A DNA stretch of 64,000 bases from Corynebacterium sp. ES2730-CONJ (GTDB taxonomy: Bacteria > Actinomycetota > Actinomycetes > Mycobacteriales > Mycobacteriaceae), in the NCBI RefSeq assembly GCF_024834055.1, contig NZ_JANUXZ010000001.1:430340-494339 (forward strand). The letters are read 5' to 3'. The notes beneath the pieces are model-generated. The model did not search any database and was not told the DNA's origin. It was given only the letters and a program-made list of their open reading frames with translations. Below, piece by piece: positions 1-64,000 of the stretch. Each line of letters opens with the position of its first letter. Positions within the stretch are counted from its first letter, which is position 1. A program made the translations under genes and the position numbers.

Positions 1-195
1 ATGATGCTCTCGCCTACTCATACGTGATCGCTGCTGATAATCCGCGCGCGTCTCCCCACGTTCTGGCCCTAGTACATCGCCGTTAAAGATCACGGGTGGT
101 TCCTTGGCAGTATCGGCAACAAAGAAGCTATAACCCGAGCCCATCACGGCAAGCGATACAACAGCTAGGCCGACGCGGATAGTATCAGCCGCCAT
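1..195 (-). CDS. Partial hypothetical protein with N-terminal membrane segment
   Basis: The frame is open from an ATG at 195 to the window edge, giving 65 residues without a stop, so the gene is cut off at its 3' end. The N-terminus has a short positive start (MAADTIRVG) followed by a hydrophobic stretch of about 15 residues, consistent with a signal anchor. The rest is polar and charged (GPERGETRADYQQRSR). It begins 6 nt after the rluD stop on the same strand, which suggests it is the last gene of an lspA-rluD operon. No clear ribosome binding site is visible. I do not recognise the family. Confidence 0.5.
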   Translation of the reverse strand, partial: MAADTIRVGLAVVSLAVMGSGYSFFVADTAKEPPVIFNGDVLGPERGETRADYQQRSRMSRREHH

Positions 196-200
196 GGCTA

Positions 201-1133
201 CTAAGAATTGCCAGCGCGCACTACGTCGAGCGCATGACGGAGGTCCGGTGGATATGGTGAGCAGATCTCCATCCATTTACCCGAGGCGGGGTGCTCGAAA
301 CCGAGTCTAACCGCGTGCAGCCATTGCCGCTCTAGGCCTAAGCGCTGTGCCATAACCGGATCGGAGCCGTACATCGGATCACCGCAACACGGGTGATGCA
401 GTGCAGCTGTGTGCACGCGAATTTGGTGCGTCCGCCCAGTTTCAAGGTGTACTTCTAAAAGCGAGGCCTCCACGAAAGCTTCTAGGGTTTCATAGTGGGT
501 AACCGCATATTTACCGTCAGTGGTCACCGCGAACTTCCATCCCGAACTTGGGTGGCGGCCAATGGGGGCCTCAATTGTCCCCTGGAAGGGATCCATATGA
601 CCTTGCACGAGCGCATGATAGGTCTTCTTGACGGTCCGCTCCTTAAAGGCGCGCTTGAGTATCGCATAACCGCGCTCGCTCGCCGCCACTACCATGACAC
701 CTGAGGTGCCAACGTCTAGACGTTGCACGATTCCGTTGCGTTCTGGGGGGCCGGAGGTAGATATTCGAAAACCCGCAGCGGCTAAACCCCCAACAACAGT
801 GGGACCTTCCCAGCCCACCGTGGGGTGGGCAGCTACTCCTACCGGTTTATCTACCGCTATCACATCCTCGTCAGCATAGAGGATGTCGAGGCCCTCAACA
901 GGTTCGGCTTTGGGTTCTAGCGGCTCCTGTGGCGCAGGAAGAAGCACTTCGAGAAGGCCACCTGGGGTGATCTTATCTGCCTTTCCCAGGATTTTCCCAT
1001 CGACTGATATATCGCCATTAGTGGCGAGCTCAGCGGCAACGGTGCGTGAAATCCCAAGCAATTTGGACATGGCAGCGTCGACACGCATTCCATCTAAACC
1101 TTCGGGGATTGAGAAGGTGCGGTGTTCTCTCAC
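201..1133 (-). CDS. rluD: RluA/RluD-family 23S rRNA pseudouridine synthase
   Basis: The 310-residue protein should convert specific uridines of rRNA to pseudouridine. An S4 RNA-binding domain occupies about residues 8-68. The catalytic domain carries the family motif RLDVGTSG with the presumed catalytic Asp at residue 140; RluD proteins usually have HRLDxxTSG, so this is a slightly diverged but complete motif. The C-terminal part has the expected [10 protein letters not shown] segment. The start is a GTG overlapping the lspA stop by 4 nt (GTGA), so the two genes are probably translationally coupled. RluD rather than RluC is inferred from the lspA neighbourhood. Confidence 0.93.
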
Positions 1134-1615
1134 TGGGCACTCCTCTCCGCGAGGAGCGAACGTACCACATAGATCGCGATTCCTATGGTGAGGCAGGCGT
1201 CGGCAAAGTTGAAAACCGCGAACCGTGAGACCGAAATATAGTCAACAACATGCCCAAAAAAGAATCCTGGAGGTCGTATCAAACGATCAATAAGGTTTCC
1301 CAGGGTGCCACCGCCGACAAGACCAAGGACGATACCGACCCACACCGTATTAACACGGAACGAAAAAACTAGAATGCCAATGAGCACGACCGTTTTAATG
1401 AGCGTAAATAGCCACGTCGTACTCGAGCCCAGGGAGAAGGCGGCACCAGAATTGAAGGCGAGACGAATGCTCAGCCACTCCCCCACGATCGGCCATCTGT
1501 CACCGCGGGCGATATTGGCGAGGATCCACTCTTTGATGCCTTGGTCTAGGAGAGCCAAGATCACGATGATCCCCCAGATCATGCCAGTTAAATATAAGCT
1601 TTTCGATCTCTGCAC
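1130..1615 (-). CDS. lspA: Lipoprotein signal peptidase II
   Basis: Prolipoprotein signal peptidase, an inner-membrane aspartyl protease that removes signal peptides before the lipid-modified Cys. I chose the GTG at 1615, giving 161 aa, the normal family length. A longer frame upstream is compositionally unlike LspA. Hydrophobic segments lie near residues 11-27, 66-83, 88-104 and 139-153. The catalytic aspartates are D110 (NLIDR) and D139 (FNFAD). An ATG at 1582 is an alternative start. Several lipoproteins in this window (genes at 1685, 3196, 3937 and 52592) are likely substrates. It is divergent from the lipoprotein gene at 1685. Confidence 0.93.
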
Positions 1616-1684
1616 CCTCTTATCTTTGCAAAAGGTCCCTCTTTTCGCTACCTTGCCCCCGCTACCAACAGGTAGGCTACGTAC

Positions 1685-2614
1685 ATGTTTTCTCTCTCTC
1701 GTACCCTTGTCAGTCTTTCGGTAGCCATCATATTGACAGGTATTGCAGGATGTAGTGTCACCGGTGAGCGCGATCAAGTACCGGTTGACCAGGCTGTAGG
1801 TCTAGCGCTACAGCCCCCACGAGTTCGACTTATTGAGAAAGGAGAAAGCCCCCGCAACCCCCTGATCTTTCAGGATCACAACACCCCCACTCAAGCAGCG
1901 ACCGTGAAGGTCGGGTCCTCGCTGAGTCAGCAGATATCGACCGGCGATACGCTCAGCCTCCAGCCTTCCTTAGACGCGGCGTCACCTGCGGTGACCACGC
2001 TTAAGGTCACTGCGGAGAGCGTCCCTGCTCAGCAATCCGAAGAGTCCACTCGAAGCGTTTTTCTCAAGGTACGCAGCGCCAATTCCGATACCGATCTCGA
2101 TACTGCCCGCGGCTTCGGTTTTGGATGGTTCGCTGACGATTCCGGGAGGATCTCTTCCGTTAATTTTGCTGCTCCCACTCAGGCCACAGATGCTGCTCGA
2201 GCCCAGACAGAAGACAGTTTGCTGACCCTGGTGGGGCTACCGGTAGTTTTCCCCCAAGAGCCCGTTGGGGTCGGCGCTAGATGGACAGTTGAATCACGGA
2301 TCACTAGTGCTTCCGCCAGCTACTTACAGGATATGACCTTCGAGCTTCTCGAGCGATTTGGATCTGTGGTGCGACTAGGAGTGAGTGTTCAGCAACGTCC
2401 CTCGCAGGGAGCCATCGAGGCTCAAGGGGAAAAACTAGAGGTTATCAGCGCCGAGAGTGTAAGCGAAGGCGAGTTAGTCATTGATACCTCCCACCCGCTG
2501 CCTGTTTCCGGTAGTTTAAAAATTATCGCGCGAGTTATATATGCAGCCGCGGGTAATGAGGTGCGGGTGGTACAAGATAACAGCACCGTTGTGGAGTTCG
2601 TTCCACCGCAGTAA
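1685..2614 (+). CDS. Secreted lipoprotein of unknown function
   Basis: A 309-residue protein with a lipoprotein signal peptide: hydrophobic segment at about residues 8-20 and lipobox IAGC, placing the lipidated Cys near residue 23. The mature part has a proline- and serine-rich linker followed by a beta-rich region with no catalytic motif that I can name. The gene is divergent from lspA, about 70 nt apart, so the two promoters probably share that interval. The function is unknown. The architecture resembles surface or periplasmic lipoproteins that bind rather than catalyse, but that is inference. Confidence 0.75.
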   Translation: MFSLSRTLVSLSVAIILTGIAGCSVTGERDQVPVDQAVGLALQPPRVRLIEKGESPRNPLIFQDHNTPTQAATVKVGSSLSQQISTGDTLSLQPSLDAASPAVTTLKVTAESVPAQQSEESTRSVFLKVRSANSDTDLDTARGFGFGWFADDSGRISSVNFAAPTQATDAARAQTEDSLLTLVGLPVVFPQEPVGVGARWTVESRITSASASYLQDMTFELLERFGSVVRLGVSVQQRPSQGAIEAQGEKLEVISAESVSEGELVIDTSHPLPVSGSLKIIARVIYAAAGNEVRVVQDNSTVVEFVPPQ

Positions 2615-3156
2615 AAAGGTAGTGGAGATACTAGGTGCAGCCACCTCCCTGCCCACGGCCACACAGGCGTCATGAGGTCAATAGATTTATAGGAACGAAC
2701 ATGTATATAGGTCCTGTCGCACTGAGCAATTAGAGTCTTTGAGCCAAGATCATAGGGGGGAAGATTGTGCAGCTTGCTCGCAGAGATGCCAGTGAAAGCA
2801 ACCTTCAGCTCTGGAGTGTAGCGTAGGTACGCGGTGCGCACAGGCAGATTGATGATGCACTTATCGACGACTCTAGGCGGTGTGGACGCCGTGAGCGCGC
2901 TATCTCATCGAGCATAGGATACCCCCACTGCTGTGGTGAGGGGATCAAGCGGTCCCCGCATTCCCTGCTTCGCGGGGTGCCGGACTCGAGGCACCGGGCG
3001 GCCGCTGGAGTGCGTGCTCGCACGGAAAGCAGTAAGGCATAGGTGGTGATCGCGCCATCAGCGCTGGTGTATAGCTGGTTTTATGTGGTGAGTTGCTGAA
3101 ACGCTCTCTATAGCCTAAGCGCATCTTCTCGTCGAGCACGAGATACCACATACACA
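2615..3156. other. Intergenic gap without convincing gene
   Basis: About 540 nt between two convergent genes. Small open frames exist on both strands but none has a ribosome binding site, a recognisable domain or typical codon use. A GC-rich patch contains two adjacent inverted repeats: CCCCGC at 2954-2959 with GCGGGG at 2972-2977, and GGTGCC at 2976-2981 with GGCACC at 2990-2995. An arginine-rich frame on the plus strand (about 2827-3040) might be a decayed coding remnant, but I could not assign it. Confidence 0.5.
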
Positions 3157-3183
3157 ACACCCCTTGGGAATCCCAAGGGGTGT
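3157..3183. terminator. Hairpin downstream of the cyclophilin gene
   Basis: A perfect 12-bp inverted repeat (ACACCCCTTGGG / CCCAAGGGGTGT) with a 3-nt loop. It lies 12 nt past the stop of the minus-strand cyclophilin gene. No U-tract follows on either strand, so it is a terminator-like or mRNA-stabilising hairpin rather than a classical intrinsic terminator. Confidence 0.6.
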
Positions 3184-3195
3184 GACTTTGCTAGG

Positions 3196-3897
3196 TTATT
3201 TCTTTTTCGGCGCTGATATGCTAACTTTTTCGATCTCCACACTCTGTGCGGGTGGGCCATCGACTGCGCCATCTTTGACTCCATGAGCAGCGATATCCCT
3301 AAGAACGTCCATCCCTTCAGGTTCCACGGTTCCAAAGAGTGTGTAGTTAGGGGGCAATGGGGAGTCTTTGTAGTTGATGAAGAACTGAGATCCGTTGGTA
3401 TCAGGGCCCGCATTAGCCATGGCTACAGTGCCGGCCATATAGAGTCCTTGCGCAGATTCTCCAACCGGATATTCATCGGCAAAGCGGAAGCCGGGGCCAC
3501 CTCGTCCGGTTCCCTCTGGGTCGCCGCACTGGAGCACATAGATCCCGTCAGTAGTCAGACGATGGCACACCGTATTGGTGTAGAAGCCGGACTTCGCCAG
3601 GTGAGCGATAATCGCCGAGGTACAGGGAGCTTTGTGCGGGTCAAGGGTTAAGGGGATATCGCCGCGGTTAGTTTCAAAGACTAAGGAGACCGGGTCAGAT
3701 AGTTTGTCTTCCGGGAGTTTTTCGGAGATATCACCGAATCCCTCTGCCGTGATACCACACTCAGCGGCGAAAACCGCTGTCGCGTCTTGCGCTGCTTCGC
3801 CATTTGGTGCCGTCGATGAGTTATCAGTACTGCACCCTGCGATAAGAGCACCACTACTTAAGGTGATCAGGGCTATCTTGGCTAAGCTCTTCATCAA
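3196..3897 (-). CDS. Lipoprotein peptidyl-prolyl cis-trans isomerase (cyclophilin type)
   Basis: A 233-residue lipid-anchored cyclophilin. The signal peptide ends in the lipobox LIAGC, with the Cys near residue 22, followed by a Ser/Thr/Ala-rich linker. The cyclophilin domain runs from about residue 65 to the end. It shows the family landmarks NRGDIPLTLD at its start, GFYTNTVCHR, and NTNGSQFFI-like NGSQFFINY in the active-site region. It should catalyse proline isomerisation of secreted or membrane proteins at the outer face of the membrane. The next gene upstream is another lipoprotein on the same strand. Confidence 0.9.
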   Translation of the reverse strand: MMKSLAKIALITLSSGALIAGCSTDNSSTAPNGEAAQDATAVFAAECGITAEGFGDISEKLPEDKLSDPVSLVFETNRGDIPLTLDPHKAPCTSAIIAHLAKSGFYTNTVCHRLTTDGIYVLQCGDPEGTGRGGPGFRFADEYPVGESAQGLYMAGTVAMANAGPDTNGSQFFINYKDSPLPPNYTLFGTVEPEGMDVLRDIAAHGVKDGAVDGPPAQSVEIEKVSISAPKKK

Positions 3898-3936
3898 TTC
3901 TTCGTCGCCGTCCTGTATCTTTCTGGTTAATATTTT

Positions 3937-4542
3937 CTACGCTGCTGGTGGGGCTGGTGGCATCTCAGCATCTTCTGGGGACGCTGGCACCCCAGGGTTC
4001 TCAGGAGCAGCAGGCTCATTACCTAAGGTCTCATTACATAGCGGTGGGACCTGTTCGGGAGTGACCGTATTGGTAATTAGGGTACAGGCCCAGGATTGGG
4101 ATAGCTTCCAGTGCCCATCTTCGTAGATGAATTCTACATTCTCCGCTGGTTGAGGTTCCCGATCCGGCAGCATGAAATTGACCGTTGCCAGTACTGAGTC
4201 AGGGGTATAACCGGGAAGAATGGGCTGAACCACTTGGAACTCTGCACCTGATTCCAACTTAGAATCGGTCATGACCTGGAAGAGCTCTGGTACAGTTTCG
4301 CCACCTTGGACTGTTTTGGTCTTCTCTTCCACTGGCACGTTGGGGTCGGCTGCGAGAGCCAAGAGTGCATTGAGTTCCTCGGCAGTAGGCAGACTGGGGG
4401 CCATAGCCTCCGTGGGACTCATCGTGGTCTCTGTAGGGGCCACCGTATCGGTGGTTGCATCGGTATCGGTCGAGCAGGCACTCAAACTGAATGCGGTGGT
4501 GGCAGCAAGCGCTAGGGCCGCGATTTTCGACGAGGTCATCAA
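3937..4542 (-). CDS. MTB12-like secreted lipoprotein
   Basis: A 201-residue lipoprotein with signal peptide and lipobox LSAC (Cys near residue 23), a Thr/Ala/Pro linker, then a domain beginning LNALLALAADPNVPVEEKTKTVQGG. This pattern (x-ADPxVPxxxKxxxVxGG) and the NVEFIYEDGHWKLS segment resemble the low-molecular-weight antigen MTB12/CFP-2 family of mycobacteria and corynebacteria, whose biochemical role is not established. The C-terminus is a Pro/Ala/Glu-rich tail. The gene lies 39 nt upstream of the cyclophilin gene, and the two may be co-transcribed. Confidence 0.78.
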   Translation of the reverse strand: MMTSSKIAALALAATTAFSLSACSTDTDATTDTVAPTETTMSPTEAMAPSLPTAEELNALLALAADPNVPVEEKTKTVQGGETVPELFQVMTDSKLESGAEFQVVQPILPGYTPDSVLATVNFMLPDREPQPAENVEFIYEDGHWKLSQSWACTLITNTVTPEQVPPLCNETLGNEPAAPENPGVPASPEDAEMPPAPPAA

Positions 4543-4653
4543 AGAAATCTCCTTTATCGGTTCACGATCGGATCTAATCCCTCTAGACTATCGCAGGAAT
4601 ATCCTCAGGGCGAAAAATTCTCGCACCACCAGCCACTGTGGCACCCTATATCT

Positions 4654-5589
4654 ATGAGCTCTCCTACCTTGCCCAAGATTGTTGTCGTGACCACCGGCGG
4701 AACCATCGCTTCCGTGGCACATGCCGGCGGCGCTCGCCATCCAGAAATTACTGGCGAAAAACTCATCGCCCCGATTCGCCAGCGTTTTCATGATCAGTGC
4801 ACGTTTGAGGTCAGGTCTGTTGGCGTCATTGACTCGTCCGCCATGACCTTTGCCACCATCGACACCATCGTTACTGTCTGCCACGAAGCCCTGCGCGATC
4901 CCACGGTAACGGGTGTCATAGTCACGCACGGAACCGATTCGATGGAAGAGACAGCGATCGCCCTCGATACCTTCCACACCGACGCTCGCCCGATTGTTGT
5001 TACTGGCTCCCAGGAACCGTTCGATTCGGAGCACTATGACGGCTACGATAATCTTGCTGATGCTGTAATAGTCGCTTTAGATTCAAGCGCTCGTAATATA
5101 GGAGTACTGGTCACCTTCGGTCGCGCGGTCCTAGCCGCACGCGGAATGATGAAATGGCATACCAGAGACTTCCTCGGTTTTGCCACGAATGCACCCGAGG
5201 AACCCGAGCGGGCAGAGCCGGTGCCGGTGGTTCCACTTGAAGATATTCGGGTTGACATTATTTATGCTTATCCTGGGGCTCCGCGCACTCTTGTCGATGC
5301 TGCTCTAGCAGCTGGAGCGAACGGTCTTGTTGTCGAGGCGATGGGGGCCGGAAATGTTGGTGCTGAGATGGCGGCGGCGTTGATCGACGCCCGTGAGAAA
5401 AATATTCCCGTTGTGATAAGCACGCGTGTGCCCAGAGGCGAAGTGAATGCATTGTACGGCGGGGCGGGCGGTGGTAGTACTCTCAAGGCCCATGGTGTCG
5501 TAGGCTCGCGCTATTTTCGCAGCGCCCAGGCTCGCGTGCTCCTCGCGATTGCCATCGCCTCAGGCCGTGTGCCGGAAACTCTCTTTTAG
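4654..5589 (+). CDS. ansA: L-asparaginase
   Basis: A 311-residue type I/II asparaginase, hydrolysing L-asparagine to aspartate and ammonia. The first active-site motif is TTGGTIAS, with the nucleophilic Thr at about residue 17. The second is THGTDSMEET, with Thr94/Asp95 as the catalytic pair partners. There is no signal peptide, so the protein is cytoplasmic. Its 3' end overlaps the convergent dinB gene by 4 nt. The ansA-dinB-ileS order recalls Rv1538-Rv1536 in M. tuberculosis. Confidence 0.94.
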   Translation: MSSPTLPKIVVVTTGGTIASVAHAGGARHPEITGEKLIAPIRQRFHDQCTFEVRSVGVIDSSAMTFATIDTIVTVCHEALRDPTVTGVIVTHGTDSMEETAIALDTFHTDARPIVVTGSQEPFDSEHYDGYDNLADAVIVALDSSARNIGVLVTFGRAVLAARGMMKWHTRDFLGFATNAPEEPERAEPVPVVPLEDIRVDIIYAYPGAPRTLVDAALAAGANGLVVEAMGAGNVGAEMAAALIDAREKNIPVVISTRVPRGEVNALYGGAGGGSTLKAHGVVGSRYFRSAQARVLLAIAIASGRVPETLF

Positions 5590-6971
5590 AAATCTTCCTC
5601 AGCTAGGTTGTCTGGCCACGCCAGGCTCGCTATAGGATCAGCCGGCTCTAGGAGGGGATCGTCGGTTGAGAATGTCTTAATAAATCCCGGGCCTGTCGCG
5701 CGGGTTTCAAAACGGACGGTCAGCACTCCGTGTCCACATCCTTGGATCCACCCATGACCATAGTCAGGATGGGAGATATCTTGGGTGGGGCGCCATCCGC
5801 CATTATCGTGGGAACTAATATCAACCTCGGTGCTGATTTCTGGGGTCGAGCTACGGACTCCGACCTCGTAGTCAGACTCTGCCGACGCTACTGGTTTACT
5901 GGGCAGCAATTCAGGGAATAGCATCTCCTGGCTCGGCATTTCGAGGTTGGAAAAGGATACGCCGACGAGGCGAATAGGTCCTACTTCCTGCGGATAGCGG
6001 AGGAGCAATTCCGCTGTCTTTTCTAATAATTGCTGGTCGTCGGTGGCGTAGAGGAAAGAGTGGGAGCGTGTTTCGTTGTGGTGATCGGCCATTTTAAGTT
6101 TGACACTGACAGTGCGCGCTCCTCGTCCATCTTTGAGCAAACGTTGGTGAGCGCTGCGAAAAGCGCGCTGCAAAGCCTGGTCCACATCGTCTTTTGCGAT
6201 CAAATCTTCTGAGTAGGTAAATTCGGCGCCCACAGATTTTGCAATAGCGCGGGGGGCTACGGGACGGTTGTCGTTTCCCCGGGCAATCTCCCACAAAGCT
6301 AGCCCTGTGGCTCGACCGAGGGCAATTTCCACTTCTTTTTCTTCAAGCGCGGCAAAATCGGCAATCGTATGAACCCCTAGATCTTTCAATCGGCGGGAAG
6401 CCACTGGTCCGACTCCCCATAGTTTTCCTACTGGCAGAGCACCGAGAATTTCGCGCTCATCTTCGTGATTAATAACAGCTACTCCGTCCGGTTTCGCCAA
6501 ACCAGACCCGATTTTTGCGGCCTGTTTTCCGCTTCCGCACCCAATAGAGCACGTGAGTCCTGTTTCTTCGCGGATTGCTTGTCGCAAGTTTTCAGCCCAC
6601 GCTGTCACCTCTTCAGCCTCTTGACCATGTAGGTTCTCCGGCTCTAGGAATGCCTCGTCGATAGAGAGCTGTTCGATGAGACCCGCTTTATTTTTCACAA
6701 TACGGAAGACCCGCTGAGATACTAGTGAGTAGACGTTTTTCCGGGGTGAGATAACTACGGCACTATATCCCACGAGATTTTTTGCTTGGTGCATGGGCAT
6801 GGCTGAATGGGCACCAAAGGCACGCGCTTCATAGCTAGCGCCCGCTACTACTCCGCGCCCGGAGGTGCCGCCCACAAGGACGGGGCGTCCCTTGAGGGTC
6901 GGTTTGGTGAGCTGTTCCACTGAGGCGAAGAAGGCATCCATATCAATGTGCAGTACCCACCTCTTATCCAT
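5586..6971 (-). CDS. dinB: DNA polymerase IV (Y-family translesion polymerase)
   Basis: A 461-residue Y-family polymerase for error-prone or lesion-bypass synthesis. Palm metal ligands are visible in HIDMDAFFASVEQ (Asp10 and Asp12) and SIDEAFLE (Asp105, Glu106). The fingers motif ASYEARAFGAHSAMP at about residues 45-59 is present. The C-terminal region (about 355-461) lacks an obvious beta-clamp QxxLF motif except GQEMLFPEL-like SQEMLFPEL near residue 350. The extended acidic and Trp-containing tail (GGWRPTQDISHPDYGHGW) is typical of actinobacterial DinX/DinP-type proteins. A degenerate LexA-like half-palindrome sits directly upstream of the start. Confidence 0.94.
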   Translation of the reverse strand: MDKRWVLHIDMDAFFASVEQLTKPTLKGRPVLVGGTSGRGVVAGASYEARAFGAHSAMPMHQAKNLVGYSAVVISPRKNVYSLVSQRVFRIVKNKAGLIEQLSIDEAFLEPENLHGQEAEEVTAWAENLRQAIREETGLTCSIGCGSGKQAAKIGSGLAKPDGVAVINHEDEREILGALPVGKLWGVGPVASRRLKDLGVHTIADFAALEEKEVEIALGRATGLALWEIARGNDNRPVAPRAIAKSVGAEFTYSEDLIAKDDVDQALQRAFRSAHQRLLKDGRGARTVSVKLKMADHHNETRSHSFLYATDDQQLLEKTAELLLRYPQEVGPIRLVGVSFSNLEMPSQEMLFPELLPSKPVASAESDYEVGVRSSTPEISTEVDISSHDNGGWRPTQDISHPDYGHGWIQGCGHGVLTVRFETRATGPGFIKTFSTDDPLLEPADPIASLAWPDNLAEEDF

Positions 6972-7060
6972 GCGAACAAGTGTACTAAAAGCACTATCAG
7001 GTGCAAATGCGGAAATTTGAGGGAAAATATGGCTATTATTTGATAGTCAAAACAACTAAT

Positions 7061-7957
7061 ATGATTAATGTGTACGCGATAAAAACATCGACCAAATACG
7101 TCCTCACACTCATCATATTGCTCGCCATCACTTGCACCCCGGCGCAGGCAAAACTCCACTCCACAACGCTTATCGGCTCCGGAACTGGCGCCGAGTACGT
7201 GGCTCTCGGCGACTCCTTCGCCGCGAACCCTAGCACCACGGAACACTACGAGATTCTTAACCCCAATGAATTCTGCCGATATGGGGATATCTCATACCCA
7301 GAAGCGCTTGCTCGATACTTCAACAGTTTTGCTAATTTCACCTGTTCAGGTGCTGTCATCCGCGACGATTATATCGGCCGGCCAGTCAAAGCCACGATGA
7401 TGACACTTCTCAACAATGCCGCCCCATCTCGAGCTCTCGGCCCCGATACTCAGATTGTCACCATCACTATCGGAGGAAATGAATCCTGGAATGGTGTCCG
7501 TGACTACGGCCTTGCTGGATCAACGCCCCTTGTCACCACTGATAATTATATTATTCGTATAAAAGAGTCGATCAGCCGCATTAAAGAATTAGCTCCGCAG
7601 GCGCGTATTTTATTGGTGGGATATCCCGAAGTTGTCGGCCCCGATAATCAAGGCTGCTTGATCAGTAGTGATCGCTTTGGATTTCCGATCCACCTATCCA
7701 TACCTGTAGTGGGTGCCTACGACTACGTGCGTGCTCTAAATCACGCAATGCAGGAGGCCGCCCCACTTTTAGGGGTAGAGTACGTCGATGTCTATACCGA
7801 TTCGATTGGGCACGGTTTGTGTGCACCTGAGAATCAGCGCTATATCAAAGCCATTGTGGATACTCCGGCGCGCGATCCGATGTTGCCGCTACACCCCACC
7901 GAATTAGGTACTGAATTCCAGGCTCGCAAGGTTGCCGAGTATTTGAATCTACAGTAA
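7061..7957 (+). CDS. Secreted SGNH/GDSL-family lipase or esterase
   Basis: A secreted hydrolase of the SGNH fold. With the ATG at 7061 the protein has 298 residues, beginning with a Lys-containing n-region, a hydrophobic core and the cleavage-like site TPAQA. Block I is YVALGDSFAA, with the nucleophilic Ser at about residue 52. Block III is VTITIGGNE (Gly/Asn). Block V is PLHPTELG, supplying the His. Several Cys residues suggest disulphides outside the cell. A GTG at 7001 would add 20 residues with no signal-peptide logic. No strong ribosome binding site is visible for either start. The substrate is unknown. Confidence 0.88.
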   Translation: MINVYAIKTSTKYVLTLIILLAITCTPAQAKLHSTTLIGSGTGAEYVALGDSFAANPSTTEHYEILNPNEFCRYGDISYPEALARYFNSFANFTCSGAVIRDDYIGRPVKATMMTLLNNAAPSRALGPDTQIVTITIGGNESWNGVRDYGLAGSTPLVTTDNYIIRIKESISRIKELAPQARILLVGYPEVVGPDNQGCLISSDRFGFPIHLSIPVVGAYDYVRALNHAMQEAAPLLGVEYVDVYTDSIGHGLCAPENQRYIKAIVDTPARDPMLPLHPTELGTEFQARKVAEYLNLQ

Positions 7958-7992
7958 AAAAAGAGGCCTCGCTATGAGGCCTCCTTTTTATA
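7956..7992. terminator. Bidirectional intrinsic terminator between SGNH gene and ileS
   Basis: The palindromic arms GAGGCCTC at 7963-7970 and 7976-7983 enclose a 5-nt loop. A-rich sequence lies on the left and CTTTTTAT on the right, so U-tracts follow the hairpin on both strands. The position between two convergent genes fits bidirectional termination. Confidence 0.85.
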
Positions 7993-8004
7993 ACTTTTTA
8001 TAAC

Positions 8005-11000
8005 CTAGCTGCGCTGCAGGTGCGCACTAACTCCACTGAGCACCTCGTGATCCAAGGTTTCGTTGCTCACGATAGAGAATTCGGTGGCTAATACTTCGCC
8101 AGCGATAAAGTCGCGGTGGCGTTGAGCCCATTCCACCTTCTCACCTGGCACCGACAGCACCACGCTGATGCGATCGGATACCTCAAAGCCACTATTCTTT
8201 CTGGCGTCTTGAAGACCGCGCACAATATCAGCGGCCCATCCCTCGGCTTCAAGGTCCTCCGAGAGCGTCGTATCCAATACCACCAGTCCACCGACGCCCT
8301 CGATGGCTGCCGTCGAGGCTGGATCGGCGGCGACGAGCCGCTCGCTAAATTCTGCTGGTTGCAATTCGATGCCGTCGGCAAGCAGGGTTCCGGTCTCTAG
8401 AATTTCGTAGTTACCAGCCTTCACAGCCTTAATCACCCGTTGTACGTCCCTGCCGAGGCGAGGACCAGCTACCTTGGCATTCACGACGGCCTCGAAGCGG
8501 CCCACAGAATCAACATTCGAAGTTAGCTCTACATTTTTTACATTCACTTCGTCGCGAATGATCGAAGTAAATTCCGCCAGCCGTTCTGCCTCAGGAAGAG
8601 CCACCGTGAGCTTCGACAGCGGTAATCGATTACGTAGCTTATGAGCCTTTCGCACAGAGGAGCTCGCCGAGCATACCCCGCGGATATCATCCATGGCGCC
8701 GACCAAGTTCTCATTGGCCGCAAAATCTTTGGCCCGAGGATAGTCCGTTAAGTGCACAGAGCGACCTCCGGTTAAGGCCCTCCAGATAACCTCCGAGATC
8801 ATGGGCAGTAGTGGCGCGGTTAGACGGGTGAGCGTCTCAAGCACGGTGTAGAGGGTGTTGAAGGCCTCGGGGTGCTCTTCGTCGCCCGCCCAGAAACGCT
8901 CACGGGAGCGACGCACATACCAGTTCGTCAATGCATCACAGAACCAACGCACCTCATCACAGGCCCGTGCTACGTCGGTTGCATCGAGCGCTGTGGTGAT
9001 GTTATGCACCAAATCGTGCAGCTTAGCCAGAATATAGCGGTCGAGGACGTCCTCGGAATCTAGGGACCACTGGGCCGGCTTCGAGGAATAGAGTTGGAGG
9101 AAAGTATAAGCATTCCACATGGGCAGCAAAGCTTGGCGTACACCTTCGCGAATGCCTTGCTCGGTGACAATAAGGTTGCCGCCACGCAGGATCGGTGAAG
9201 ACATGAGGAACCAGCGCATAGCGTCGGACCCATCTCGATCGAAAACCTCATTGACATTCGGGTAATTGCCCTTGGACTTGCTCATCTTCAGACCGTCGTC
9301 GCCGAGTACGATGCCGTGAGCAACTACCTTCTTATACGCTGGGCGGTCGAAGAGAGCCGTAGCCAGAACGTGCATAGTGTAGAACCAGCCACGTGATTGC
9401 CCCGAGTATTCCACAATGAAATCTGCTGGTGCGTGGGTGTCGAACCACTCTTTGTTCTCAAAGGGATAATGCTTCTGCGCAAATTGCATCGATCCAGATT
9501 CAAACCAGCAGTCAAGAACCTCCGGAACGCGCCGCATCATCGACTCCCCTGTCGGATCATCGGGATTCGGACGCACGAGCTCATCAATATACGGGCGGTG
9601 AAGGGAGGTCGGCCGCACTCCGAAATCGCGCTCAAGTTCATCAAGGGAGCCGTAGACGTCTATGCGTGGATAGTTTTCATCGTCGGAGACCCACACTGGG
9701 ATAGGCGATCCCCAGTAACGGTTGCGGGAGATATTCCAGTCGCGCGCACCTTCAAGCCATTTGCCGAATTGGCCGTCGCGAATATGCGCAGGCATCCATT
9801 CGATCTGCTCATGGTTGAGTTCCACCATGCGATCGCGGACTTTAGTGACCGCCACGAACCAGGACGGCAAAGCCATGTAGATCAGCGGCTCACCGGAGCG
9901 CCACGAGTGCGGATAGGAGTGCTCAATAGTTTGATGGCGCACCACCCGTTGCGCTTTTTTAAGATCTTTGATGATCTCCTTGTTGGCATCAAAGACTAGT
10001 AAACCCTCATATTCAGGAACGAGGCTGGTGAATTTTCCATCCATATCCACCGGAATCACCACATCGATTCCATGGGCCTGGCAGGCGATCATATCATCTT
10101 CACCGAAGGCCGGAGCTTGGTGTACGATGCCGGTGCCGTCTTCGGTTGTGACATAGTCAGCGCCGATGATCTGGAAGGCATGCGGGTGGTCAAGGAAATA
10201 ATTGAAAACCGGCTCATAGGTCAGTCCGATCAAGTCGGTACCGGGGTGAACTGAGATAATCTCAAAGTCCCCAAGCTCAGCCGCGTAGGAGTCCACGAGG
10301 GCTCGGGCTAGTAGGAAATCTTGACCCACAAAATCCGCTGCTCCCGATGGGCCCACCTTGACGCGCACATATTCAACGTCGGGGTTGACCGCAAGTGCCA
10401 AGTTGGAGGGCAGGGTCCACGGCGTGGTGGTCCAGGCAATCGCAGCCGCTCCAACAAGATCGGGATTAGCACTACTTCCCTTTCGGAACCCAGTGATCGG
10501 CAGGGTAACCGTTAATGTGGGATCTTGGCGCATCTTATAGGAATCGTCGAGACGCGTTTCCTGATTAGATAAAGGAGTATGCTCGGCCCAGGAATAGGGC
10601 AGTACCCTAAAGCCCTGGTAGATCAAGCCCTTGTCGTAGAGAGCCTTAAAAGCCCACATGACCGATTCCATAAAGCCGAGATCCATGGTCTTATACCCAT
10701 TGGCAAAATCCACCCAGCGGGCTTGTCGGGTTACATAGTCCTTCCACTCTTCGGTATAACGAAGAACCGAGGTGGCGCAGAACTTATTGAATTTTTCCAG
10801 GCCCATCGACTCGATCTCGCCCTTGTCCTTGATGCCCAGCTGCTTCTCAGCTTCCAGCTCTGCGGGCAGTCCGTGGCAGTCCCAACCGAACACACGGCTG
10901 ACAAGATTGCCCTGCATGGTGCGATAACGAGGGATAATATCTTTGACGTAGCCTGTCAGAAGATGCCCGTAGTGAGGCAAGCCATTCGCGAAGGGCGGAC

Positions 11001-11163
11001 CGTCATAAAAGACGTATTCCTCCTGCCCCTCTCGCTGGTCGATAGAAGCTTGGAAGGTGGAATCTTCCTTCCAGTATTTCAGTACTGCCTCTTCCATATC
11101 GGGGAATCTGGTTGACCCCCCTGTCATATCGACCTTGGGATAAACTTTGCCGAATTCGGACAT
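8005..11163 (-). CDS. ileS: Isoleucyl-tRNA synthetase
   Basis: A 1052-residue class I aminoacyl-tRNA synthetase charging tRNA-Ile. The HIGH-type signature is PHYGH at residues 63-67 (within [14 protein letters not shown]). The KMSKS loop appears as [12 protein letters not shown]. The long CP1 editing region and C-terminal anticodon-binding region are present, and the length matches the eukaryote-like/actinobacterial IleS type of about 1040-1060 residues. Translation starts at ATG 11163, preceded by AAGGAG with a 6-nt spacer. Expression is predicted to be controlled by the T-box leader immediately upstream. Confidence 0.97.
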
Positions 11164-11392
11164 TCAACGCTCCTTCAAGAAAAACTTGTGGGTTCCACCA
11201 GATGCAGGGACGCTAGTGTCGCGCGGTACCACCCTGCTTGAATGCCATCAGCATTCCGCTTCGTTTTTCTTGCTGCGAGGATATGACGGTCCCACCCGCT
11301 CAGTTCTACTGAGAGGAAACGCACTTCGGTGCGGTTTTCTCCGTTCTTCCGAGAAGCTCCCCCGGTGATAGCCGAGATCGTTGCCTATAGTG
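11164..11392 (-). promoter_or_regulatory. T-box riboswitch leader of ileS
   Basis: The minus-strand leader contains the canonical T-box AGGGTGGTACCGCG (plus coordinates 11222-11235). The flanking GCAGGG and downstream GCGTCCCTGC form the usual anti-terminator-type helix around the UGGU that pairs with the uncharged tRNA acceptor end. An isoleucine specifier AUC is visible at 11369-11367, inside CTATCACCGG and close to the 5' end, so stem I must be very short. A further hairpin, GAATGC...GCATTC, precedes the T-box. No U-tract terminator follows, so control is probably at translation initiation through the AAGGAG site, as known for actinobacterial ileS T-boxes. Confidence 0.93.
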
Positions 11393-11398
11393 AGATAA

Positions 11399-11404
11399 AT
11401 TATA
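11399..11404 (-). promoter_or_regulatory. Candidate -10 element of the ileS promoter
   Basis: A perfect TATAAT on the minus strand, placed so that transcription would begin near 11392, just before the T-box leader. No good -35 hexamer is visible, and the wag31 terminator ends only about 12 nt upstream. Confidence 0.55.
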
Positions 11405-11416
11405 GCGCGTCCTGAC

Positions 11417-11455
11417 AAAAAAAGACCAGTTCCCACCACGAGGTGGAAACTGGCC
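11417..11455 (-). terminator. Intrinsic terminator of wag31
   Basis: On the minus strand a 14-bp stem (GGCCAGTTTCCACC paired with GGTGGGAACTGGTC, including two G-U pairs) with a TCGT loop is followed by seven Ts. It starts 15 nt past the wag31 stop and separates wag31 from the ileS transcription unit. Confidence 0.93.
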
Positions 11456-11470
11456 ATTAAGCTAACCGAA

Positions 11471-12376
11471 CTACTCAGCTGGCTTAGCGGAGGTTCGGGA
11501 CTCCAGCTCAGCAAGCTGCGACTCAAGGAGGGTCTTCAGGCGGGTACGGTATTCGCGCTCGAAGGTGCGCAGCTCAGCAATGCGGTTTTCCAGAGCATTC
11601 TGCTGCTGCTTGATGGTAGCCATGGTCTCGGTGTGCTTACGCTCTGCGTCAGCTTGGAGAGCATTAGCCTTGTCCTCAGCGGCCTTAATTTGTGCATCTG
11701 CCTGAGCTTGGGCCTCGGATAGAGCTTGGTAGGACTTGGTTTTCGCTTCCTCAAGGAGACGCTCGGCGGTGATATGAGCGTCGTGGACCTGCTTTTCGGA
11801 GCGCTCGCGAGCGTCATCCAAAGTAGCCTTAGCGGAAGCCTCAGCTTCGGCTACTTGTTTCTCAGCCGCGGAGCGAGCGTCGTCAAGAAGCGACTTGGAC
11901 TCGGTCTTTGCCTCGTAGGTCAAGCGGTCCGCCATCTCCTGAGCCATACCAAGTACGCGGGCTGCTTGCATATGGGTATCGGCGGAGGCTGCCTCTCCGC
12001 TTGGAGCTGCGATGGTAGCAGGTGCGGATTTCTGGGCGGCAGCAAGTTCGTCCTTTGCGGACTGAGCCTCAGTCTGAGCCTTGCGCACAGCCGACTCTAG
12101 TTCGACGAGTTTCTTTTCGTATTCGGCCTTGAGCTGGTTTTCCACCTCGGCTCTTATAGCTGTCTCGTTAGCTCCACTTGGTACAGCCTGAGGAACGATA
12201 CCCGATTGCAAGTCGGCGATTTGTTTACGCAGATCGTCGTTCTCGTCTTGAATCTCGGCGAGGGTATCCTCAACCAGATCCAAGAACTGATCGACCTCGT
12301 CCTCGTTGTAGCCACGCTTACCAATCGGCGGCTTGCTGAATGCGACATTATGCACATCGGCTGGAGTCAGCGGCAT
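11471..12376 (-). CDS. wag31: Polar growth and cell-shape protein Wag31/DivIVA
   Basis: A 301-residue DivIVA homologue that should assemble at the cell poles and organise apical peptidoglycan synthesis. The N-terminal membrane-binding DivIVA domain is clear: [20 protein letters not shown] followed by [18 protein letters not shown] at about residues 1-60. Then comes a linker with Pro/Ala/Ser content, and a long Ala/Glu/Lys-rich coiled coil from about residue 75 to 300. It is monocistronic by appearance, with its own terminator downstream and a yggT terminator upstream. In relatives it is phosphorylated by Ser/Thr kinases; the site is not assigned here. Confidence 0.95.
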
Positions 12377-12631
12377 GGAAATTTCCCTTCGAGATTCAAT
12401 CTATTTCGACGTGCTCTGTCGCTCGCCGAACTTACATTTCTTACCTAGAATAACCCACTAAAGTCGCTAAAGGTAATGAAGACACGACTAATTAAAAGTG
12501 GACTCCCGTTTATATTAGCCCCTTATTTTGATATGCGCACCAATTTCTATAAGTAAATTGCAGGTTATTACCCCATTGCTTGTGCACTCCCGTGCCTGCC
12601 CAACGGTGACTTATGATGAGCGATTACCAAG
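12377..12631 (-). promoter_or_regulatory. wag31 upstream region
   Basis: About 255 AT-rich nt between the yggT terminator and wag31, without a gene. It must hold the wag31 promoter because the upstream operon is terminated. Several TA-rich hexamers occur on the minus strand, but I could not select one -10/-35 pair with confidence. Confidence 0.4.
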
Positions 12632-12675
12632 AAAAAACCCTCCCAGCGCCTCAACGAAAGTCAAGACTAGGAGGG
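12632..12675 (-). terminator. Intrinsic terminator of yggT
   Basis: On the minus strand CCCTCCTAG pairs with CTGGGAGGG. An inner helix, CTTGAC/GTTGAG with a TTTC loop, lies between them, and six Ts follow. It lies about 25 nt past the yggT stop. Confidence 0.88.
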
Positions 12676-12700
12676 GGATTTGCGAACCTTCACATACTGT

Positions 12701-12988
12701 TTAGAGCAAAACCGCTATTAAAACCTTGGAAAACGAGAGGGCGAAGAAAAGGATAAGGATGGAAACGTCGAGCGATACGCCACCGAGTGGGAGCGGAGGA
12801 ACCACTCGTCTGAGCGCCTTGACTGGCGGATCAGTGACCACGAAGGCAGCCTCCGAGAGCCGGTTGAACCAGCTAGGCGCACTGTAGTTTCGAGAGAATG
12901 TCACAATCATCTCAACCAGGATGCGCGCGATAAGGACGAAGAGATAAAGTTCGATCGCCCACAACAGGATAATTTTGATAGTTTCCAC
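12701..12988 (-). CDS. YggT-family membrane protein
   Basis: A 95-residue integral membrane protein with two hydrophobic segments (about residues 5-28 and 70-92). The intervening YggT signature contains WFNRLSEAAFVVTDPPVKALRRVVPP. YggT proteins occur beside sepF in Gram-positive dcw clusters and are linked genetically to osmotic or division-related membrane function, without a defined activity. The gene is separated from sepF by a strong terminator, so it probably has its own promoter in the short interval upstream. Confidence 0.9.
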   Translation of the reverse strand: METIKIILLWAIELYLFVLIARILVEMIVTFSRNYSAPSWFNRLSEAAFVVTDPPVKALRRVVPPLPLGGVSLDVSILILFFALSFSKVLIAVLL

Positions 12989-13023
12989 GGAGAACTTCGG
13001 GCCCTTTCACAGATAAACAGGAC

Positions 13024-13075
13024 AAAAAAAGTCCTTGTCTCGGTACACTAGTTAGCCTAGTGCACCGTGACAAGG
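13024..13075 (-). terminator. Strong intrinsic terminator of sepF
   Basis: The minus strand forms a stem of about 18 bp with one A-A mismatch (CCTTGTC/GACAAGG outer arm, CACTAG/CTAGTG inner arm) and a 5-nt loop, followed by seven Ts. It lies just past the sepF stop. Confidence 0.95.
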
Positions 13076-13110
13076 TTTAAAAAGATGACTTCCACCATCG
13101 AGCGCCGAAA

Positions 13111-13536
13111 TTAGTGGATATGTGCAGCCTTCTTCAACTGCTCGCTGTCAAGATCGCAGTGCTCAGGGATAACAGCGAAAATACGGTTCTCTAGCTTAAC
13201 CATTCGACCACGCAACGCATAGCAAAGACCTGCGGCGAAATCGACAATTCCTTTGGCTTCCTTGGCATCCAAGGCCGCGAGGTCGAATACGACGGCATCC
13301 CCGTCACGGAAGGGCTCACCGATCTTCACGGCATCATTATTGCGGTAGATTTTCACGGAAACTACCGACGCTTCGACACGGGTACGAGTGGCATAGTGAT
13401 CCTCGCGCTCACGAGCGTAGCTTGGGGTCCGATCATAGCTTTGAGGCTCCTCGAAATAGGCATCCTCAGAGTCATATGGGAAGGAGTCGGGGTCAGCGCC
13501 GAAGAAGAATTCTTTGGTGGATTTAAACAAGGACAT
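13111..13536 (-). CDS. sepF: Cell division protein SepF
   Basis: A 141-residue SepF that tethers FtsZ filaments to the membrane at the division site. The N-terminus (MSLFKSTKEFFFGADPD) is an amphipathic membrane-binding helix. A disordered acidic and Tyr-rich linker spans about residues 18-50. The C-terminal SepF core follows, with the conserved DGDAVVFDLAALDAKEAKGIVDFAAGLCYALRG stretch (split here: GDAVVFDLAAL and RIVDF-like GIVDFAAGL). AAAGG lies 7 nt before the ATG. Corynebacteriales lack FtsA and ZipA, so SepF is expected to be the main FtsZ anchor. The gene upstream is pgeF, not yggS. Confidence 0.94.
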   Translation of the reverse strand: MSLFKSTKEFFFGADPDSFPYDSEDAYFEEPQSYDRTPSYAREREDHYATRTRVEASVVSVKIYRNNDAVKIGEPFRDGDAVVFDLAALDAKEAKGIVDFAAGLCYALRGRMVKLENRIFAVIPEHCDLDSEQLKKAAHIH

Positions 13537-13669
13537 AGTGGGAACCTTTCGGGTGTGTGCGCCGCGATCTCTCGAGCGCTACTGCGGTGGTGGAAGTATT
13601 GTCAAGTACTCAGATTATCGGGTAACAGTGCTGGACATGGAGACAAACACGCCCAATTGTGCGCCTCTA

Positions 13670-14416
13670 TTAACTAGTGATATAAATAACACCCGCCTGA
13701 CGTCCGGTATTCCCGTCCCGACGATAAGAAAAGAATTGTTGATCACTGATGGTGCATCGGTGATCACAGTCAATCGAGCGTACTCCGAGAGCGTATAACT
13801 GGTTTATGATCCCCGCACGCAGGTCCAGGCCCGGGGTCTGTTTAAGAGTTGTTGTACGCGCACCGCTAAGATGTCGTTCCACGTCGGCAGCCATAGCCTC
13901 CGGCACCTCATAGAAGTCGCCCGAGGCCGCAGGGCCTATGAGGGCATGCATCCGAGACGGAATTGCTCCAAGTTCTACCATGCGCTCGACAGTACGGCGA
14001 ACAATGCCATTTCGAGCCCCCATGCGCCCGGCGTGTACCGCGGCCACGAGCGGAGCCTGCGGATCACTCAGGAGAACGGGAACACAATCAGCCACGAGAA
14101 CACACATACCCAGCTTCGGTGTCGCGGTTATGAGAGCGTCCGTTGCCGGCACAGGTTGGTCTGTTGGATATTCGACAACGGTGATATTGGGTGAGTGGAT
14201 CTGCTCCATCCACACCAAATTTTGTTCGTCGAGCCCGACTAATCGCGCGAGCCGCGCTCGGTTCGCGCGCACGTTGTCCTCATGGTCACCCACGTGATCT
14301 CCGAGGTTGAAGGAATCATAGGGGCTTGGGGAAACGCCTCCACGCCTGGACGTGAAGAACTGGCGCACAGGGCGCGCAGGGAAATCGGGGCCCTGAGGCC
14401 CCTCAGGCTTGGGCAT
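13670..14416 (-). CDS. pgeF: PgeF/YfiH-family (laccase-domain) purine nucleoside hydrolase-like protein
   Basis: A 248-residue member of the YfiH/LACC1 family. In other bacteria members process purine nucleosides or correct peptidoglycan mis-incorporation (PgeF). Family landmarks are FTSRRGGVSPSPYDSFNLG near the N-terminus, QIHSPNI (first His), ADCVPVLLSDP (Cys) and AAVHAGRMGA (second His). The usual HAGWRG is HAGRMG here, so the Trp is replaced, but the Cys and both His ligands remain. The gene lies 5 nt after ftsZ on the same strand and is therefore probably co-transcribed with it. Confidence 0.9.
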   Translation of the reverse strand: MPKPEGPQGPDFPARPVRQFFTSRRGGVSPSPYDSFNLGDHVGDHEDNVRANRARLARLVGLDEQNLVWMEQIHSPNITVVEYPTDQPVPATDALITATPKLGMCVLVADCVPVLLSDPQAPLVAAVHAGRMGARNGIVRRTVERMVELGAIPSRMHALIGPAASGDFYEVPEAMAADVERHLSGARTTTLKQTPGLDLRAGIINQLYALGVRSIDCDHRCTISDQQFFSYRRDGNTGRQAGVIYITS

Positions 14417-14421
14417 ATGAT

Positions 14422-15627
14422 CTAGTAACGCATGAAGTCGGGGATGTCGAGATCGTCGTCATCCTCGGGGCGCTTTGGGGTCGGTTCGCTTATACGCGAT
14501 GTAAATAAACCCCCTTTGCCACTGGAGGTATCCGAGGAGAATTCGTAGCGTCGATGGCGCGCATCATAGCTCTCTTGACTTTCACCGCTTTCACCCGAGC
14601 CCATAATCCCAGACGTGGGTGATGGTTCTGGGGTAGGTGATGCAGCCATGGCAGGCTGAGAGTCGGTGGAATTGTTGTCCCCGGTGTTATCGAAACCAGC
14701 CGCAATGACGGTTACCCGAACTTCGTCTCCCAGGTTGTCATCGAAGATGGTGCCGAAGATCAGGTTGACGTCTTCGTCGGCCTTTTCTTGAACCATCGAC
14801 GCCGCCATATTCACTTCCATAAGTCCCAGATCAGATCCGCCTGCCACTGAAATCAGCACACCCTTAGCGCCTTCCATGGTGGATTCGAGCAGCGGGGAGT
14901 TAATCGCTTGCTGGGCGGCTTCCATCACACGGTTCTCACCGCTGGCTGAGCCCACGCCCATTAAGGCGGTTCCCGCATTAGCCATCACGGTTTTGACATC
15001 ATTGAAGTCAAGGTTGATAACGCCTGGAGTAGTGATGAGCTTGGTGATGCCCTGGACGCCGTTGTGGAGCACTTGGTCAGCGGCGCGGAAGGCTTCCATC
15101 ATGGAGAGGTTCTCGTCTCCCAATTCGAGGAGTCGATCATTAGGGATCACGATGAGGGTATCGCAGACCTCAGCTAGCTTCTCAATACCTTCGATGGCCT
15201 GCTTGGTGCGGCGGCGACCTTCGAATTTAAAGGGGCGGGTCACCACACCCACTGTCAGAGCTCCCTGCTTGCGCGCAATAGAGGCGACCACTGGGGCGGC
15301 ACCGGTTCCGGTTCCCCCACCCTCACCAGCGGTTACGAAGACCATATCGGCACCCTCGAGGGTTTCTTCGATTTCTTTTTTGTGATCTTCTGCAGATTGG
15401 CGTCCAACTTCAGGATTAGCTCCGGCGCCAAGGCCTCGGGTGGCCTCGCGTCCGATATCGAGCTTGACGTCCGCATCGGTGAACATCAGTGCCTGCGAAT
15501 CGGTATTCACGGCGATAAATTCAACACCCTTCAGACCTTCTTCGATCATGCGGTTGACTGCATTGACGCCACCGCCGCCAACACCAACGACCTTCATTAC
15601 GGCGATGTAGTTATCTGGGGAAGTCAT
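14422..15627 (-). CDS. ftsZ: Cell division GTPase FtsZ
   Basis: Tubulin-like GTPase forming the cytokinetic ring. I chose the ATG at 15627 ([20 protein letters not shown]; 401 aa) because it aligns with known FtsZ N-termini and follows AAGGCGAG at 8 nt; an upstream start at 15681 adds an unrelated 18 residues. The GTP-binding signature GGGTGTG is at residues 103-109. The T7 loop region [11 protein letters not shown] is present. The C-terminal binding tail ends [11 protein letters not shown], matching the actinobacterial D-[VI]-P-x-F consensus recognised by SepF and FtsW. A 212-nt leader separates it from ftsQ and probably holds its promoters. Confidence 0.97.
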
Positions 15628-15839
15628 AAAGAAGACTCGCCTTTCTGGAAATTCTTGTGCTCGTATTAATCTAGCTGTCACCCTTTCGGGCTGTGGTCAA
15701 CCAGAAAGCGTGAAGGTTTGTAGCTTCTATCTTCGCGGACGAACCCAAAAATTCTTGGTACATTTTCGTGGCGTGTCGATACCCTCAACCTAAACTTTAG
15801 AGTTTTGACATGCGATTTTAGCGTTGCGGCTCGATATTT

Positions 15840-16529
15840 CTAAGGGACGACAGAAACGATCGGCGCACCTGAGATATCAATGGTTTGCTCGGGTCGAGTC
15901 ACCGCTACCGACAAAGCGATTGCTTTATCATGACTATTCTCATTGCTACCCCAAAAAACCCGCTTTCCATCCTTAAGAAGGAGTGCCATACTGCTTGCCG
16001 ACGGTGCTTGGATCTCCGCAATCGCCGACCGCTCCGCAACGCCAATACTCTCGATTACCCCCAGGATATCGCGGTAGCCCTGGTCATCGGTCACCCCTGT
16101 CACTGCAATGAGCCCCTCGGGGTGCGGTTCGACGACAAAGACCCGCCCTTGACGGTCGATGAGGTGATCCCCGTCCTCTTTAGCTTCGTACATCACTGGC
16201 TCGTGCTCAACGATTTCGATTGCCACGGTGCTCGGAAGCTGGGTTTTTACTGTGGCCGTCAGTACCCACGGCAAGGCAACGAGATCCTGAGCAATATCCT
16301 GGGTATCTACTCGCACCGTATTCGTACCGATCAGCGGATCGGTGACGTTCTGGATATCTTCGGCGTGGGTGTGCTGGCTACCTTGGGAGATAATCTCCTT
16401 AACCGTAAATACGGGGAAGAAAAAGGCGATGGCGAAGAGAATGAGGCATATTGACCCTATGCCTACCAAGGTCAGTGATATCTTTTTCGCCATCATCAGA
16501 TAAATCGATCCTTTCCAGGTCCTAGGCAC
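15840..16529 (-). CDS. ftsQ: Divisome protein FtsQ/DivIB
   Basis: A bitopic membrane protein of the divisome core. A single transmembrane segment lies at about residues 20-40 ([20 protein letters not shown]). A POTRA domain follows ([20 protein letters not shown] onward), and then the beta domain with the [24 protein letters not shown] segment. The GTG start at 16529 overlaps the murC stop by 8 nt, consistent with translational coupling. An ATG at 16496, preceded by AAAGGAT, would give a 218-residue protein and is an equally plausible start. Confidence 0.9.
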
Positions 16530-17943
16530 CGGTGGTTAGCTCGTGTAAAAGGGACGCTCCCAACATGGTCACGCTTCCTGCCCCCATCGTGATCACCAGG
16601 TCGCCTGGTTGCAACTGTGGCGCGATAGTGGCTGCGGCTGCGGAAAAATCTGGCACAAAGCTAGCTGGGATAGTCATAGCCGAGGTGATAATCTGTGAGT
16701 CCACTCCCTCTACAGCTTCCTCGCGGGCGCCATAAATATCCAAGACATAGGCACGATCTGCAAGCGATAAGGCGCTGGCGAATTCCGAGGAAAATTCTAG
16801 AGTACGGGAATATAAGTGGGGTTGAAACACAGCAACCAAGCGTCCGTGGCCTCGAGCGGCTATTCTCTCTCGTGCGGCTTGCAGCACGGCCGCAACTTCC
16901 GTGGGGTGATGGGCATAATCGTCGTAGAGATCAATATCGTTGGCACTACCACGGTATTCAAAACGACGGCGCACCCCACCGAAGGCAGAAATTCCGCGAA
17001 CCAAAGCAGCGAAGTCCCCTCCAGCGGCCACACCTGCGGTCACGGCGGCCGCAGCATTTAGCACCATGTGCTGGCCTGGAATGCTCAGGCTGATAGGCAT
17101 CGACCGCTCCCCCATCTTCAGCACGGCGGTGGTGTTATCGGTGCCGGTGCTCATCGATTCAACGATCGTATGAGCAATGTCGGGATGCTGTGCGGCTGCC
17201 TCTGGTGTGCCATATCCCCATACCACCGTGAAGTCCTTAAAGTCCTCTCCCAACTGTGCGGCAGCTGGATCATCGAGGCAGACAATCAACGTACCTCCGG
17301 AATCTATTCTCTCCGCGAAATCGTAAAATACCTGCATATACGCATCATTGGAGCCGTAATAGTCGAGGTGATCGGGCTCCATATTGGTTACTACCGCAAT
17401 ATCGGGGCTATACCGCAACAGCGACGCATCCGATTCATCCGCCTCAGCTATGAAGAACTGGCTGAGACCGTGATGGGCATTCTTGCCTGAATCGCTGAGT
17501 TGCCCACCGATCGCATAGCTGGGATCCATGTCCGCGTGGTGCATCGCTACGACGGCCATCGAGGTGGTCGAGGTTTTGCCATGGGTTCCGGCGATGAGGA
17601 TTTGCGTTTTATCGGCCATCAATTCTCCCAGGAGATCGGAGCGCCGAATCACTGGAATACCAAGTGAGTTGGCGTGCGATAATTCTGGATTATCTGGTGG
17701 GATCGCGGCGAATGAGGTGACAACCACAGTAGGGAGCTGACCTGAGAGGGTGAGGTTGTCAGCGGCGTGTCCGACAGCGATATGAGCGCCCAAGGTACGC
17801 AAATCACCAAGAGCCGGAGATTCTTTGATGTCCGATCCAGATACCACAAGCCCCCGTTCAAGAAGGATACTGGCAAGCCCTGACATACCGGCGCCTCCAA
17901 TTCCCACTAGGTGAACTCGGGACAAATCATGTGAGGTGACCAT
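16522..17943 (-). CDS. murC: UDP-N-acetylmuramate--L-alanine ligase
   Basis: Cytoplasmic Mur ligase adding L-Ala to UDP-MurNAc, the first step of stem-peptide assembly. Rossmann glycine-rich start [18 protein letters not shown]-binding loop [10 protein letters not shown] at about residues 113-122, and the central-domain [11 protein letters not shown] segment are all present. I chose the ATG at 17943, preceded by GGAAG at 5 nt; the longer frame relies on a TTG. The protein has 473 residues, normal for MurC. It is the eleventh gene of the tightly packed dcw run when counted from mraZ. Confidence 0.96.
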
Positions 17944-17969
17944 GCTATCTTCCAATTCTTTAACTATGA

Positions 17970-19046
17970 CTATGATCGAGCAACGATATCGGCCACGATA
18001 TCGGCGATCGTATGGCTGGCATTACCCACCCCAGAGATCTTTGCGGCCTCACGCATGCGCTGCAGTGCATCGGGGTCACGCAGCAATGCGTCCACCGTAT
18101 CGACCAGGCGGTTGGATAGTTCGTGATCTGCAATAATGCGGGCAGCACCTGCATCAACCACGGCTCGCGCATTAAGCCCTTGCTCTCCGTTGCCATGAGG
18201 AAGCGGTACATAGAGCGCGGGGACTCCTGCGGCGGTAATTTCTGCCACCGTCATAGCTCCAGAGCGGCACACGATGAGATCTGCAACCTGGTAGGCAGCC
18301 GCCATATCTTCGATATAAGGCACGCTCACCAGGTGTTCCCGAGCAGTGGGAGCGGGATTATTGGGCCCGTGTGCCAAGAGGATCTGATATCCGCGAGCGA
18401 TAAGCTCATCGGCGTGCTGTTCAATGGCATCATTGAGCGACTTCGCCCCCTGAGAGCCACCGGTGACGAGTAAAGTATGGCGCGTTTCATCGAGGTTCCA
18501 CAGCGACTGTCCACGCTCACGAGCCGCACGAATATCACTATCACTACCAAGTGATGAGCGAATAGGGATACCGACCACACGCCCGGGCATCCCAGAGCCT
18601 TCGACGGCGTTCAACCCTAGGCCACCAATTTTTTGGCCCAGTTTATTGGCTAGGCCAGCCCGTGCATTTGCTTCATGAACCACAAAGGGCAGACCTAGAC
18701 TGCGCGCCGCTAAATATGCAGGCGCTGCTACATACCCCCCGAATCCCACCACTACATCAATGTCATTATCAGTGAGGATACGACGAGTCTGCCGAATGGT
18801 ATCCAGGAGCCTGAATGGGAGATTCATCAGGTCTTTATTCACCCGGCGCGGTACGGGTACCGGCGGAATCATGCGCAGCTCGAAGCCGCGTGCCGGTATG
18901 AGGTTCTTCTCTAATCCTTTGGGACTACCTAAGGCTATGACGTTATAACCGCGGCTTTTTAACTCCCCCGCCACTGCGAGTGCCGGTTCGATATGCCCGG
19001 CGGTGCCACCGCCAGCGACGAGGATATTCACTGTCTTTGTAGTCAT
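17970..19046 (-). CDS. murG: UDP-GlcNAc--undecaprenyl-PP-MurNAc-pentapeptide GlcNAc transferase
   Basis: Membrane-associated GT28 glycosyltransferase converting lipid I to lipid II. The N-terminal donor/acceptor loop [15 protein letters not shown] is at about residues 10-24 from the ATG at 19046 (358 aa). Later landmarks are [14 protein letters not shown] and the UDP-GlcNAc pocket [26 protein letters not shown] (seen in parts as [10 protein letters not shown] and ALYVPLPH). A longer frame to 19070 adds eight residues without a ribosome binding site. It lies between ftsW and murC, the usual actinobacterial order. Confidence 0.96.
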
Positions 19047-19127
19047 AATTGTTCTCAGTTTAGTCTCCATCGCATCGAACCGCTGGTATGCGCTCCGAGG
19101 TTGATCTGAAATGGCTTTTGCTCAGAA

Positions 19128-20582
19128 CTATGAGCGGGGATATTCTCGGCGCGGTGATCGCCTGAGCGAGTTCCCGTTCATGTGACGGCGCCCACGAGCC
19201 TGTCGCGGTTGAGTTGGCTGTGGCGGAGTCCGACGCTGATTGCGCGCAGGTAGCTGCCGCGTTATTGGTGTGTGGCTTGCCCTTGTTCCCGTCCGAGGGC
19301 GTGCAGCGCCTGGGCGGTCGAGGCCCTCAAGGTGGGGTTCAGGGAGCAACAATACCCGGTCGATCCAGGGCCGGCCATTTGCCTGCATCGCTGAGATTGC
19401 ATCGCTTTCATGACGCGCCGCGCTCGCAACGAGGCCCATGGCGCCCAGAGTAATGATCGCCGAGGTTCCACCCGATGAAATCATAGGCAATTGGATACCC
19501 GTCACGGGGAGCAGGGCCACTACGTAGGCGATATTAATGAAGGCTTGGAGCACGACAGCCATGACAAGTGTGGAGGACAGGAGGCTGAGATAAGGGCTGG
19601 AAGATTTCTGAGCGATACGCAGCCCGATATAGCCCAACCAAGCGAATAAGGAAATGAGAAGAACTCCACCGATCAGCCCGATCTCTTCACCAACTATGGC
19701 GAAGATGAAGTCATTATGAGCCTCTGGGAGGTAGAACCACTTAGCACGTGATTGCCCGATTCCTACTCCCGTGATCCCTCCTTCTGCTATGGAGAGTAGA
19801 CCTTGATAGGACTGGAAGGATGAATGGGTAGAGTCCTCAAATTTGCCCCAGAAGATATTGAGAAATACCGTAATGCGGTCTTTTCTGAATTGGGTAGAAA
19901 ACAGCGAGAGTCCGATGACTCCGATGACCAACAGCATCCCCATGGCACCAAGGAAACGGATGTCCACACCCACGAGGAATAGCAAAACCACAACGACGAG
20001 CATGAAGCTGATTGCCATCCCAAGGTCGTGCTCGGCGACGATGAGCATCGCCATCACTGCGGATACCACGAGGTACTGGACTAGCGGTTCGTGCATAGAG
20101 GTCATCCGCAATTTTTTTCCGGCTAGTTTATCGGCGCCCCACATAACAATGGCAACGCGAGCGATTTCCGAAGGCTGAATGGTCAGCGGCCCTAGGGTTA
20201 TCCATGACTGCGAGCCCGTTTCCGCTAATCCCGTTCCGACCTGGGGAATGAGGACGAGGATGAGTAGCAAGATGGAAACGGCGAGAATAGCTGAGCTGAG
20301 TCGCCTTACTACCTGAGGGCGGATCTTTAAGGCTGCCCACAGGGCTACAAAGCCGAGGGACACCATGGTGAGCTGGTGCAGCGGTAGAGTCCACACGCTA
20401 TTAGCTTCTCGTTCGGATTTTGCCACGGCCGCACTTGAGACCATGATGAGGCCTATGGTGGCAAGTAGCGCCACCGTTATTAAAATATTGACATAGTCGA
20501 AATAGGGTCGTGCGCTATTGTCTTTTAGCCTCATCGTGAGCTGGTGCCAGAGGCCTGGGCGCGCTGTGGACTTCGCTGTCAT
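19128..20582 (-). CDS. ftsW: Division-specific SEDS glycosyltransferase FtsW
   Basis: A 484-residue polytopic SEDS protein polymerising septal lipid II together with FtsI. About ten hydrophobic segments span residues 30-405. Family motifs include GSQSWITLGPLTIQPSE, with the preceding GTGLAETG, and the late PVTGIQLPMISSGGTSAI. The C-terminal tail after about residue 410 is long, Arg/Pro-rich and probably disordered (RPRTGTRASHTPITRQLP and similar). It could mediate cytoplasmic contacts such as FtsZ binding, as described in mycobacteria. FtsW rather than RodA is inferred from position between murD and murG. Confidence 0.95.
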   Translation of the reverse strand: MTAKSTARPGLWHQLTMRLKDNSARPYFDYVNILITVALLATIGLIMVSSAAVAKSEREANSVWTLPLHQLTMVSLGFVALWAALKIRPQVVRRLSSAILAVSILLLILVLIPQVGTGLAETGSQSWITLGPLTIQPSEIARVAIVMWGADKLAGKKLRMTSMHEPLVQYLVVSAVMAMLIVAEHDLGMAISFMLVVVVLLFLVGVDIRFLGAMGMLLVIGVIGLSLFSTQFRKDRITVFLNIFWGKFEDSTHSSFQSYQGLLSIAEGGITGVGIGQSRAKWFYLPEAHNDFIFAIVGEEIGLIGGVLLISLFAWLGYIGLRIAQKSSSPYLSLLSSTLVMAVVLQAFINIAYVVALLPVTGIQLPMISSGGTSAIITLGAMGLVASAARHESDAISAMQANGRPWIDRVLLLPEPHLEGLDRPGAARPRTGTRASHTPITRQLPARNQRRTPPQPTQPRQARGRRHMNGNSLRRSPRREYPRS

Positions 20583-20598
20583 GGTCTGAACCCTCTTC

Positions 20599-21972
20599 TC
20601 ATTGGTGATGCTCTGCTAGGTACTTCTTTGCCGCTTGGCTAAAGATATCCCCTCGCTGGCCCATTCCGGTGTACATATCTAGGCTTGCAGCGGCGGGCGC
20701 CAAAATCAGGCTATCGCCGGCGCAGGCTCTGTCACTTAACCAGGCGACAGCGTCGTCCATCGCGATAACGGGATCTTTTTCTGCAATGGAATAGACCTCT
20801 ATATCAGGCCTATGATGTGCCACAGCACGGGCGATGGTCTCACGATCGACACCAAGAAGTGCTACGGCCTTTAATTGAGCTGCATATTTCTTAACCAAGC
20901 CGTCAATATCGGCGCCCTTAAGTTGTCCACCGGCAACCCATAAGATGGAATCGTGACCGGCGAGGGCGGCGTCTGCGGCGTGAGGATTGGTTGCTTTTGA
21001 ATTATCGATCGCTTGGATGCCTCGCTCGTAAGCGATGACCTGGCCGCGGTGGCCAGCGCTTTGAAAATTCTTTAGAGCGCGAGCGATGGCTTGGGGCTCA
21101 ACGCCCACAGCGCGTGCAGCGGCGGTGGCAGCTAAAGCATCGTAAAGTCCGGCAGGTCCCGGTGGCTGAATCCCCGCTATGGGAGCGATATACTCTTCTT
21201 CGGCAAAAGCTCGGTCACAAATCTTAGAATTACGCACACCTATTTGACCTTTGCGGGGCTCCTCCGCCGTAAAGGTTACGGTAGCCTTGGAGATGAAGGG
21301 ACGACTAGCGACGTCATCGGCGCCCGCGATCGCGTGCTCTGCGGTGAGAATTTTGGCTTTATCCTCACAATAGGCCTGCATGGAGCCATGCCAATCGAGG
21401 TGATCTTCAGCAAGATTGAGCAATACACCCACATGGGGTCTCAGGTCCTCAGCCCAGTGCAGTTGGAAACTCGATAATTCGGCGACCACAATATCGACTC
21501 GCTCGCTCGCCTCCAGGGCCTCCGCGATTGATACCCCGATATTGCCCACCGCTTGGGCCTTGGCCCCTGACTCTCGCATCATTGCAGCGAGCATGGAGGT
21601 CGTGGTGGTTTTCCCATTAGTTCCTGTGACTGCCATCCATGTGCGAGGAGGTCCAAAGAAGCCAGCCTGATCAAGGCGGAAGCACAACTCCACATCGCCT
21701 ATGACTGTGACACCGCGCTGAGCGGCAGCGTCAAAAAGTGGAGTGTCAGGGCGCCACCCTGGTGACGTTACTATGAGGGCGGTATCCGCTAGTGCGTGGT
21801 GCGCCCGTTCGGGAGTAATACCTGGGACTCCGGTGAGCTCCAGGGCGATGGCGAGTGCGGTCTCATTGGCGTCTACAAGGGTTACGTCATGGCCTTGGTT
21901 GCTGAGCAGGCGTGCCATAGCGGTACCAGATACGCCGGCTCCGGTTACGAGAATTGGTCCAGTGATATTCAT
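20599..21972 (-). CDS. murD: UDP-N-acetylmuramoyl-L-alanine--D-glutamate ligase
   Basis: A 457-residue Mur ligase adding D-Glu. The N-terminal nucleotide-binding start is ITGPILVTGAGVSGTAMARLL. The ATP loop is VTGTNGKTTTTSML at about residues 116-129. The central AIDNSKATNPHAADAAL motif is diagnostic of MurD. The ATG sits immediately before the mraY stop on the same strand, so translation is probably coupled. A Mg-binding Asn/His region (LNLAEDHLDWHGSM) is present. Confidence 0.96.
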   Translation of the reverse strand: MNITGPILVTGAGVSGTAMARLLSNQGHDVTLVDANETALAIALELTGVPGITPERAHHALADTALIVTSPGWRPDTPLFDAAAQRGVTVIGDVELCFRLDQAGFFGPPRTWMAVTGTNGKTTTTSMLAAMMRESGAKAQAVGNIGVSIAEALEASERVDIVVAELSSFQLHWAEDLRPHVGVLLNLAEDHLDWHGSMQAYCEDKAKILTAEHAIAGADDVASRPFISKATVTFTAEEPRKGQIGVRNSKICDRAFAEEEYIAPIAGIQPPGPAGLYDALAATAAARAVGVEPQAIARALKNFQSAGHRGQVIAYERGIQAIDNSKATNPHAADAALAGHDSILWVAGGQLKGADIDGLVKKYAAQLKAVALLGVDRETIARAVAHHRPDIEVYSIAEKDPVIAMDDAVAWLSDRACAGDSLILAPAAASLDMYTGMGQRGDIFSQAAKKYLAEHHQ

Positions 21973-23070
21973 TTAGTTGACTCCGTAGGAGAGAGATTCG
22001 CTGAAGAAAATCGCTAGCCCTACTCCGACGCTGAGCAGAGTGAAGGCCCAGAAGCCCCACACCACATGGATTTCGCGCCAGCCCCCTTTTTCGAAGTGAT
22101 GGTGCAGCGGGGACATTCTGAAGAATCGCTTCCCCGTGGTGCGGAAAACTGCGACCTGAATGATGACGGAGATGGTTTCGAGAACGCAGATCAAAGCGAT
22201 GATGATGCCCAGTAATTCGGTGCGGCTCATAACCGAAAGTGCGATCACCATGCCGCCGAGCGCCATGGATCCGGTATCGCCCATGAAGATTCGGGCAGGG
22301 TTGCGGTTCCACCACAAGAAGCCGAGGCTCGCCCCAATGCCGCTGGCGGCGATGATGGCTAGATCGAGGGGGTCTCGTACGTCATAACAGCCGGGTACGG
22401 CTGCGACACTACAGGAGTTTTGATATTGCCAAAAGGTGATGACGGCATAAGCTGAGAAGACGAGCACTGAGATGCCCGCCGCTAACCCGTCCAAGCCATC
22501 GGTCAAATTCACTGCATTCGACCATGCGGCCACCACCAAGTAGATGAAGGGCACAAAAATGATCATGCCCAAGCCCCCACCGAAGGCAAGATCGATGGTG
22601 TCTATATCACGCACAAAACTGAGATGAGTGCTTCCGGGACTAAGCCCATCCTCATTAGGGAACAAAACGATGGCGATCCCGAAGCAGATTCCGATGACAG
22701 CTTGGATCACTAATTTTTGTGTCTTCGTTAAACCTAGATTGCGCTGACGAAAGATTTTAATATAGTCATCGGCAAAACCCAGTCCCCCGAGCGCAAGGAC
22801 TAAGGCGAGGGCGATGATGCCACTGGCACTCGGACCGCCATGACCGTTCAGAGCCCCGTAGACCGTGGCGAAAGCATAGGCGAGTACGATGGATACCACA
22901 ATGGCAAGGCCACCCATTGTGGGCGTACCCCTCTTTGTTTGGTGGGACTCTGGACCTTCCTCCCGGATCTCTTGGCCGATCCCTGAGGCCCTAAATTTGC
23001 TTGTTAAGACCCCGGTCAGGCTCATAGCGATGATAAAACTACTAAGCGCGGCAATAATAATCTGGGTCAT
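21973..23070 (-). CDS. mraY: Phospho-N-acetylmuramoyl-pentapeptide transferase
   Basis: A 365-residue membrane enzyme transferring phospho-MurNAc-pentapeptide to undecaprenyl phosphate to form lipid I. About ten transmembrane segments are visible. The catalytic landmarks are KRGTPTMGGLAI (cytoplasmic loop A), GFADDYIKI (the Asp-Asp pair), NAVNLTDGLDGLAAG, and FMGDTGSMALGG. The C-terminal SPLHHHFEKGGW is the conserved HHH motif. Length and order between murF and murD are canonical. Confidence 0.97.
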   Translation of the reverse strand: MTQIIIAALSSFIIAMSLTGVLTSKFRASGIGQEIREEGPESHQTKRGTPTMGGLAIVVSIVLAYAFATVYGALNGHGGPSASGIIALALVLALGGLGFADDYIKIFRQRNLGLTKTQKLVIQAVIGICFGIAIVLFPNEDGLSPGSTHLSFVRDIDTIDLAFGGGLGMIIFVPFIYLVVAAWSNAVNLTDGLDGLAAGISVLVFSAYAVITFWQYQNSCSVAAVPGCYDVRDPLDLAIIAASGIGASLGFLWWNRNPARIFMGDTGSMALGGMVIALSVMSRTELLGIIIALICVLETISVIIQVAVFRTTGKRFFRMSPLHHHFEKGGWREIHVVWGFWAFTLLSVGVGLAIFFSESLSYGVN

Positions 23071-23073
23071 GGG

Positions 23074-24546
23074 TTATGTACTTTCCTGGTTATCTTTTAT
23101 CGTTATGCGGTTATGAGGAAGCAGCCTATCTGCTACCTCCCAGAGGCCCAATGCATGTGAAGCCTTAATAAATACCACGTCGGACTCGTGGCAGATATCT
23201 TCGACTCGTGCTGCCGCGGCGTCCGGGGTCATTTCTTGGTAACTTTCTACTCCCCGGGTGAGGGCATGAGAATAGATTGTTGCCGCAGCTGGGTCTTGAC
23301 CTACCGCTATGACGATATCGATCCCCTGATTGACGGCGTAGTCGATAATCTCGCGGTGGGCGGCAAGTGCTTCATCGCCTAGTTCCCCCATGGCCCCGAG
23401 CACTGCGATTACCCGATGAGTGCGCATTGTTATAGCTGCATCGATACCTGAGCGCATAGATTCCGGGTTGGCGTTGTAGCTATCGTTGATGACCACTAGG
23501 TTATCCGTTGGGCGAATATTGACATCCATACGGTTAGCTGATGTCCCTTGGTGAGAATTTAGTCCCGCGACGATATCTGCAAAGGCGATTCCCGCTCCCA
23601 CGGCCGCAGCCGCGGCGGCAAGAGCATTAGAAACCTGATGAGCACCGAAAATATTGAGGTGGATAACCGCGTTTTCGCCACCGTAGTGCAACGTGAACCG
23701 GGCCCGTGAGAGCTTATCAAGGCTGATATCACTGGCCCACAGATCGGCCGGCTTTTTCGTGGAGAAGGTGAGAATCCGCGCGGATGTCCTTTGGCGCATC
23801 TGCATGACTAAGGGGTCGTCCGCGTTGAGCACGGCTACCCCTTGAGGGTCGAGAGCTTCGACCAACTCTCCTTTGGCGCGAGCAATAATTTCTTTCGACC
23901 CAAATTCCCCCATATGGGCGCTTCCTATATTGAGCACCACTCCAATCTGTGGAGGTGCGATCTGAGCTAGGTGAGCGATGTGTCCGAGTCCGCGCGCACT
24001 AAGTTCTGCGACAAGATACCGGGTGCTTTCGGTGCAGCGTAAGGCGGTATAGGGGTGGCCAATTTCGTTATTAAAGGAGCCCGGTGGCGCGACGGTTTCT
24101 CCCGCGAGTCGCGCAATACTGGCGATGATATCTTTGGTACTTGTTTTGCCGGCCGAGCCAGTAACGCCGATCACGGTGAGTTGGTCAAGACGGGTGATCA
24201 GGTGGTGAGCAAGTGTGGCTAAAGCGGCGAGCACACTGCTTACCGAACCGTCCTGGTCGTGCTCTGTGGCATATGAATTGCTATCTGCGGGGCCGATATG
24301 CGGGACAACGACCGTGGGTACGCCCGTAGGCCGCAAGCCCATGACGGCCTGGGCTCCCCGCTTCCGTGCTTGTTGTGCGAAGTCATGGCCATCTACGCGG
24401 GCTCCTGGTATTGCTAGAAAAAGATCGCCTGGTTTGATTGCCCGCGAATCAAATTCCACTGACCCATCCACGATTTCGGAGCCGGTGGCGTCCACGACAA
24501 TTCCGCCCACGGCGGTGGCGATCTCATTTAAGCTCATGGCGATCAT
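23074..24546 (-). CDS. murF: UDP-N-acetylmuramoyl-tripeptide--D-alanyl-D-alanine ligase
   Basis: A 490-residue Mur ligase adding D-Ala-D-Ala to complete the pentapeptide. ATP loop VTGSAGKTSTKDI (GKTSTK is typical of MurF) lies at about residues 105-117. The N-terminal domain contains SREI-like VEFDSRAIKPGDLFLAIPG, shared by MurE and MurF. The INDSYNANPESM motif is diagnostic of MurF. The start ATG overlaps the murE stop by ATGA. The gene ends 3 nt before mraY. Confidence 0.96.
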   Translation of the reverse strand: MIAMSLNEIATAVGGIVVDATGSEIVDGSVEFDSRAIKPGDLFLAIPGARVDGHDFAQQARKRGAQAVMGLRPTGVPTVVVPHIGPADSNSYATEHDQDGSVSSVLAALATLAHHLITRLDQLTVIGVTGSAGKTSTKDIIASIARLAGETVAPPGSFNNEIGHPYTALRCTESTRYLVAELSARGLGHIAHLAQIAPPQIGVVLNIGSAHMGEFGSKEIIARAKGELVEALDPQGVAVLNADDPLVMQMRQRTSARILTFSTKKPADLWASDISLDKLSRARFTLHYGGENAVIHLNIFGAHQVSNALAAAAAAVGAGIAFADIVAGLNSHQGTSANRMDVNIRPTDNLVVINDSYNANPESMRSGIDAAITMRTHRVIAVLGAMGELGDEALAAHREIIDYAVNQGIDIVIAVGQDPAAATIYSHALTRGVESYQEMTPDAAAARVEDICHESDVVFIKASHALGLWEVADRLLPHNRITIKDNQEST

Positions 24547-26057
24547 TTGCGGGATCTCTTTTCCATGGCCAGGGCTAGTTCTTCCCTATCGTCAAAGTGG
24601 TGATTGACTCCGTTGACCAGCTGTCCTACTTCATGCCCTTTTCCAGCGATAATGATCGAGTCACCAGGCTGAGCCCAATTCACTGCGTATTCTATTGCGT
24701 TTCTGCGATCCCCGATTTCTATGACGTCACCGCTCTCCTTTTCTTCCCGTGCCCCAGTGAGCATGGCCTGTCGGATCTGTGCTGGATCCTCCGAGCGCGG
24801 ATTGTCATCGGTGACCACCAAAAGATCGCTAAGCCCTGCAGCTATCTGACCCATTACTGCCCGCTTAGATTCATCGCGGTCCCCGCCGCAGCCAAGAACA
24901 ATGCCCACACGACCCTGAGTTTGTGCTCTCACGGTCTCTAATATGGCCTGTACTGCTGCTGGTTTGTGCGCATAATCAACCACAGCCAGAAAATCTTGAC
25001 CACCGTCGATACGTTCCATGCGTCCGGGCACCCCGACGGTAGCTAAGCCCTTGACTGCCGCTGATATATCGAGTCCGAGACTATCGACGAGGGCTAGGGC
25101 GAGGCCCGCATTCGCGCTATTAAAACGCCCTGGCATAGGAAGGACAACTGGTACCGAATTAAAGCTAAACTCCTGAGATCCCGCCTTGGCACTGCGAATG
25201 CCGGTGACCTCATAGTGAGTGCTCTGGCTCGTATAATTGTCCACAGTCCTTAAAGCACGGGCTAGCGAACCCGCTCTGAGCAGCATTTTCTTTCCCCATT
25301 CATCGTCGGTGTTGATAACGGCTCGAGATGCGTGGATGGCTGATTGGGGATCGAATAAAAGGGCCTTAGCCTCGAAGTACTCTTCCATGGAGCGGTGGAA
25401 ATCAAGGTGGTCTTGAGAAAGGTTAGTAAACCCTGCGAGATCAAAATGAACCCCATTGACACGCCCTAGCATAAGAGCGTGGGAGGATACCTCCATAACC
25501 ACGTGGGTCACACCGCTATCGAGCATTTGGTGGAAAAGGGCTTGCAGAGTTGGGGCCTCTGGGGTGGTAAGTGAGGTAGGCACCTTCACGCCATTAATCC
25601 TCGTGCCCGTGGTGCCAATAATGCCAACCTTTTTCCCCGCTGCCATGAGACAAGCCTCTAATAGGTAGCTTGTGGTGGTCTTTCCAGATGTGCCGGTGAT
25701 ACCAATAACGGTTAAATCAGCAGAAGGGTCGGAAAATATATAACTGGCGACGGGGCCGAGAATGGAACGAATATCCTCCACCACTAAAATGGGGCGCTGT
25801 TCTCCTTCATCTTCAAGGATGAGCAATCCTTTGCGATCGGTGAGAATAGCTGCTGCCGCGGTGGAGCCTGCAAACTGGGCGCCGTGGACACGGGTGCCTG
25901 GTAAAGCGGCAAAGATTTCACCTTCCTGCACCGACGCCGAGTCGAGGCTAATGCCAGTGATCCCTCCCCGTGCTGCGTCTGCGTTCACCAGAGTCGCACC
26001 TGCAATGTCGGCAAGAATCGATAGGGTGATTCCTTGCTGCTGATTCTGCACTGTCAC
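24543..26057 (-). CDS. murE: UDP-N-acetylmuramoyl-tripeptide synthetase (meso-DAP-adding)
   Basis: Mur ligase adding the third residue of the stem peptide. The DNPRSEDP motif near residue 405 is the meso-diaminopimelate signature (DNPR), so the substrate is expected to be meso-DAP. The ATP loop is GITGTSGKTTTSYLL at about residues 120-134. I chose the GTG at 26057 (504 aa), near AGAAGG. A GTG at 26051 with a better 9-nt spacing is also possible, and the frame extends to a GTG at 26072. The gene lies 63 nt downstream of ftsI. Confidence 0.95.
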   Translation of the reverse strand: MTVQNQQQGITLSILADIAGATLVNADAARGGITGISLDSASVQEGEIFAALPGTRVHGAQFAGSTAAAAILTDRKGLLILEDEGEQRPILVVEDIRSILGPVASYIFSDPSADLTVIGITGTSGKTTTSYLLEACLMAAGKKVGIIGTTGTRINGVKVPTSLTTPEAPTLQALFHQMLDSGVTHVVMEVSSHALMLGRVNGVHFDLAGFTNLSQDHLDFHRSMEEYFEAKALLFDPQSAIHASRAVINTDDEWGKKMLLRAGSLARALRTVDNYTSQSTHYEVTGIRSAKAGSQEFSFNSVPVVLPMPGRFNSANAGLALALVDSLGLDISAAVKGLATVGVPGRMERIDGGQDFLAVVDYAHKPAAVQAILETVRAQTQGRVGIVLGCGGDRDESKRAVMGQIAAGLSDLLVVTDDNPRSEDPAQIRQAMLTGAREEKESGDVIEIGDRRNAIEYAVNWAQPGDSIIIAGKGHEVGQLVNGVNHHFDDREELALAMEKRSRK

Positions 26058-26120
26058 TAACCTTCTCTCCACATTGTATTTTTTGCTCGGTAGCCCTATA
26101 TAAGGGGGATTCGCCGGTTG

Positions 26121-28109
26121 CTAAGGAACCTGCAGGATCATCGGACCTGAATCGGGGGGACTCAGCGGAATATTATCGCGATCGAGAAGCCAGCTCGCAA
26201 TATCGTGGAAGAGCGGCGCTGCTGATTGCCCGCCTTCACCGTGAACACCACGTTGCGGCCGATCTAACATAAGGGCCACAACGAAGCGGGGGTCATCCGC
26301 TGGAGCGATACCGGCGAAAGTGATCCAGTATGCGGAATTGGAATAGGCCTGGGTGAGGGGATCAACCTGCTGTGCGGTACCAGTCTTTCCGGCGATTTGG
26401 TAACCCGCAATCGCTGCCGTGCTACCGGTTCCTTGTTGCAGTCCACTGGGATCGGATTGGGTGACAGAGCGGAACATATCTACCACGGTTTGCGCCGTTT
26501 CCTTACTCACTACCCGAACTCTTCGAGGTTCCGGTTGTTCAATAACGGTGCCTGAAGTATCACGGGCTTCAGCGATAATGCGAGGTTCGATACGCTCACC
26601 GCCATTAGCGAGAGTTTGATAAACTCCAGCCATTTGAAGCAATGTCCAGCTCATGCCTTGGCCGATGGGAAGATTAGCGAAGGTTCCTCCCGACCACTGT
26701 TCGATCGGCGGTAAGAGTCCCTCCGACTCGGCAGGCAATTCAATGCCCGTGGGATGTCCAATGCCAAATTTCTTGAGTAAATCCCCATAGCGCTGCTCGC
26801 CAAGACGTTGGGCTAGCATGAGGGTTCCTACATTGGAAGATTTTCCAAAAATCCCAGTAGTGGTATAGGGCACTGGTCCATGGTCCCACGCATCTTTGAC
26901 GCTGACTCCCGCCATGTGGATGGATCCTGGGACGGTGAGCACCTCATCGGGCGTGCTCACACCATCCTCAATGACGCCGGCGGCAGTAATGATCTTAGCT
27001 ACCGATCCAGGTTCAAAGGGCTCGGATATCGTAGGATTTCCGAAATTCTTGCCTTCGTCGAGTTGCTTTTGCAGATCACCGGTGTTATCAACGGCGTCCG
27101 TATTAGCCATAGCCAGAACTTCACCGGTGTGGGCGTCGAGAACAACTGCTGATGCGCTCTGTGCTAAAGAATTTGCTTTGGCTTGTTCTAGTTGTTGTTG
27201 CACATAGGTTTGCAGATCCAAATCGAGGGTGAGGGTAACGCTTCCTCCGTCGACGGGCAGGGTCTTATCGCGACGAGTACCTGGGATGACGGGTCCCCCA
27301 TTTGAAACATCGTACGTGTACTGGCCATCGCGGCCAGCGAGAAGAAAATCTCGCGAGGCTTCGAAGCCGAACTGCCCCGCACCCTGGGGGCTTACTTTGC
27401 CTAAGACATTAGAGGCAATGGCACCGTTAGGGTATTCCCTTAAAAATTTATTCTCCACCACAATGCCGAAGAACTTATCGGCAACCATCTGCGCTATATC
27501 TGGGTCTACCCGAGCGACCAGAACCGAGTAGGTACTGTCGCTAGTCAGCGTCTGATAGATCTCCTTGGCGGAGACGTCATGATGGGAGGCTGCGTTCTCG
27601 GTGATGATGGAAGCTATTTCTGTTGCATAATTGCGCAGATAGGTATCGACGAGGCCCTCAAGGACGCTATCGCGATCTTTAACGGCTATGCTGCCCCACT
27701 TGCCTTCTTTGATCAGATCCATTTTGATCACATAGGGAAGCTCGTCGCGCAATAGATTCGGGTGAACGCTTAACATACTCGATCGCATGGTGAATGCGAG
27801 TTTTTTACCTTGTCTATCAACAATCTCCCCGCGCTTTGCATGATCCTCGAATACTCGGGTGCGCTGCTGTTCGGCGCGGGCGGCTAGTTCCGGTCCCCAA
27901 GCGATATCGATAAAAGCCATTCGCCCGATAAGAACGACCGCGATCACGACGGTTAATACTCGCACTAGAGCGATCCGCTGGCGCATTGCTTTTTGTGGGG
28001 CAGTCTTTTGTGGCGCTTTCTGAGGTCGTTCGGGCGCTAGATTCGGGTAACCGCGAAGCCGGGACGAGCTATCCTCTCGTCCCGGTCGCTGAGATCTCGG
28101 CTTATCCAC
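26121..28109 (-). CDS. ftsI: Septal class B penicillin-binding protein FtsI/PBP3
   Basis: A 662-residue D,D-transpeptidase cross-linking septal peptidoglycan with FtsW. A cytoplasmic basic N-terminus is followed by one transmembrane segment (ALVRVLTVVIAVVLIGRMAF, about residues 47-66). The PBP dimerisation domain begins near KRGEIVDRQGKKLAFT. The transpeptidase motifs are SVAK (in EPGSVAKIITAAG), SSN (in GKSSNVGTLM) and KTGT (in AGKTGTAQQ). No PASTA domain is visible at the C-terminus. The gene is flanked by ftsL and murE. Confidence 0.96.
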   Translation of the reverse strand: MDKPRSQRPGREDSSSRLRGYPNLAPERPQKAPQKTAPQKAMRQRIALVRVLTVVIAVVLIGRMAFIDIAWGPELAARAEQQRTRVFEDHAKRGEIVDRQGKKLAFTMRSSMLSVHPNLLRDELPYVIKMDLIKEGKWGSIAVKDRDSVLEGLVDTYLRNYATEIASIITENAASHHDVSAKEIYQTLTSDSTYSVLVARVDPDIAQMVADKFFGIVVENKFLREYPNGAIASNVLGKVSPQGAGQFGFEASRDFLLAGRDGQYTYDVSNGGPVIPGTRRDKTLPVDGGSVTLTLDLDLQTYVQQQLEQAKANSLAQSASAVVLDAHTGEVLAMANTDAVDNTGDLQKQLDEGKNFGNPTISEPFEPGSVAKIITAAGVIEDGVSTPDEVLTVPGSIHMAGVSVKDAWDHGPVPYTTTGIFGKSSNVGTLMLAQRLGEQRYGDLLKKFGIGHPTGIELPAESEGLLPPIEQWSGGTFANLPIGQGMSWTLLQMAGVYQTLANGGERIEPRIIAEARDTSGTVIEQPEPRRVRVVSKETAQTVVDMFRSVTQSDPSGLQQGTGSTAAIAGYQIAGKTGTAQQVDPLTQAYSNSAYWITFAGIAPADDPRFVVALMLDRPQRGVHGEGGQSAAPLFHDIASWLLDRDNIPLSPPDSGPMILQVP

Positions 28110-28132
28110 GGCTTATAGAACCTCGAAATACT

Positions 28133-28807
28133 CTAGTTCCCTGCAGTATAGGGAGCGATATCTGCCACCACGGGACCCTCGATGGGCGCCGTAGTCTGTT
28201 GATCCATCGTACCCTGTGTGTGGAGCGGATCGCTGGTGGGGATATTAGACGTCATATACTCATCGTTGATATCGGTGATCGGGCGCGTGCGATCACTAGG
28301 GGGCCGCTGTTCGACTACGGTGCCATCGGGATTGCGCACTAAGACACCTGGCTGATCTGGAATCACCATGCCATAGCGCTGTGCTTGGCGGGCAATTTGA
28401 CCTGTCGCTGCGGCTCGCTCCACGTCTCTATTGAGCGTCTCGAGCTGGTTATCCAAAGTCTGCTGCGCGATCCTTAGCTCGGTGATCCTGAAGGCTTGTT
28501 GGGTGGTCACACCAGAGACAATTGAGGCGGCCAGGAAACCGAGCAGAATGAGGAGGGTGAAGCCTACAACCGTATACACCGCGCGACGATTAGCTTGCGG
28601 GCGTTCGATTCGGCGACCACGGTGTGTGAACTGTTGCTTTGAGCCACTCTTATGTTGGAAGCGCCTTTGAGGGGCAGTCACCGTGCGGGTAACCACGGGG
28701 CGCTGAGGAGGTGCTAGCGTGCTAAGTCGAGAGCTTTGCATAGACCCCTTGCTTAAGTCGCGAGACTGACCAGTGCGCTTGCGGGGCTCGATGGTCGTTG
28801 CATTCAT
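28133..28807 (-). CDS. ftsL: FtsL-like bitopic division protein
   Basis: A 224-residue protein in the position of ftsL. A long basic cytoplasmic N-terminus (residues 1-73) is followed by one transmembrane helix (about 75-97, [21 protein letters not shown]). A short extracytoplasmic coiled coil comes next ([20 protein letters not shown]), and then a Pro/Asp-rich tail. These are the features of FtsL, which bridges FtsQ/FtsB and FtsWI. The primary sequence is poorly conserved in this family, so identity rests mostly on topology and context. The start overlaps the rsmH stop by 4 nt. Confidence 0.82.
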
Positions 28808-29826
28808 GATCCTATGCCTTCTTTTATTGCTTGCACAGCCCGAACCCGAACAGGGGCGGAACGCGGATTGGTATCAATTTCAGTAGCAGAAGCTTTCTCC
28901 GCTCCCCGGGTCAGAAGTTTGAAGCGAGGAGAATCATCAGGCAAATGAACCGGTAGCCCCAAGGGTGTAGTGTCCGCCGTAATTTTTTTGAAGTAATTCT
29001 TCACGATCTTGTCCTCAAGAGACTGATAGGCCATAAAGATACATCGCCCGCCTGGAGCTAAAAGATCAGTGATGACGGGAAGTACATTCTCGATGGCTTC
29101 GAGCTCCTTGTTCACCTCAATGCGTAGGGCCTGGAATGTCCTTTTTGCGGGGTGACCACCAGTGCGGCGAGTCGCGGCGGGAATAGTGGCATAGAGAAGT
29201 TCGACAAGGCGCGCCGAGGTAACAAATGGTGCTTTCTCGCGTTCCTTCACGATGGCCGTAGCGATCTTTCCAGCGAAACGTTCTTCGCCGTAGGTCTTGA
29301 GCAGACGAGCCAAGTCGCCGTGGGAGTAAGTATTGAGAATATCGGCGGCGGTGAGCCCGTCATTGCCATCCATACGCATATCGAGGGGTGCATCGACTCG
29401 GTAGGCAAAGCCTCGCTCAATCTGATCAAGCTGCATCGATGACACTCCCAGGTCAAAAAGAGCACCCGTGAGTCCGAATTCTTTTAGTAAGGTACACCCA
29501 GGGGCATCGGAGGCTCTTAAGAGAGGCAGGAAGCGATCGAAGCGAGTATTGAAGGCGATAAACCTAGAGCCAAAGGGTTTTAAACGCTCACGGGCCTGGT
29601 CTAGGGCCCGCTCATCTCGGTCGAGGCCGATAATATGCACGCTTGTAAAGGTGTTCAGAAGGGATTCGCTGTGCCCTCCAGCACCTAGGGTGCCATCAAT
29701 AATGACGGCGTTATCGCCCATGAGCTCGACAGCGGGACTGAGAAGTTCAACGATCCTGTCTCGCATAACCGGTATGTGGCCGTGATTGGCCGCGGTGTGA
29801 TCAAACTGAGTAGTGCTGTCAACCAC
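28804..29826 (-). CDS. rsmH: 16S rRNA (cytosine1402-N4)-methyltransferase
   Basis: A 340-residue SAM-dependent methyltransferase (formerly MraW). The start is a GTG at 29826 preceded by AAAGAG at 7 nt. Landmarks are [13 protein letters not shown] at the N-terminus, the SAM-binding [15 protein letters not shown] (about residues 43-57), [25 protein letters not shown] and [18 protein letters not shown]. It lies between mraZ and ftsL in the conserved order. The 171-nt interval from mraZ carries no gene. Confidence 0.97.
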
Positions 29827-29997
29827 AAGCGTCTCTTTCCCTTGAACTCTTCGTCATGCCAGTCGAGTTGGTGGGGTATACATAGAGCCCCATTCTTCAT
29901 CCACTGGATTAGATCCAGGCTCTGATGTCGGGGAAGTACACCAGAACGACGATCAAGAATGGAGTTCATATGTACACTCCGCGTACTCGATGCAGCG

Positions 29998-30429
29998 TTA
30001 GAGCAAACCGCCCAAGATATCACCATCGGCAGCTGCGAAGGCTGCTTCAGTTTCTTCTTGGTACGTTGCCCAGGCCTCGGCGTCCCAGATTTCAAGGAAA
30101 TCCATGGATCCTATGACCACACATTCCTTCACAAGACCCGCATACTCACGGTGCGGAGCCGATAAAGTGATGCGTCCTTGACCATCTGGCCTTTGTTCAT
30201 CCGCACTTGCTGCGAGGTTACGGATAAAGGCGCGTGCCTCAGGATTCGTTCGCGAAACTTCTGCCGCTTTGCGAGCGCGTTTGACAAATTCATCCTTCGG
30301 GTAGACCGCCAGGGAATGGTCTTGCCCTTTGGTCACCATGAGACCGCCGGCTAGTTCCTCTCGAAATTTTGCCGGAAGAGTCAGGCGGCCCTTATCGTCC
30401 AGCTTGGGGGTATAAGTTCCCAGAAACAT
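29998..30429 (-). CDS. mraZ: Transcriptional regulator MraZ
   Basis: First gene of the dcw cluster, a DNA-binding protein with two AbrB-like/SpoVT domains that usually represses its own operon. I chose the ATG at 30429 ([23 protein letters not shown]; 143 aa), preceded by AAAGGTGGG. The frame continues upstream to 30501 with 24 residues unlike the family. The two DXXXR repeats are DDKGRLTLP (about 10-18) and DGQGRITLS (about 81-89). Three GTGGGG repeats with 10-bp periodicity about 105 nt upstream are its probable operator. Confidence 0.95.
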
Positions 30430-30532
30430 GGATGCAGGCACCCACCTTTCTTTTCCAAGCCTCGGTTGACAATCAAGGGGCAGTAATCGTGTGTCCTCCA
30501 CTTATCTGCGAAGGTTTCCCGTTTACTACGTG

Positions 30533-30558
30533 CCCCACTCTACCCCACAATCCCCCAC
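30533..30558 (-). promoter_or_regulatory. MraZ operator: three GTGGGG boxes at 10-bp spacing
   Basis: Read on the minus strand, GTGGGG occurs at 30558-30553, 30548-30543 and 30538-30533, exactly one helical turn apart. This matches the known MraZ binding pattern of direct TGGGN repeats separated by 10 bp. A possible promoter overlaps: TTGTGG within the boxes and TAGTAA 16 nt later could serve as -35 and -10. Autoregulation of the mraZ-rsmH-fts-mur operon is the inference. Confidence 0.88.
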
Positions 30559-30865
30559 TTTTTGTAGCCAAACATTGAATCTACCCTTTTTTGCGCGCAA
30601 AAAATGCTTTTACCTGCGCAGATATGAGTGGGTCAAAATTTTAGCTATAGCCAGTTCACCCCTGGATTCTCCCCCATTGGTATCGTTGTACACCGCTAGT
30701 ATAAGACACACCCATCATTCACAAGACTTAACAGCAGTCCTCAAAAACCTCATATTTCTGTGGCGAACTGCACCATCATCCACAACTTAACCGAGAACCA
30801 TTCCAGCACTATCCAAAAAATTTAAAACCCAGCCATTGATGGTGGGGGGAAGTGGGGAGCACAAT
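30559..30865. other. AT-rich non-coding region upstream of mraZ
   Basis: About 300 nt between the dcw operator and the DUF3040 terminator, with no credible gene. It contains a perfect 18-bp palindrome at 30587-30604. It also has a second pair of GTGGGG boxes at 10-bp spacing, on the opposite strand, at 30842-30857. The remainder is poor in guanine on the plus strand and shows no conserved RNA motif that I recognise. Confidence 0.55.
30587..30604. repeat. Perfect 18-bp palindrome upstream of mraZ boxes
   Basis: TTTTTTGCGCGCAAAAAA is a self-complementary dyad 29 bp upstream of the first MraZ box. It could bind a dimeric regulator or form a hairpin. The simple composition leaves chance as an alternative. 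Confidence 0.6.
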
Positions 30866-30892
30866 AAAAACCCCCAAGATTTCTCTTGAGGG
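30866..30892 (-). terminator. Intrinsic terminator of the DUF3040 gene
   Basis: On the minus strand CCCTCAAGA pairs with TCTTGGGGG around a GAAA tetraloop, followed by TTTTTATTG. It lies 17 nt past the stop. Confidence 0.9.
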
Positions 30893-30908
30893 CTGAGATA
30901 AAAAGCGT

Positions 30909-31283
30909 TTATTTTTCGAAGCGTTTGCGGAAATTCTCTTCCATACGCGACCCCAAGCCGTCGTCTTTGACCGGCCGTGGTAGGGTTTTCTCTCTCTTCG
31001 TTAAACCACTAGAAGCACCATCTCCACTGAGCATCCAGATAGCGCCAGCCACCATCACCACAAAGCCGACAATACTGAGGGCAACCAGCCATAGGGAGAT
31101 TTGACTAAGTGCTACCCCACCGACCAACATCACAAGGCCAATGACGATAACTGCAAAGCCCCTGAAGCTCAGCGCGCTATGAGCTTCGCCTCGCGGGACC
31201 GACTTACCGAAGTGTGGATCCTCCGCCAGCAACGACCGTTCGATCTCCTTGAGTAATTCTTGCTCGTGCTCGGAAAGTGACAC
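30909..31283 (-). CDS. DUF3040 small membrane protein
   Basis: A small protein starting MSLSEHEQELLKEIERSLLAEDP, the DUF3040 signature. Two adjacent transmembrane segments follow (about residues 44-62 and 66-84), then a charged C-terminus. I chose the GTG at 31283 (124 aa) because AAGGGAGG lies 4 nt before it; the frame extends upstream without family similarity. DUF3040 proteins sit upstream of mraZ in mycobacteria (Rv2169c position). The function is unknown; the context suggests an envelope or division role. Confidence 0.88.
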   Translation of the reverse strand: MSLSEHEQELLKEIERSLLAEDPHFGKSVPRGEAHSALSFRGFAVIVIGLVMLVGGVALSQISLWLVALSIVGFVVMVAGAIWMLSGDGASSGLTKREKTLPRPVKDDGLGSRMEENFRKRFEK

Positions 31284-31469
31284 GGCGCCTCCCTTGGTAC
31301 GCAATGCAGCGATATATTGTGAATACAACCAGCATAATGCCTTTTTATCGGGAGGAGCTGCATAAAACCGCTCTCGACATAGCAAAGATTATGCCTTCTT
31401 AGTACTACAACGGCCACCCCGAAGCGAAAGTTCCCTTAGCGAACACTTTTCTAGCCACGTCACCCCCAT

Positions 31470-31898
31470 CTAAGAAGCCGCTGGGTAGGAGACCACGGTA
31501 ATCCGATCCACCTCGTTATAAAACTCGGCCACGAGCTCGATGAGCTCATCTAAGACCTCCACGGTTAGCTGGCACTCCAATCCCGATAGAGATCGGCTAC
31601 GCAATTGCGAAAAGGCTCCGATACGCTGCGCCCACTGCGTAGCCTCGCCGCCCACCATAGCTAACTGAGCAAAAACTGAACGCGGCTTCCGTTTACGCTT
31701 CGCCACGACGGTACAGGACACCCACGCAGCCGCAACCTTAATGGATGCCAGGTATGCATATTCTAAGGCGATATCGAGACGACCGTGGTCGCGAGCCTGC
31801 ACCGCCTCACGGGTGAGCACCTGAGCACGGTTTAAGAAACCCGCGGCACTCCCCTGACCAGCCTGAAAACGTGTACTAGCCGAAACGACGACTCCCAT
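31470..31898 (-). CDS. SAV_6107-family HEPN-domain protein
   Basis: A 142-residue all-helical protein matching my recollection of the SAV_6107-type HEPN family (FLNRAQVLTREAVQARDHGR, LEYAYLASIKVAAAWV). The catalytic R-x4-6-H motif of HEPN ribonucleases is not seen, so nuclease activity is unlikely. AAGGAG is 7 nt before the ATG. The gene diverges from a GNAT gene, and a perfect LexA-type palindrome lies 124 nt upstream of its start, so SOS control is inferred. HEPN partners often bind nucleotides or partner nucleotidyltransferases; none is adjacent here. Confidence 0.78.
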   Translation of the reverse strand: MGVVVSASTRFQAGQGSAAGFLNRAQVLTREAVQARDHGRLDIALEYAYLASIKVAAAWVSCTVVAKRKRKPRSVFAQLAMVGGEATQWAQRIGAFSQLRSRSLSGLECQLTVEVLDELIELVAEFYNEVDRITVVSYPAAS

Positions 31899-32021
31899 TA
31901 TCTTTCTCCTTAATCATTCACGCCTTTCGAGCGACGAGACTCAGGGGGCTTATGCCTTTTTAGAACGAAGATTTGCTTGTTGTAGCTCAGATTATCGAAT
32001 GAGGTGGACTACACACTCCTC

Positions 32022-32045
32022 ATTTTAGAACATATGTTCTAAAAT
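32022..32045. promoter_or_regulatory. LexA-type SOS box (24-bp perfect palindrome)
   Basis: Two 12-bp arms, ATTTTAGAACAT and ATGTTCTAAAAT, abut without a spacer. The core GAACATATGTTC fits the actinobacterial LexA consensus GAACnnnnGTTC. It sits in the 207-nt interval between the divergent HEPN gene (124 nt to its start) and GNAT gene (61 nt to its start), so one dimer site could repress both promoters. Confidence 0.85.
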
Positions 32046-32105
32046 TAAAAGGGGTATTTTCCGCTAAACAAAGTTATCTGCATAAAAACGTGGTTCCATA
32101 CAAGG

Positions 32106-32651
32106 GTGCCTATCTTCTACTCACGCCTGAGCCCTTATGAATTCTCGGTGCTCTGTCCCCAACTGGTCAGTATTTATATCCGTGCGATGAGTTATGGCAC
32201 AGACGTGCACAACACAGCGATGAAAGCGTGGCGGATTGCCTCCCTCGAAAAAGATTTTCAATCAGTTATCGCGCATGATGCCAGCCACCTTTTGGGCTTT
32301 TGTTTTGGCCACCGCGGAGCCCGCCACCAGTGGTGGGACCAAGAAATTCGGCGCGGTTTGCGTGAGCATGGGTCACACCGCTTAGAGGTGCTAGGAGATT
32401 ATTTCACTATTTCCGAAATTCACGTCGAACCCCGACTCCAAGGACTGGGGATCGGCCACTCCCTCCTCCAACAGCTACTGCACAAGGTAGACTGTGAGTA
32501 CGCCATACTATCTACTCCCGAAGTGAACGCAGAAGAGAATGCAGCATTCCACCTGTATAGGAACTTTGGCTTTCAAGATGTACTTCGCGATTTTCACTTT
32601 CGCGGCGATGCCCGCCCCTTTGCCATCCTCTCTAAGCAATTGCGCCCCTAA
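32106..32651 (+). CDS. GNAT-family N-acetyltransferase
   Basis: A 181-residue acetyl-CoA-dependent acyltransferase. Motif A, with the coenzyme A pyrophosphate loop, is IHVEPRLQGLGIGHSLLQQLL (shown as VEPRLQGLGIG), matching R/Q-x-x-G-x-G/A. Motif B, NAAFHLYRNFGFQDV, follows near residue 155. The start is GTG at 32106, with only a weak AAGG next to it, so the transcript may be leaderless or the start uncertain. It occupies the Rv2170 position of the mycobacterial order. The acceptor substrate is unknown. It probably shares the LexA-type operator with the divergent HEPN gene. Confidence 0.87.
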   Translation: MPIFYSRLSPYEFSVLCPQLVSIYIRAMSYGTDVHNTAMKAWRIASLEKDFQSVIAHDASHLLGFCFGHRGARHQWWDQEIRRGLREHGSHRLEVLGDYFTISEIHVEPRLQGLGIGHSLLQQLLHKVDCEYAILSTPEVNAEENAAFHLYRNFGFQDVLRDFHFRGDARPFAILSKQLRP

Positions 32652-32809
32652 GCCAGTGCAGGCGCTCAGCTCACTACAGACCTGATGAGAGTGCGCTGCT
32701 TAAAAAAATGCTGCGCGGTAGCGGATATACCGTAAACTAGTCAGGAAGACTTGGTGACATCCGCCGCAATACGTTAATAATTCGAACTCATTCACCCGCG
32801 CGAGGAATC

Positions 32810-33880
32810 ATGAATCAGTACCCTGCAATCGAGGATCTACCAGCTCGTGTTGAAGATAAGCTCCGCCGCTTCTTCAGCGAGCAGCGCGAAGCTATTGCTA
32901 CTATCGGAGACCCTGTCTCGGAGGCTGTAGGGAAACTGGAAACATTTGTCCTAAGCGGCGGGAAAAGGATGCGACCTCTGTGCGCCTGGGCAGGTTATGT
33001 GGCAGCTGGTCATGAGTGTGAAGACGTCGAAGCTGTTATCACTGCCATATCTTCGCTCGAATTTATTCAGGCCTGTGCTCTCATCCACGACGATATTATC
33101 GATTCTTCTGATACGAGACGCGGCAATCCCACCTTTCACCGCCTCATCGAATCCACACACCGACAGCGCGGCTGGTCTCGCGATAGCGCTCACTTTGGAG
33201 AATCAGTCGCCATCCTCATGGGCGATCTCGGGCTCGTTTGGGCCGACGATATGTTCCACTCCTCTGGGTTAAGCCCCGCTGCCATCACCAGAGCCCTACC
33301 GGCATGGCGCGGAATGCGAACGGAGGTTATCGGCGGCCAATTACTTGATATCGCGCTAGAGGCTAGCTCAAGCGAAGATCTCGCCCTAGCCAATAATGTC
33401 AATCGTTTCAAAACCGCCGCCTATACCATCGAGCGCCCCTTACATATCGGAGCTGCACTCGGTGATGCCTCGGCCGAACGAATCACCGGTTTGCGACACT
33501 TTGGTAGGGAAATCGGTATAGCTTTCCAACTCCGAGACGATCAATTGGGGGTCTTCGGGGATCCTGAGGTTACCGGCAAACCAGCAGGCGACGATCTGCG
33601 CGAGGGTAAACGAACGGTACTTCTCGCCACTGCGCTCAAACTTGCTGATCCCGCAACTAAAAAGCGGATTCGAGCTGGTATAGGCAACGTCGTGGACGCT
33701 GCAGCTATTAGCCAGCTAACGGCCGATATCAAAAGCACAGGGGCCGATGAAGCAATCGAAGAGCGAATTGACACGATGGTCTCACAAGGACTTCACTATC
33801 TGGAGCAGCTTAACCTGAAGCCAGAAGTATTTGAGTTACTCTCGCAGATTGCCTCCCAGGCCACGGCGCGCGCCCTTTAG
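32810..33880 (+). CDS. idsA: Polyprenyl diphosphate synthase (IdsA-type GGPP synthase)
   Basis: A 356-residue trans-prenyltransferase elongating isopentenyl diphosphate chains. The first Asp-rich motif is LIHDDIIDSSDTRRG and the second is FQLRDDQLGVFGDP, both complete. Residue choices before the first motif (SLEFIQACALIHDD) suit short-chain C15-C20 products. In corynebacteria IdsA supplies GGPP/FPP for decaprenyl phosphate, carotenoids and menaquinone. GAGGA precedes the ATG. It is followed 8 nt later by mptA, which uses a polyprenyl-phosphate mannose donor, so co-expression is sensible. Confidence 0.92.
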   Translation: MNQYPAIEDLPARVEDKLRRFFSEQREAIATIGDPVSEAVGKLETFVLSGGKRMRPLCAWAGYVAAGHECEDVEAVITAISSLEFIQACALIHDDIIDSSDTRRGNPTFHRLIESTHRQRGWSRDSAHFGESVAILMGDLGLVWADDMFHSSGLSPAAITRALPAWRGMRTEVIGGQLLDIALEASSSEDLALANNVNRFKTAAYTIERPLHIGAALGDASAERITGLRHFGREIGIAFQLRDDQLGVFGDPEVTGKPAGDDLREGKRTVLLATALKLADPATKKRIRAGIGNVVDAAAISQLTADIKSTGADEAIEERIDTMVSQGLHYLEQLNLKPEVFELLSQIASQATARAL

Positions 33881-33888
33881 CCACTGAT

Positions 33889-35334
33889 ATGCCTGCCAGC
33901 TCACCTTTTTATTCGCACATCACCCATCTTTCCCCCGCCCGCGCTGGCCTCATCCTCGGCTCAGTCTCTGCTCTCCTGCTTACGCTAGGTTCTTTTGGTG
34001 GCGGTGCAACCCAGCGGCGCGACGGGCTACTCAAGCGTCTCGGTTGGGAATTTCTCAGCTTTGGTCACGGAGCAACGTTGTCTAATACCGCGGTGTGGGT
34101 GGGCACCATGGGTCTGATAGCGGCGTGGGTTCTTCTCGGACTCTGTCTACCAAGTTATCCCTTTATGCGTAAGGTTATGCTGTGGTGGGTGGTGCCTCTC
34201 ATTCCAGCAGCTCCCCTTATGTCGCGTGATGTCTACTCCTACCTCATGCAAGGTACTCTGTTGCGCGACGGTTTCGACGCCTACACCCAAGGCCCCGCTG
34301 TTAATCCCAATAATTACCTCTTCGAGGTCTCCCATGATTGGCGTAATACCACTACCCCATATGGGCCATTGCATTTATGGTTGAGCAAGGGAATCACGAT
34401 TCTAGCGGGCGATCAGGTGCTCATAGGTGTCTACCTCATAAAAGCCGTCATGCTGATCGGGTGTGCACTCATAGCTTATGGTGTGGTTCGGCTGGCGCTG
34501 ATATTCGGTGTAGACAGAAGTTTTGCGCTGTGGATAGGCGTGCTCAATCCTGTCATGCTCATCCATCTTATTGGTGGCCTGCATAATGAGGCCATCATGG
34601 TAGGTCTGGTGATGGTCGGCCTCGTGAGCATCTACCGCTTTCCCAATATTGGGGGATTCTATAGCGGTATTGTGCTCATTGCATTAGCGATGTCGCTAAA
34701 GGCAACGGCGGGTTTTGTCCTACCTTTTGTGATCTGGATCGCGGTCAATCGCCACAACTCAACAGCTGCTCGGGTGCGCGCCTTTTTCTTGCACGCAACA
34801 ATCGGAGCACTTCTTAGTGTAGCCGTTCTAGCGTTAATCACCACCGCTTCGGGTGCTTCCTATGGATGGATCCAAGCGCTCACGGGTAATTCCAAGGTTA
34901 TAAATCCGCTGTCCGTCCCTACCCTTATCAGTGACCAGATCGCGGTTATTGGGTTACTATTTATCGAGCCCTTCCCGTATAACGAGGTTCTGGCAGTGAT
35001 GCGCCAGATGGGTGCTGTCATCATGGTCGGAGGGTATCTCCTCTGTTGGTGGTGGGGTCGCACGAAACCGGTGGCCGCTATGGCTGTCATGTATATCGTG
35101 GTCTTGAGCTTTAATGCAGTGGTATTACCGTGGTACTACGCCAGTATTCTGCCATTGAGCGCGGTGGTAGTTGGACTACGCGAGAGGCCTTTACTCATCC
35201 GGGCACTCGCAGCTTGCAGCATCTTCATTGCGGCCAGCTTTACCGGTTCGGGCAATCACCAACTCTATAATCCGATCTGGGTCATCTGTTGCGCCCTGGT
35301 AGCCGTCAGCGCAGCACGGCTTATAAGAATCTAG
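33889..35334 (+). CDS. mptA: Alpha-(1,6)-mannopyranosyltransferase (MptA/MptB family)
   Basis: A 481-residue GT-C glycosyltransferase with about 12 hydrophobic segments. It transfers mannose from polyprenyl-phosphate-mannose to the alpha-1,6 mannan core of lipomannan. The family landmarks SRDVYSYLMQG (containing the Asp in the first extracytoplasmic loop), TTTPYGPLHLW and IGGLHNEAIMVGLV are present. MptA rather than MptB is inferred from position after idsA, as in mycobacteria (Rv2174). The 3' end overlaps the convergent Rv2175c-like gene by 4 nt. Confidence 0.88.
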   Translation: MPASSPFYSHITHLSPARAGLILGSVSALLLTLGSFGGGATQRRDGLLKRLGWEFLSFGHGATLSNTAVWVGTMGLIAAWVLLGLCLPSYPFMRKVMLWWVVPLIPAAPLMSRDVYSYLMQGTLLRDGFDAYTQGPAVNPNNYLFEVSHDWRNTTTPYGPLHLWLSKGITILAGDQVLIGVYLIKAVMLIGCALIAYGVVRLALIFGVDRSFALWIGVLNPVMLIHLIGGLHNEAIMVGLVMVGLVSIYRFPNIGGFYSGIVLIALAMSLKATAGFVLPFVIWIAVNRHNSTAARVRAFFLHATIGALLSVAVLALITTASGASYGWIQALTGNSKVINPLSVPTLISDQIAVIGLLFIEPFPYNEVLAVMRQMGAVIMVGGYLLCWWWGRTKPVAAMAVMYIVVLSFNAVVLPWYYASILPLSAVVVGLRERPLLIRALAACSIFIAASFTGSGNHQLYNPIWVICCALVAVSAARLIRI

Positions 35335-35699
35335 AGACCCATAGCCTGTGCGCGCCGCATAACTTCGCGCGCTAGATGCCCGTGGAGGGCATCTATAGGA
35401 CGACCAGGAAGGGAGTCATCGTCAGTGTAGAGATAGGTAAAAATTTCGGTATCGGTATAGCCACCGTCCGAGAGTAGGGCGATAAGACCTGGGACGAATT
35501 TATTGGTTGTTCCCTTCGCGGAAAGGAAATCGGCCGGAATTTTTTTGATCGCACCATCGTATACACAGATGAGCCTATGCTCGCCCAACATATCGAATAC
35601 TCGGGTCACTGCAACACCCAAGCGCTGGGCATATTCAACCACTGTTAGCAATTCGGTATCGGCGGGGATTATCGAAGCTGAAACTTTTTCACTACTCAC
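35331..35699 (-). CDS. Rv2175c-like winged-helix DNA-binding protein
   Basis: A 122-residue protein with an N-terminal helix-turn-helix-like segment (TVVEYAQRLGVAVTRVFDML, about residues 18-37) and a conserved C-terminal region (IPADFL, GLIALLSDGGYTDTEIFTYLYTDDD). This matches the Rv2175c family, a DNA-binding protein reported in M. tuberculosis as a substrate of the kinase PknL. It is divergent from pknL here too, 74 nt apart. An N-terminal Thr/Ser cluster could carry the phosphorylation site, but that is inference. Confidence 0.87.
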   Translation of the reverse strand: MSSEKVSASIIPADTELLTVVEYAQRLGVAVTRVFDMLGEHRLICVYDGAIKKIPADFLSAKGTTNKFVPGLIALLSDGGYTDTEIFTYLYTDDDSLPGRPIDALHGHLAREVMRRAQAMGL

Positions 35700-35773
35700 A
35701 CAGCTAACATACCAAGACTTTTCTCACTGACGCAGTTTCCGCAACTCCGAGGTTTTAGGGAATAATCGAAAGC

Positions 35774-37981
35774 ATGCAGTTAAACGTTGGCGATATCCTC
35801 GAAGACCGGTACAAAATCGAAGCACCGATTGCGAAAGGTGGAATGTCCACGGTTTACCGCTGCCTCGATACCCGCCTGGGTCGGCGCGTGGCCGCCAAGG
35901 TCATGAACGAACGCTACGTTAACGACCCTGTCTTTAGACAGCGGTTCCACCGCGAAGCCCAGGCGATGGCGCGCATCAACCACCCTAACCTTGTCGGCGT
36001 CTATGATTTCTCCTCGCAGGGGCAACACCTCTACCTCATCATGGAGTTGATCACCGGCGGCACGTTGCGGGAATTACTCGCTGAGCGCGGTCCTATGCCA
36101 CCGCATGCCGCCGTCGCGGTGATGCGCGAGGTCCTTAAGGGTCTTGATGCCGTCCATCAAACCGGACTCGTCCACCGTGATCTGAAGCCAGATAATATTC
36201 TCATCTCGTCCCATCACCAGGTTAAGCTCTCCGACTTTGGTCTCGTGCGCGCCGCCGCCCACGACGGCGATCAGAACTCAATTGTCGGTACGGTTAGCTA
36301 TCTGTCACCAGAACAGGTTTCCGGTGCCTCCATCACCCCAGCGTCTGATGTGTACTCCGCAGGTCTGGTGCTCTTCGAACTGCTCACCGGAGAAACACCC
36401 TTTACGGGTGAATCCGATATGGAAAAAGCGTTTGCGCGGCTCGATATCGACGTGCCTGTTCCCAGCTCTCAAATCAGCGGGGTTCCGAAGCTCATCGATG
36501 AATTGGTAGTGTCGTCGTGCTCTTTTAGTCCCAGCGAGCGCTTTAATAATGCATCGGAATTTCTACTCGCACTCGAAGACGTCGCTGAGGAATTGCAGCT
36601 TCCTGATTTCACGGTGCCCGTGCCTCGCGACGGTGCGGCCTCGCGTGCCGCTGAAGGCATAATCGAAGACGACAATTCTGCCATGTTCACAACGGCGCTA
36701 ACTGCTGGAGAGATGAGCGAGAATCCGGTGGATAGCACCACCGTACTGCCAGTAATCGGCAGCAATGAAGAGACTTCCATTCTTGCCACAGAATCAGCCC
36801 CCGATTTTGACGCTCTCAACGAGACCACTACCTTTGCTCCCGTAAATAGCGCGCCACGCTATATTCCGGAGCCAGTAACCATCCCATATACCCCACCAGT
36901 GACCGCTCACAACCGCGGCAAAGGGCGACTGATTGCGTGGACAATTTTGGCCCTCATTCTCACCATTGCGGTAGCGATCGGTGGGTGGTGGTTTGGTTCC
37001 GGCCGCTACGGGGAGATCCCACAGGTCATTGGTATGGAGCGAGTAGCTGCTGAACGAGTACTGAGTGAAGCCGGTTTCTCAACCACCAGCCAGGAGGCCT
37101 ATGCCAACGATATTCCGGTAGGTTTTGCTGCTGGCACCGATCCTCAAGCAGGTGGACGACAGGTTAAGGGTGACGTTGTCACCCTTTTGGTGTCCAAGGG
37201 GCGTCCACGGGTGCCTGATTTTCGGGGAATCGCTAACTACCCTCAGATTCTGGCCAATTACACATTGGCGGCTCAGGAGGGAGAACCAGAATTCTCCTCC
37301 GATATCCCAGCGGGTGAGATCAGCCGCGTGGAACCGGAACCCGGCACGGAGGTGCTTACCCAATCGGTAGTCACAGTGCATCGCTCCAAGGGGCCCGAGC
37401 CGGTGACAGTACCTGAGGTTAAGGGCCAGACAGGCCCACAGGCGCGCACCATCCTCGAAGAGGCTGGCTTCAATGTCATTATTGAAAAAATCTACGATGA
37501 GACGATGACAGATGGCAAAGTGATCAAGAGTGATCCGCCTGCTGGCGAACAAGCGGCGAAAGGTCAGGATATTACAATCTCAGTGTCCACGGCGGTAGTT
37601 CTGCCCGAGGTTGTCGGGCTTGACGCTGCCGAGGTTCGCAGCCAATTAGAGGACCTAGGCGTTAAGGTTAAAGCCACTAAACGAGCATCTTCAGCCACCG
37701 CTGCGGGCTTTTCTGATCAGGCGGTAGCCACGCTCGATCCGCCACCTGGAACACTCATCGACGCCGACGCAGCGGAGGTCACCATCATTGTAGTGTCGAG
37801 GATATCGGTTCCCGATTTTGTTGGCTTGAGCGTTGCCGATGCCGCGCGCGCCGCTCGAGACGCTGGACTCAGTTTAGTTGTAGCGTCGAGTGCGGACGAC
37901 GGAGCAATTGTGACTAAGCAATCACCGAAAGCGGGTAAATCCGTTAAACCGGGCCAGCGCATAACTGCCACCGTGTCCTAG
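35774..37981 (+). CDS. pknL: Transmembrane Ser/Thr protein kinase with five PASTA domains
   Basis: A 735-residue receptor kinase. Kinase domain residues 13-270: Gly-rich loop KGGMSTVY, catalytic Lys42, HRDLKPDN with Asp136, DFG at 154-156. A juxtamembrane acidic/Thr-rich linker runs to about 380 and one transmembrane helix spans 386-408. Outside the cell, five PASTA repeats follow (about 415-475, 476-540, 541-606, 607-676, 677-735), which in this family bind peptidoglycan fragments or lipid II. Assignment as pknL rests on the adjacent Rv2175c-like gene; M. tuberculosis PknL lacks PASTA repeats as I recall, so this is a corynebacterial-type architecture. Confidence 0.92.
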   Translation: MQLNVGDILEDRYKIEAPIAKGGMSTVYRCLDTRLGRRVAAKVMNERYVNDPVFRQRFHREAQAMARINHPNLVGVYDFSSQGQHLYLIMELITGGTLRELLAERGPMPPHAAVAVMREVLKGLDAVHQTGLVHRDLKPDNILISSHHQVKLSDFGLVRAAAHDGDQNSIVGTVSYLSPEQVSGASITPASDVYSAGLVLFELLTGETPFTGESDMEKAFARLDIDVPVPSSQISGVPKLIDELVVSSCSFSPSERFNNASEFLLALEDVAEELQLPDFTVPVPRDGAASRAAEGIIEDDNSAMFTTALTAGEMSENPVDSTTVLPVIGSNEETSILATESAPDFDALNETTTFAPVNSAPRYIPEPVTIPYTPPVTAHNRGKGRLIAWTILALILTIAVAIGGWWFGSGRYGEIPQVIGMERVAAERVLSEAGFSTTSQEAYANDIPVGFAAGTDPQAGGRQVKGDVVTLLVSKGRPRVPDFRGIANYPQILANYTLAAQEGEPEFSSDIPAGEISRVEPEPGTEVLTQSVVTVHRSKGPEPVTVPEVKGQTGPQARTILEEAGFNVIIEKIYDETMTDGKVIKSDPPAGEQAAKGQDITISVSTAVVLPEVVGLDAAEVRSQLEDLGVKVKATKRASSATAAGFSDQAVATLDPPPGTLIDADAAEVTIIVVSRISVPDFVGLSVADAARAARDAGLSLVVASSADDGAIVTKQSPKAGKSVKPGQRITATVS

Positions 37982-37982
37982 G

Positions 37983-38015
37983 AAAAAAGAACCCGCCATC
38001 TGGCGGGTTCTTTTT

Positions 38016-38017
<2 letters not shown>
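37983..38017. terminator. Bidirectional terminator between pknL and aroG
   Basis: AGAACCCGCCA and TGGCGGGTTCT form an 11-bp stem with a 2-nt loop, flanked by six As on the left and seven Ts on the right. It therefore works for both convergent genes, and its T-tract overlaps the aroG stop codon. Confidence 0.93.
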
Positions 38018-39963
<1,946 letters not shown>

Positions 39964-39964
39964 C

Positions 39965-40111
39965 TCAGCTGTCCTTTCGACTGGGCCAGAAAAAGATCAA
40001 TGCCACAGCAACGCACACCATAGGGGCGATAACCGAATTATGGAAATCCAAGGCCCCCACGATCACATAGCCGATCAGCAGCAGGAGGGTCGCGATAATC
40101 TTGATCTTCAT
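39965..40111 (-). CDS. Small two-helix membrane protein
   Basis: A 48-residue protein starting MKIKIIATLLLLIGYVIVGA, with two hydrophobic helices (about 4-20 and 29-43) joined by LDFHNSV and ending in FWPSRKDS. Its ATG overlaps the stop of the acyltransferase gene as ATGA, which strongly supports this start over the longer frame from 40186. It is probably translated by coupling and may act with the acyltransferase, but no family is recognised. Confidence 0.7.
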   Translation of the reverse strand: MKIKIIATLLLLIGYVIVGALDFHNSVIAPMVCVAVALIFFWPSRKDS

Positions 40112-41142
40112 CGTGAAGCCAAGTGTACTGATTGGGTGCGGGTGCCCCAAAGTGGTAGCGAAATAGGCGGTGGAGTGACCAACCATCTAAGGCCTGGGAG
40201 TTGATGCACTCTATGAAGCACCCATGCCCCGAGAATGGAACACCCTAGTGCTGCCCCCACCATGAAGTGAGTATGTCCGAAATGCTCGAATGGCAACAGG
40301 ATGAGTAGACCAAGACTGAGCCCGATGGGGTGACCGAGATAGATCACTAAAGTATGTTGCCCAACACTAGCGAGCACAGTACCTACCAGGGGGATTTTAC
40401 TCAGTGCCACGGCGGCTATAACTGCTAGAGGTAGGTAGGCTAAGCGGATTCCCACGAACTGTAGCGGCTCCCAGAAGGCAGAGAACTCGATCAATTCAAT
40501 CTGGTAGGCTCCGACCGCTAAACCTCCAGCCCCAAGGAGATGGCCCGGCTTGAAAGCTGACATGGCAAAGTGCGTTATCCACGGGCGCAAGTAGGCACCT
40601 AGAAGAAAAGGGGGTAGGTAGTACAAAAAGCGGTGAATATTTGGGATGGGGAGCTGGATCAGTAGTGGCGTCACAGCGATTATTAAACTCGGGATGAGCA
40701 ACTGTTGGGATAATCGCCAAGAGCGGCTCAGCCACAAGACACACGTGAAGAGAATGAGCATATACAAAAACCAATACATGGAATGTGCAGCAAATAATAG
40801 CTCAGTTAGTTCTCGCAACCCCACTATCCGCCCGCGATGGAGGTACTCGGTCAACAGCACCCATATGGGAGTCCAGAGGATATAGGGTACAAATAGGTAC
40901 CACAGCCTGTGGGTGAAGAGTTCTTTGGCTGTAAAACGAGTGACTTTCAGGGCAAAAAAGCCCGAAACGAGGAAGAAAAGGGGCATTCTGAGGGGATCGA
41001 TGAAGGCATTGAGTCGTGCTAAGCCGGTATCTATCCCGCCGGGGACCTCTATTGTGGCGTGGAGGGCTACGACGCCGATAATGGAGATGCCGCGCGCCAC
41101 ATCAGGCCACGGTAGGCGGGCCTTATCCGATGGGGTGCTCAC
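40108..41142 (-). CDS. Acyltransferase-3 family membrane protein
   Basis: A polytopic membrane O-acyltransferase of the acyltransferase-3/OafA type. The GTG at 41142, preceded by GGAG at 9 nt, gives 344 residues. The N-terminal family motif PWPDVARGISIIGVVALHA contains the characteristic D-x-x-R-G and the catalytic His. The PLFFLVSGFFA segment and about ten hydrophobic helices follow. Such proteins acylate cell-envelope glycans or lipids. The target is unknown; the neighbouring plsC and mannosyltransferase genes suggest envelope lipid or glycan modification. Confidence 0.88.
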   Translation of the reverse strand: MSTPSDKARLPWPDVARGISIIGVVALHATIEVPGGIDTGLARLNAFIDPLRMPLFFLVSGFFALKVTRFTAKELFTHRLWYLFVPYILWTPIWVLLTEYLHRGRIVGLRELTELLFAAHSMYWFLYMLILFTCVLWLSRSWRLSQQLLIPSLIIAVTPLLIQLPIPNIHRFLYYLPPFLLGAYLRPWITHFAMSAFKPGHLLGAGGLAVGAYQIELIEFSAFWEPLQFVGIRLAYLPLAVIAAVALSKIPLVGTVLASVGQHTLVIYLGHPIGLSLGLLILLPFEHFGHTHFMVGAALGCSILGAWVLHRVHQLPGLRWLVTPPPISLPLWGTRTQSVHLASR

Positions 41143-41238
41143 AGTCTTTTTCTCCAGCCACTGGGGATCGTTTTTACAAGTGGCTAAGCATAACAAGGGG
41201 CGGGCTCAAAGTAGTAGTTCTGCCCCCAAAATCGGGAT

Positions 41239-41979
41239 TTAAACTTGCGGTTCCGCCCCTCGTGGATAACCTTTTCCTGCGGCTAGGGATTCTTTGACTG
41301 TACTGGCATATATATCGACATAATCTGCCTGTGCCAGCTCAACCAGGGTCTTCATAAAATAGTCTGTGAAGGCTCTCTTCGCTTCATGAGTCTCGGGGTC
41401 TAAGCCGAGACCTGTTATATAGGCGCGGGCGTCAATAGGCTCGCCGATGCGTAGTCCTACTTTATGTGGTCGAAGAATCCAGGAACCAATGGGGTTGGCC
41501 TTTCGAGCACCGATCATAGCCACCGGCACCACAGGTACTCCCAGCTTCAGAGCTATATGTGCCATACCTGTCTTACCGCGATAGATGCGGCCATCTGGAG
41601 AGCGAGTGCCTTCTGGATAAATACCCAGGACTTCCCCATTGGTGAGAATTCGCGCCGCGGCTTCCTCTAAAGCTGCCTTGGCGTCTGACGATGTGCGATC
41701 AAGTGGAACCTGGCCTACTGCATTAAAAAACCACCGCTGAATAGCCCCGATAACGCCGGTACCGGTGAAGTACTCACTTTTGGCTAAGAAGGTCACATGG
41801 CGAGAAATCATCAGTGGCAAGTAGAAGGAATCCATCACCGATTGGTGATTGGAGGCTAGTATGACGCCACCTGTGTGGGGAATATTTTCAGCGCCGGTAA
41901 TCTCGGGACGGTTATAAAGCTTCAGGAAAGGACCCATCACAATATACTTGAATATCCAATACCATTGTTTGCTGGTCAT
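41239..41979 (-). CDS. plsC: 1-acyl-sn-glycerol-3-phosphate acyltransferase (PlsC-type)
   Basis: A 246-residue phospholipid acyltransferase. The catalytic HX4D motif is NHQSVMD (His45, Asp50). The glycerol-phosphate binding motif is YPEGTRSPDG (EGTR at 123-126). A third block, VPVVPVAMIGARKANP, follows. It is expected to form phosphatidic acid at the membrane. The position matches Rv2182c. The gene lies between glucokinase and the acyltransferase-3 gene, all on the minus strand. Confidence 0.9.
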   Translation of the reverse strand: MTSKQWYWIFKYIVMGPFLKLYNRPEITGAENIPHTGGVILASNHQSVMDSFYLPLMISRHVTFLAKSEYFTGTGVIGAIQRWFFNAVGQVPLDRTSSDAKAALEEAAARILTNGEVLGIYPEGTRSPDGRIYRGKTGMAHIALKLGVPVVPVAMIGARKANPIGSWILRPHKVGLRIGEPIDARAYITGLGLDPETHEAKRAFTDYFMKTLVELAQADYVDIYASTVKESLAAGKGYPRGAEPQV

Positions 41980-42005
41980 AATCCTTTGAAAGCTCCTGAA
42001 TAGTC

Positions 42006-42956
42006 TTAATCCGTCAGGGATGGGTTAACGTAGCGCCGAGCCAAGTCAGCTACGCCTATCATACCCGCATCAGCGCCCAATTCAGCGCATTTCACCTCGG
42101 CCACGGGGCGGTGGCCGGCGCCCACCAGATTCTCAGCCATAATCGTTTTCGCAGTAGCCAGATAAAGGTCCGCATCTTGGGAGACTCCCCCACCCAGCAG
42201 AATAAGACCGGGGTCAAGGACATCGCCGACGATGGACAGACCCTTGCCCAGCCAGATAGTAAAATCCTTGAGCACCTCGGTTGCTAGCGGATCGCCTTCA
42301 CGGGCCAGATGCATAATGTGGCGGCCGCTGATTGTCTTATGTGTTAAAGCTGTGGGGAGATGGTGGGGGTGATTGAGGTATTCTCGCGCGGTTTCTTCTA
42401 AAGCCGATCCCGAACAGTAGCGCTCCAAACAGCCCTTTTTCCCGCAGGCGCAGGCACGTCCATCGGGAACGACGGTAAGGTGCCCAAATTCCGGAGCGGT
42501 GCCGAAGGCCCCGCGATAGATAGTGTTTCGATCCATCAAAGTTGCCCCAATGCCGGTGCCGAGGGCGAATAATACCCAATTGTCCACACCACGGGCTGCA
42601 CCGAATTGGTTTTCGCCCCACGCTGCCGAATTGGCATCGTGTTCAAGTCGAACCGGCAACCTCAGAGCCTTTTCAAGTTCTCTCTTGGCAGGATAGTCGC
42701 GCCAGGAAAGGTGCGGAGCAAAGCGCACGATTTCGCATTCAGGATCTAAGAACCCCGCAACTGCAAGTCCCACCGCAGCAATATCATGGGAGGATTTTAG
42801 ATGCTCTACCGCCTGGATAATACCTCGCACAAGGGTTTCAGGACTGCGCGGGACGGGAGTAGCTACTGCATCGATGATATGTCCCTCGTGGTCAACCACG
42901 CCGGCACGCAGATTGGTTCCCCCGATATCGAAACCGACGGTGAGAATTTCATGCAT
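42006..42956 (-). CDS. glk: ROK-family glucokinase
   Basis: A 316-residue sugar kinase phosphorylating glucose. The ATG at 42956 is preferred; the frame extends to a TTG at 42968. Phosphate-binding motif DIGGTNLRAGVVD is at the N-terminus. The sugar-contact residues appear in LEHDANSAAWGE and in PEFGHLTV. The ROK zinc cluster is CACGKKGCLE. The catalytic Asp is expected in HDAN. Lack of a helix-turn-helix domain rules out an NagC-type repressor. ATP or polyphosphate use cannot be decided here. Confidence 0.92.
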   Translation of the reverse strand: MHEILTVGFDIGGTNLRAGVVDHEGHIIDAVATPVPRSPETLVRGIIQAVEHLKSSHDIAAVGLAVAGFLDPECEIVRFAPHLSWRDYPAKRELEKALRLPVRLEHDANSAAWGENQFGAARGVDNWVLFALGTGIGATLMDRNTIYRGAFGTAPEFGHLTVVPDGRACACGKKGCLERYCSGSALEETAREYLNHPHHLPTALTHKTISGRHIMHLAREGDPLATEVLKDFTIWLGKGLSIVGDVLDPGLILLGGGVSQDADLYLATAKTIMAENLVGAGHRPVAEVKCAELGADAGMIGVADLARRYVNPSLTD

Positions 42957-43036
42957 GACCTTAGACAACCTTTGTACCCACTCTTTGACGTAGATTAATT
43001 ATTCAAGGATATAACGTCTTGAAGCTTGGCTCTAAA

Positions 43037-44131
43037 TTACTCGGCATAACCCAAAACTGTGCGCAGCCGCCGACCCATGGTATCCCAGGTCCAATTTTCC
43101 TCGATATTCCTCCGGCCTGCCTCCCCCATGGCACGACGTCTTTCAGCATCTTCAGCAAGGTAGCACAAGGCTCGAAGGAGCTCCTTCGAATCGTGGACTA
43201 CAAGACCGCTATCAGCGGTCATGGTTTCCGGGGCACCCCCTGAGTTCCCAGCGATAACCGGCACTTGGCAAGCTTGCGCTTCAAGATAGACAATCCCTAG
43301 GCCCTCGATGTCGAGTCCGCCTCCCCTCGTGCGGCAAGGCATGGCAAAAATATCCGCACTCTGCATGAGCTCTACCTTTTCGGTTTCACTGATCCGACCT
43401 GAAAAGGTAATAGTTGGTTCATCACCTGCTAACCGGCGTAACCTCTTCTCGTCTCTCCCACTACCAGCAATAATAAGTTGGGCATGAGGATATGCGCGGA
43501 GAAATTCCGGCCACACCTGAATGAGTTGATCTTGACCTTTACGCGGAACCAGACGAGAGATGCACACAACCGTCAGAGATTCACTGTGCTGGGTGGGTCG
43601 AGGTCTAAATACGTCGTGGTCCACGCCTGAAGGCAGATGCGCAAAGTGACACGAACCTTTTTGCTCGAAGGCAGACGCGAAGCGATCCAGGGTGTAATCA
43701 GAGATATAGGTGACGCAGTCAGAGTGTTTTCCTATAGTGCCAAGGAGGGAGCGGGCAACAGGCAGCATGGACCAGCCCACTTCATGCCCGTGAGTGGTAG
43801 CCACTACGCGAGTCGCGCCGGCTTCTTTTGCTGCTGCCGCCAAGAGTCCGAGGGGAGCTGCTGCCCCGAACCACACGGTATCGACTGAATATGTGCGAAT
43901 TATTTGCTGCATCTTTCGGCGCACCCGAGGAGTGGGAAGCAGCACTCGCGCGGAGTCTCTTATGATCGGGTAACTAACCGTGGCATCATAGAGTGCCGCT
44001 TCGTGTTGGTCCTGGGTAGAGGCGTAGACAACGATATCGCCCGCAGGCAGGGTATGTACAAAATCGCGCACATATGATTGGATTCCGCCTGTGGTAGGGG
44101 GGAAATCGTTAGTAACGAGTAGGATCCGCAT
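43037..44131 (-). CDS. pimB: GT4 mannosyltransferase, PimB-like
   Basis: A 364-residue GT-B glycosyltransferase. The N-terminal acceptor-side motif is LVTNDFPPTTGGIQSYV. The donor site contains SRLVPRKGQDQLI and the EX7E-type segment EGLGIVYLEAQACQVPVIAG. These match PimB-prime, which adds the second mannose to phosphatidylinositol monomannoside. The position (Rv2188c in mycobacteria) agrees. The stop overlaps the start of the downstream reading of its neighbour by 1 nt: the NlpC/P60 gene ends at 44131, where pimB begins. Confidence 0.88.
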   Translation of the reverse strand: MRILLVTNDFPPTTGGIQSYVRDFVHTLPAGDIVVYASTQDQHEAALYDATVSYPIIRDSARVLLPTPRVRRKMQQIIRTYSVDTVWFGAAAPLGLLAAAAKEAGATRVVATTHGHEVGWSMLPVARSLLGTIGKHSDCVTYISDYTLDRFASAFEQKGSCHFAHLPSGVDHDVFRPRPTQHSESLTVVCISRLVPRKGQDQLIQVWPEFLRAYPHAQLIIAGSGRDEKRLRRLAGDEPTITFSGRISETEKVELMQSADIFAMPCRTRGGGLDIEGLGIVYLEAQACQVPVIAGNSGGAPETMTADSGLVVHDSKELLRALCYLAEDAERRRAMGEAGRRNIEENWTWDTMGRRLRTVLGYAE

Positions 44132-45153
44132 CAGTATCTACGCGCCCCATAAAACGGCATGGAGTCCATGCTCACTACCTGAACGGGGATACCATAGTCG
44201 CTGGCGTGGAGGACTTTGTTATTACCAGCGTAGATGCCGACGTGAGTGGCCCCTGGGTAGAAGCCCACCACGTCACCGGGCTGCAATTCTGCTCGGCTAA
44301 TTGGCTTACCACCCGACATCTGGGCTTGGGAGGTTCTGGGAAGTACTTTTCCTTGCTGAGCATAAGACCAGACCACTAGTCCCGAGCAGTCGAAAGCGTC
44401 GGGGCCGGCGGAACCCCACCCGTAGGGAGAGCCGAGCTTAGTCAAACCCACTTCAAGGGCTTGCATACCGGAGGGATTATCGCCCTCGATACCCGCTAAT
44501 GTGTAATCTACCGGACCATTCTTCTCCACCCAGCGAGCCCGTTCTGCAGGACTGAGGGCATCAACCTGGTTAATCACCTCGGTGATCCTAGTCTTGAGCT
44601 CTTCTTTTTCTCGCTCCAGATCTTTTTGTCGAGCGATGATGTTATTACGCTTAAATTTTGCTTCCTCCAGGGCCTGACGGGCTTCGTTACGCGCCTCGTT
44701 AGCCTCGCGTGTAGCCTGCTGCAGGCTTTCTACTACCTTCTCGGTGGTATGGGTCAACGTTGCAAAATAGGCTGAGCGGTCGATGGCGTTTTGGGGATTG
44801 TTCGATCCGATAACCTGGGTGACTCGATCTTTTACTGCGCCCCGATATTTCGCCTGAGCAATCGAATTAACACTCCGTTGGTAATCGCGTTGCTTTCTCA
44901 GAGCGTCATCGGCGAGCGCCGTGGCCTCTGTAGCGCGGTGCTCGAAATCAGGTAATCCTGCTTCGGCGGCTTTTAGGTCCTCAGCTAATTGCTTGACCTC
45001 CTCGTTTTTTATATTAGCCTCTGCGGAGATCTCGCCCATACGCGCGATGAGGTTGTCCACATCACGGTCTGGAAGTTCTTGGGCATTAAGTATTGGCAAC
45101 CCCAAACTCACGCTAGCAAGCACGGTCACTATGCCGACGGCACGAATGTGCAC
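44131..45153 (-). CDS. Secreted NlpC/P60 peptidoglycan endopeptidase with coiled coil (RipC-like)
   Basis: A 340-residue secreted D,L-endopeptidase. Signal peptide residues 1-24 (IVTVLASVSLGLPILNAQE). A long coiled coil spans about residues 32-205, the type regulated by FtsEX in RipC-like proteins. The NlpC/P60 domain occupies about 225-340. The catalytic Cys is in FDCSGLVVW, and the His is in ATHVGIYAG. The Rv2190c position supports a RipC-type role in cell separation. The start of pimB overlaps its last base. Confidence 0.9.
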   Translation of the reverse strand: MHIRAVGIVTVLASVSLGLPILNAQELPDRDVDNLIARMGEISAEANIKNEEVKQLAEDLKAAEAGLPDFEHRATEATALADDALRKQRDYQRSVNSIAQAKYRGAVKDRVTQVIGSNNPQNAIDRSAYFATLTHTTEKVVESLQQATREANEARNEARQALEEAKFKRNNIIARQKDLEREKEELKTRITEVINQVDALSPAERARWVEKNGPVDYTLAGIEGDNPSGMQALEVGLTKLGSPYGWGSAGPDAFDCSGLVVWSYAQQGKVLPRTSQAQMSGGKPISRAELQPGDVVGFYPGATHVGIYAGNNKVLHASDYGIPVQVVSMDSMPFYGARRY

Positions 45154-45234
45154 GATACTCCACCCCTTTTAGGCATATCAGATGAAAGTTAAACCGCCAT
45201 TTTATCCCATCCCTCATCCAGATGGGACAAAGCG

Positions 45235-45273
45235 AAAAACCCCGAGCCCCTATGATTATTAGGGCTCAGGGCT
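45235..45273 (-). terminator. Intrinsic terminator of the second NlpC/P60 gene
   Basis: On the minus strand GCCCTGAGCCC and GGGGCTCGGGG form a long stem around an AT-rich loop, followed by TTTTT. It lies 22 nt past the stop of the gene at 45295, separating it from the RipC-like gene. Confidence 0.9.
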
Positions 45274-45294
45274 TAGAGAATGGGAGCATACAGA

Positions 45295-45921
45295 CTAGTA
45301 CCGCACTGCCGAGTGGAAGGGCATCGTAGAAATTGCAGTCTCGGAGAGTGGGACACCTTCGGTGAGTGCGTGTATTACCATGCCGTTGCCGGAGTAGATA
45401 CCGACGTGGGATGCACCTGAGTAGAAGACAACGATATCTCCAGGCTGTAGATCCTGGTAAGACACCGGCTGGCCCGAGGACGCCTGGGCATATGACGTCC
45501 GGGGGATGCTCTTACCTACCTGCGAATAGGCCCATGTGGTTAGTCCTGAGCAATCAAAGGCATGTGGCCCGGTTGCGCCCCATACATATGGGGAGCCGAT
45601 ACGAGAGCGAGCTGCATCGACTACTGCCTGTCCGAGGGTTTGGGTTTGAAGCTGCTCGACGCCAGGGAATCCGACGACGGCTGAGTAGTTAGGAACAGAG
45701 GCTTGCCCGGCAAGCGATGGGATCCACTGCTCAACACCGGGGATATTAGCGATTCCCGGTATATTCTCGATGCCTGGAATTTCCACTGCAAGATCAGTTC
45801 CAGGGACGACGACCTGCGCAGCCTGGGCGGCGGGGTTAACCAAGGTTGCTGCCGCTGCGACGGCGGTTACAGCCGCTGCGTTGCGAGCAGTCGAGTTGGT
45901 TTGACGGCGGTGCTTAGCCAC
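45295..45921 (-). CDS. Secreted NlpC/P60 peptidoglycan endopeptidase
   Basis: A 208-residue secreted hydrolase. The GTG at 45921 is preferred because GGAG lies 8 nt upstream; the frame extends to a TTG at 45936. A signal-peptide-like start (basic KHRRQTN then Ala-rich core ending in PAAQAAQ) is followed by a linker with repeated IPGI/IPGV units (EIPGIENIPGIANIPGVEQ). The NlpC/P60 domain spans about 105-208, with the catalytic Cys in FDCSGLTTW and the His in ASHVGIYSG. Its catalytic domain closely resembles that of the next gene, so they are paralogues. Confidence 0.9.
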   Translation of the reverse strand: MAKHRRQTNSTARNAAAVTAVAAAATLVNPAAQAAQVVVPGTDLAVEIPGIENIPGIANIPGVEQWIPSLAGQASVPNYSAVVGFPGVEQLQTQTLGQAVVDAARSRIGSPYVWGATGPHAFDCSGLTTWAYSQVGKSIPRTSYAQASSGQPVSYQDLQPGDIVVFYSGASHVGIYSGNGMVIHALTEGVPLSETAISTMPFHSAVRY

Positions 45922-47174
45922 GAATTCAGTCTCCAATACTAAATCTCAACCAGCCAAGGAGTGTCCTTAAAAACTGGCGGTCGCTTCGAGAAGATCTCAG
46001 TGGGACCAAAGGTAGGAAGAATTTCTCAACCCATGCTTTTTGATTTGTCTCAATAAGGTTACGAAATGATTACAAGTCGTGTCTACTCCTTAGGTGAAAA
46101 ACCAGCGGATTCAGGAGGGGTGCCCTGCACAAAGAAGGATGAAGGGAGTGTTTATGAGACGTTGGTATATTCTCCGGAAAGGCCGTCTACCTGCACATAG
46201 GAGCGTTATCAAACCGTTACACTTTTGAGGTCATCCCGTTATAAAACCAACGTAAAAAGTTAATGTGATTTATAACACATTCCGGGAGATTAGGGGTATA
46301 TCGGCGAAAATGTGCGAAATGCTCACGCTAAACGGCAGCTAGACGCGCCTTTTCTCTAGTTCACTCGAGTAACAGAAATGTACAGACGGCGCACGAGCAT
46401 ATATCCCTTTAGAACCCCTCAGATCCCCCCAGCTCTGCTCAAAAATGCGGCACAGATCTCTACCTATCACTATCTTCCATATCGTTGGCAGGAAACAGAT
46501 GTCACTGCCACCAAACTGTGCGCTGTACACATCCCCTCTACGGTACTGCCAGAGACCTCTCGCAAATGGCCTACTCAGATAGCACGCGTATCGTTTCCAC
46601 GGCCCCAGGGCGGGGTGTATCTTCCCAGGAGATCTTCGGGCGTTAAAAAAATGACGAGATAATTAAACGATCCCCACCGGGCCGTGTTGCATTCACAACT
46701 TGAAAATCGCGCTGGTTTAGATCGCAAACTCCATTACTACCTCCCAATAGCTCAGGAGGTAGGACGGTCATCTTGAGCTTCGTCCTTAGGCCTCGATATA
46801 GCGTGGTGGTGACGGTCCCACAACCACAACTCTTTAGACATGCTGCTGCTCGCACTCCCCATACGATCGGCTCGTTCACATGCGGGCATCTATATCGTAT
46901 TCACCAGGACTCAATTTTAGACCAAATCTACTAAGGGTGTAGTAGAAACTGACGCAGATAATTAACGCGCCTTCTATCTGGCTCACCCGCGCCACAACTG
47001 CGCCGTAACTAGGCTTAAACGGGGCGCTAGCCGAATCTTTCGAGGGATATTCCATCGGGCAATTCCCCACTACCCCTGGATGCAGCAAACTTTCGGTTCG
47101 GCAACACTTGATTGAGGCCACTGAAAGCCATTCAACCTCAGCTGGTGAGTTGCGGGTAAGTTGATACAGCAAGC
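45922..47174. other. Gene-poor region of about 1.25 kb
   Basis: No open frame here has a domain I recognise, and codon use in the longest frames (46378-46662 plus, 46876-47172 minus) is rich in rare AGA and ATA codons. The interval contains a GlxR-like site at 46264-46279. A run of inverted repeats covers 46737-46827: CTACCTCC/GGAGGTAG, AGGACG/CGTCCT and GTGGTGGTG/CACAACCAC. A 24-codon frame with a strong ribosome binding site starts at 46154. Promoters for the NlpC/P60 gene must lie at its left end. The remainder is unexplained. Confidence 0.55.
46264..46279. promoter_or_regulatory. GlxR/CRP-like binding site
   Basis: TGTGA-TTTATA-ACACA differs from the CRP/GlxR consensus TGTGA-N6-TCACA at one position. 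It lies 343 nt upstream of the NlpC/P60 start. In corynebacteria GlxR is a global cAMP-linked regulator. The distance is long, so the target gene is uncertain. Confidence 0.5.
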
Positions 47175-47213
47175 AAAAAAAGTGGTGTCTCCTTATATAT
47201 ATGGAGACACCAC
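47175..47213 (-). terminator. Intrinsic terminator of the ctaE-qcrCAB operon
   Basis: On the minus strand GTGGTGTCTCC and GGAGACACCAC form an 11-bp perfect stem with an AT-rich loop, followed by seven Ts. It begins 14 nt past the qcrB stop. Confidence 0.95.
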
Positions 47214-47227
47214 CTGATAGAGCCTAT

Positions 47228-48853
47228 TTAGATTCGATTGTTATCGATATCCTCTGCCCTATTTGCTTCATTGAGATTTTCCAGCATTTCGACCTGTTCG
47301 TGGTGGTTTTCTTCTTCGATTTCTCGAGCCTTTGCAGCAATCTCTGCATCGTCGGGAGTAAAGAAGCTACCACGCCCGGGCTCGCCGGCGAATCCCAGCT
47401 GGTTCAGCTGCTTCGGCACAGCGGCACCGGCATAAGGCAGTGGGATGGGGTGTCCATTTTCGTCCACAGGTCCTAGAGGTTGGTGAACTTCGATAAAGGC
47501 GCCATTAGGCATGAGCTTGATAACGCCGGTCTCGATACCATGCTCTAGAACTTCACGATCTGAGCGCTGCAGGGCTATACACAGACGATACGTGATGAAG
47601 TAGGCCAGTGGTGGCAATACGAGAAGTCCAATGCGACCAAACCACGTCATGGCATTCAGCGATACATAGAAGTGCAAGGCGAAGAGATCGTTACCGCCGG
47701 AGAGCGTAAGTACCGCGAAGAAGGTAATACCCATAACTCCGATGGAGGTTCGCACTGGGACGTCGCGTGGACGCTGCAGCAGGTTGTGATGGGCATTATC
47801 GCCTGTCACTTTTGCTTCGATGAATGGATAAGTGATGAGCAAAACAACCATTAGACCCGCGACGAGTCCGACCCAGACGGCATTCGGTATGGTGTGGTTG
47901 CCAATATACAGCTCCCAAGCCGGCATAACGCGAGCCAAGCCGTCGGTCCACAGCATATAGATATCGGGCTGGGAGCCAGCAGATACCTGCGATGGATTAT
48001 ATGGGCCCAGCATCCAAATGGCATTGATTGTGGTCAATCCAGCGAGCAAGGCGAGAACACCAGCGGTGATAAGGCCGAAGGCGGCTGCCTTGATACCGAA
48101 GAGTGGGAGGATACGAATTCCCACGACGTTATTTTCAGCACGACCTGGTCCGGGGAATTGGGTGTGCTTCTGGTACCACACGAGCGCTAAGTGTGCAGCG
48201 ATCAGGCCGAGGAGGATGCCAGGGATAATGAGAACGTGGGCGATATAGAAGCGATCGAGCATGAGGTCGGAGGGGAAGTCTCCTCCGAAGATCAGCCAGT
48301 GCAACCAGGTTCCAATAATTGGGAGTCCCACAATGATGGCCGACATAATACGCAGACCAACACCGGAGAGGAGATCATCTGGTAGCGAGTAACCCATGAA
48401 ACCTTCGGCCATTCCGAGAAGCAGGAGTACACAACCAATGATCCAGTTGGCCTCGCGGGGACGTCGGAAAGCACCAGTAAAGAAGATGCGCAGCATGTGC
48501 ACGGTCATTGAGACCATGAACATCAGCGCAGCCCAGTGGTGCATTTGTCGAATGAACAGCCCTCCGCGAACCTCGAAGGAGATATTTAATGCGGTGGCGT
48601 AGGCGCGCGACATTTCCACACCATTGAGTGGGAGATAAGCGCCGTCATAGATGACCTTCGTAATCGATGGATCGAAGAAGAGGGTCAGATAGACACCAGT
48701 CAGGAGCAGGATGAGAAAGCTGTAGAGAGCGATCTCACCGAGCATAAATGACCAGTGGGTCGGGAAGACCTTATTTATTTGGGTCCGCATACCACCAGCG
48801 AGGGTGTAGCGGGAATCGATATTATTGCCTATTTCAGCGAGTTTGTTTGTCAT
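47228..48853 (-). CDS. qcrB: Cytochrome bcc complex cytochrome b subunit
   Basis: A 541-residue membrane subunit of the menaquinol:cytochrome c oxidoreductase. Haem-binding His residues are visible in [20 protein letters not shown] and in the fourth helix region ([14 protein letters not shown] with HLALV). The quinol-oxidation site PDW-type motif appears as PPLAYFITY further on and as the conserved loop after helix F. A C-terminal extension of about 120 residues ending in a Glu-rich tail is typical of actinobacteria. The ATG overlaps the qcrA stop (TAATG), so translation is coupled. Confidence 0.95.
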
Positions 48854-50073
48854 TATGACTTACGCTCCCAGAATGCCGGGCCGACAGACTCAATGAAGTC
48901 GCCTGCGGCGATGAGGTAACCCTCTTCGTCTACGGTAATCGGCAGCTGTGGCAGAGCACGTGCGGCTGGCCCGAAAATAGGCTTTCCGTAATGCAGAGCA
49001 TCAAACTGCGATTGGTGGCACGGGCACAGGATTCGGTTCGTTTGCGCTTCGTAGAGGGAGGTTGGGCAACCGATGTGCGTGCAGATCTTGGAATAGGCGT
49101 AGTAATCGCCATAGTGGAAATCTTCTTGGCCAGCGCGCTCGATGACCTTTTCAGCGTCCGAGGAGCGCAAGCGAATGAGCATGACCGCGTTGCGAGGGCC
49201 ATGAATGGAGTGCATCTGATTCTCATAGACGTCCGCCTGGGGGTCGTACAAGTCCCCATCGTTGACGAGGTCAGCAGGAAGTGGGAAAACGGTCTCCATT
49301 CCAGCTGCCACTAGATCCTCAGGGCGCATGCGAACCAAGCGGGTCACGCCATGGGTCGTATAGTGCTCACCGGAGGAGCTTTCATGCTTTTCGGCGAGGG
49401 CACCAGTGTCACGTCCAAGATAGAGCTTCACTCCCTGCTCGGAGAGTGTCCAGCCGGAGGTCCAGAGTGTACCGTCACCCTGAATGCCGAGTTTGCCGGC
49501 TTTCCACGGGTTCTTGATCATGCCGCCTAGTGGGGCGATGATCACTAAGCCAGCTAGCACGCCACCGAGACCGAGGAGACCTTGGATAACCTTACGGCGC
49601 CCTAGAGTCGAGGTATGCCATGAGTCATTCAGTAGGGCTACGATGGTGCGGCGATCGACTTCATCTGAGGGGCCATCATGGCGGCGCTGCACCGCGATTT
49701 CGTCTGGAACGATGGTCTTCACGTAAATGACCACGCCCATGCCGAGGGACAAAATGGCCAGACCAGCGGTGAGGCCAAGAAGCGGGGTGAAGAGGGTATA
49801 CATCCACAGCCCGTCATCGCCATGACCCTTATACTGCCACGGCCAAGCGATATAAACGGCCAGGAAGGCCAAAGCAGCTACTATACCTAGACCAAGCCAG
49901 ATGCCCACAATACGAACAGCACGCTTCTCGGCGGGGTCGTTTTTAATAGGGAACCGTTCCTTGCGGTAGGCAACGGTGACGTCATCGAGCTCCGTGCCAA
50001 GGCGCGCAAGTTCCTCGTTGGTCATTGCGTTGAGCTCTTTGTCGCTGAAGTTCTTTGAAGTATTTTCGCTCAT
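48853..50073 (-). CDS. qcrA: Cytochrome bcc complex Rieske iron-sulfur subunit
   Basis: A 406-residue Rieske protein carrying the [2Fe-2S] cluster. The ATG at 50073 overlaps the qcrC stop as ATGA and is preferred over the upstream frame. Three hydrophobic segments precede the Rieske domain, the actinobacterial pattern. Cluster ligands are in CTHIGCPTS and CPCHQSQFD. The domain occupies the C-terminal 130 residues. The protein functions on the outer face of the membrane in the bcc-aa3 supercomplex. Confidence 0.96.
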
Positions 50074-50966
50074 GAGCGCGATCCAATCCACATAGCGGCG
50101 GCCACGAGGACCACGATTCCTACAAGCCACATCAACATGCCTTCAGCAACGGGGCCGATGCCACCTAAGCTCCAGCCACCAGGAGATGGGGTTTCCTTCG
50201 CAGACTTAATGAAAGCAATAATGTCTTTTTTCTCGTCCGCCGATAGCTGCCGATCGGAGAATTTAGGCATATTTTGTGGACCAGTGAGCATAGCTTGGTA
50301 AATCTCTTGCTCATTTGCTGGGTCAAGGTACGGAGCGTACTTGCCCGAAGACAATGCCCCGCCGCGCCCAGTGAAGTTATGGCAGGATGCACAGTTGAGA
50401 CGGAAGAGATCAGATCCGCGCGCTACGTCGGCGGGATTGATTTTGCCGTCGAACTGGTGCCCGCGAAGAGATTCTTGGGCTACCGAACCGTCTTCGTTAT
50501 AGACGATTTCGGGTCCGCCACCGTTGGCGGCTACATAAGCGGCGATCGCTAGCGATTGCGCTTCATTATAGCGAGGGGTCTTGCGAGCGGCTTGGGCTTC
50601 ATTGCGCAGCATCGGCATACGGCCGGAGTGCACTTGGAAATAGACCGCACCTGATCCAGCACCGATCAGTGATGGTCCACGATCTTCCACACCCTGCAAA
50701 TTGGTGCCATGGCAAGTCACACAGGCTAGCTCGTAGAGGTCTTTACCCTCTTGGATCAAAGCCTGCTCATCGGCTTGCGCAGTGGCAACTTGCGGATCTG
50801 GGGTGGCAGCGTTTACTAATAGGCCGGTGCCGGTGAGGCCGAAGGCAAGTGCAAGGGCACCAGCGAGGGTGCGCCGCAATTTCCGCTTGCCACGCACCTT
50901 CTTCGCGTGGGCGGCCAAGTCGGTTGAGCTCACCGTCTCGGAGTTTGTATGGTTGGTCTCCATCAT
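50070..50966 (-). CDS. qcrC: Dihaem cytochrome c subunit of the bcc complex
   Basis: A 298-residue membrane-anchored cytochrome c with two CxxCH haem sites, CVTCH (82-86) and CASCH (192-196). The N-terminal transmembrane segment is at about 33-52 and the C-terminal one at about 272-294. The two-haem design replaces a soluble cytochrome c and passes electrons directly to the aa3 oxidase, as known for Corynebacteriales. It lies between ctaE and qcrA on the same strand. Confidence 0.96.
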
Positions 50967-51050
50967 TTTCCTTATGTCTCGATTATGGAAAGTGAATGGC
51001 TGTAGGCCAGGGGGTGGATGATCAGATCATCCATAGATGGCCGCTACGGC

Positions 51051-51668
51051 CTACTGAATGACGTAAATAGTAATGAACAATCCAATCCAGACCACGTCGA
51101 CGAAGTGCCAATAATAGGACACCACCATCGCTGCAGTTGCCTGGGCTGGGGTAAACTTTGACATCTTGATGCGCAGCAGAATAACGACGAAGCCTAGAAC
51201 ACCAGCGAGCACGTGGGCTGCGTGGAAGCCAGTCGTAATAAAGAATACGGAACCGTAGACACTGCTAGGGATGGTCAGGCCGTGCTCTACCAGGTGGTAG
51301 TACTCATAAGCCTGGCCGAGAAGGAAGATCGTACCTAAAAGGATGGTCAGTGCATACCACCGACGCAACTTGAAGACGTCTCCCCTTTCTGCTGCAAAAA
51401 CGCCGTACTGGGCGGTCACCGAACTCGAAACCAGAATGGCCGAGATGGCTAGGGCATAGGGGACATTAAGGTGATCAGCACCTTCTTGCCAGGACCCGTT
51501 ACCGATCCCGTTCGCACGCGAGGTGAAATACATCGCGAACAAACCGGCGAAGAACATCAACTCTTGAGACAGGAACACGATCGTTCCCACACTGACCATA
51601 TTAGGGCGATTCAGTGCGGCTACTCTCGGCGTTGCTGCCTTGTCTGGGTTTCCAATTGCGTTCGTCAC
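51051..51668 (-). CDS. ctaE: Cytochrome c oxidase subunit III
   Basis: A 205-residue polytopic subunit of the aa3 terminal oxidase, first gene of the ctaE-qcrCAB operon. Five or so hydrophobic helices are visible, with the conserved [18 protein letters not shown] (membrane Glu) and [12 protein letters not shown] and the C-terminal [19 protein letters not shown], diagnostic of subunit III. The start ATG follows no strong ribosome binding site. The 450-nt upstream region carries a GlxR-like box. Confidence 0.95.
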
Positions 51669-52051
51669 ATCTATAAGTATGGCTTGTTTCTGTTAGCCCG
51701 TCACCTCGCGCGCATGACCGGTTTCTCCGTCTATTGCCTTCTACAACACAGCTCATCATGCATTTTCCCTGTGTTTGCCGATGCACTTATGCGTAAAAAT
51801 AGCCATAAGCGCAGGTCACCACAGTTACCCCCCGCAAGGGAACACTCAACGGCGTCCGACTGGTCTATAGCCACTAAGTTACTATTGTGAGCTAAAACAC
51901 ATGTTTCATTCAGATCGGGTCTTAAAACTCATACTTAAGTATGCCCCACGCCTACCTGCACTTTTATCGAAGGACTACCCCCCTTTATTGCCCCTGAAAA
52001 ATCTCCGGGAACTTTTTTCAGTTTCATCCGACCACAACTACCCCACTAACA
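51669..52051. other. Non-coding region upstream of ctaE
   Basis: No credible gene is present. The interval holds a GlxR-like site (51886-51901) and a perfect 14-bp palindrome CATACTTAAGTATG (51930-51943). It presumably contains the ctaE-qcrCAB promoter. The distance from the GlxR-like site to the start codon is 218 nt, so a long leader is possible. Confidence 0.55.
51886..51901. promoter_or_regulatory. GlxR/CRP-like site upstream of ctaE
   Basis: TGTGA-GCTAAA-ACACA matches TGTGA-N6-TCACA with one mismatch. It lies 218 nt upstream of ctaE. GlxR is known to control aerobic respiration genes in C. glutamicum, so activation or repression of the bcc operon is plausible. Confidence 0.6.
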
Positions 52052-52090
52052 CTCAGACCCCCACCCGACTATTTCGGGTGGGGGTCTGAG
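52052..52090. terminator. 17-bp hairpin downstream of ctaF
   Basis: CTCAGACCCCCACCCGA pairs perfectly with TCGGGTGGGGGTCTGAG around a 5-nt loop, starting 30 nt past the ctaF stop. No U-tract follows on either strand. It may terminate transcription by an atypical mechanism or protect the mRNA 3' end. Confidence 0.65.
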
Positions 52091-52119
52091 AGAAGAACGA
52101 ACGGAGAGGAATCAGATCT

Positions 52120-52572
52120 TTAGTGCTTTTCCTTTGGTAAACCGTATTGCAGGTTCAACATCGTGGTTGTATAAATCAACGCGACGGCACCTAAAGCAAT
52201 GAGCCAGTAGTGCATAAAGACGATGCCAAAGCCCAGCAGCGCAATGGCCCCGGACATAGCAGCCGGCCAAATGGAGGACGGGGAGAAGAATCCTAGTGTT
52301 CCCGCTCCGTCGGAGATCTCAGCTTCCTCCCAGTCTTCAGGAACAACATCCATGCGCACTTCGGTGAAGTGCAGATAGGCACCCAGCATGAGAGCTAGCA
52401 GGGTGGCCAAAATCAGGGAGACACCACCCGCCCATTCGAAGTTATAGCCGCCTCCATCAGCAACGAAACGGTTGCCAGTATCGTCGACATACATGGTGGC
52501 CAGGAAGTAAAGTACGGACATAATCGCCAAGAAGACGGTTATGGAGTACATGATTCGTGATGATCCGCGCAT
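52120..52572 (-). CDS. ctaF: Actinobacterial cytochrome c oxidase subunit IV
   Basis: A 150-residue membrane protein with four hydrophobic helices (about 8-26, 47-67, 98-116, 121-139). The family sequence features include [21 protein letters not shown] and [13 protein letters not shown]. This small subunit is specific to the actinobacterial aa3 oxidase and is encoded after ctaC. The gene begins 19 nt after ctaC on the same strand. Confidence 0.94.
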
Positions 52573-52591
52573 TTTCTCTTACCTCGGTCCT

Positions 52592-53677
52592 TTATTCGCC
52601 CGTAAGCTCACGTACATTATTGCCATCACGGGTTGCAGTGCGCCCTGAGTTGAATGGGCTCGTGGTGATTGCATAACCTGGTTCGCCAATTGCCTCTAAT
52701 GCAGCTGAATTTGGAGCTTCAGGGTTGCTGCGGCGGAAGTCGAGATAGTCAACGAACTTTTCAGGCGTGACCACTCGAAGCTCAAAGTTCATCATGGCAT
52801 GGTAGGTGCCGCACATTTCGGCGCAGCGGCCAACGAAGGCACCTTCCTTCTCAATCTTCTCGATCTGGAAACGACGCTCCTGCTTATTCTCCTCGGGATG
52901 GGAGTATACGTCGCGCTTGAAGAGGAACTCTGGAACCCAGAATGAGTGGCTCACATCCGAGGAAGCGAGTTGGAACTCGATGGGTGTATTGCTCGGAAGG
53001 ACCAACACGGGGACCTCGTCGGTCGTACCCAAAGTCTCTATCTCGTCAAAGTGCAAATAAGACATATCGCTCTTCGAGCGCCCGTTGATTGGGTTATGAC
53101 CACTCGGGTCGATCTTAGAAGCCTCGGCTAGTTCTTGGCGCTCAGTGTCGATTCCGTCGTAAGTCTTTCCGTCGGTGGTGAGTTCAGCAGCAACCTCGCG
53201 GTAGCCGAACTTCCAGTTCCACTGGTAGCCGGTGACATCGACAACAACCTGAGGATCTTTATCCAGTGCAGTAACCTTGTCTTGGGTTTGCACGGTGAAG
53301 AAGAAGAGCGTCATAACAATAACCACCGGGACGATGGTTAAAAAGAGCTCGACCGGAATATTATATTGGGTCTGACGTGGGAACTCGTCTTTACCGTCTT
53401 TTTCGGCCTTCTTTGCCGACCAGGCGAACATGCCGTAGATGAACAGGCCCCACATAATGACGCCGATCGTCCAGGCAGCTACCCATACCCATACCCAGAA
53501 GTTATACATTGCGGTTGCTTCGGGTGTAATACCCTTAGGCCAGCCCATAGCGAGGAACCAGCCGAGAGCTCCACCTGGAGCATCGACATTGCACCCCGCA
53601 AGGGTTCCAGCACCTAAGGTCAGTACACTTGCTAGAAGTGCTACCCGCCCAAAGCCACGCTTGTGTTGATTAGCCAC
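52592..53677 (-). CDS. ctaC: Cytochrome c oxidase subunit II
   Basis: A 361-residue lipoprotein subunit with signal peptide and lipobox LAGC (Cys near residue 29), and two transmembrane helices (about 58-84 and 110-128). The periplasmic CuA domain has ligands in VGRCAEMCGTYHAMM (two Cys, Glu/Met, His) with an upstream His in DVSHSFWVPEF. An insert between helix 2 and the CuA core (LTTDGKTYDGIDTERQ) is the actinobacterial loop that contacts QcrC. Its upstream region carries a GlxR-like site. Confidence 0.96.
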   Translation of the reverse strand: MANQHKRGFGRVALLASVLTLGAGTLAGCNVDAPGGALGWFLAMGWPKGITPEATAMYNFWVWVWVAAWTIGVIMWGLFIYGMFAWSAKKAEKDGKDEFPRQTQYNIPVELFLTIVPVVIVMTLFFFTVQTQDKVTALDKDPQVVVDVTGYQWNWKFGYREVAAELTTDGKTYDGIDTERQELAEASKIDPSGHNPINGRSKSDMSYLHFDEIETLGTTDEVPVLVLPSNTPIEFQLASSDVSHSFWVPEFLFKRDVYSHPEENKQERRFQIEKIEKEGAFVGRCAEMCGTYHAMMNFELRVVTPEKFVDYLDFRRSNPEAPNSAALEAIGEPGYAITTSPFNSGRTATRDGNNVRELTGE

Positions 53678-54102
53678 GCGTGTCTGCCTTCCTTTTCACA
53701 TTCGTTCAGTTCATCGCAGGAGTACCATTCGCCCACGAGCGGCCGAGAGTATTCCTATGCCTATCTTGACAGAATATCGTATCCAGCGCGCCCGTTAGGA
53801 ACCCCATAGTCCATTTGTGCTGCTTATTTGGCCGAGAGCGGCATTTTCATTACCCCATTGACGTGGATAATTAGCTAGTTAACCTCGATAAACACGTGAC
53901 TCGAATCACACTCTGCAGTTGACGCACTCAACCTTTTGAATGCCCACTAAACCGATAGCTCTCTACCCCCACACCTCTCCCCCGCATTTTAGCCAGCGCC
54001 CGCCCCACCACGCGCACCGAGCTAAGCCCGGATATATGGAGTAACCTTAGAGACCAGATTTTCTAACCCTGATACTTAGAGTGAAGGAGTCCTTAACTTT
54101 CT
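53678..54102. other. Divergent promoter region between ctaC and asnB
   Basis: About 425 nt without a gene. It contains the GlxR-like site at 53895-53910 and must hold both promoters. GAAGGAG is seen 13 nt before the asnB ATG. I could not fix -35/-10 pairs with confidence. Confidence 0.5.
53895..53910. promoter_or_regulatory. GlxR/CRP-like site between ctaC and asnB
   Basis: CGTGA-CTCGAA-TCACA matches TGTGA-N6-TCACA with one mismatch. It is 218 nt upstream of the ctaC start, the same distance as the site upstream of ctaE. It lies 193 nt upstream of asnB. Confidence 0.65.
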
Positions 54103-56025
54103 ATGTGCGGCTTACTCGGAATCCTCTCCGCCCACGGCCAAGCGCAGACCTTTGTCTCCGCGATCGAGAGTGCGCTCCCGTGCATGCACCACCGCGGGCC
54201 CGACGAGGCTGGTACGTGGCACGATAATGACGCCGTCTTCGGTTTCAACAGACTCTCTATTATTGATCTAGCGCACTCCCACCAGCCTCTGCAGTGGGGG
54301 CCCGAAGGTCAGGAAAATCGCTATGCCATGACCTTCAACGGTGAGATCTATAACTACCTCGAATTACGCGAGGAATTACAAGCTCTCGGTTACCATTTCA
54401 ATACTTCTGGTGACGGGGAGCCAATCGTAGTGGGCTACCACCACTGGGGAGCGAAGGTGGTTGAGCATCTCCGCGGCATGTTTGGCATCGCAATCTGGGA
54501 CAGCGTGGACCATCAGCTCTTCCTCGCCCGCGATCAATTTGGAATCAAGCCGCTCTACTATGCCACAACCGAGAAGGGTACCGTCTTCGCATCCGAGAAG
54601 AAGTGCATCCTTGATATGGCCGATGCACTTGGTCTAGGTCTCGACCTTGATCGCAGAGCCATCGAGCACTACGTGGACCTGCAATACGTCCCCGAACCCG
54701 AGAGCCTGCATCAGGAGATAAGGCGACTTGAATCGGGTTGTACTGCTACTGTCCGCCCTGGGGAGAAGCTGGTGCACTCACGTTATTTCCGTCCCCAATT
54801 CCCAGCCCGAAAAGTAGGTCCCGCTGGTGAGCAGGAGCTCTTCGATCGCATCACCCACGCCCTGGAAGATAGCGTAGAGAAGCATATGCGTGCCGACGTC
54901 ACCGTTGGATCCTTCCTCTCGGGTGGTATCGATTCCACTGCTATCGCCGCTCTAGCCAAGCGTCACAACCCTAATCTACTCACTTTTACCACTGGATTTG
55001 AGCGCGAGGGTTATTCCGAAGTCGATGTGGCCAGAGAGTCCGCAGAGGCTATTGGAGTTGAGCATATCGTCAAAATTGTCTCACCCGAGGAATACGCCGA
55101 CGCCATTCCTAAGATCATGTGGTACCTCGACGACCCCGTGGCGGACCCCTCCCTCGTCCCGCTCTACTTCGTAGCCCAAGAAGCTCGCAAGCACGTCAAG
55201 GTCGTGCTCTCAGGGGAAGGCGCCGACGAGCTTTTCGGCGGCTACACCATCTATAAAGAGCCGCTCTCGCTGGCACCATTCGAGAAAATTCCGGGTCCCC
55301 TGCGCCGTGGTCTGGGGCAGCTCTCGCGCATTCTTCCGGAGGGAATGAAGGGTAAATCCCTACTCGAGCGCGGCTCCCAAACTATGGAGGAGCGCTACTA
55401 CGGTAATGCCCGCTCCTTTAACTTTGAGCAGATGCAGCGTATCATTCCGTGGGCCCGCAAAGACTGGGATCACCGAGAGGTCACCGCTGGAATTTATGCT
55501 CAATCCCAGGAGATGGACCCCGTCGCCAGGATGCAACACCTTGACCTCTTTACGTGGATGCGAGGCGATATTCTGGTCAAAGCCGATAAAATCAATATGG
55601 CCCACTCGCTCGAGTTGCGTGTTCCTTTCCTCGATAAGGAAGTTTTCCACGTGGCAGAAACAATCCCCTACGATCTCAAGATCAGCCATGGGACCACTAA
55701 ATACGCCCTCCGTAAAGCGATGGAATCCATCGTCCCAGCGCATGTGTTGCACCGTAAGAAGTTAGGCTTCCCCGTCCCTATGAGGCACTGGTTAGCTGGC
55801 GATGAGCTCTTTGGCTGGGCTCAGGACACCATCCGCGAATCCGGCACGGCGGAGATATTTGATAAAAATGAGGTTCTAGCCATGCTCACAGAGCACCGCA
55901 ACGGTCACAGCGATCACTCTAGGCGCCTGTGGACGGTCCTCGCCTTTATGGTCTGGCATGGAATCTTCGTGGAAAAGCGCATCGATCCTGGTATCGAGCA
56001 GCGCGAATACCCAGTCGAGCTATAG
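54103..56025 (+). CDS. asnB: Glutamine-hydrolysing asparagine synthetase
   Basis: A 640-residue enzyme. The N-terminal class II glutaminase domain begins MCGLLGI, with Cys2 as nucleophile. The C-terminal synthetase domain carries the ATP-pyrophosphatase loop FLSGGIDSTA near residues 272-281, followed by SGEGADELFGGY. The protein may form free asparagine or amidate diaminopimelate: the corynebacterial homologue LtsA is linked to peptidoglycan amidation and lysozyme sensitivity. That role would fit the surrounding cell-wall genes. A 17-bp tandem duplication covers its stop codon. Confidence 0.93.
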   Translation: MCGLLGILSAHGQAQTFVSAIESALPCMHHRGPDEAGTWHDNDAVFGFNRLSIIDLAHSHQPLQWGPEGQENRYAMTFNGEIYNYLELREELQALGYHFNTSGDGEPIVVGYHHWGAKVVEHLRGMFGIAIWDSVDHQLFLARDQFGIKPLYYATTEKGTVFASEKKCILDMADALGLGLDLDRRAIEHYVDLQYVPEPESLHQEIRRLESGCTATVRPGEKLVHSRYFRPQFPARKVGPAGEQELFDRITHALEDSVEKHMRADVTVGSFLSGGIDSTAIAALAKRHNPNLLTFTTGFEREGYSEVDVARESAEAIGVEHIVKIVSPEEYADAIPKIMWYLDDPVADPSLVPLYFVAQEARKHVKVVLSGEGADELFGGYTIYKEPLSLAPFEKIPGPLRRGLGQLSRILPEGMKGKSLLERGSQTMEERYYGNARSFNFEQMQRIIPWARKDWDHREVTAGIYAQSQEMDPVARMQHLDLFTWMRGDILVKADKINMAHSLELRVPFLDKEVFHVAETIPYDLKISHGTTKYALRKAMESIVPAHVLHRKKLGFPVPMRHWLAGDELFGWAQDTIRESGTAEIFDKNEVLAMLTEHRNGHSDHSRRLWTVLAFMVWHGIFVEKRIDPGIEQREYPVEL

Positions 56026-56048
56026 GCATTCTCGAGCTATAGGCATTC
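56015..56048. repeat. Exact 17-bp tandem duplication at the asnB stop
   Basis: TCGAGCTATAGGCATTC occurs twice without a gap, at 56015-56031 and 56032-56048. The first copy contains the last codons and stop of asnB. It looks like a recent replication-slippage event. Confidence 0.95.
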
Positions 56049-56055
56049 GAGCGAC

Positions 56056-56096
56056 AAAAAGGGCGCCTGTCAGGGTTTTTACCCTGCCAAGCGCCT
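56056..56096 (-). terminator. Intrinsic terminator of erpA, possibly bidirectional
   Basis: On the minus strand GGCGC and CAGGGT arms pair with ACCCTG and GCGCC in a nested hairpin with an AAAA loop, followed by CTTTTTG. The plus strand has the same stem with a weaker T-run, so asnB transcripts may also stop here. Confidence 0.85.
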
Positions 56097-56104
56097 GATT
56101 TTCG

Positions 56105-56455
56105 TTAGTTAAAAGAATCTCCACACGCACACGAGCCGCCAGCATTGGGGTTATCGATGGTGAACCCCTGGGACTCGATGGTGTCTTGGAAGTCAATAGT
56201 AGCTCCCGAAAGATAAGGCACACTCATCTTATCCACCACGAGTCGGACGCCGCCGATGACGTCTTCCTTGTCACCGTCGAGTGAACGGTCATCGAAAAAG
56301 AGTTGGTAGCGCAATCCGGCGCATCCGCCTGGTTGGACGGCAATCCGCAGCGCCAAATCATCTCGATTTTCTTGCTCGAGCAACGCTTTAGCCTTAGCAG
56401 CAGCCGCTTCGCTTAAAATAACTCCGGTATTGCTTTGAGTCTGTGGGGCAGTCAT
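56105..56455 (-). CDS. erpA: HesB/IscA-family iron-sulfur cluster insertion protein
   Basis: A 116-residue A-type carrier delivering Fe-S clusters to apo-proteins. The three conserved Cys are visible: GGCAGLRY (first), and CAC in the C-terminal GGSCACGDSF. The fold signature ILSEAAAAKAKALLEQE at the N-terminus is typical. The gene is convergent with asnB, as Rv2204c is placed in mycobacteria near asnB. Likely clients in this window include the Rieske protein QcrA, but that is inference. Confidence 0.92.
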   Translation of the reverse strand: MTAPQTQSNTGVILSEAAAAKAKALLEQENRDDLALRIAVQPGGCAGLRYQLFFDDRSLDGDKEDVIGGVRLVVDKMSVPYLSGATIDFQDTIESQGFTIDNPNAGGSCACGDSFN

Positions 56456-56672
56456 GAAAGTCTTTACTCCTTAACGCGGTAATTCCTGATACAACTCTAC
56501 CGCAGCCATCACATAAGTGTCGGCACTGTTGGTACGTACCTCTATTATGCCTCCTTGAGCCTTTGGCCTGCTAGCCGAATTCTGGTCCCGATACGATTCC
56601 CAATGAGGCTCGGTGCAAAAGTTTTTTGTGATGCTTTCGTAAAAGCGGAGCAATATTAGTAGTCTTGATATC

Positions 56673-57335
56673 GTGAATTCCGATAAACAGCAGCCCGCCG
56701 AAGCCCCACGTTCCAAGGCTTATACGCCCAAGAAGGGACGCCCTACGCCGAAGCGCAAAGAAGCTCAAGCGCACCCGGGGACGTTCCAGTCGCGTTATGC
56801 CTCTGATGAAGCCTTCCTCCGCAACCGCAAGATGCGGAAAGAGCTGAAAGCTTCCATGACCAAAGAGGAGTGGAAGGCTCATAAGAAGGCCGAGAAGGAA
56901 GCACGCCTCGAGCGCAGCCGCCGCACCAAAGAGGGCATGGATCGCGGCGAAGAACGCTACCTCCTCGAACGTGATAAGGGCCCAGAGCGAGCCTATGTAC
57001 GCGACTATATTGACTCGCGCCGCTATATGAATTCTTTTATGATGCCTTTTGCTCTCATCCTGCTCATTGGCATGGTGATATCCTCCTCTTGGCCTGAGAT
57101 CTCCTATTTCATCAGTCTCTTTGCCATGGCTGTTATGATCGGCTTGGCCGTTGAAGGAGTCATGCTCGGCCGCGGCGCTGTGGCTGCAGTGCGCGATAAA
57201 TTCCCAGCCACCGCCGAATCTGGCCTCGCCTTGGGCTTCTATGCTTTCGGCCGCGCCTCTCAACCTCGGCGCTGGCGCTCCCCGAAGCCTAAGGTTGCAG
57301 CGGGCGATTATATTGGCGGCAAGAAGAAGAAGTAG
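56673..57335 (+). CDS. DUF3043 membrane protein
   Basis: A 220-residue protein with a highly basic cytoplasmic N-terminal half (KKGRPTPKRKEAQAHP, RKELKASMTKEEWKAHKKAE). Two transmembrane helices (about 126-144 and 148-166) and a basic C-terminal tail follow. This matches the actinobacterial DUF3043 family, for which I know no function. The start is a GTG at 56673. It ends 5 nt before cobU and may be co-transcribed with the cobalamin genes. Confidence 0.85.
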   Translation: MNSDKQQPAEAPRSKAYTPKKGRPTPKRKEAQAHPGTFQSRYASDEAFLRNRKMRKELKASMTKEEWKAHKKAEKEARLERSRRTKEGMDRGEERYLLERDKGPERAYVRDYIDSRRYMNSFMMPFALILLIGMVISSSWPEISYFISLFAMAVMIGLAVEGVMLGRGAVAAVRDKFPATAESGLALGFYAFGRASQPRRWRSPKPKVAAGDYIGGKKKK

Positions 57336-57340
57336 TACAC

Positions 57341-57910
57341 ATGCGTACTCTAATAGTGGGAGGGGCTCGTTCCGGTAAATCGGCTTTCGCTGAAGGCCTG
57401 GCTGGTTCGGGCCCGTGCCTGTATATAGCGACTGCTCGTGGAGCTGATGGGGACGAGGATTTTCGCGCCCGAATCTATGAGCATCAACGCCGACGCCCCT
57501 TGACCTGGATAACCGAGGACCGCGCGGATATCCGATCCGTTCTCGCCAGCCCCGAGGACTGGATCAAGCCACATACCCCGATTCTTATTGATGACCTCGG
57601 CACCTGGCTGAGTGCGCTTATTGACGCCAAAGAGGCCTGGGAGTCACCGCGTGGCTGTGTGGACGCTGAGATTGAGGAATTATGCGCGTTGATTGACGAT
57701 CTCCCCGACTATTATCCACTCGTTATTGTTAGCCCTGAAGTGGGGATGGGGATCATCCCCCACTTTCACTCCGGGCGACTTTTCCGCGATGAATTGGGCC
57801 GACTCAATCAACTCGTAGCAGATATCTGCGAGGAAGTAGTCTTTGTCGTAGCAGGCCAAGCGTTACCCTTGAAGAAACAGCTGACCGACAAAGACCCGAG
57901 AAAGGCTTGA
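57341..57910 (+). CDS. cobU: Adenosylcobinamide kinase / adenosylcobinamide-phosphate guanylyltransferase
   Basis: A 189-residue bifunctional enzyme of nucleotide-loop assembly in cobalamin synthesis. It phosphorylates adenosylcobinamide and then attaches GMP. The P-loop GGARSGKSAFAE is at residues 7-18. Further family segments are YIATARGADGDEDF and the His-containing HQRRRP, and the end VFVVAGQALPLK. It is the first gene of a cobU-cobT-cobS run. No cobalamin riboswitch precedes it because the DUF3043 gene ends only 5 nt upstream. Confidence 0.93.
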   Translation: MRTLIVGGARSGKSAFAEGLAGSGPCLYIATARGADGDEDFRARIYEHQRRRPLTWITEDRADIRSVLASPEDWIKPHTPILIDDLGTWLSALIDAKEAWESPRGCVDAEIEELCALIDDLPDYYPLVIVSPEVGMGIIPHFHSGRLFRDELGRLNQLVADICEEVVFVVAGQALPLKKQLTDKDPRKA

Positions 57911-57923
57911 GGTTTGAAGGCTT

Positions 57924-58997
57924 ATGCATCCAACTGATTTTTTCCCACGAGTTCACGCCCCCGATAGCGAGGTGGCGCGGCAGGCCGAGGAGTACCAGCT
58001 CGCCTTGACTAAACCTGCGGGATCTTTGGGTCGACTTGAAGAGATCGGGATTTTTCTTGCGGCCTGTCAATCGCAGCTACCTCCACGTCCCCTTATCCAA
58101 CCGCGGCTGGTGGTCTTCGCCGGTGATCACGGTATCGCAGCTCGTCATGTCTCGGCCTACCCGCAAGAGGCCTCCGCACAGATTGCCGATAATATTCGCA
58201 ATGGTGGTGCTGGGGTCAATGCCATTGCTAATGCTTCCGGTATCGGGATCCGTGTGGTAGATATTTCGCTCAACCATGATGTGTGGGGCGAGGAGCGAGT
58301 CTCTCGCTCGAGTGGAATGATCGATATCGAAGATGCGATGAGCGAAGAGCAATTAGTGCGCGCCATCGAGATTGGTAAGCGTATTGCCGATCAGGAAATC
58401 GATAGCGGTTGCGACCTCATCATGGCTGGCGATGCTGGAATCGGAAATACCACGATCTCCTCTACCATTATTGGTTTACTCACTAATCACGAGCCTGTTG
58501 AAGTTACCGGCCGTGGCGCCGGCTGTGATGATGAAGCGTGGAAGAATAAAGTCAGCGTCGTGCGCGATGCCATGTTCCGTGCGCGGCGCGACAAGGGCGA
58601 TATTCTGACCGTTATGCGTAAGGTTACCTCTCCCGACCTGGTAGCTATGGCAGCGTTTATAGCTCAGTCCGCGGTGCGCCGCACCCCTATCTTGCTCGAC
58701 GGTGTGGTGGTTGGTTCTGCTGCCATCCTCGCTGACCGTCTCGCCCCTGGAGCTCGGGCATGGATGCTCGCTGGACATCAATCCGCCGAGCCAGCCCACA
58801 CCTTCGCCTTAAAATATCTGGGCCTTTCACCTCTCGTGAATCTAGGTATGCGGCTAGGTGAAGGGTCTGGGGCGGCCGCCGCCTACCCGCTGGTCAAAAT
58901 GGCCTGTCATATTCTCAATGATATGGCGACCTTCGAGCAGTCCCATGTTGCTGGCGCCGATGCCGTCCCCGCCGATCGCTTCTCCAACACTCACTGA
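57924..58997 (+). CDS. cobT: Nicotinate-nucleotide--dimethylbenzimidazole phosphoribosyltransferase
   Basis: A 357-residue enzyme transferring the phosphoribosyl of NaMN to dimethylbenzimidazole, making alpha-ribazole phosphate. Landmarks are LTKPAGSLGRLEEIG (about 28-42), FAGDHGIAARHVSAYP, and MAGDAGIGNTTISST. The catalytic Glu, normally within a C-terminal RLGEGSGA motif, is present in MRLGEGSGAAAAYPL. The usual GEMGIGNTT is GDAGIGNTT here. It sits between cobU and cobS, as in other Corynebacteriales. Confidence 0.94.
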   Translation: MHPTDFFPRVHAPDSEVARQAEEYQLALTKPAGSLGRLEEIGIFLAACQSQLPPRPLIQPRLVVFAGDHGIAARHVSAYPQEASAQIADNIRNGGAGVNAIANASGIGIRVVDISLNHDVWGEERVSRSSGMIDIEDAMSEEQLVRAIEIGKRIADQEIDSGCDLIMAGDAGIGNTTISSTIIGLLTNHEPVEVTGRGAGCDDEAWKNKVSVVRDAMFRARRDKGDILTVMRKVTSPDLVAMAAFIAQSAVRRTPILLDGVVVGSAAILADRLAPGARAWMLAGHQSAEPAHTFALKYLGLSPLVNLGMRLGEGSGAAAAYPLVKMACHILNDMATFEQSHVAGADAVPADRFSNTH

Positions 58998-59000
58998 TAG

Positions 59001-59801
59001 ATGTCCGGAAAAGCTCACTTCACCTCAGGCGAGCATCAACACCCGCTCATCGAGGGCCCACTTACTGCCCTCAGCTGGCTGACGGTTCTCCCCATTCGCG
59101 GTGCGGATGTCTATGACAGGGTCACAGGCACTCGAGTCATGCTGAGTTTGCCTCTCGTGGGAGCCCTTTTCGGGTGTATTGCGGCTCTTTTGGCTCTAGC
59201 CTTTTCAGCTCTGGGGGTCAGCTCGCTTTTAGGCGCGGTTATTATTCTATTGGGGTGGGAATTAGCCAATCGCTTCATGCATCTCGATGGTTTAAGCGAT
59301 ATGGCAGATGCTTTGGGTTCCTATGCCGATAGCGCCAAAGCTCGTTTGATCTTGGATGACCCTCATACCGGCTCCATGGGGGCTGCTGCGATTGTGTTGG
59401 TCTTTATGACCGAGGTTGCAGCGATGTCGACGATGCTCGAACTTAGCTACCCTTTACTACTGGGATTAGCGCCGTGGGCCAGCCGGATATGCACCATGGT
59501 GCCTTGTTTGACGAGGTTCAGCCCGATTCGCCCCACAGGTTTTGGTGGCCTGATAATTGGAACGATTAAGCCACTCGCCCTCGCGTTATGGTCACTGATC
59601 TTTGTCCTTGTGGCACTATGTATCCAACCGAGCTGGGTTATTATGCTGGCTTACGGAGGAAGTATAGGAATCAGCTACGTTTTGTCGCGCTACTGTGACC
59701 ATCGTTTGGCTGGGCTCAATGGCGATGCGTGCGGCTTTATCCAACAGGTATCCCAGGCAAGTTTTCTCCTGATCACGAGCCTGGGATTAAGCCTCATTTA
59801 A
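59001..59801 (+). CDS. cobS: Adenosylcobinamide-GDP ribazoletransferase (cobalamin synthase)
   Basis: A 266-residue polytopic membrane enzyme joining adenosylcobinamide-GDP to alpha-ribazole. About seven hydrophobic segments are present. The signature MHLDGLSDMADALGS contains the Asp-rich metal site, and DPHTGSMGAAAIVLVF is the second conserved block; both deviate modestly from the common DGLADTxDG and DSRxGxxG forms. It starts 3 nt after cobT and overlaps the convergent ilvE by 4 nt. Confidence 0.92.
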   Translation: MSGKAHFTSGEHQHPLIEGPLTALSWLTVLPIRGADVYDRVTGTRVMLSLPLVGALFGCIAALLALAFSALGVSSLLGAVIILLGWELANRFMHLDGLSDMADALGSYADSAKARLILDDPHTGSMGAAAIVLVFMTEVAAMSTMLELSYPLLLGLAPWASRICTMVPCLTRFSPIRPTGFGGLIIGTIKPLALALWSLIFVLVALCIQPSWVIMLAYGGSIGISYVLSRYCDHRLAGLNGDACGFIQQVSQASFLLITSLGLSLI

Positions 59802-60907
59802 GGCGCGGCTACGAGTGTGTGCAGCCACTGATGGGTATCAGTGAGATCGCCCCGCTGGATTCCCGTGAGGTGCTCACGCAGCTTCATAGTGATCGAACCC
59901 GGCCGACCTTCATTAACGGCAAAATGTCCGTGCCGGGAGCGCACTGTGCCCACAGGTGTGATGACCGCAGCGGTTCCGCAGGCGAAGGTTTCCGTCATCA
60001 TCCCGCTCTTTGCATCGCGCTCCCATTCATCGGTGCTAATCAGGCGCTCTTCGACCTCGTAGCCCATATCGCTTGCGAGTTCGAGCAAAGAAGCTCGAGT
60101 AATACCCGGCAATAAAGAGCCAGTGAGTTGTGGAGTGACAATCTTCGGGGCCTTGTCACCGTCGTAGACAAAGAAAAGGTTCATTCCGCCCATCTCCTCA
60201 ACGTATCGGTGCTCGTGAGCATCAAGCCACACCACCTGGTCGCACCCCTTGTCTGCTGCTTGAGCTTGGGCAAGCAAAGAAGCGGCATAGTTGCCGGCAC
60301 ATTTGGCAAAGCCGGTGCCACCTTTCACGGCACGCACATAGTCCTCGCATAACCAAACAGATACTGGTTTGATTCCGCCTTGAAAATAGGCGCCAGCGGG
60401 GGAAGCAATGAGCACAAAGATATAGGAGGATGATGGATGTACGCCCAGGGTGGATTCGGTGGCTATGAGGAAGGGACGCAGATAAAGCGATTCCTCACCT
60501 CCGTAGGCTGGTACCCACTGCTGATCCACCGTGACCAATTGAGTGAGGGCTTCAATAAAAAGATCCTTGGGAAGTTCCGGCATAGCCAGTCGGGCGGCGG
60601 AGGACTGGAAGCGGGCAGCATTGGCATCGGGGCGGAAGGTTTTGATACTGCCGTCCTTATGCCGATAAGCCTTGATCCCCTCGAAAATGGCTTGACCGTA
60701 GTGGAAAACCGACGTCGAAGGGTCGAGGTGCAAAGGGGCGTATGGGGTCACCGTGGCGTCATGCCAGCCGGCCTCCTCAGTCCAGGAGATCGTGACCATG
60801 TGGTCGGTGAAATACTGACCAAATCTGGGGTTTTTGTGGATTTCGGCGATGCGCTCTGCGGCGGTTGGCTCGGAAGTTTTATTGATGCGGAATTCTAGGC
60901 TACTCAT
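59798..60907 (-). CDS. ilvE: Branched-chain amino acid aminotransferase
   Basis: A PLP-dependent class IV transaminase interconverting Leu/Ile/Val and their 2-oxo acids. The ATG at 60907 (369 aa) is preferred. It lacks a ribosome binding site but has TACATT at -12 to -7, so the mRNA may be leaderless. A GTG at 60922 would add five residues. Landmarks are SVFHYGQAIFEGIKAYRH, the PLP Lys in GGTGFAKCAGNYAAS, and the C-terminal EAFACGTAAVITPVG seen as TFACGTAAVITPVG. In M. tuberculosis ilvE (Rv2210c) has the same convergent position. Confidence 0.95.
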   Translation of the reverse strand: MSSLEFRINKTSEPTAAERIAEIHKNPRFGQYFTDHMVTISWTEEAGWHDATVTPYAPLHLDPSTSVFHYGQAIFEGIKAYRHKDGSIKTFRPDANAARFQSSAARLAMPELPKDLFIEALTQLVTVDQQWVPAYGGEESLYLRPFLIATESTLGVHPSSSYIFVLIASPAGAYFQGGIKPVSVWLCEDYVRAVKGGTGFAKCAGNYAASLLAQAQAADKGCDQVVWLDAHEHRYVEEMGGMNLFFVYDGDKAPKIVTPQLTGSLLPGITRASLLELASDMGYEVEERLISTDEWERDAKSGMMTETFACGTAAVITPVGTVRSRHGHFAVNEGRPGSITMKLREHLTGIQRGDLTDTHQWLHTLVAAP

Positions 60908-61028
60908 ATTTTTAATGTACACCGCTTCATCGACGATCAGCTCAATACCTAATCCAGCGGAATTTTGGTTAAGGTTGGGGATTGGCCGAGAAAATCTCAG
61001 CTATTGTGCTTGAATAAAGGAGTCATCG

Positions 61029-62522
61029 ATGAACGAATTATCGTCGCTCATTACTGGTGCGCGGACTCGCGTGCATTTAGAACACTCACTGCCCAATAAT
61101 ACCGAGGCTTTGATCATCCCCGCTTTCGCTGGTGAGGACGGTCTTGAGTTAGCAGCATCTGGGCTTTTCGACGACGAGATCGAGGCAGACCTTCTCGAAC
61201 TTCTCACCGCGCTGGGTGCGACGGGCAAGAAGATGGAGATTACTAAAATCCCCGCCATCGAAGGTATCGCCGCCGATATCGTGGTGGCTGTGGGTCTTGG
61301 CGATAATGACGCTTTTGACGCGGATATTTTGCGGCAGGCGGCCGGAGTCGCAGCTCGCTCGGTCAAAGGGCTCGAATATGTAGCCACCACCTTAGGCATC
61401 TTTGGAATTCGAGAAACAGTCGAGGGCATCGTCCTAGGCGCTTACCATTATGACGGCCTTAAAACGTCCTCCCTCACCACCCCTGTCGAAAATGTCACCA
61501 TCATCAGTACCCGCGAGGACGCACGGGATGACTTCGACCGCGGCCTTATTGCCGCTCAGGCGGTTACTCTGGCCCGCGATCTCGTCAATGCTCCTTCCTC
61601 ACACCTCTTCCCCGAAAGCTACGCGAACATCATCGACTCGCTGGCTCAGAGCTACGGTCTTGAGGTGAGCATTCGCGATGAACACCAGCTCGCCGCAGAG
61701 GGCTTCGGTGGCATCCTAGCCGTGGGCCAGGGTTCGAGCCGCAAGCCGCGCTTGGTGCAATTGAAATACCGCGCACCTCAAGGGCACGAAGACACTAAAC
61801 ATATTTCCTTCGTGGGCAAGGGTATTACATTCGATACCGGTGGTATTTCCATCAAGCCCGGGGCCAATATGGATCTCATGATCACCGATATGGGTGGCTC
61901 TGCTGCCGTTATCGCCACAACGATCGCTGCTGCTCGATTAGGCTTAAATGTCAATATCACAACCACTGTCTCTTTGGCTGAAAATATGCCTGGTGGCAAT
62001 GCCTACCGCCCCGGTGATGTGATTACCCACTACGGCGGAAAAACCACTGAGGTACTCAATACTGATGCTGAGGGCCGCCTCGTCATGGCTGACGCTATAG
62101 TCTTAGCCTCCGAGGATAATCCCGATTACCTCATCGATACCGCTACCCTCACCGGTGCCCAGATCGTTGCCTTAGGCGATCGCACCATGGGAATCATGGG
62201 AGATACCGAGCTCATTACGACACTCGCCGAGCTGGGCAACGTGGTGGGCGAAGGGGCTTGGCCAATGCCTCTACCGGAGGAGTTGGCTGAAGCCGTAAAA
62301 TCAGAGGTCGCAGACCTGCGCAATGTGACTAATTCGCGGGCGGGCGGGATGCTTTCCGCCGGATGTTTCCTAAGAGAATTTGTCGGCGACAATATTACAT
62401 GGGCTCACGTGGATATAGCTGGCCCATCATTTAATTCTGGTAGCCCATATGGATTCACCGCGAAGCGCGCCACTGGAGTGCCGGTGCGCACCTTCCTAGC
62501 CTTCCTCGATAGCCTTTCTTAA
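61029..62522 (+). CDS. pepA: Leucyl aminopeptidase (M17)
   Basis: A 497-residue cytosolic di-zinc aminopeptidase removing N-terminal residues. AAAGGAG lies 6 nt before the ATG. The M17 active-site motif NTDAEGRLVMADAI is at about residues 341-354, with the metal-binding region VGKGITFDTGGISIKPGANM (Lys and Asp ligands) upstream near 250-270. The N-terminal domain (1-160) is the variable cap. It lies divergent from ilvE, matching the pepB position in mycobacteria. Confidence 0.95.
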   Translation: MNELSSLITGARTRVHLEHSLPNNTEALIIPAFAGEDGLELAASGLFDDEIEADLLELLTALGATGKKMEITKIPAIEGIAADIVVAVGLGDNDAFDADILRQAAGVAARSVKGLEYVATTLGIFGIRETVEGIVLGAYHYDGLKTSSLTTPVENVTIISTREDARDDFDRGLIAAQAVTLARDLVNAPSSHLFPESYANIIDSLAQSYGLEVSIRDEHQLAAEGFGGILAVGQGSSRKPRLVQLKYRAPQGHEDTKHISFVGKGITFDTGGISIKPGANMDLMITDMGGSAAVIATTIAAARLGLNVNITTTVSLAENMPGGNAYRPGDVITHYGGKTTEVLNTDAEGRLVMADAIVLASEDNPDYLIDTATLTGAQIVALGDRTMGIMGDTELITTLAELGNVVGEGAWPMPLPEELAEAVKSEVADLRNVTNSRAGGMLSAGCFLREFVGDNITWAHVDIAGPSFNSGSPYGFTAKRATGVPVRTFLAFLDSLS

Positions 62523-62527
62523 ACTGA

Positions 62528-62556
62528 TGCTGCAGGTCACGTAAGTACCTGCAGCA
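62528..62556. terminator. Hairpin between pepA and the downstream convergent gene
   Basis: TGCTGCAGGT and ACCTGCAGCA form a perfect 10-bp stem with a 9-nt loop, starting 6 nt past pepA. It lacks a U-tract on both strands, but the position between convergent genes suggests a termination or 3'-end role. Confidence 0.6.
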
Positions 62557-62558
62557 CC

Positions 62559-62945
62559 CTAATACTCGCCGCGTTCGAAACGTTCGCGGCGTTCTTTTTG
62601 CTCGCGGCGCTTGCGCAAAATTCGCTCTCTCTCAATACGCTCACGCATGCGTTGGGGGTAACCAGTTTCCTCAACATCATAGAGGGCAATACCTAGTTCT
62701 TTGGCCACCACATCAATACCCTTAGGACCGCCGATGCGACGGCGGGTGAAATCACCCGATTCATCGACAAGGCACACACTCATTTCGTTAACCAGGGTTT
62801 CTGGCTCGATAAAACCCTCGACTAACAGCCGCGATGCCACCCACCCTTTGAGGTAGGCCAGGTCATTGCTGCGGATAGTATCCCCGGGAGCGCGGGGTGG
62901 CTTCAGATTTGATTTCGCGCCTTTGCGGCCAAATATATTGAACAC
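62559..62945 (-). CDS. Conserved-type hypothetical protein with basic tail
   Basis: A 128-residue cytoplasmic protein from the GTG at 62945. TACAAT lies 8 nt before it, so the transcript could be nearly leaderless; a TTG at 62954 is the alternative start. The central part (RSNDLAYLKGWVASRLLVEGFIEPE, then DESGDFTRRRIGGPKG) looks folded. The C-terminal 30 residues are almost entirely Arg/Glu/Lys (RMRERIERERILRKRREQKE), probably one long helix. I do not recognise the family. It sits between pepA and sucB. Confidence 0.75.
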   Translation of the reverse strand: MFNIFGRKGAKSNLKPPRAPGDTIRSNDLAYLKGWVASRLLVEGFIEPETLVNEMSVCLVDESGDFTRRRIGGPKGIDVVAKELGIALYDVEETGYPQRMRERIERERILRKRREQKERRERFERGEY

Positions 62946-63087
62946 AAGGAACAATTGTAGGGGGAAAAATAAGAACTTGCGGACATCCGTGTCACATTTC
63001 TGCCATAAAACGGGTACGCTCTAGGGGTATTAAGACCTTTTGTGACTACTGCAATCACACGTTAAATTCATAGGAGCTAAATTAACC

Positions 63088-64000
63088 ATGGCGCACTCCG
63101 TTATCATGCCCGAGCTGGGCGAATCAGTAACTGAAGGCACGATTACCCAGTGGCTCAAGGCCGTAGGCGATACCGTCGAGGTCGATGAGGCCCTGCTCGA
63201 GGTCTCCACTGACAAGGTAGACACCGAGGTCCCCTCCCCCGTTGCTGGTGTCTTGTTGGAGATCAAGGTCAACGAGGACGATACCGTGGACGTCGGTGAA
63301 GTAATCGCCGTCATCGGCGACCCCGATGAAGCTCCAGCTGACAACCAAGACGATGAAAAAGAAGCTGCCCCCGCAGCGGAAAAGGCTCCTCAAAAAGATT
63401 CCTCTGCGACATCATCTGCTGGCGCCGTTGATGTGGTGATGCCGGAACTAGGAGAATCGGTCTCCGAAGGCACCATTACCCAGTGGCTCAAGGCCGTCGG
63501 CGATACCGTCGAGGTCGACGAGGCCCTCCTCGAGGTCTCCACAGACAAAGTAGACACCGAGGTCCCCTCCCCCGTGGCCGGCACGATCGTGGAGATCCTG
63601 TTCGAGGAAGACGATACCGTTGACGTCGGTGACGTCATTGTGCGCATCGGCGACCCCGATGCCGTTCAGGAAGAGACCAAGCCTGAGCCAGAGCCTGAGG
63701 CTAAACCAGAGCCTAAAGCTGAAGCCAAGCCACAAGCACACTCATCTGCTGGCGCCGTTGATGTGGTGATGCCGGAACTGGGAGAATCAGTCTCCGAAGG
63801 CACCATTACCCAGTGGCTGAAAGCCGTAGGCGATACCGTCGAGGTCGACGAGGCCCTCCTCGAGGTCTCCACTGACAAAGTAGACACCGAGGTCCCCTCC
63901 CCCGTGGCCGGCACGATCGTGGAGATCCTGTTCGAGGAAGACGATACCGTTGACGTCGGTGACGTCATTGTGCGCATCGGCGACCCCGATGCCGTTCAGG
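63088..64000 (+). CDS. sucB: 2-oxoacid dehydrogenase E2 (dihydrolipoamide acyltransferase), 5' part
   Basis: The frame is open from ATG 63088 (TAGGAG 11 nt upstream) to the window end: 304 codons, truncated by the edge. It holds at least three lipoyl domains (about residues 2-80, 113-190 and 223-304). Each has the lipoylation site [12 protein letters not shown] (first Lys at residue 43), joined by Ala/Pro/Glu/Lys linkers. The catalytic domain lies beyond the window. In Corynebacteriales this is the E2 shared by pyruvate and 2-oxoglutarate dehydrogenase systems; sucB here follows the pepA neighbourhood (Rv2215 position). Confidence 0.93.
63412..64000 (+). repeat. Near-identical lipoyl-domain DNA repeats, 330-bp period
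   Basis: Bases 63412-63670 and 63742-64000 are aligned copies differing at six positions by my count, all synonymous. The last 120 or so bases of each are identical. The second copy reaches the window edge, so it may continue. The first lipoyl domain (63088-63330) is clearly more diverged in its second half. Confidence 0.93.

Follow-up and report, generated by a model that had tools for sequence, protein, structure and literature searches.

The 48-gene LexA regulon of Corynebacterium glutamicum includes cg2381 (PMC5055667, citing Jochmann et al. 2009). According to the available text of that report, ciprofloxacin changed cg2381 expression by log2 3.86, equal to recA, and mraZ expression by log2 -1.13, i.e. 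down, whereas cg2382 is absent from its table, which omits changes below log2 1 (PMC5055667). The genes cg2378 (mraZ) and cg2380 border one intergenic region (PMC4046766); cg2380 is annotated as a putative membrane protein (PMC10012870, PMC5711897) and, in two studies of evolution in the laboratory, acquired frameshift or stop mutations (PMC5711897, PMC4722713). The motif of PafBC, a second damage-responsive regulator, is TGTCGG-N10-TA-N3-T (PMC8151990), and PafB recognizes its -26 part (PMC11804915, PMC10693628). RecA-NDp promoters exist outside mycobacteria as well, and some genes combine the LexA and RecA-NDp inputs (PMC8223512). Many HEPN proteins are RNases, and the SAV_6107 family (HEPN-M) is marked in a survey of the superfamily as being without the RX4-6H motif (PMC3710099). 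Among the literature matches listed for the SAV_6107 family, no link to SOS or to a polymerase was found, and none of the matches listed was by title a study of the PafBC or RecA-NDp regulon in Corynebacterium; HEPN was not found in the accessible main text of the S. venezuelae LexA paper.

We analyzed a 64-kb window of the Corynebacterium sp. ES2730-CONJ genome, by which we mean the whole stretch of DNA under study; its features are collected in Table 1. A HEPN gene on the minus strand and a GNAT gene on the plus strand diverge from the 24-bp sequence ATTTTAGAACATATGTTCTAAAAT, as the first-pass annotation had correctly described, with DUF3040, mraZ and mraW following on the minus strand. The same annotation had called the 24-bp dyad free of mismatches, and ATTTTAGAACATATGTTCTAAAAT is indeed exactly self-complementary. 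It is the longest perfect palindrome of the window, the runners-up being two of 18 bp. The longest palindrome in 60 simulations of 64 kb (first-order Markov simulations, the null model used throughout) measured 20 bp (2 of 60), and 24 bp was reached in none.

Table 1. Features of the 64-kb window, in window coordinates
Feature	Position	Strand	Remark
Perfect 24-bp palindrome ATTTTAGAACATATGTTCTAAAAT	32022-32045		between HEPN and GNAT
LexA box core TAGAACATATGTTCTA	32026-32041	no strand	inside palindrome; conserved in relatives
Predicted HEPN P1 -10 hexamer, TAAAAT	32022..32027	-	first two bases common to LexA box; TANNNT at this offset in relatives
Mirror TAAAAT, possible GNAT -10 in the ES2730-CONJ genome	32040..32045	+	rarely conserved (12/144)
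P2 promoter-like element, GTC-N12-TAATCT	31989..32009	-	degenerate PafBC-type: AGTC replaces TGTC
HEPN_SAV_6107 gene, 142 aa	31470..31898	-	PF18726, E 6.1e-10; predicted main target of switch
N-terminal HEPN tail, MxxVISATTRF	31866-31898		first 11 residues
GNAT acetyltransferase gene, 181 aa from listed GTG	32106..32651	+	PF13673, PF13508, PF00583; sequence matches to PDB RimI-like, all weak
Polyprenyl diphosphate synthase	32810-33880	+	beyond GNAT
DUF3040 (SCO2097-like) gene	30909..31283	-	downstream of HEPN; PF11239; SCO2097 model 93.6 bits, cut-off 110
Terminator-like hairpin + T tract	30869..30894	-	between DUF3040 and mraZ; position fits
TGGGG repeats	30530-30559	-	upstream of mraZ; presumably resembling MraZ boxes
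mraZ	29998..30501	-	PF02381; first gene of division cluster
mraW	28804-29826	-	beyond mraZ
dinB (DNA polymerase IV)	5586..6971	-	the window's translesion polymerase; 24.5 kb from HEPN
Candidate LexA box TAGTACACTTGTTCGC	6972..6987	-	3 mismatches to TCGAACANNTGTTCGA; directly before dinB start codon
Perfect 18-bp palindrome TTTTTTGCGCGCAAAAAA	30587-30604		side observation
Perfect 18-bp palindrome TCGAAGGAGCTCCTTCGA	43172-43189		side observation

The bare pattern GAACNNNNGTTC carries little information, being seen once in 64 kb versus 0.82 expected. The 12-mer core GAACATATGTTC, found at two of 12 genomic GAACNNNNGTTC places, has two copies in the 2.08-Mb genome: one in the palindrome and the other upstream of recA. 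We fitted a LexA matrix to Corynebacterium recA promoters, with a consensus as seed; recA was matched in 199 genomes, the promoters of 30 of these were taken, and 29 were used, one being below threshold. For the recA promoter of G156 (L172), no LexA box above threshold was found in the 400 bp searched. The window box scores 15.2 with this matrix and has two mismatches to TCGAACANNTGTTCGA, as does the recA box. Both the recA-trained matrix and the core common to the recA promoter support the earlier call of a LexA-type box. The recA LexA motif of the genus is mostly TCGAACANNTGTGCGT, or near it; the outer TAAAAT arms fall outside this motif and make more sense as the -10 of a promoter on the HEPN side. 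As we read the sequence, the symmetry of the window site is that of a LexA core, the conserved HEPN -10 and, in the ES2730-CONJ genome, a mirror copy.

A HEPN match was present in 167 of 201 Corynebacterium genomes (threshold 1e-5). These genomes provided 150 loci, ES2730-CONJ included, which became 149 when L151, where tblastn did not refind HEPN, was dropped; in all 149, GNAT is the divergent neighbor of HEPN. The first-pass annotation had proposed looking for the palindrome at orthologous loci, and there the box is kept: 123 of the 149 HEPN-GNAT intergenic regions score at least 8 with the recA-trained matrix, a score attained by 4.8% of simulated intergenic regions and by 3 of 149 equal-length GNAT-coding stretches. 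Scores of at least 6 are seen in 145 regions; 26 are under 8, with L052 and L117 under 0. Sites scoring at least 10 have a median distance of 91 bp to the HEPN start and 82 bp to that of GNAT. TANNNT starting at box position 15, where it shares the last two bases of the box, occurs on the HEPN strand at 80 of the 144 distinct sites and on the GNAT strand at 12; these counts, like the leader counts below, leave out the four loci scoring under 6 and are not independent, since the loci are related. Because a -10 hexamer adjoins the box so much more often on the HEPN strand, the HEPN gene is the predicted main target of the box, and in the window the box overlaps this predicted promoter, whose TAAAAT shares two box bases. 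LexA control of the HEPN gene is highly probable. In 19 of 145 leaders, versus 1 of 145 simulated ones, the first LexA box is followed within 60 nt by another that scores at least 8. PF18726 matched C. glutamicum as the sole positive among 14 control genomes; from this match and gene order we infer that cg2381 is the HEPN gene and cg2380 the DUF3040 gene, and cg2382 is presumably GNAT.

About 15 nt downstream of the LexA box, 89 of 145 leaders (89 of the 149 Corynebacterium loci) carry TGTC-N12-TANNNT. Other spacings from 6 to 19 were seen in 0 to 2 of the 145 leaders each, and at spacing 12 no antisense copy and none on the GNAT side (0 of 145) was found; GTC alone with the N12 spacing occurs in 98 of 145 leaders versus 1.7 simulated. 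The element is also present in 10 of the 30 recA promoters, and 76 of the 149 loci combine it with a LexA box scoring at least 8. We call it PafBC-type because its spacing equals that of the published PafBC motif. A pafA-family ORF followed by two adjacent WYL ORFs is encoded in the ES2730-CONJ genome, and we counted these as presence of pafB and pafC; the pafA-family ORF, cut short by the locus edge, scores 430 bits with TIGR03686 (cut-off 551), and the pafB- and pafC-specific models gave no match to the WYL ORFs. From these observations we infer PafBC action in Corynebacterium. TGTC at -26, 12 nt before TANNNT, was not found in the window, where the element reads AGTC-N12-TAATCT, and P2 may be weak or dead there.

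The predicted HEPN structure has a mean pLDDT of 89.2 and matches HEPN folds, HEPN toxins among them; with PF18726 above its cut-off, this fold places the protein in the HEPN superfamily. At E 0.001 or below Foldseek alone returned nothing, and comparison with the PDB by sequence gave no match at E 1. An alignment of 42 sequences (A1) has no column with His in at least 30% of them, and a conserved RX4-6H was not found: the motif occurs in 11 of the 42, with at most three sharing one place. Conserved arginines are kept in the HEPN bundle. The N-terminal tail (Table 1) ranks with the best-conserved segments of the Corynebacterium HEPN proteins in this alignment; it is modeled with low confidence and is possibly a partner-binding peptide. 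A defense role was considered and rejected, PADLOC having returned a single, weak match (E 0.018).

Beyond the genus, PF18726 was matched by 121 genomes among 150 from the order, ES2730-CONJ included, and by none of the 13 listed for g2, a same-family genus that is presumably Mycobacterium. We sampled 50 outside loci, several of them from close relatives. The 30 best by score had flanks of at most 1.5 kb, which makes the polymerase counts lower bounds; the other 20 were hand-picked and include all six same-family loci. One (L295, a second stretch from a genome already represented, with no HEPN) was taken out, giving 49. A polymerase-type gene lies on the same strand within 1.9 kb downstream of HEPN in at least 34 of the 49, the partners being a second-type DnaE in 17, an ImuB-like protein in 9 and DinB in 8. 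The DnaE match starts 26-156 bp past the HEPN match, the ImuB-like match 807-1126 bp past it and the DinB match 797-1840 bp past it, with a methyltransferase in between in seven of the eight DinB loci. The HEPN-linked DnaE is the second, lower-scoring copy in each of three genomes checked (503-605 vs 1281-1304 bits). NCBIfam gave it 667 and 692 bits with the replicative model vs 636 and 651 with the error-prone one, all under cut-off; it is likely DnaE2, the error-prone enzyme, a name that we base on second-copy status and context.

Individual loci vary around this arrangement. The order in L317 is HEPN, ImuB-like, DnaE; L288 has an ORF between HEPN and the ImuB-like gene that we take to be ImuA', and in L296 ligA follows. 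In L249, the LexA box is followed first by a DUF6504 ORF (1911-2225) and then by HEPN-DnaE, with a possible DnaE start at the stop codon of HEPN; DUF6504 there is another gene of unassigned role in an SOS polymerase cluster. A ParA-type gene on the opposite strand lies between HEPN and dinB in L294, and seemingly in L287, so that HEPN and dinB do not form one operon there. No polymerase was seen in 15 of the 49 loci: six same-family loci with the arrangement of the window, four short loci with the methyltransferase only, and five with neither. In L318, one of the methyltransferase-only genomes, extending the locus to about 4.9 kb downstream revealed no polymerase.

Regulatory elements recur at these outside loci. 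A LexA score of at least 10 occurs within 500 bp upstream of HEPN in 42 of 49, compared with 0.65 in simulations and 0 of 49 downstream stretches, and TGTC-N12-TANNNT lies upstream in nine of 49, all nine with a LexA box (simulated 0.15; downstream 1 of 49). In L283, L284 and L291, GNAT precedes the HEPN end by 1.2-2.3 kb, and the methyltransferase and dinB lie between HEPN and DUF3040. In a midpoint-rooted HEPN tree built from 20 A1 rows (out of 42) and the 49 outside rows, the Corynebacterium rows form one group, which joins the six same-family rows (100/97). Partner labels change 11 times together on this tree (minimum possible 5), with the starred branches forcing one to two changes per label. 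We read this as loss, in the corynebacterial line, of the methyltransferase and dinB from an older SOS cluster. Because dinB sits between HEPN and DUF3040 in those three loci, the position beside the division cluster looks like inherited gene order.

Other LexA-like sites of the genome are of uneven value. The window has four places with at most three mismatches to TCGAACANNTGTTCGA versus 2.43 expected, and the candidate box before dinB is backed by its position only; that position suggests that dinB is leaderless and SOS-controlled. A genome-wide scan at three mismatches gave 102 places, and the reversed pattern gave 107, so that weak matches are no guide to the LexA regulon of ES2730-CONJ. 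Five of the nine places with at most two mismatches were examined (L299-L303), leaving out L304-L307. Among these, the one-mismatch box TCGAACACTTGTTTGA marks the place where an imuA'-imuB-like pair begins (L300 1501-1516; G000 C4:155364-155379), names that we assume from PF00817. The other one-mismatch place is inside the start of an ORF without known SOS role (L299 1501-1516; G000 C3:414642-414657), and a two-mismatch box lies upstream of an ORF that by eye is ruvC-like, followed by a ruvA-like one (L301 1501-1516; G000 C3:216697-216712). The lexA gene is at C3:268621, with several half-box repeats upstream by eye and a divergent ORF that we take, from its position, to be divS-like.

We propose, with a probability of about 0.58, that the palindrome is an SOS box in the predicted HEPN promoter and that it switches on, upon damage, a non-RNase HEPN protein predicted to assist translesion synthesis. 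LexA at the box would hide the HEPN -10, and RecA-ssDNA, by making LexA cleave itself, would free it. In relatives, ssDNA-activated PafBC would act as a second, RecA-independent input at P2, one that would be weak or lost in the ES2730-CONJ genome. The HEPN bundle, without RX4-6H but with conserved arginines, would bind or scaffold at damaged forks, working together with error-prone polymerases, and the window gene order would be a relic of an older one with the methyltransferase and dinB between HEPN and DUF3040. The translesion accessory role, drawn entirely from gene neighborhood, stands at close to even odds, a rating held slightly lower because of the loci split by a ParA-type gene, the ambiguous DnaE models and L318.

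The first-pass annotation had predicted that damage induces both divergent genes, and a LexA box governing HEPN and GNAT alike would be in line with the TAAAAT that flanks it on either strand in the ES2730-CONJ genome, with the gap of 60 bp from the palindrome to the listed GNAT start and with the divergent pair in 149 of 149 loci. The conserved -10 hexamers speak against joint control, no more than 12 of 144 sites having a GNAT-strand copy that adjoins the box, as does the absence of cg2382, the presumed GNAT gene, from a ciprofloxacin table in which small changes are unlisted (PMC5055667), and we regard it as rather unlikely. Of the predicted induction, the HEPN half agrees with the published response of cg2381, its presumed counterpart, and the GNAT half finds no such backing. 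We give almost no credence to a dyad-recognizing repressor other than LexA at the palindrome: the outer arms do extend past the LexA motif, and at three mismatches LexA-like sites are no more frequent in the genome than the reversed pattern, but the matrix scores and the core, which is as at recA, argue for LexA, as does the listing of cg2381 in the published LexA regulon (PMC5055667).

In an SOS division checkpoint, HEPN, or read-through from it, would modulate mraZ and the dcw cluster, in line with the link to envelope or division control raised by the first-pass annotation. HEPN does lie upstream of mraZ, but a terminator-like hairpin precedes mraZ (the region searched holds two such hairpins vs 2.3 expected in shuffles, so their count has no weight), the putative divS-like ORF, named by position, is already divergent to lexA, HEPN is near polymerases in at least 34 of 49 outside loci, and dinB parts it from DUF3040 in L283, L284 and L291. 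In C. glutamicum, mraZ falls with ciprofloxacin while cg2381 rises (PMC5055667), which may be taken as modulation; this fall, the hairpin and the polymerase context led us to set the checkpoint aside as improbable, and the link to division went unsupported. More improbable still is an RNase effector, toxin-like or abortive, that cuts RNA after damage. Its basis is the HEPN fold, with matches to HEPN toxins, and the RNase activity of many HEPN proteins (PMC3710099). It was rejected for the missing RX4-6H, there being no column with at least 30% His and at most three sequences sharing a motif place; the survey, too, lists SAV_6107 without the motif (PMC3710099), and neither GNAT nor DUF3040 is an MNT partner.

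With the proposed translesion role, a widespread actinobacterial family of unassigned function gains a role that can be tested; on ciprofloxacin, its presumed C. glutamicum member rises to the same extent as recA (PMC5055667). If the role is correct, damage-induced mutagenesis in actinobacteria would have a partner that work on Mycobacterium would miss, that genus being presumably the one without the gene. The apparent connection between SOS and division is recast as inherited gene order, and TGTC-N12-TANNNT points to PafBC-type promoters in Corynebacterium. More broadly, and tentatively, HEPN_SAV_6107 could be an unrecognized SOS-induced, dead-HEPN translesion subunit (with DinB, ImuA'-ImuB or DnaE2), in many corynebacteria under both LexA and PafBC. 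Its absence from 13 of 13 g2 genomes, together with its location away from any polymerase in the window, implies that HEPN is dispensable for bypass at large.

Among described systems, the protein is like the SAV_6107 family of the HEPN superfamily (PF18726, HEPN-M; PMC3710099) in its Pfam match and fold, and it differs in lacking RX4-6H, in its predicted SOS control and in having no MNT nucleotidyltransferase antitoxin gene adjoining it, the window neighbors being GNAT and DUF3040. Clusters of the ImuA'-ImuB-DnaE2 mutasome or of DinB resemble the locus in that, outside the genus, they carry HEPN close upstream of a polymerase-type gene, whereas the window HEPN is alone: no imuA', imuB, dnaE2 or dinB is next to it, dinB is 24.5 kb off and the imuA'-imuB-like pair lies on a different contig. 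The C. glutamicum SOS regulon lists cg2381, the presumed counterpart, as induced with recA, lexA and divS, but in the available text it figures there as a conserved hypothetical protein, without family, promoter anatomy or polymerase link (PMC5055667). Like mycobacterial genes with dual LexA and RecA-NDp/PafBC control, e.g. recA (PMC8223512), HEPN has both elements before one gene; unlike what is described for those genes, in Corynebacterium it is the upstream promoter that the LexA box overlaps, with the PafBC-type element placed downstream, in a form that is degenerate in the window.
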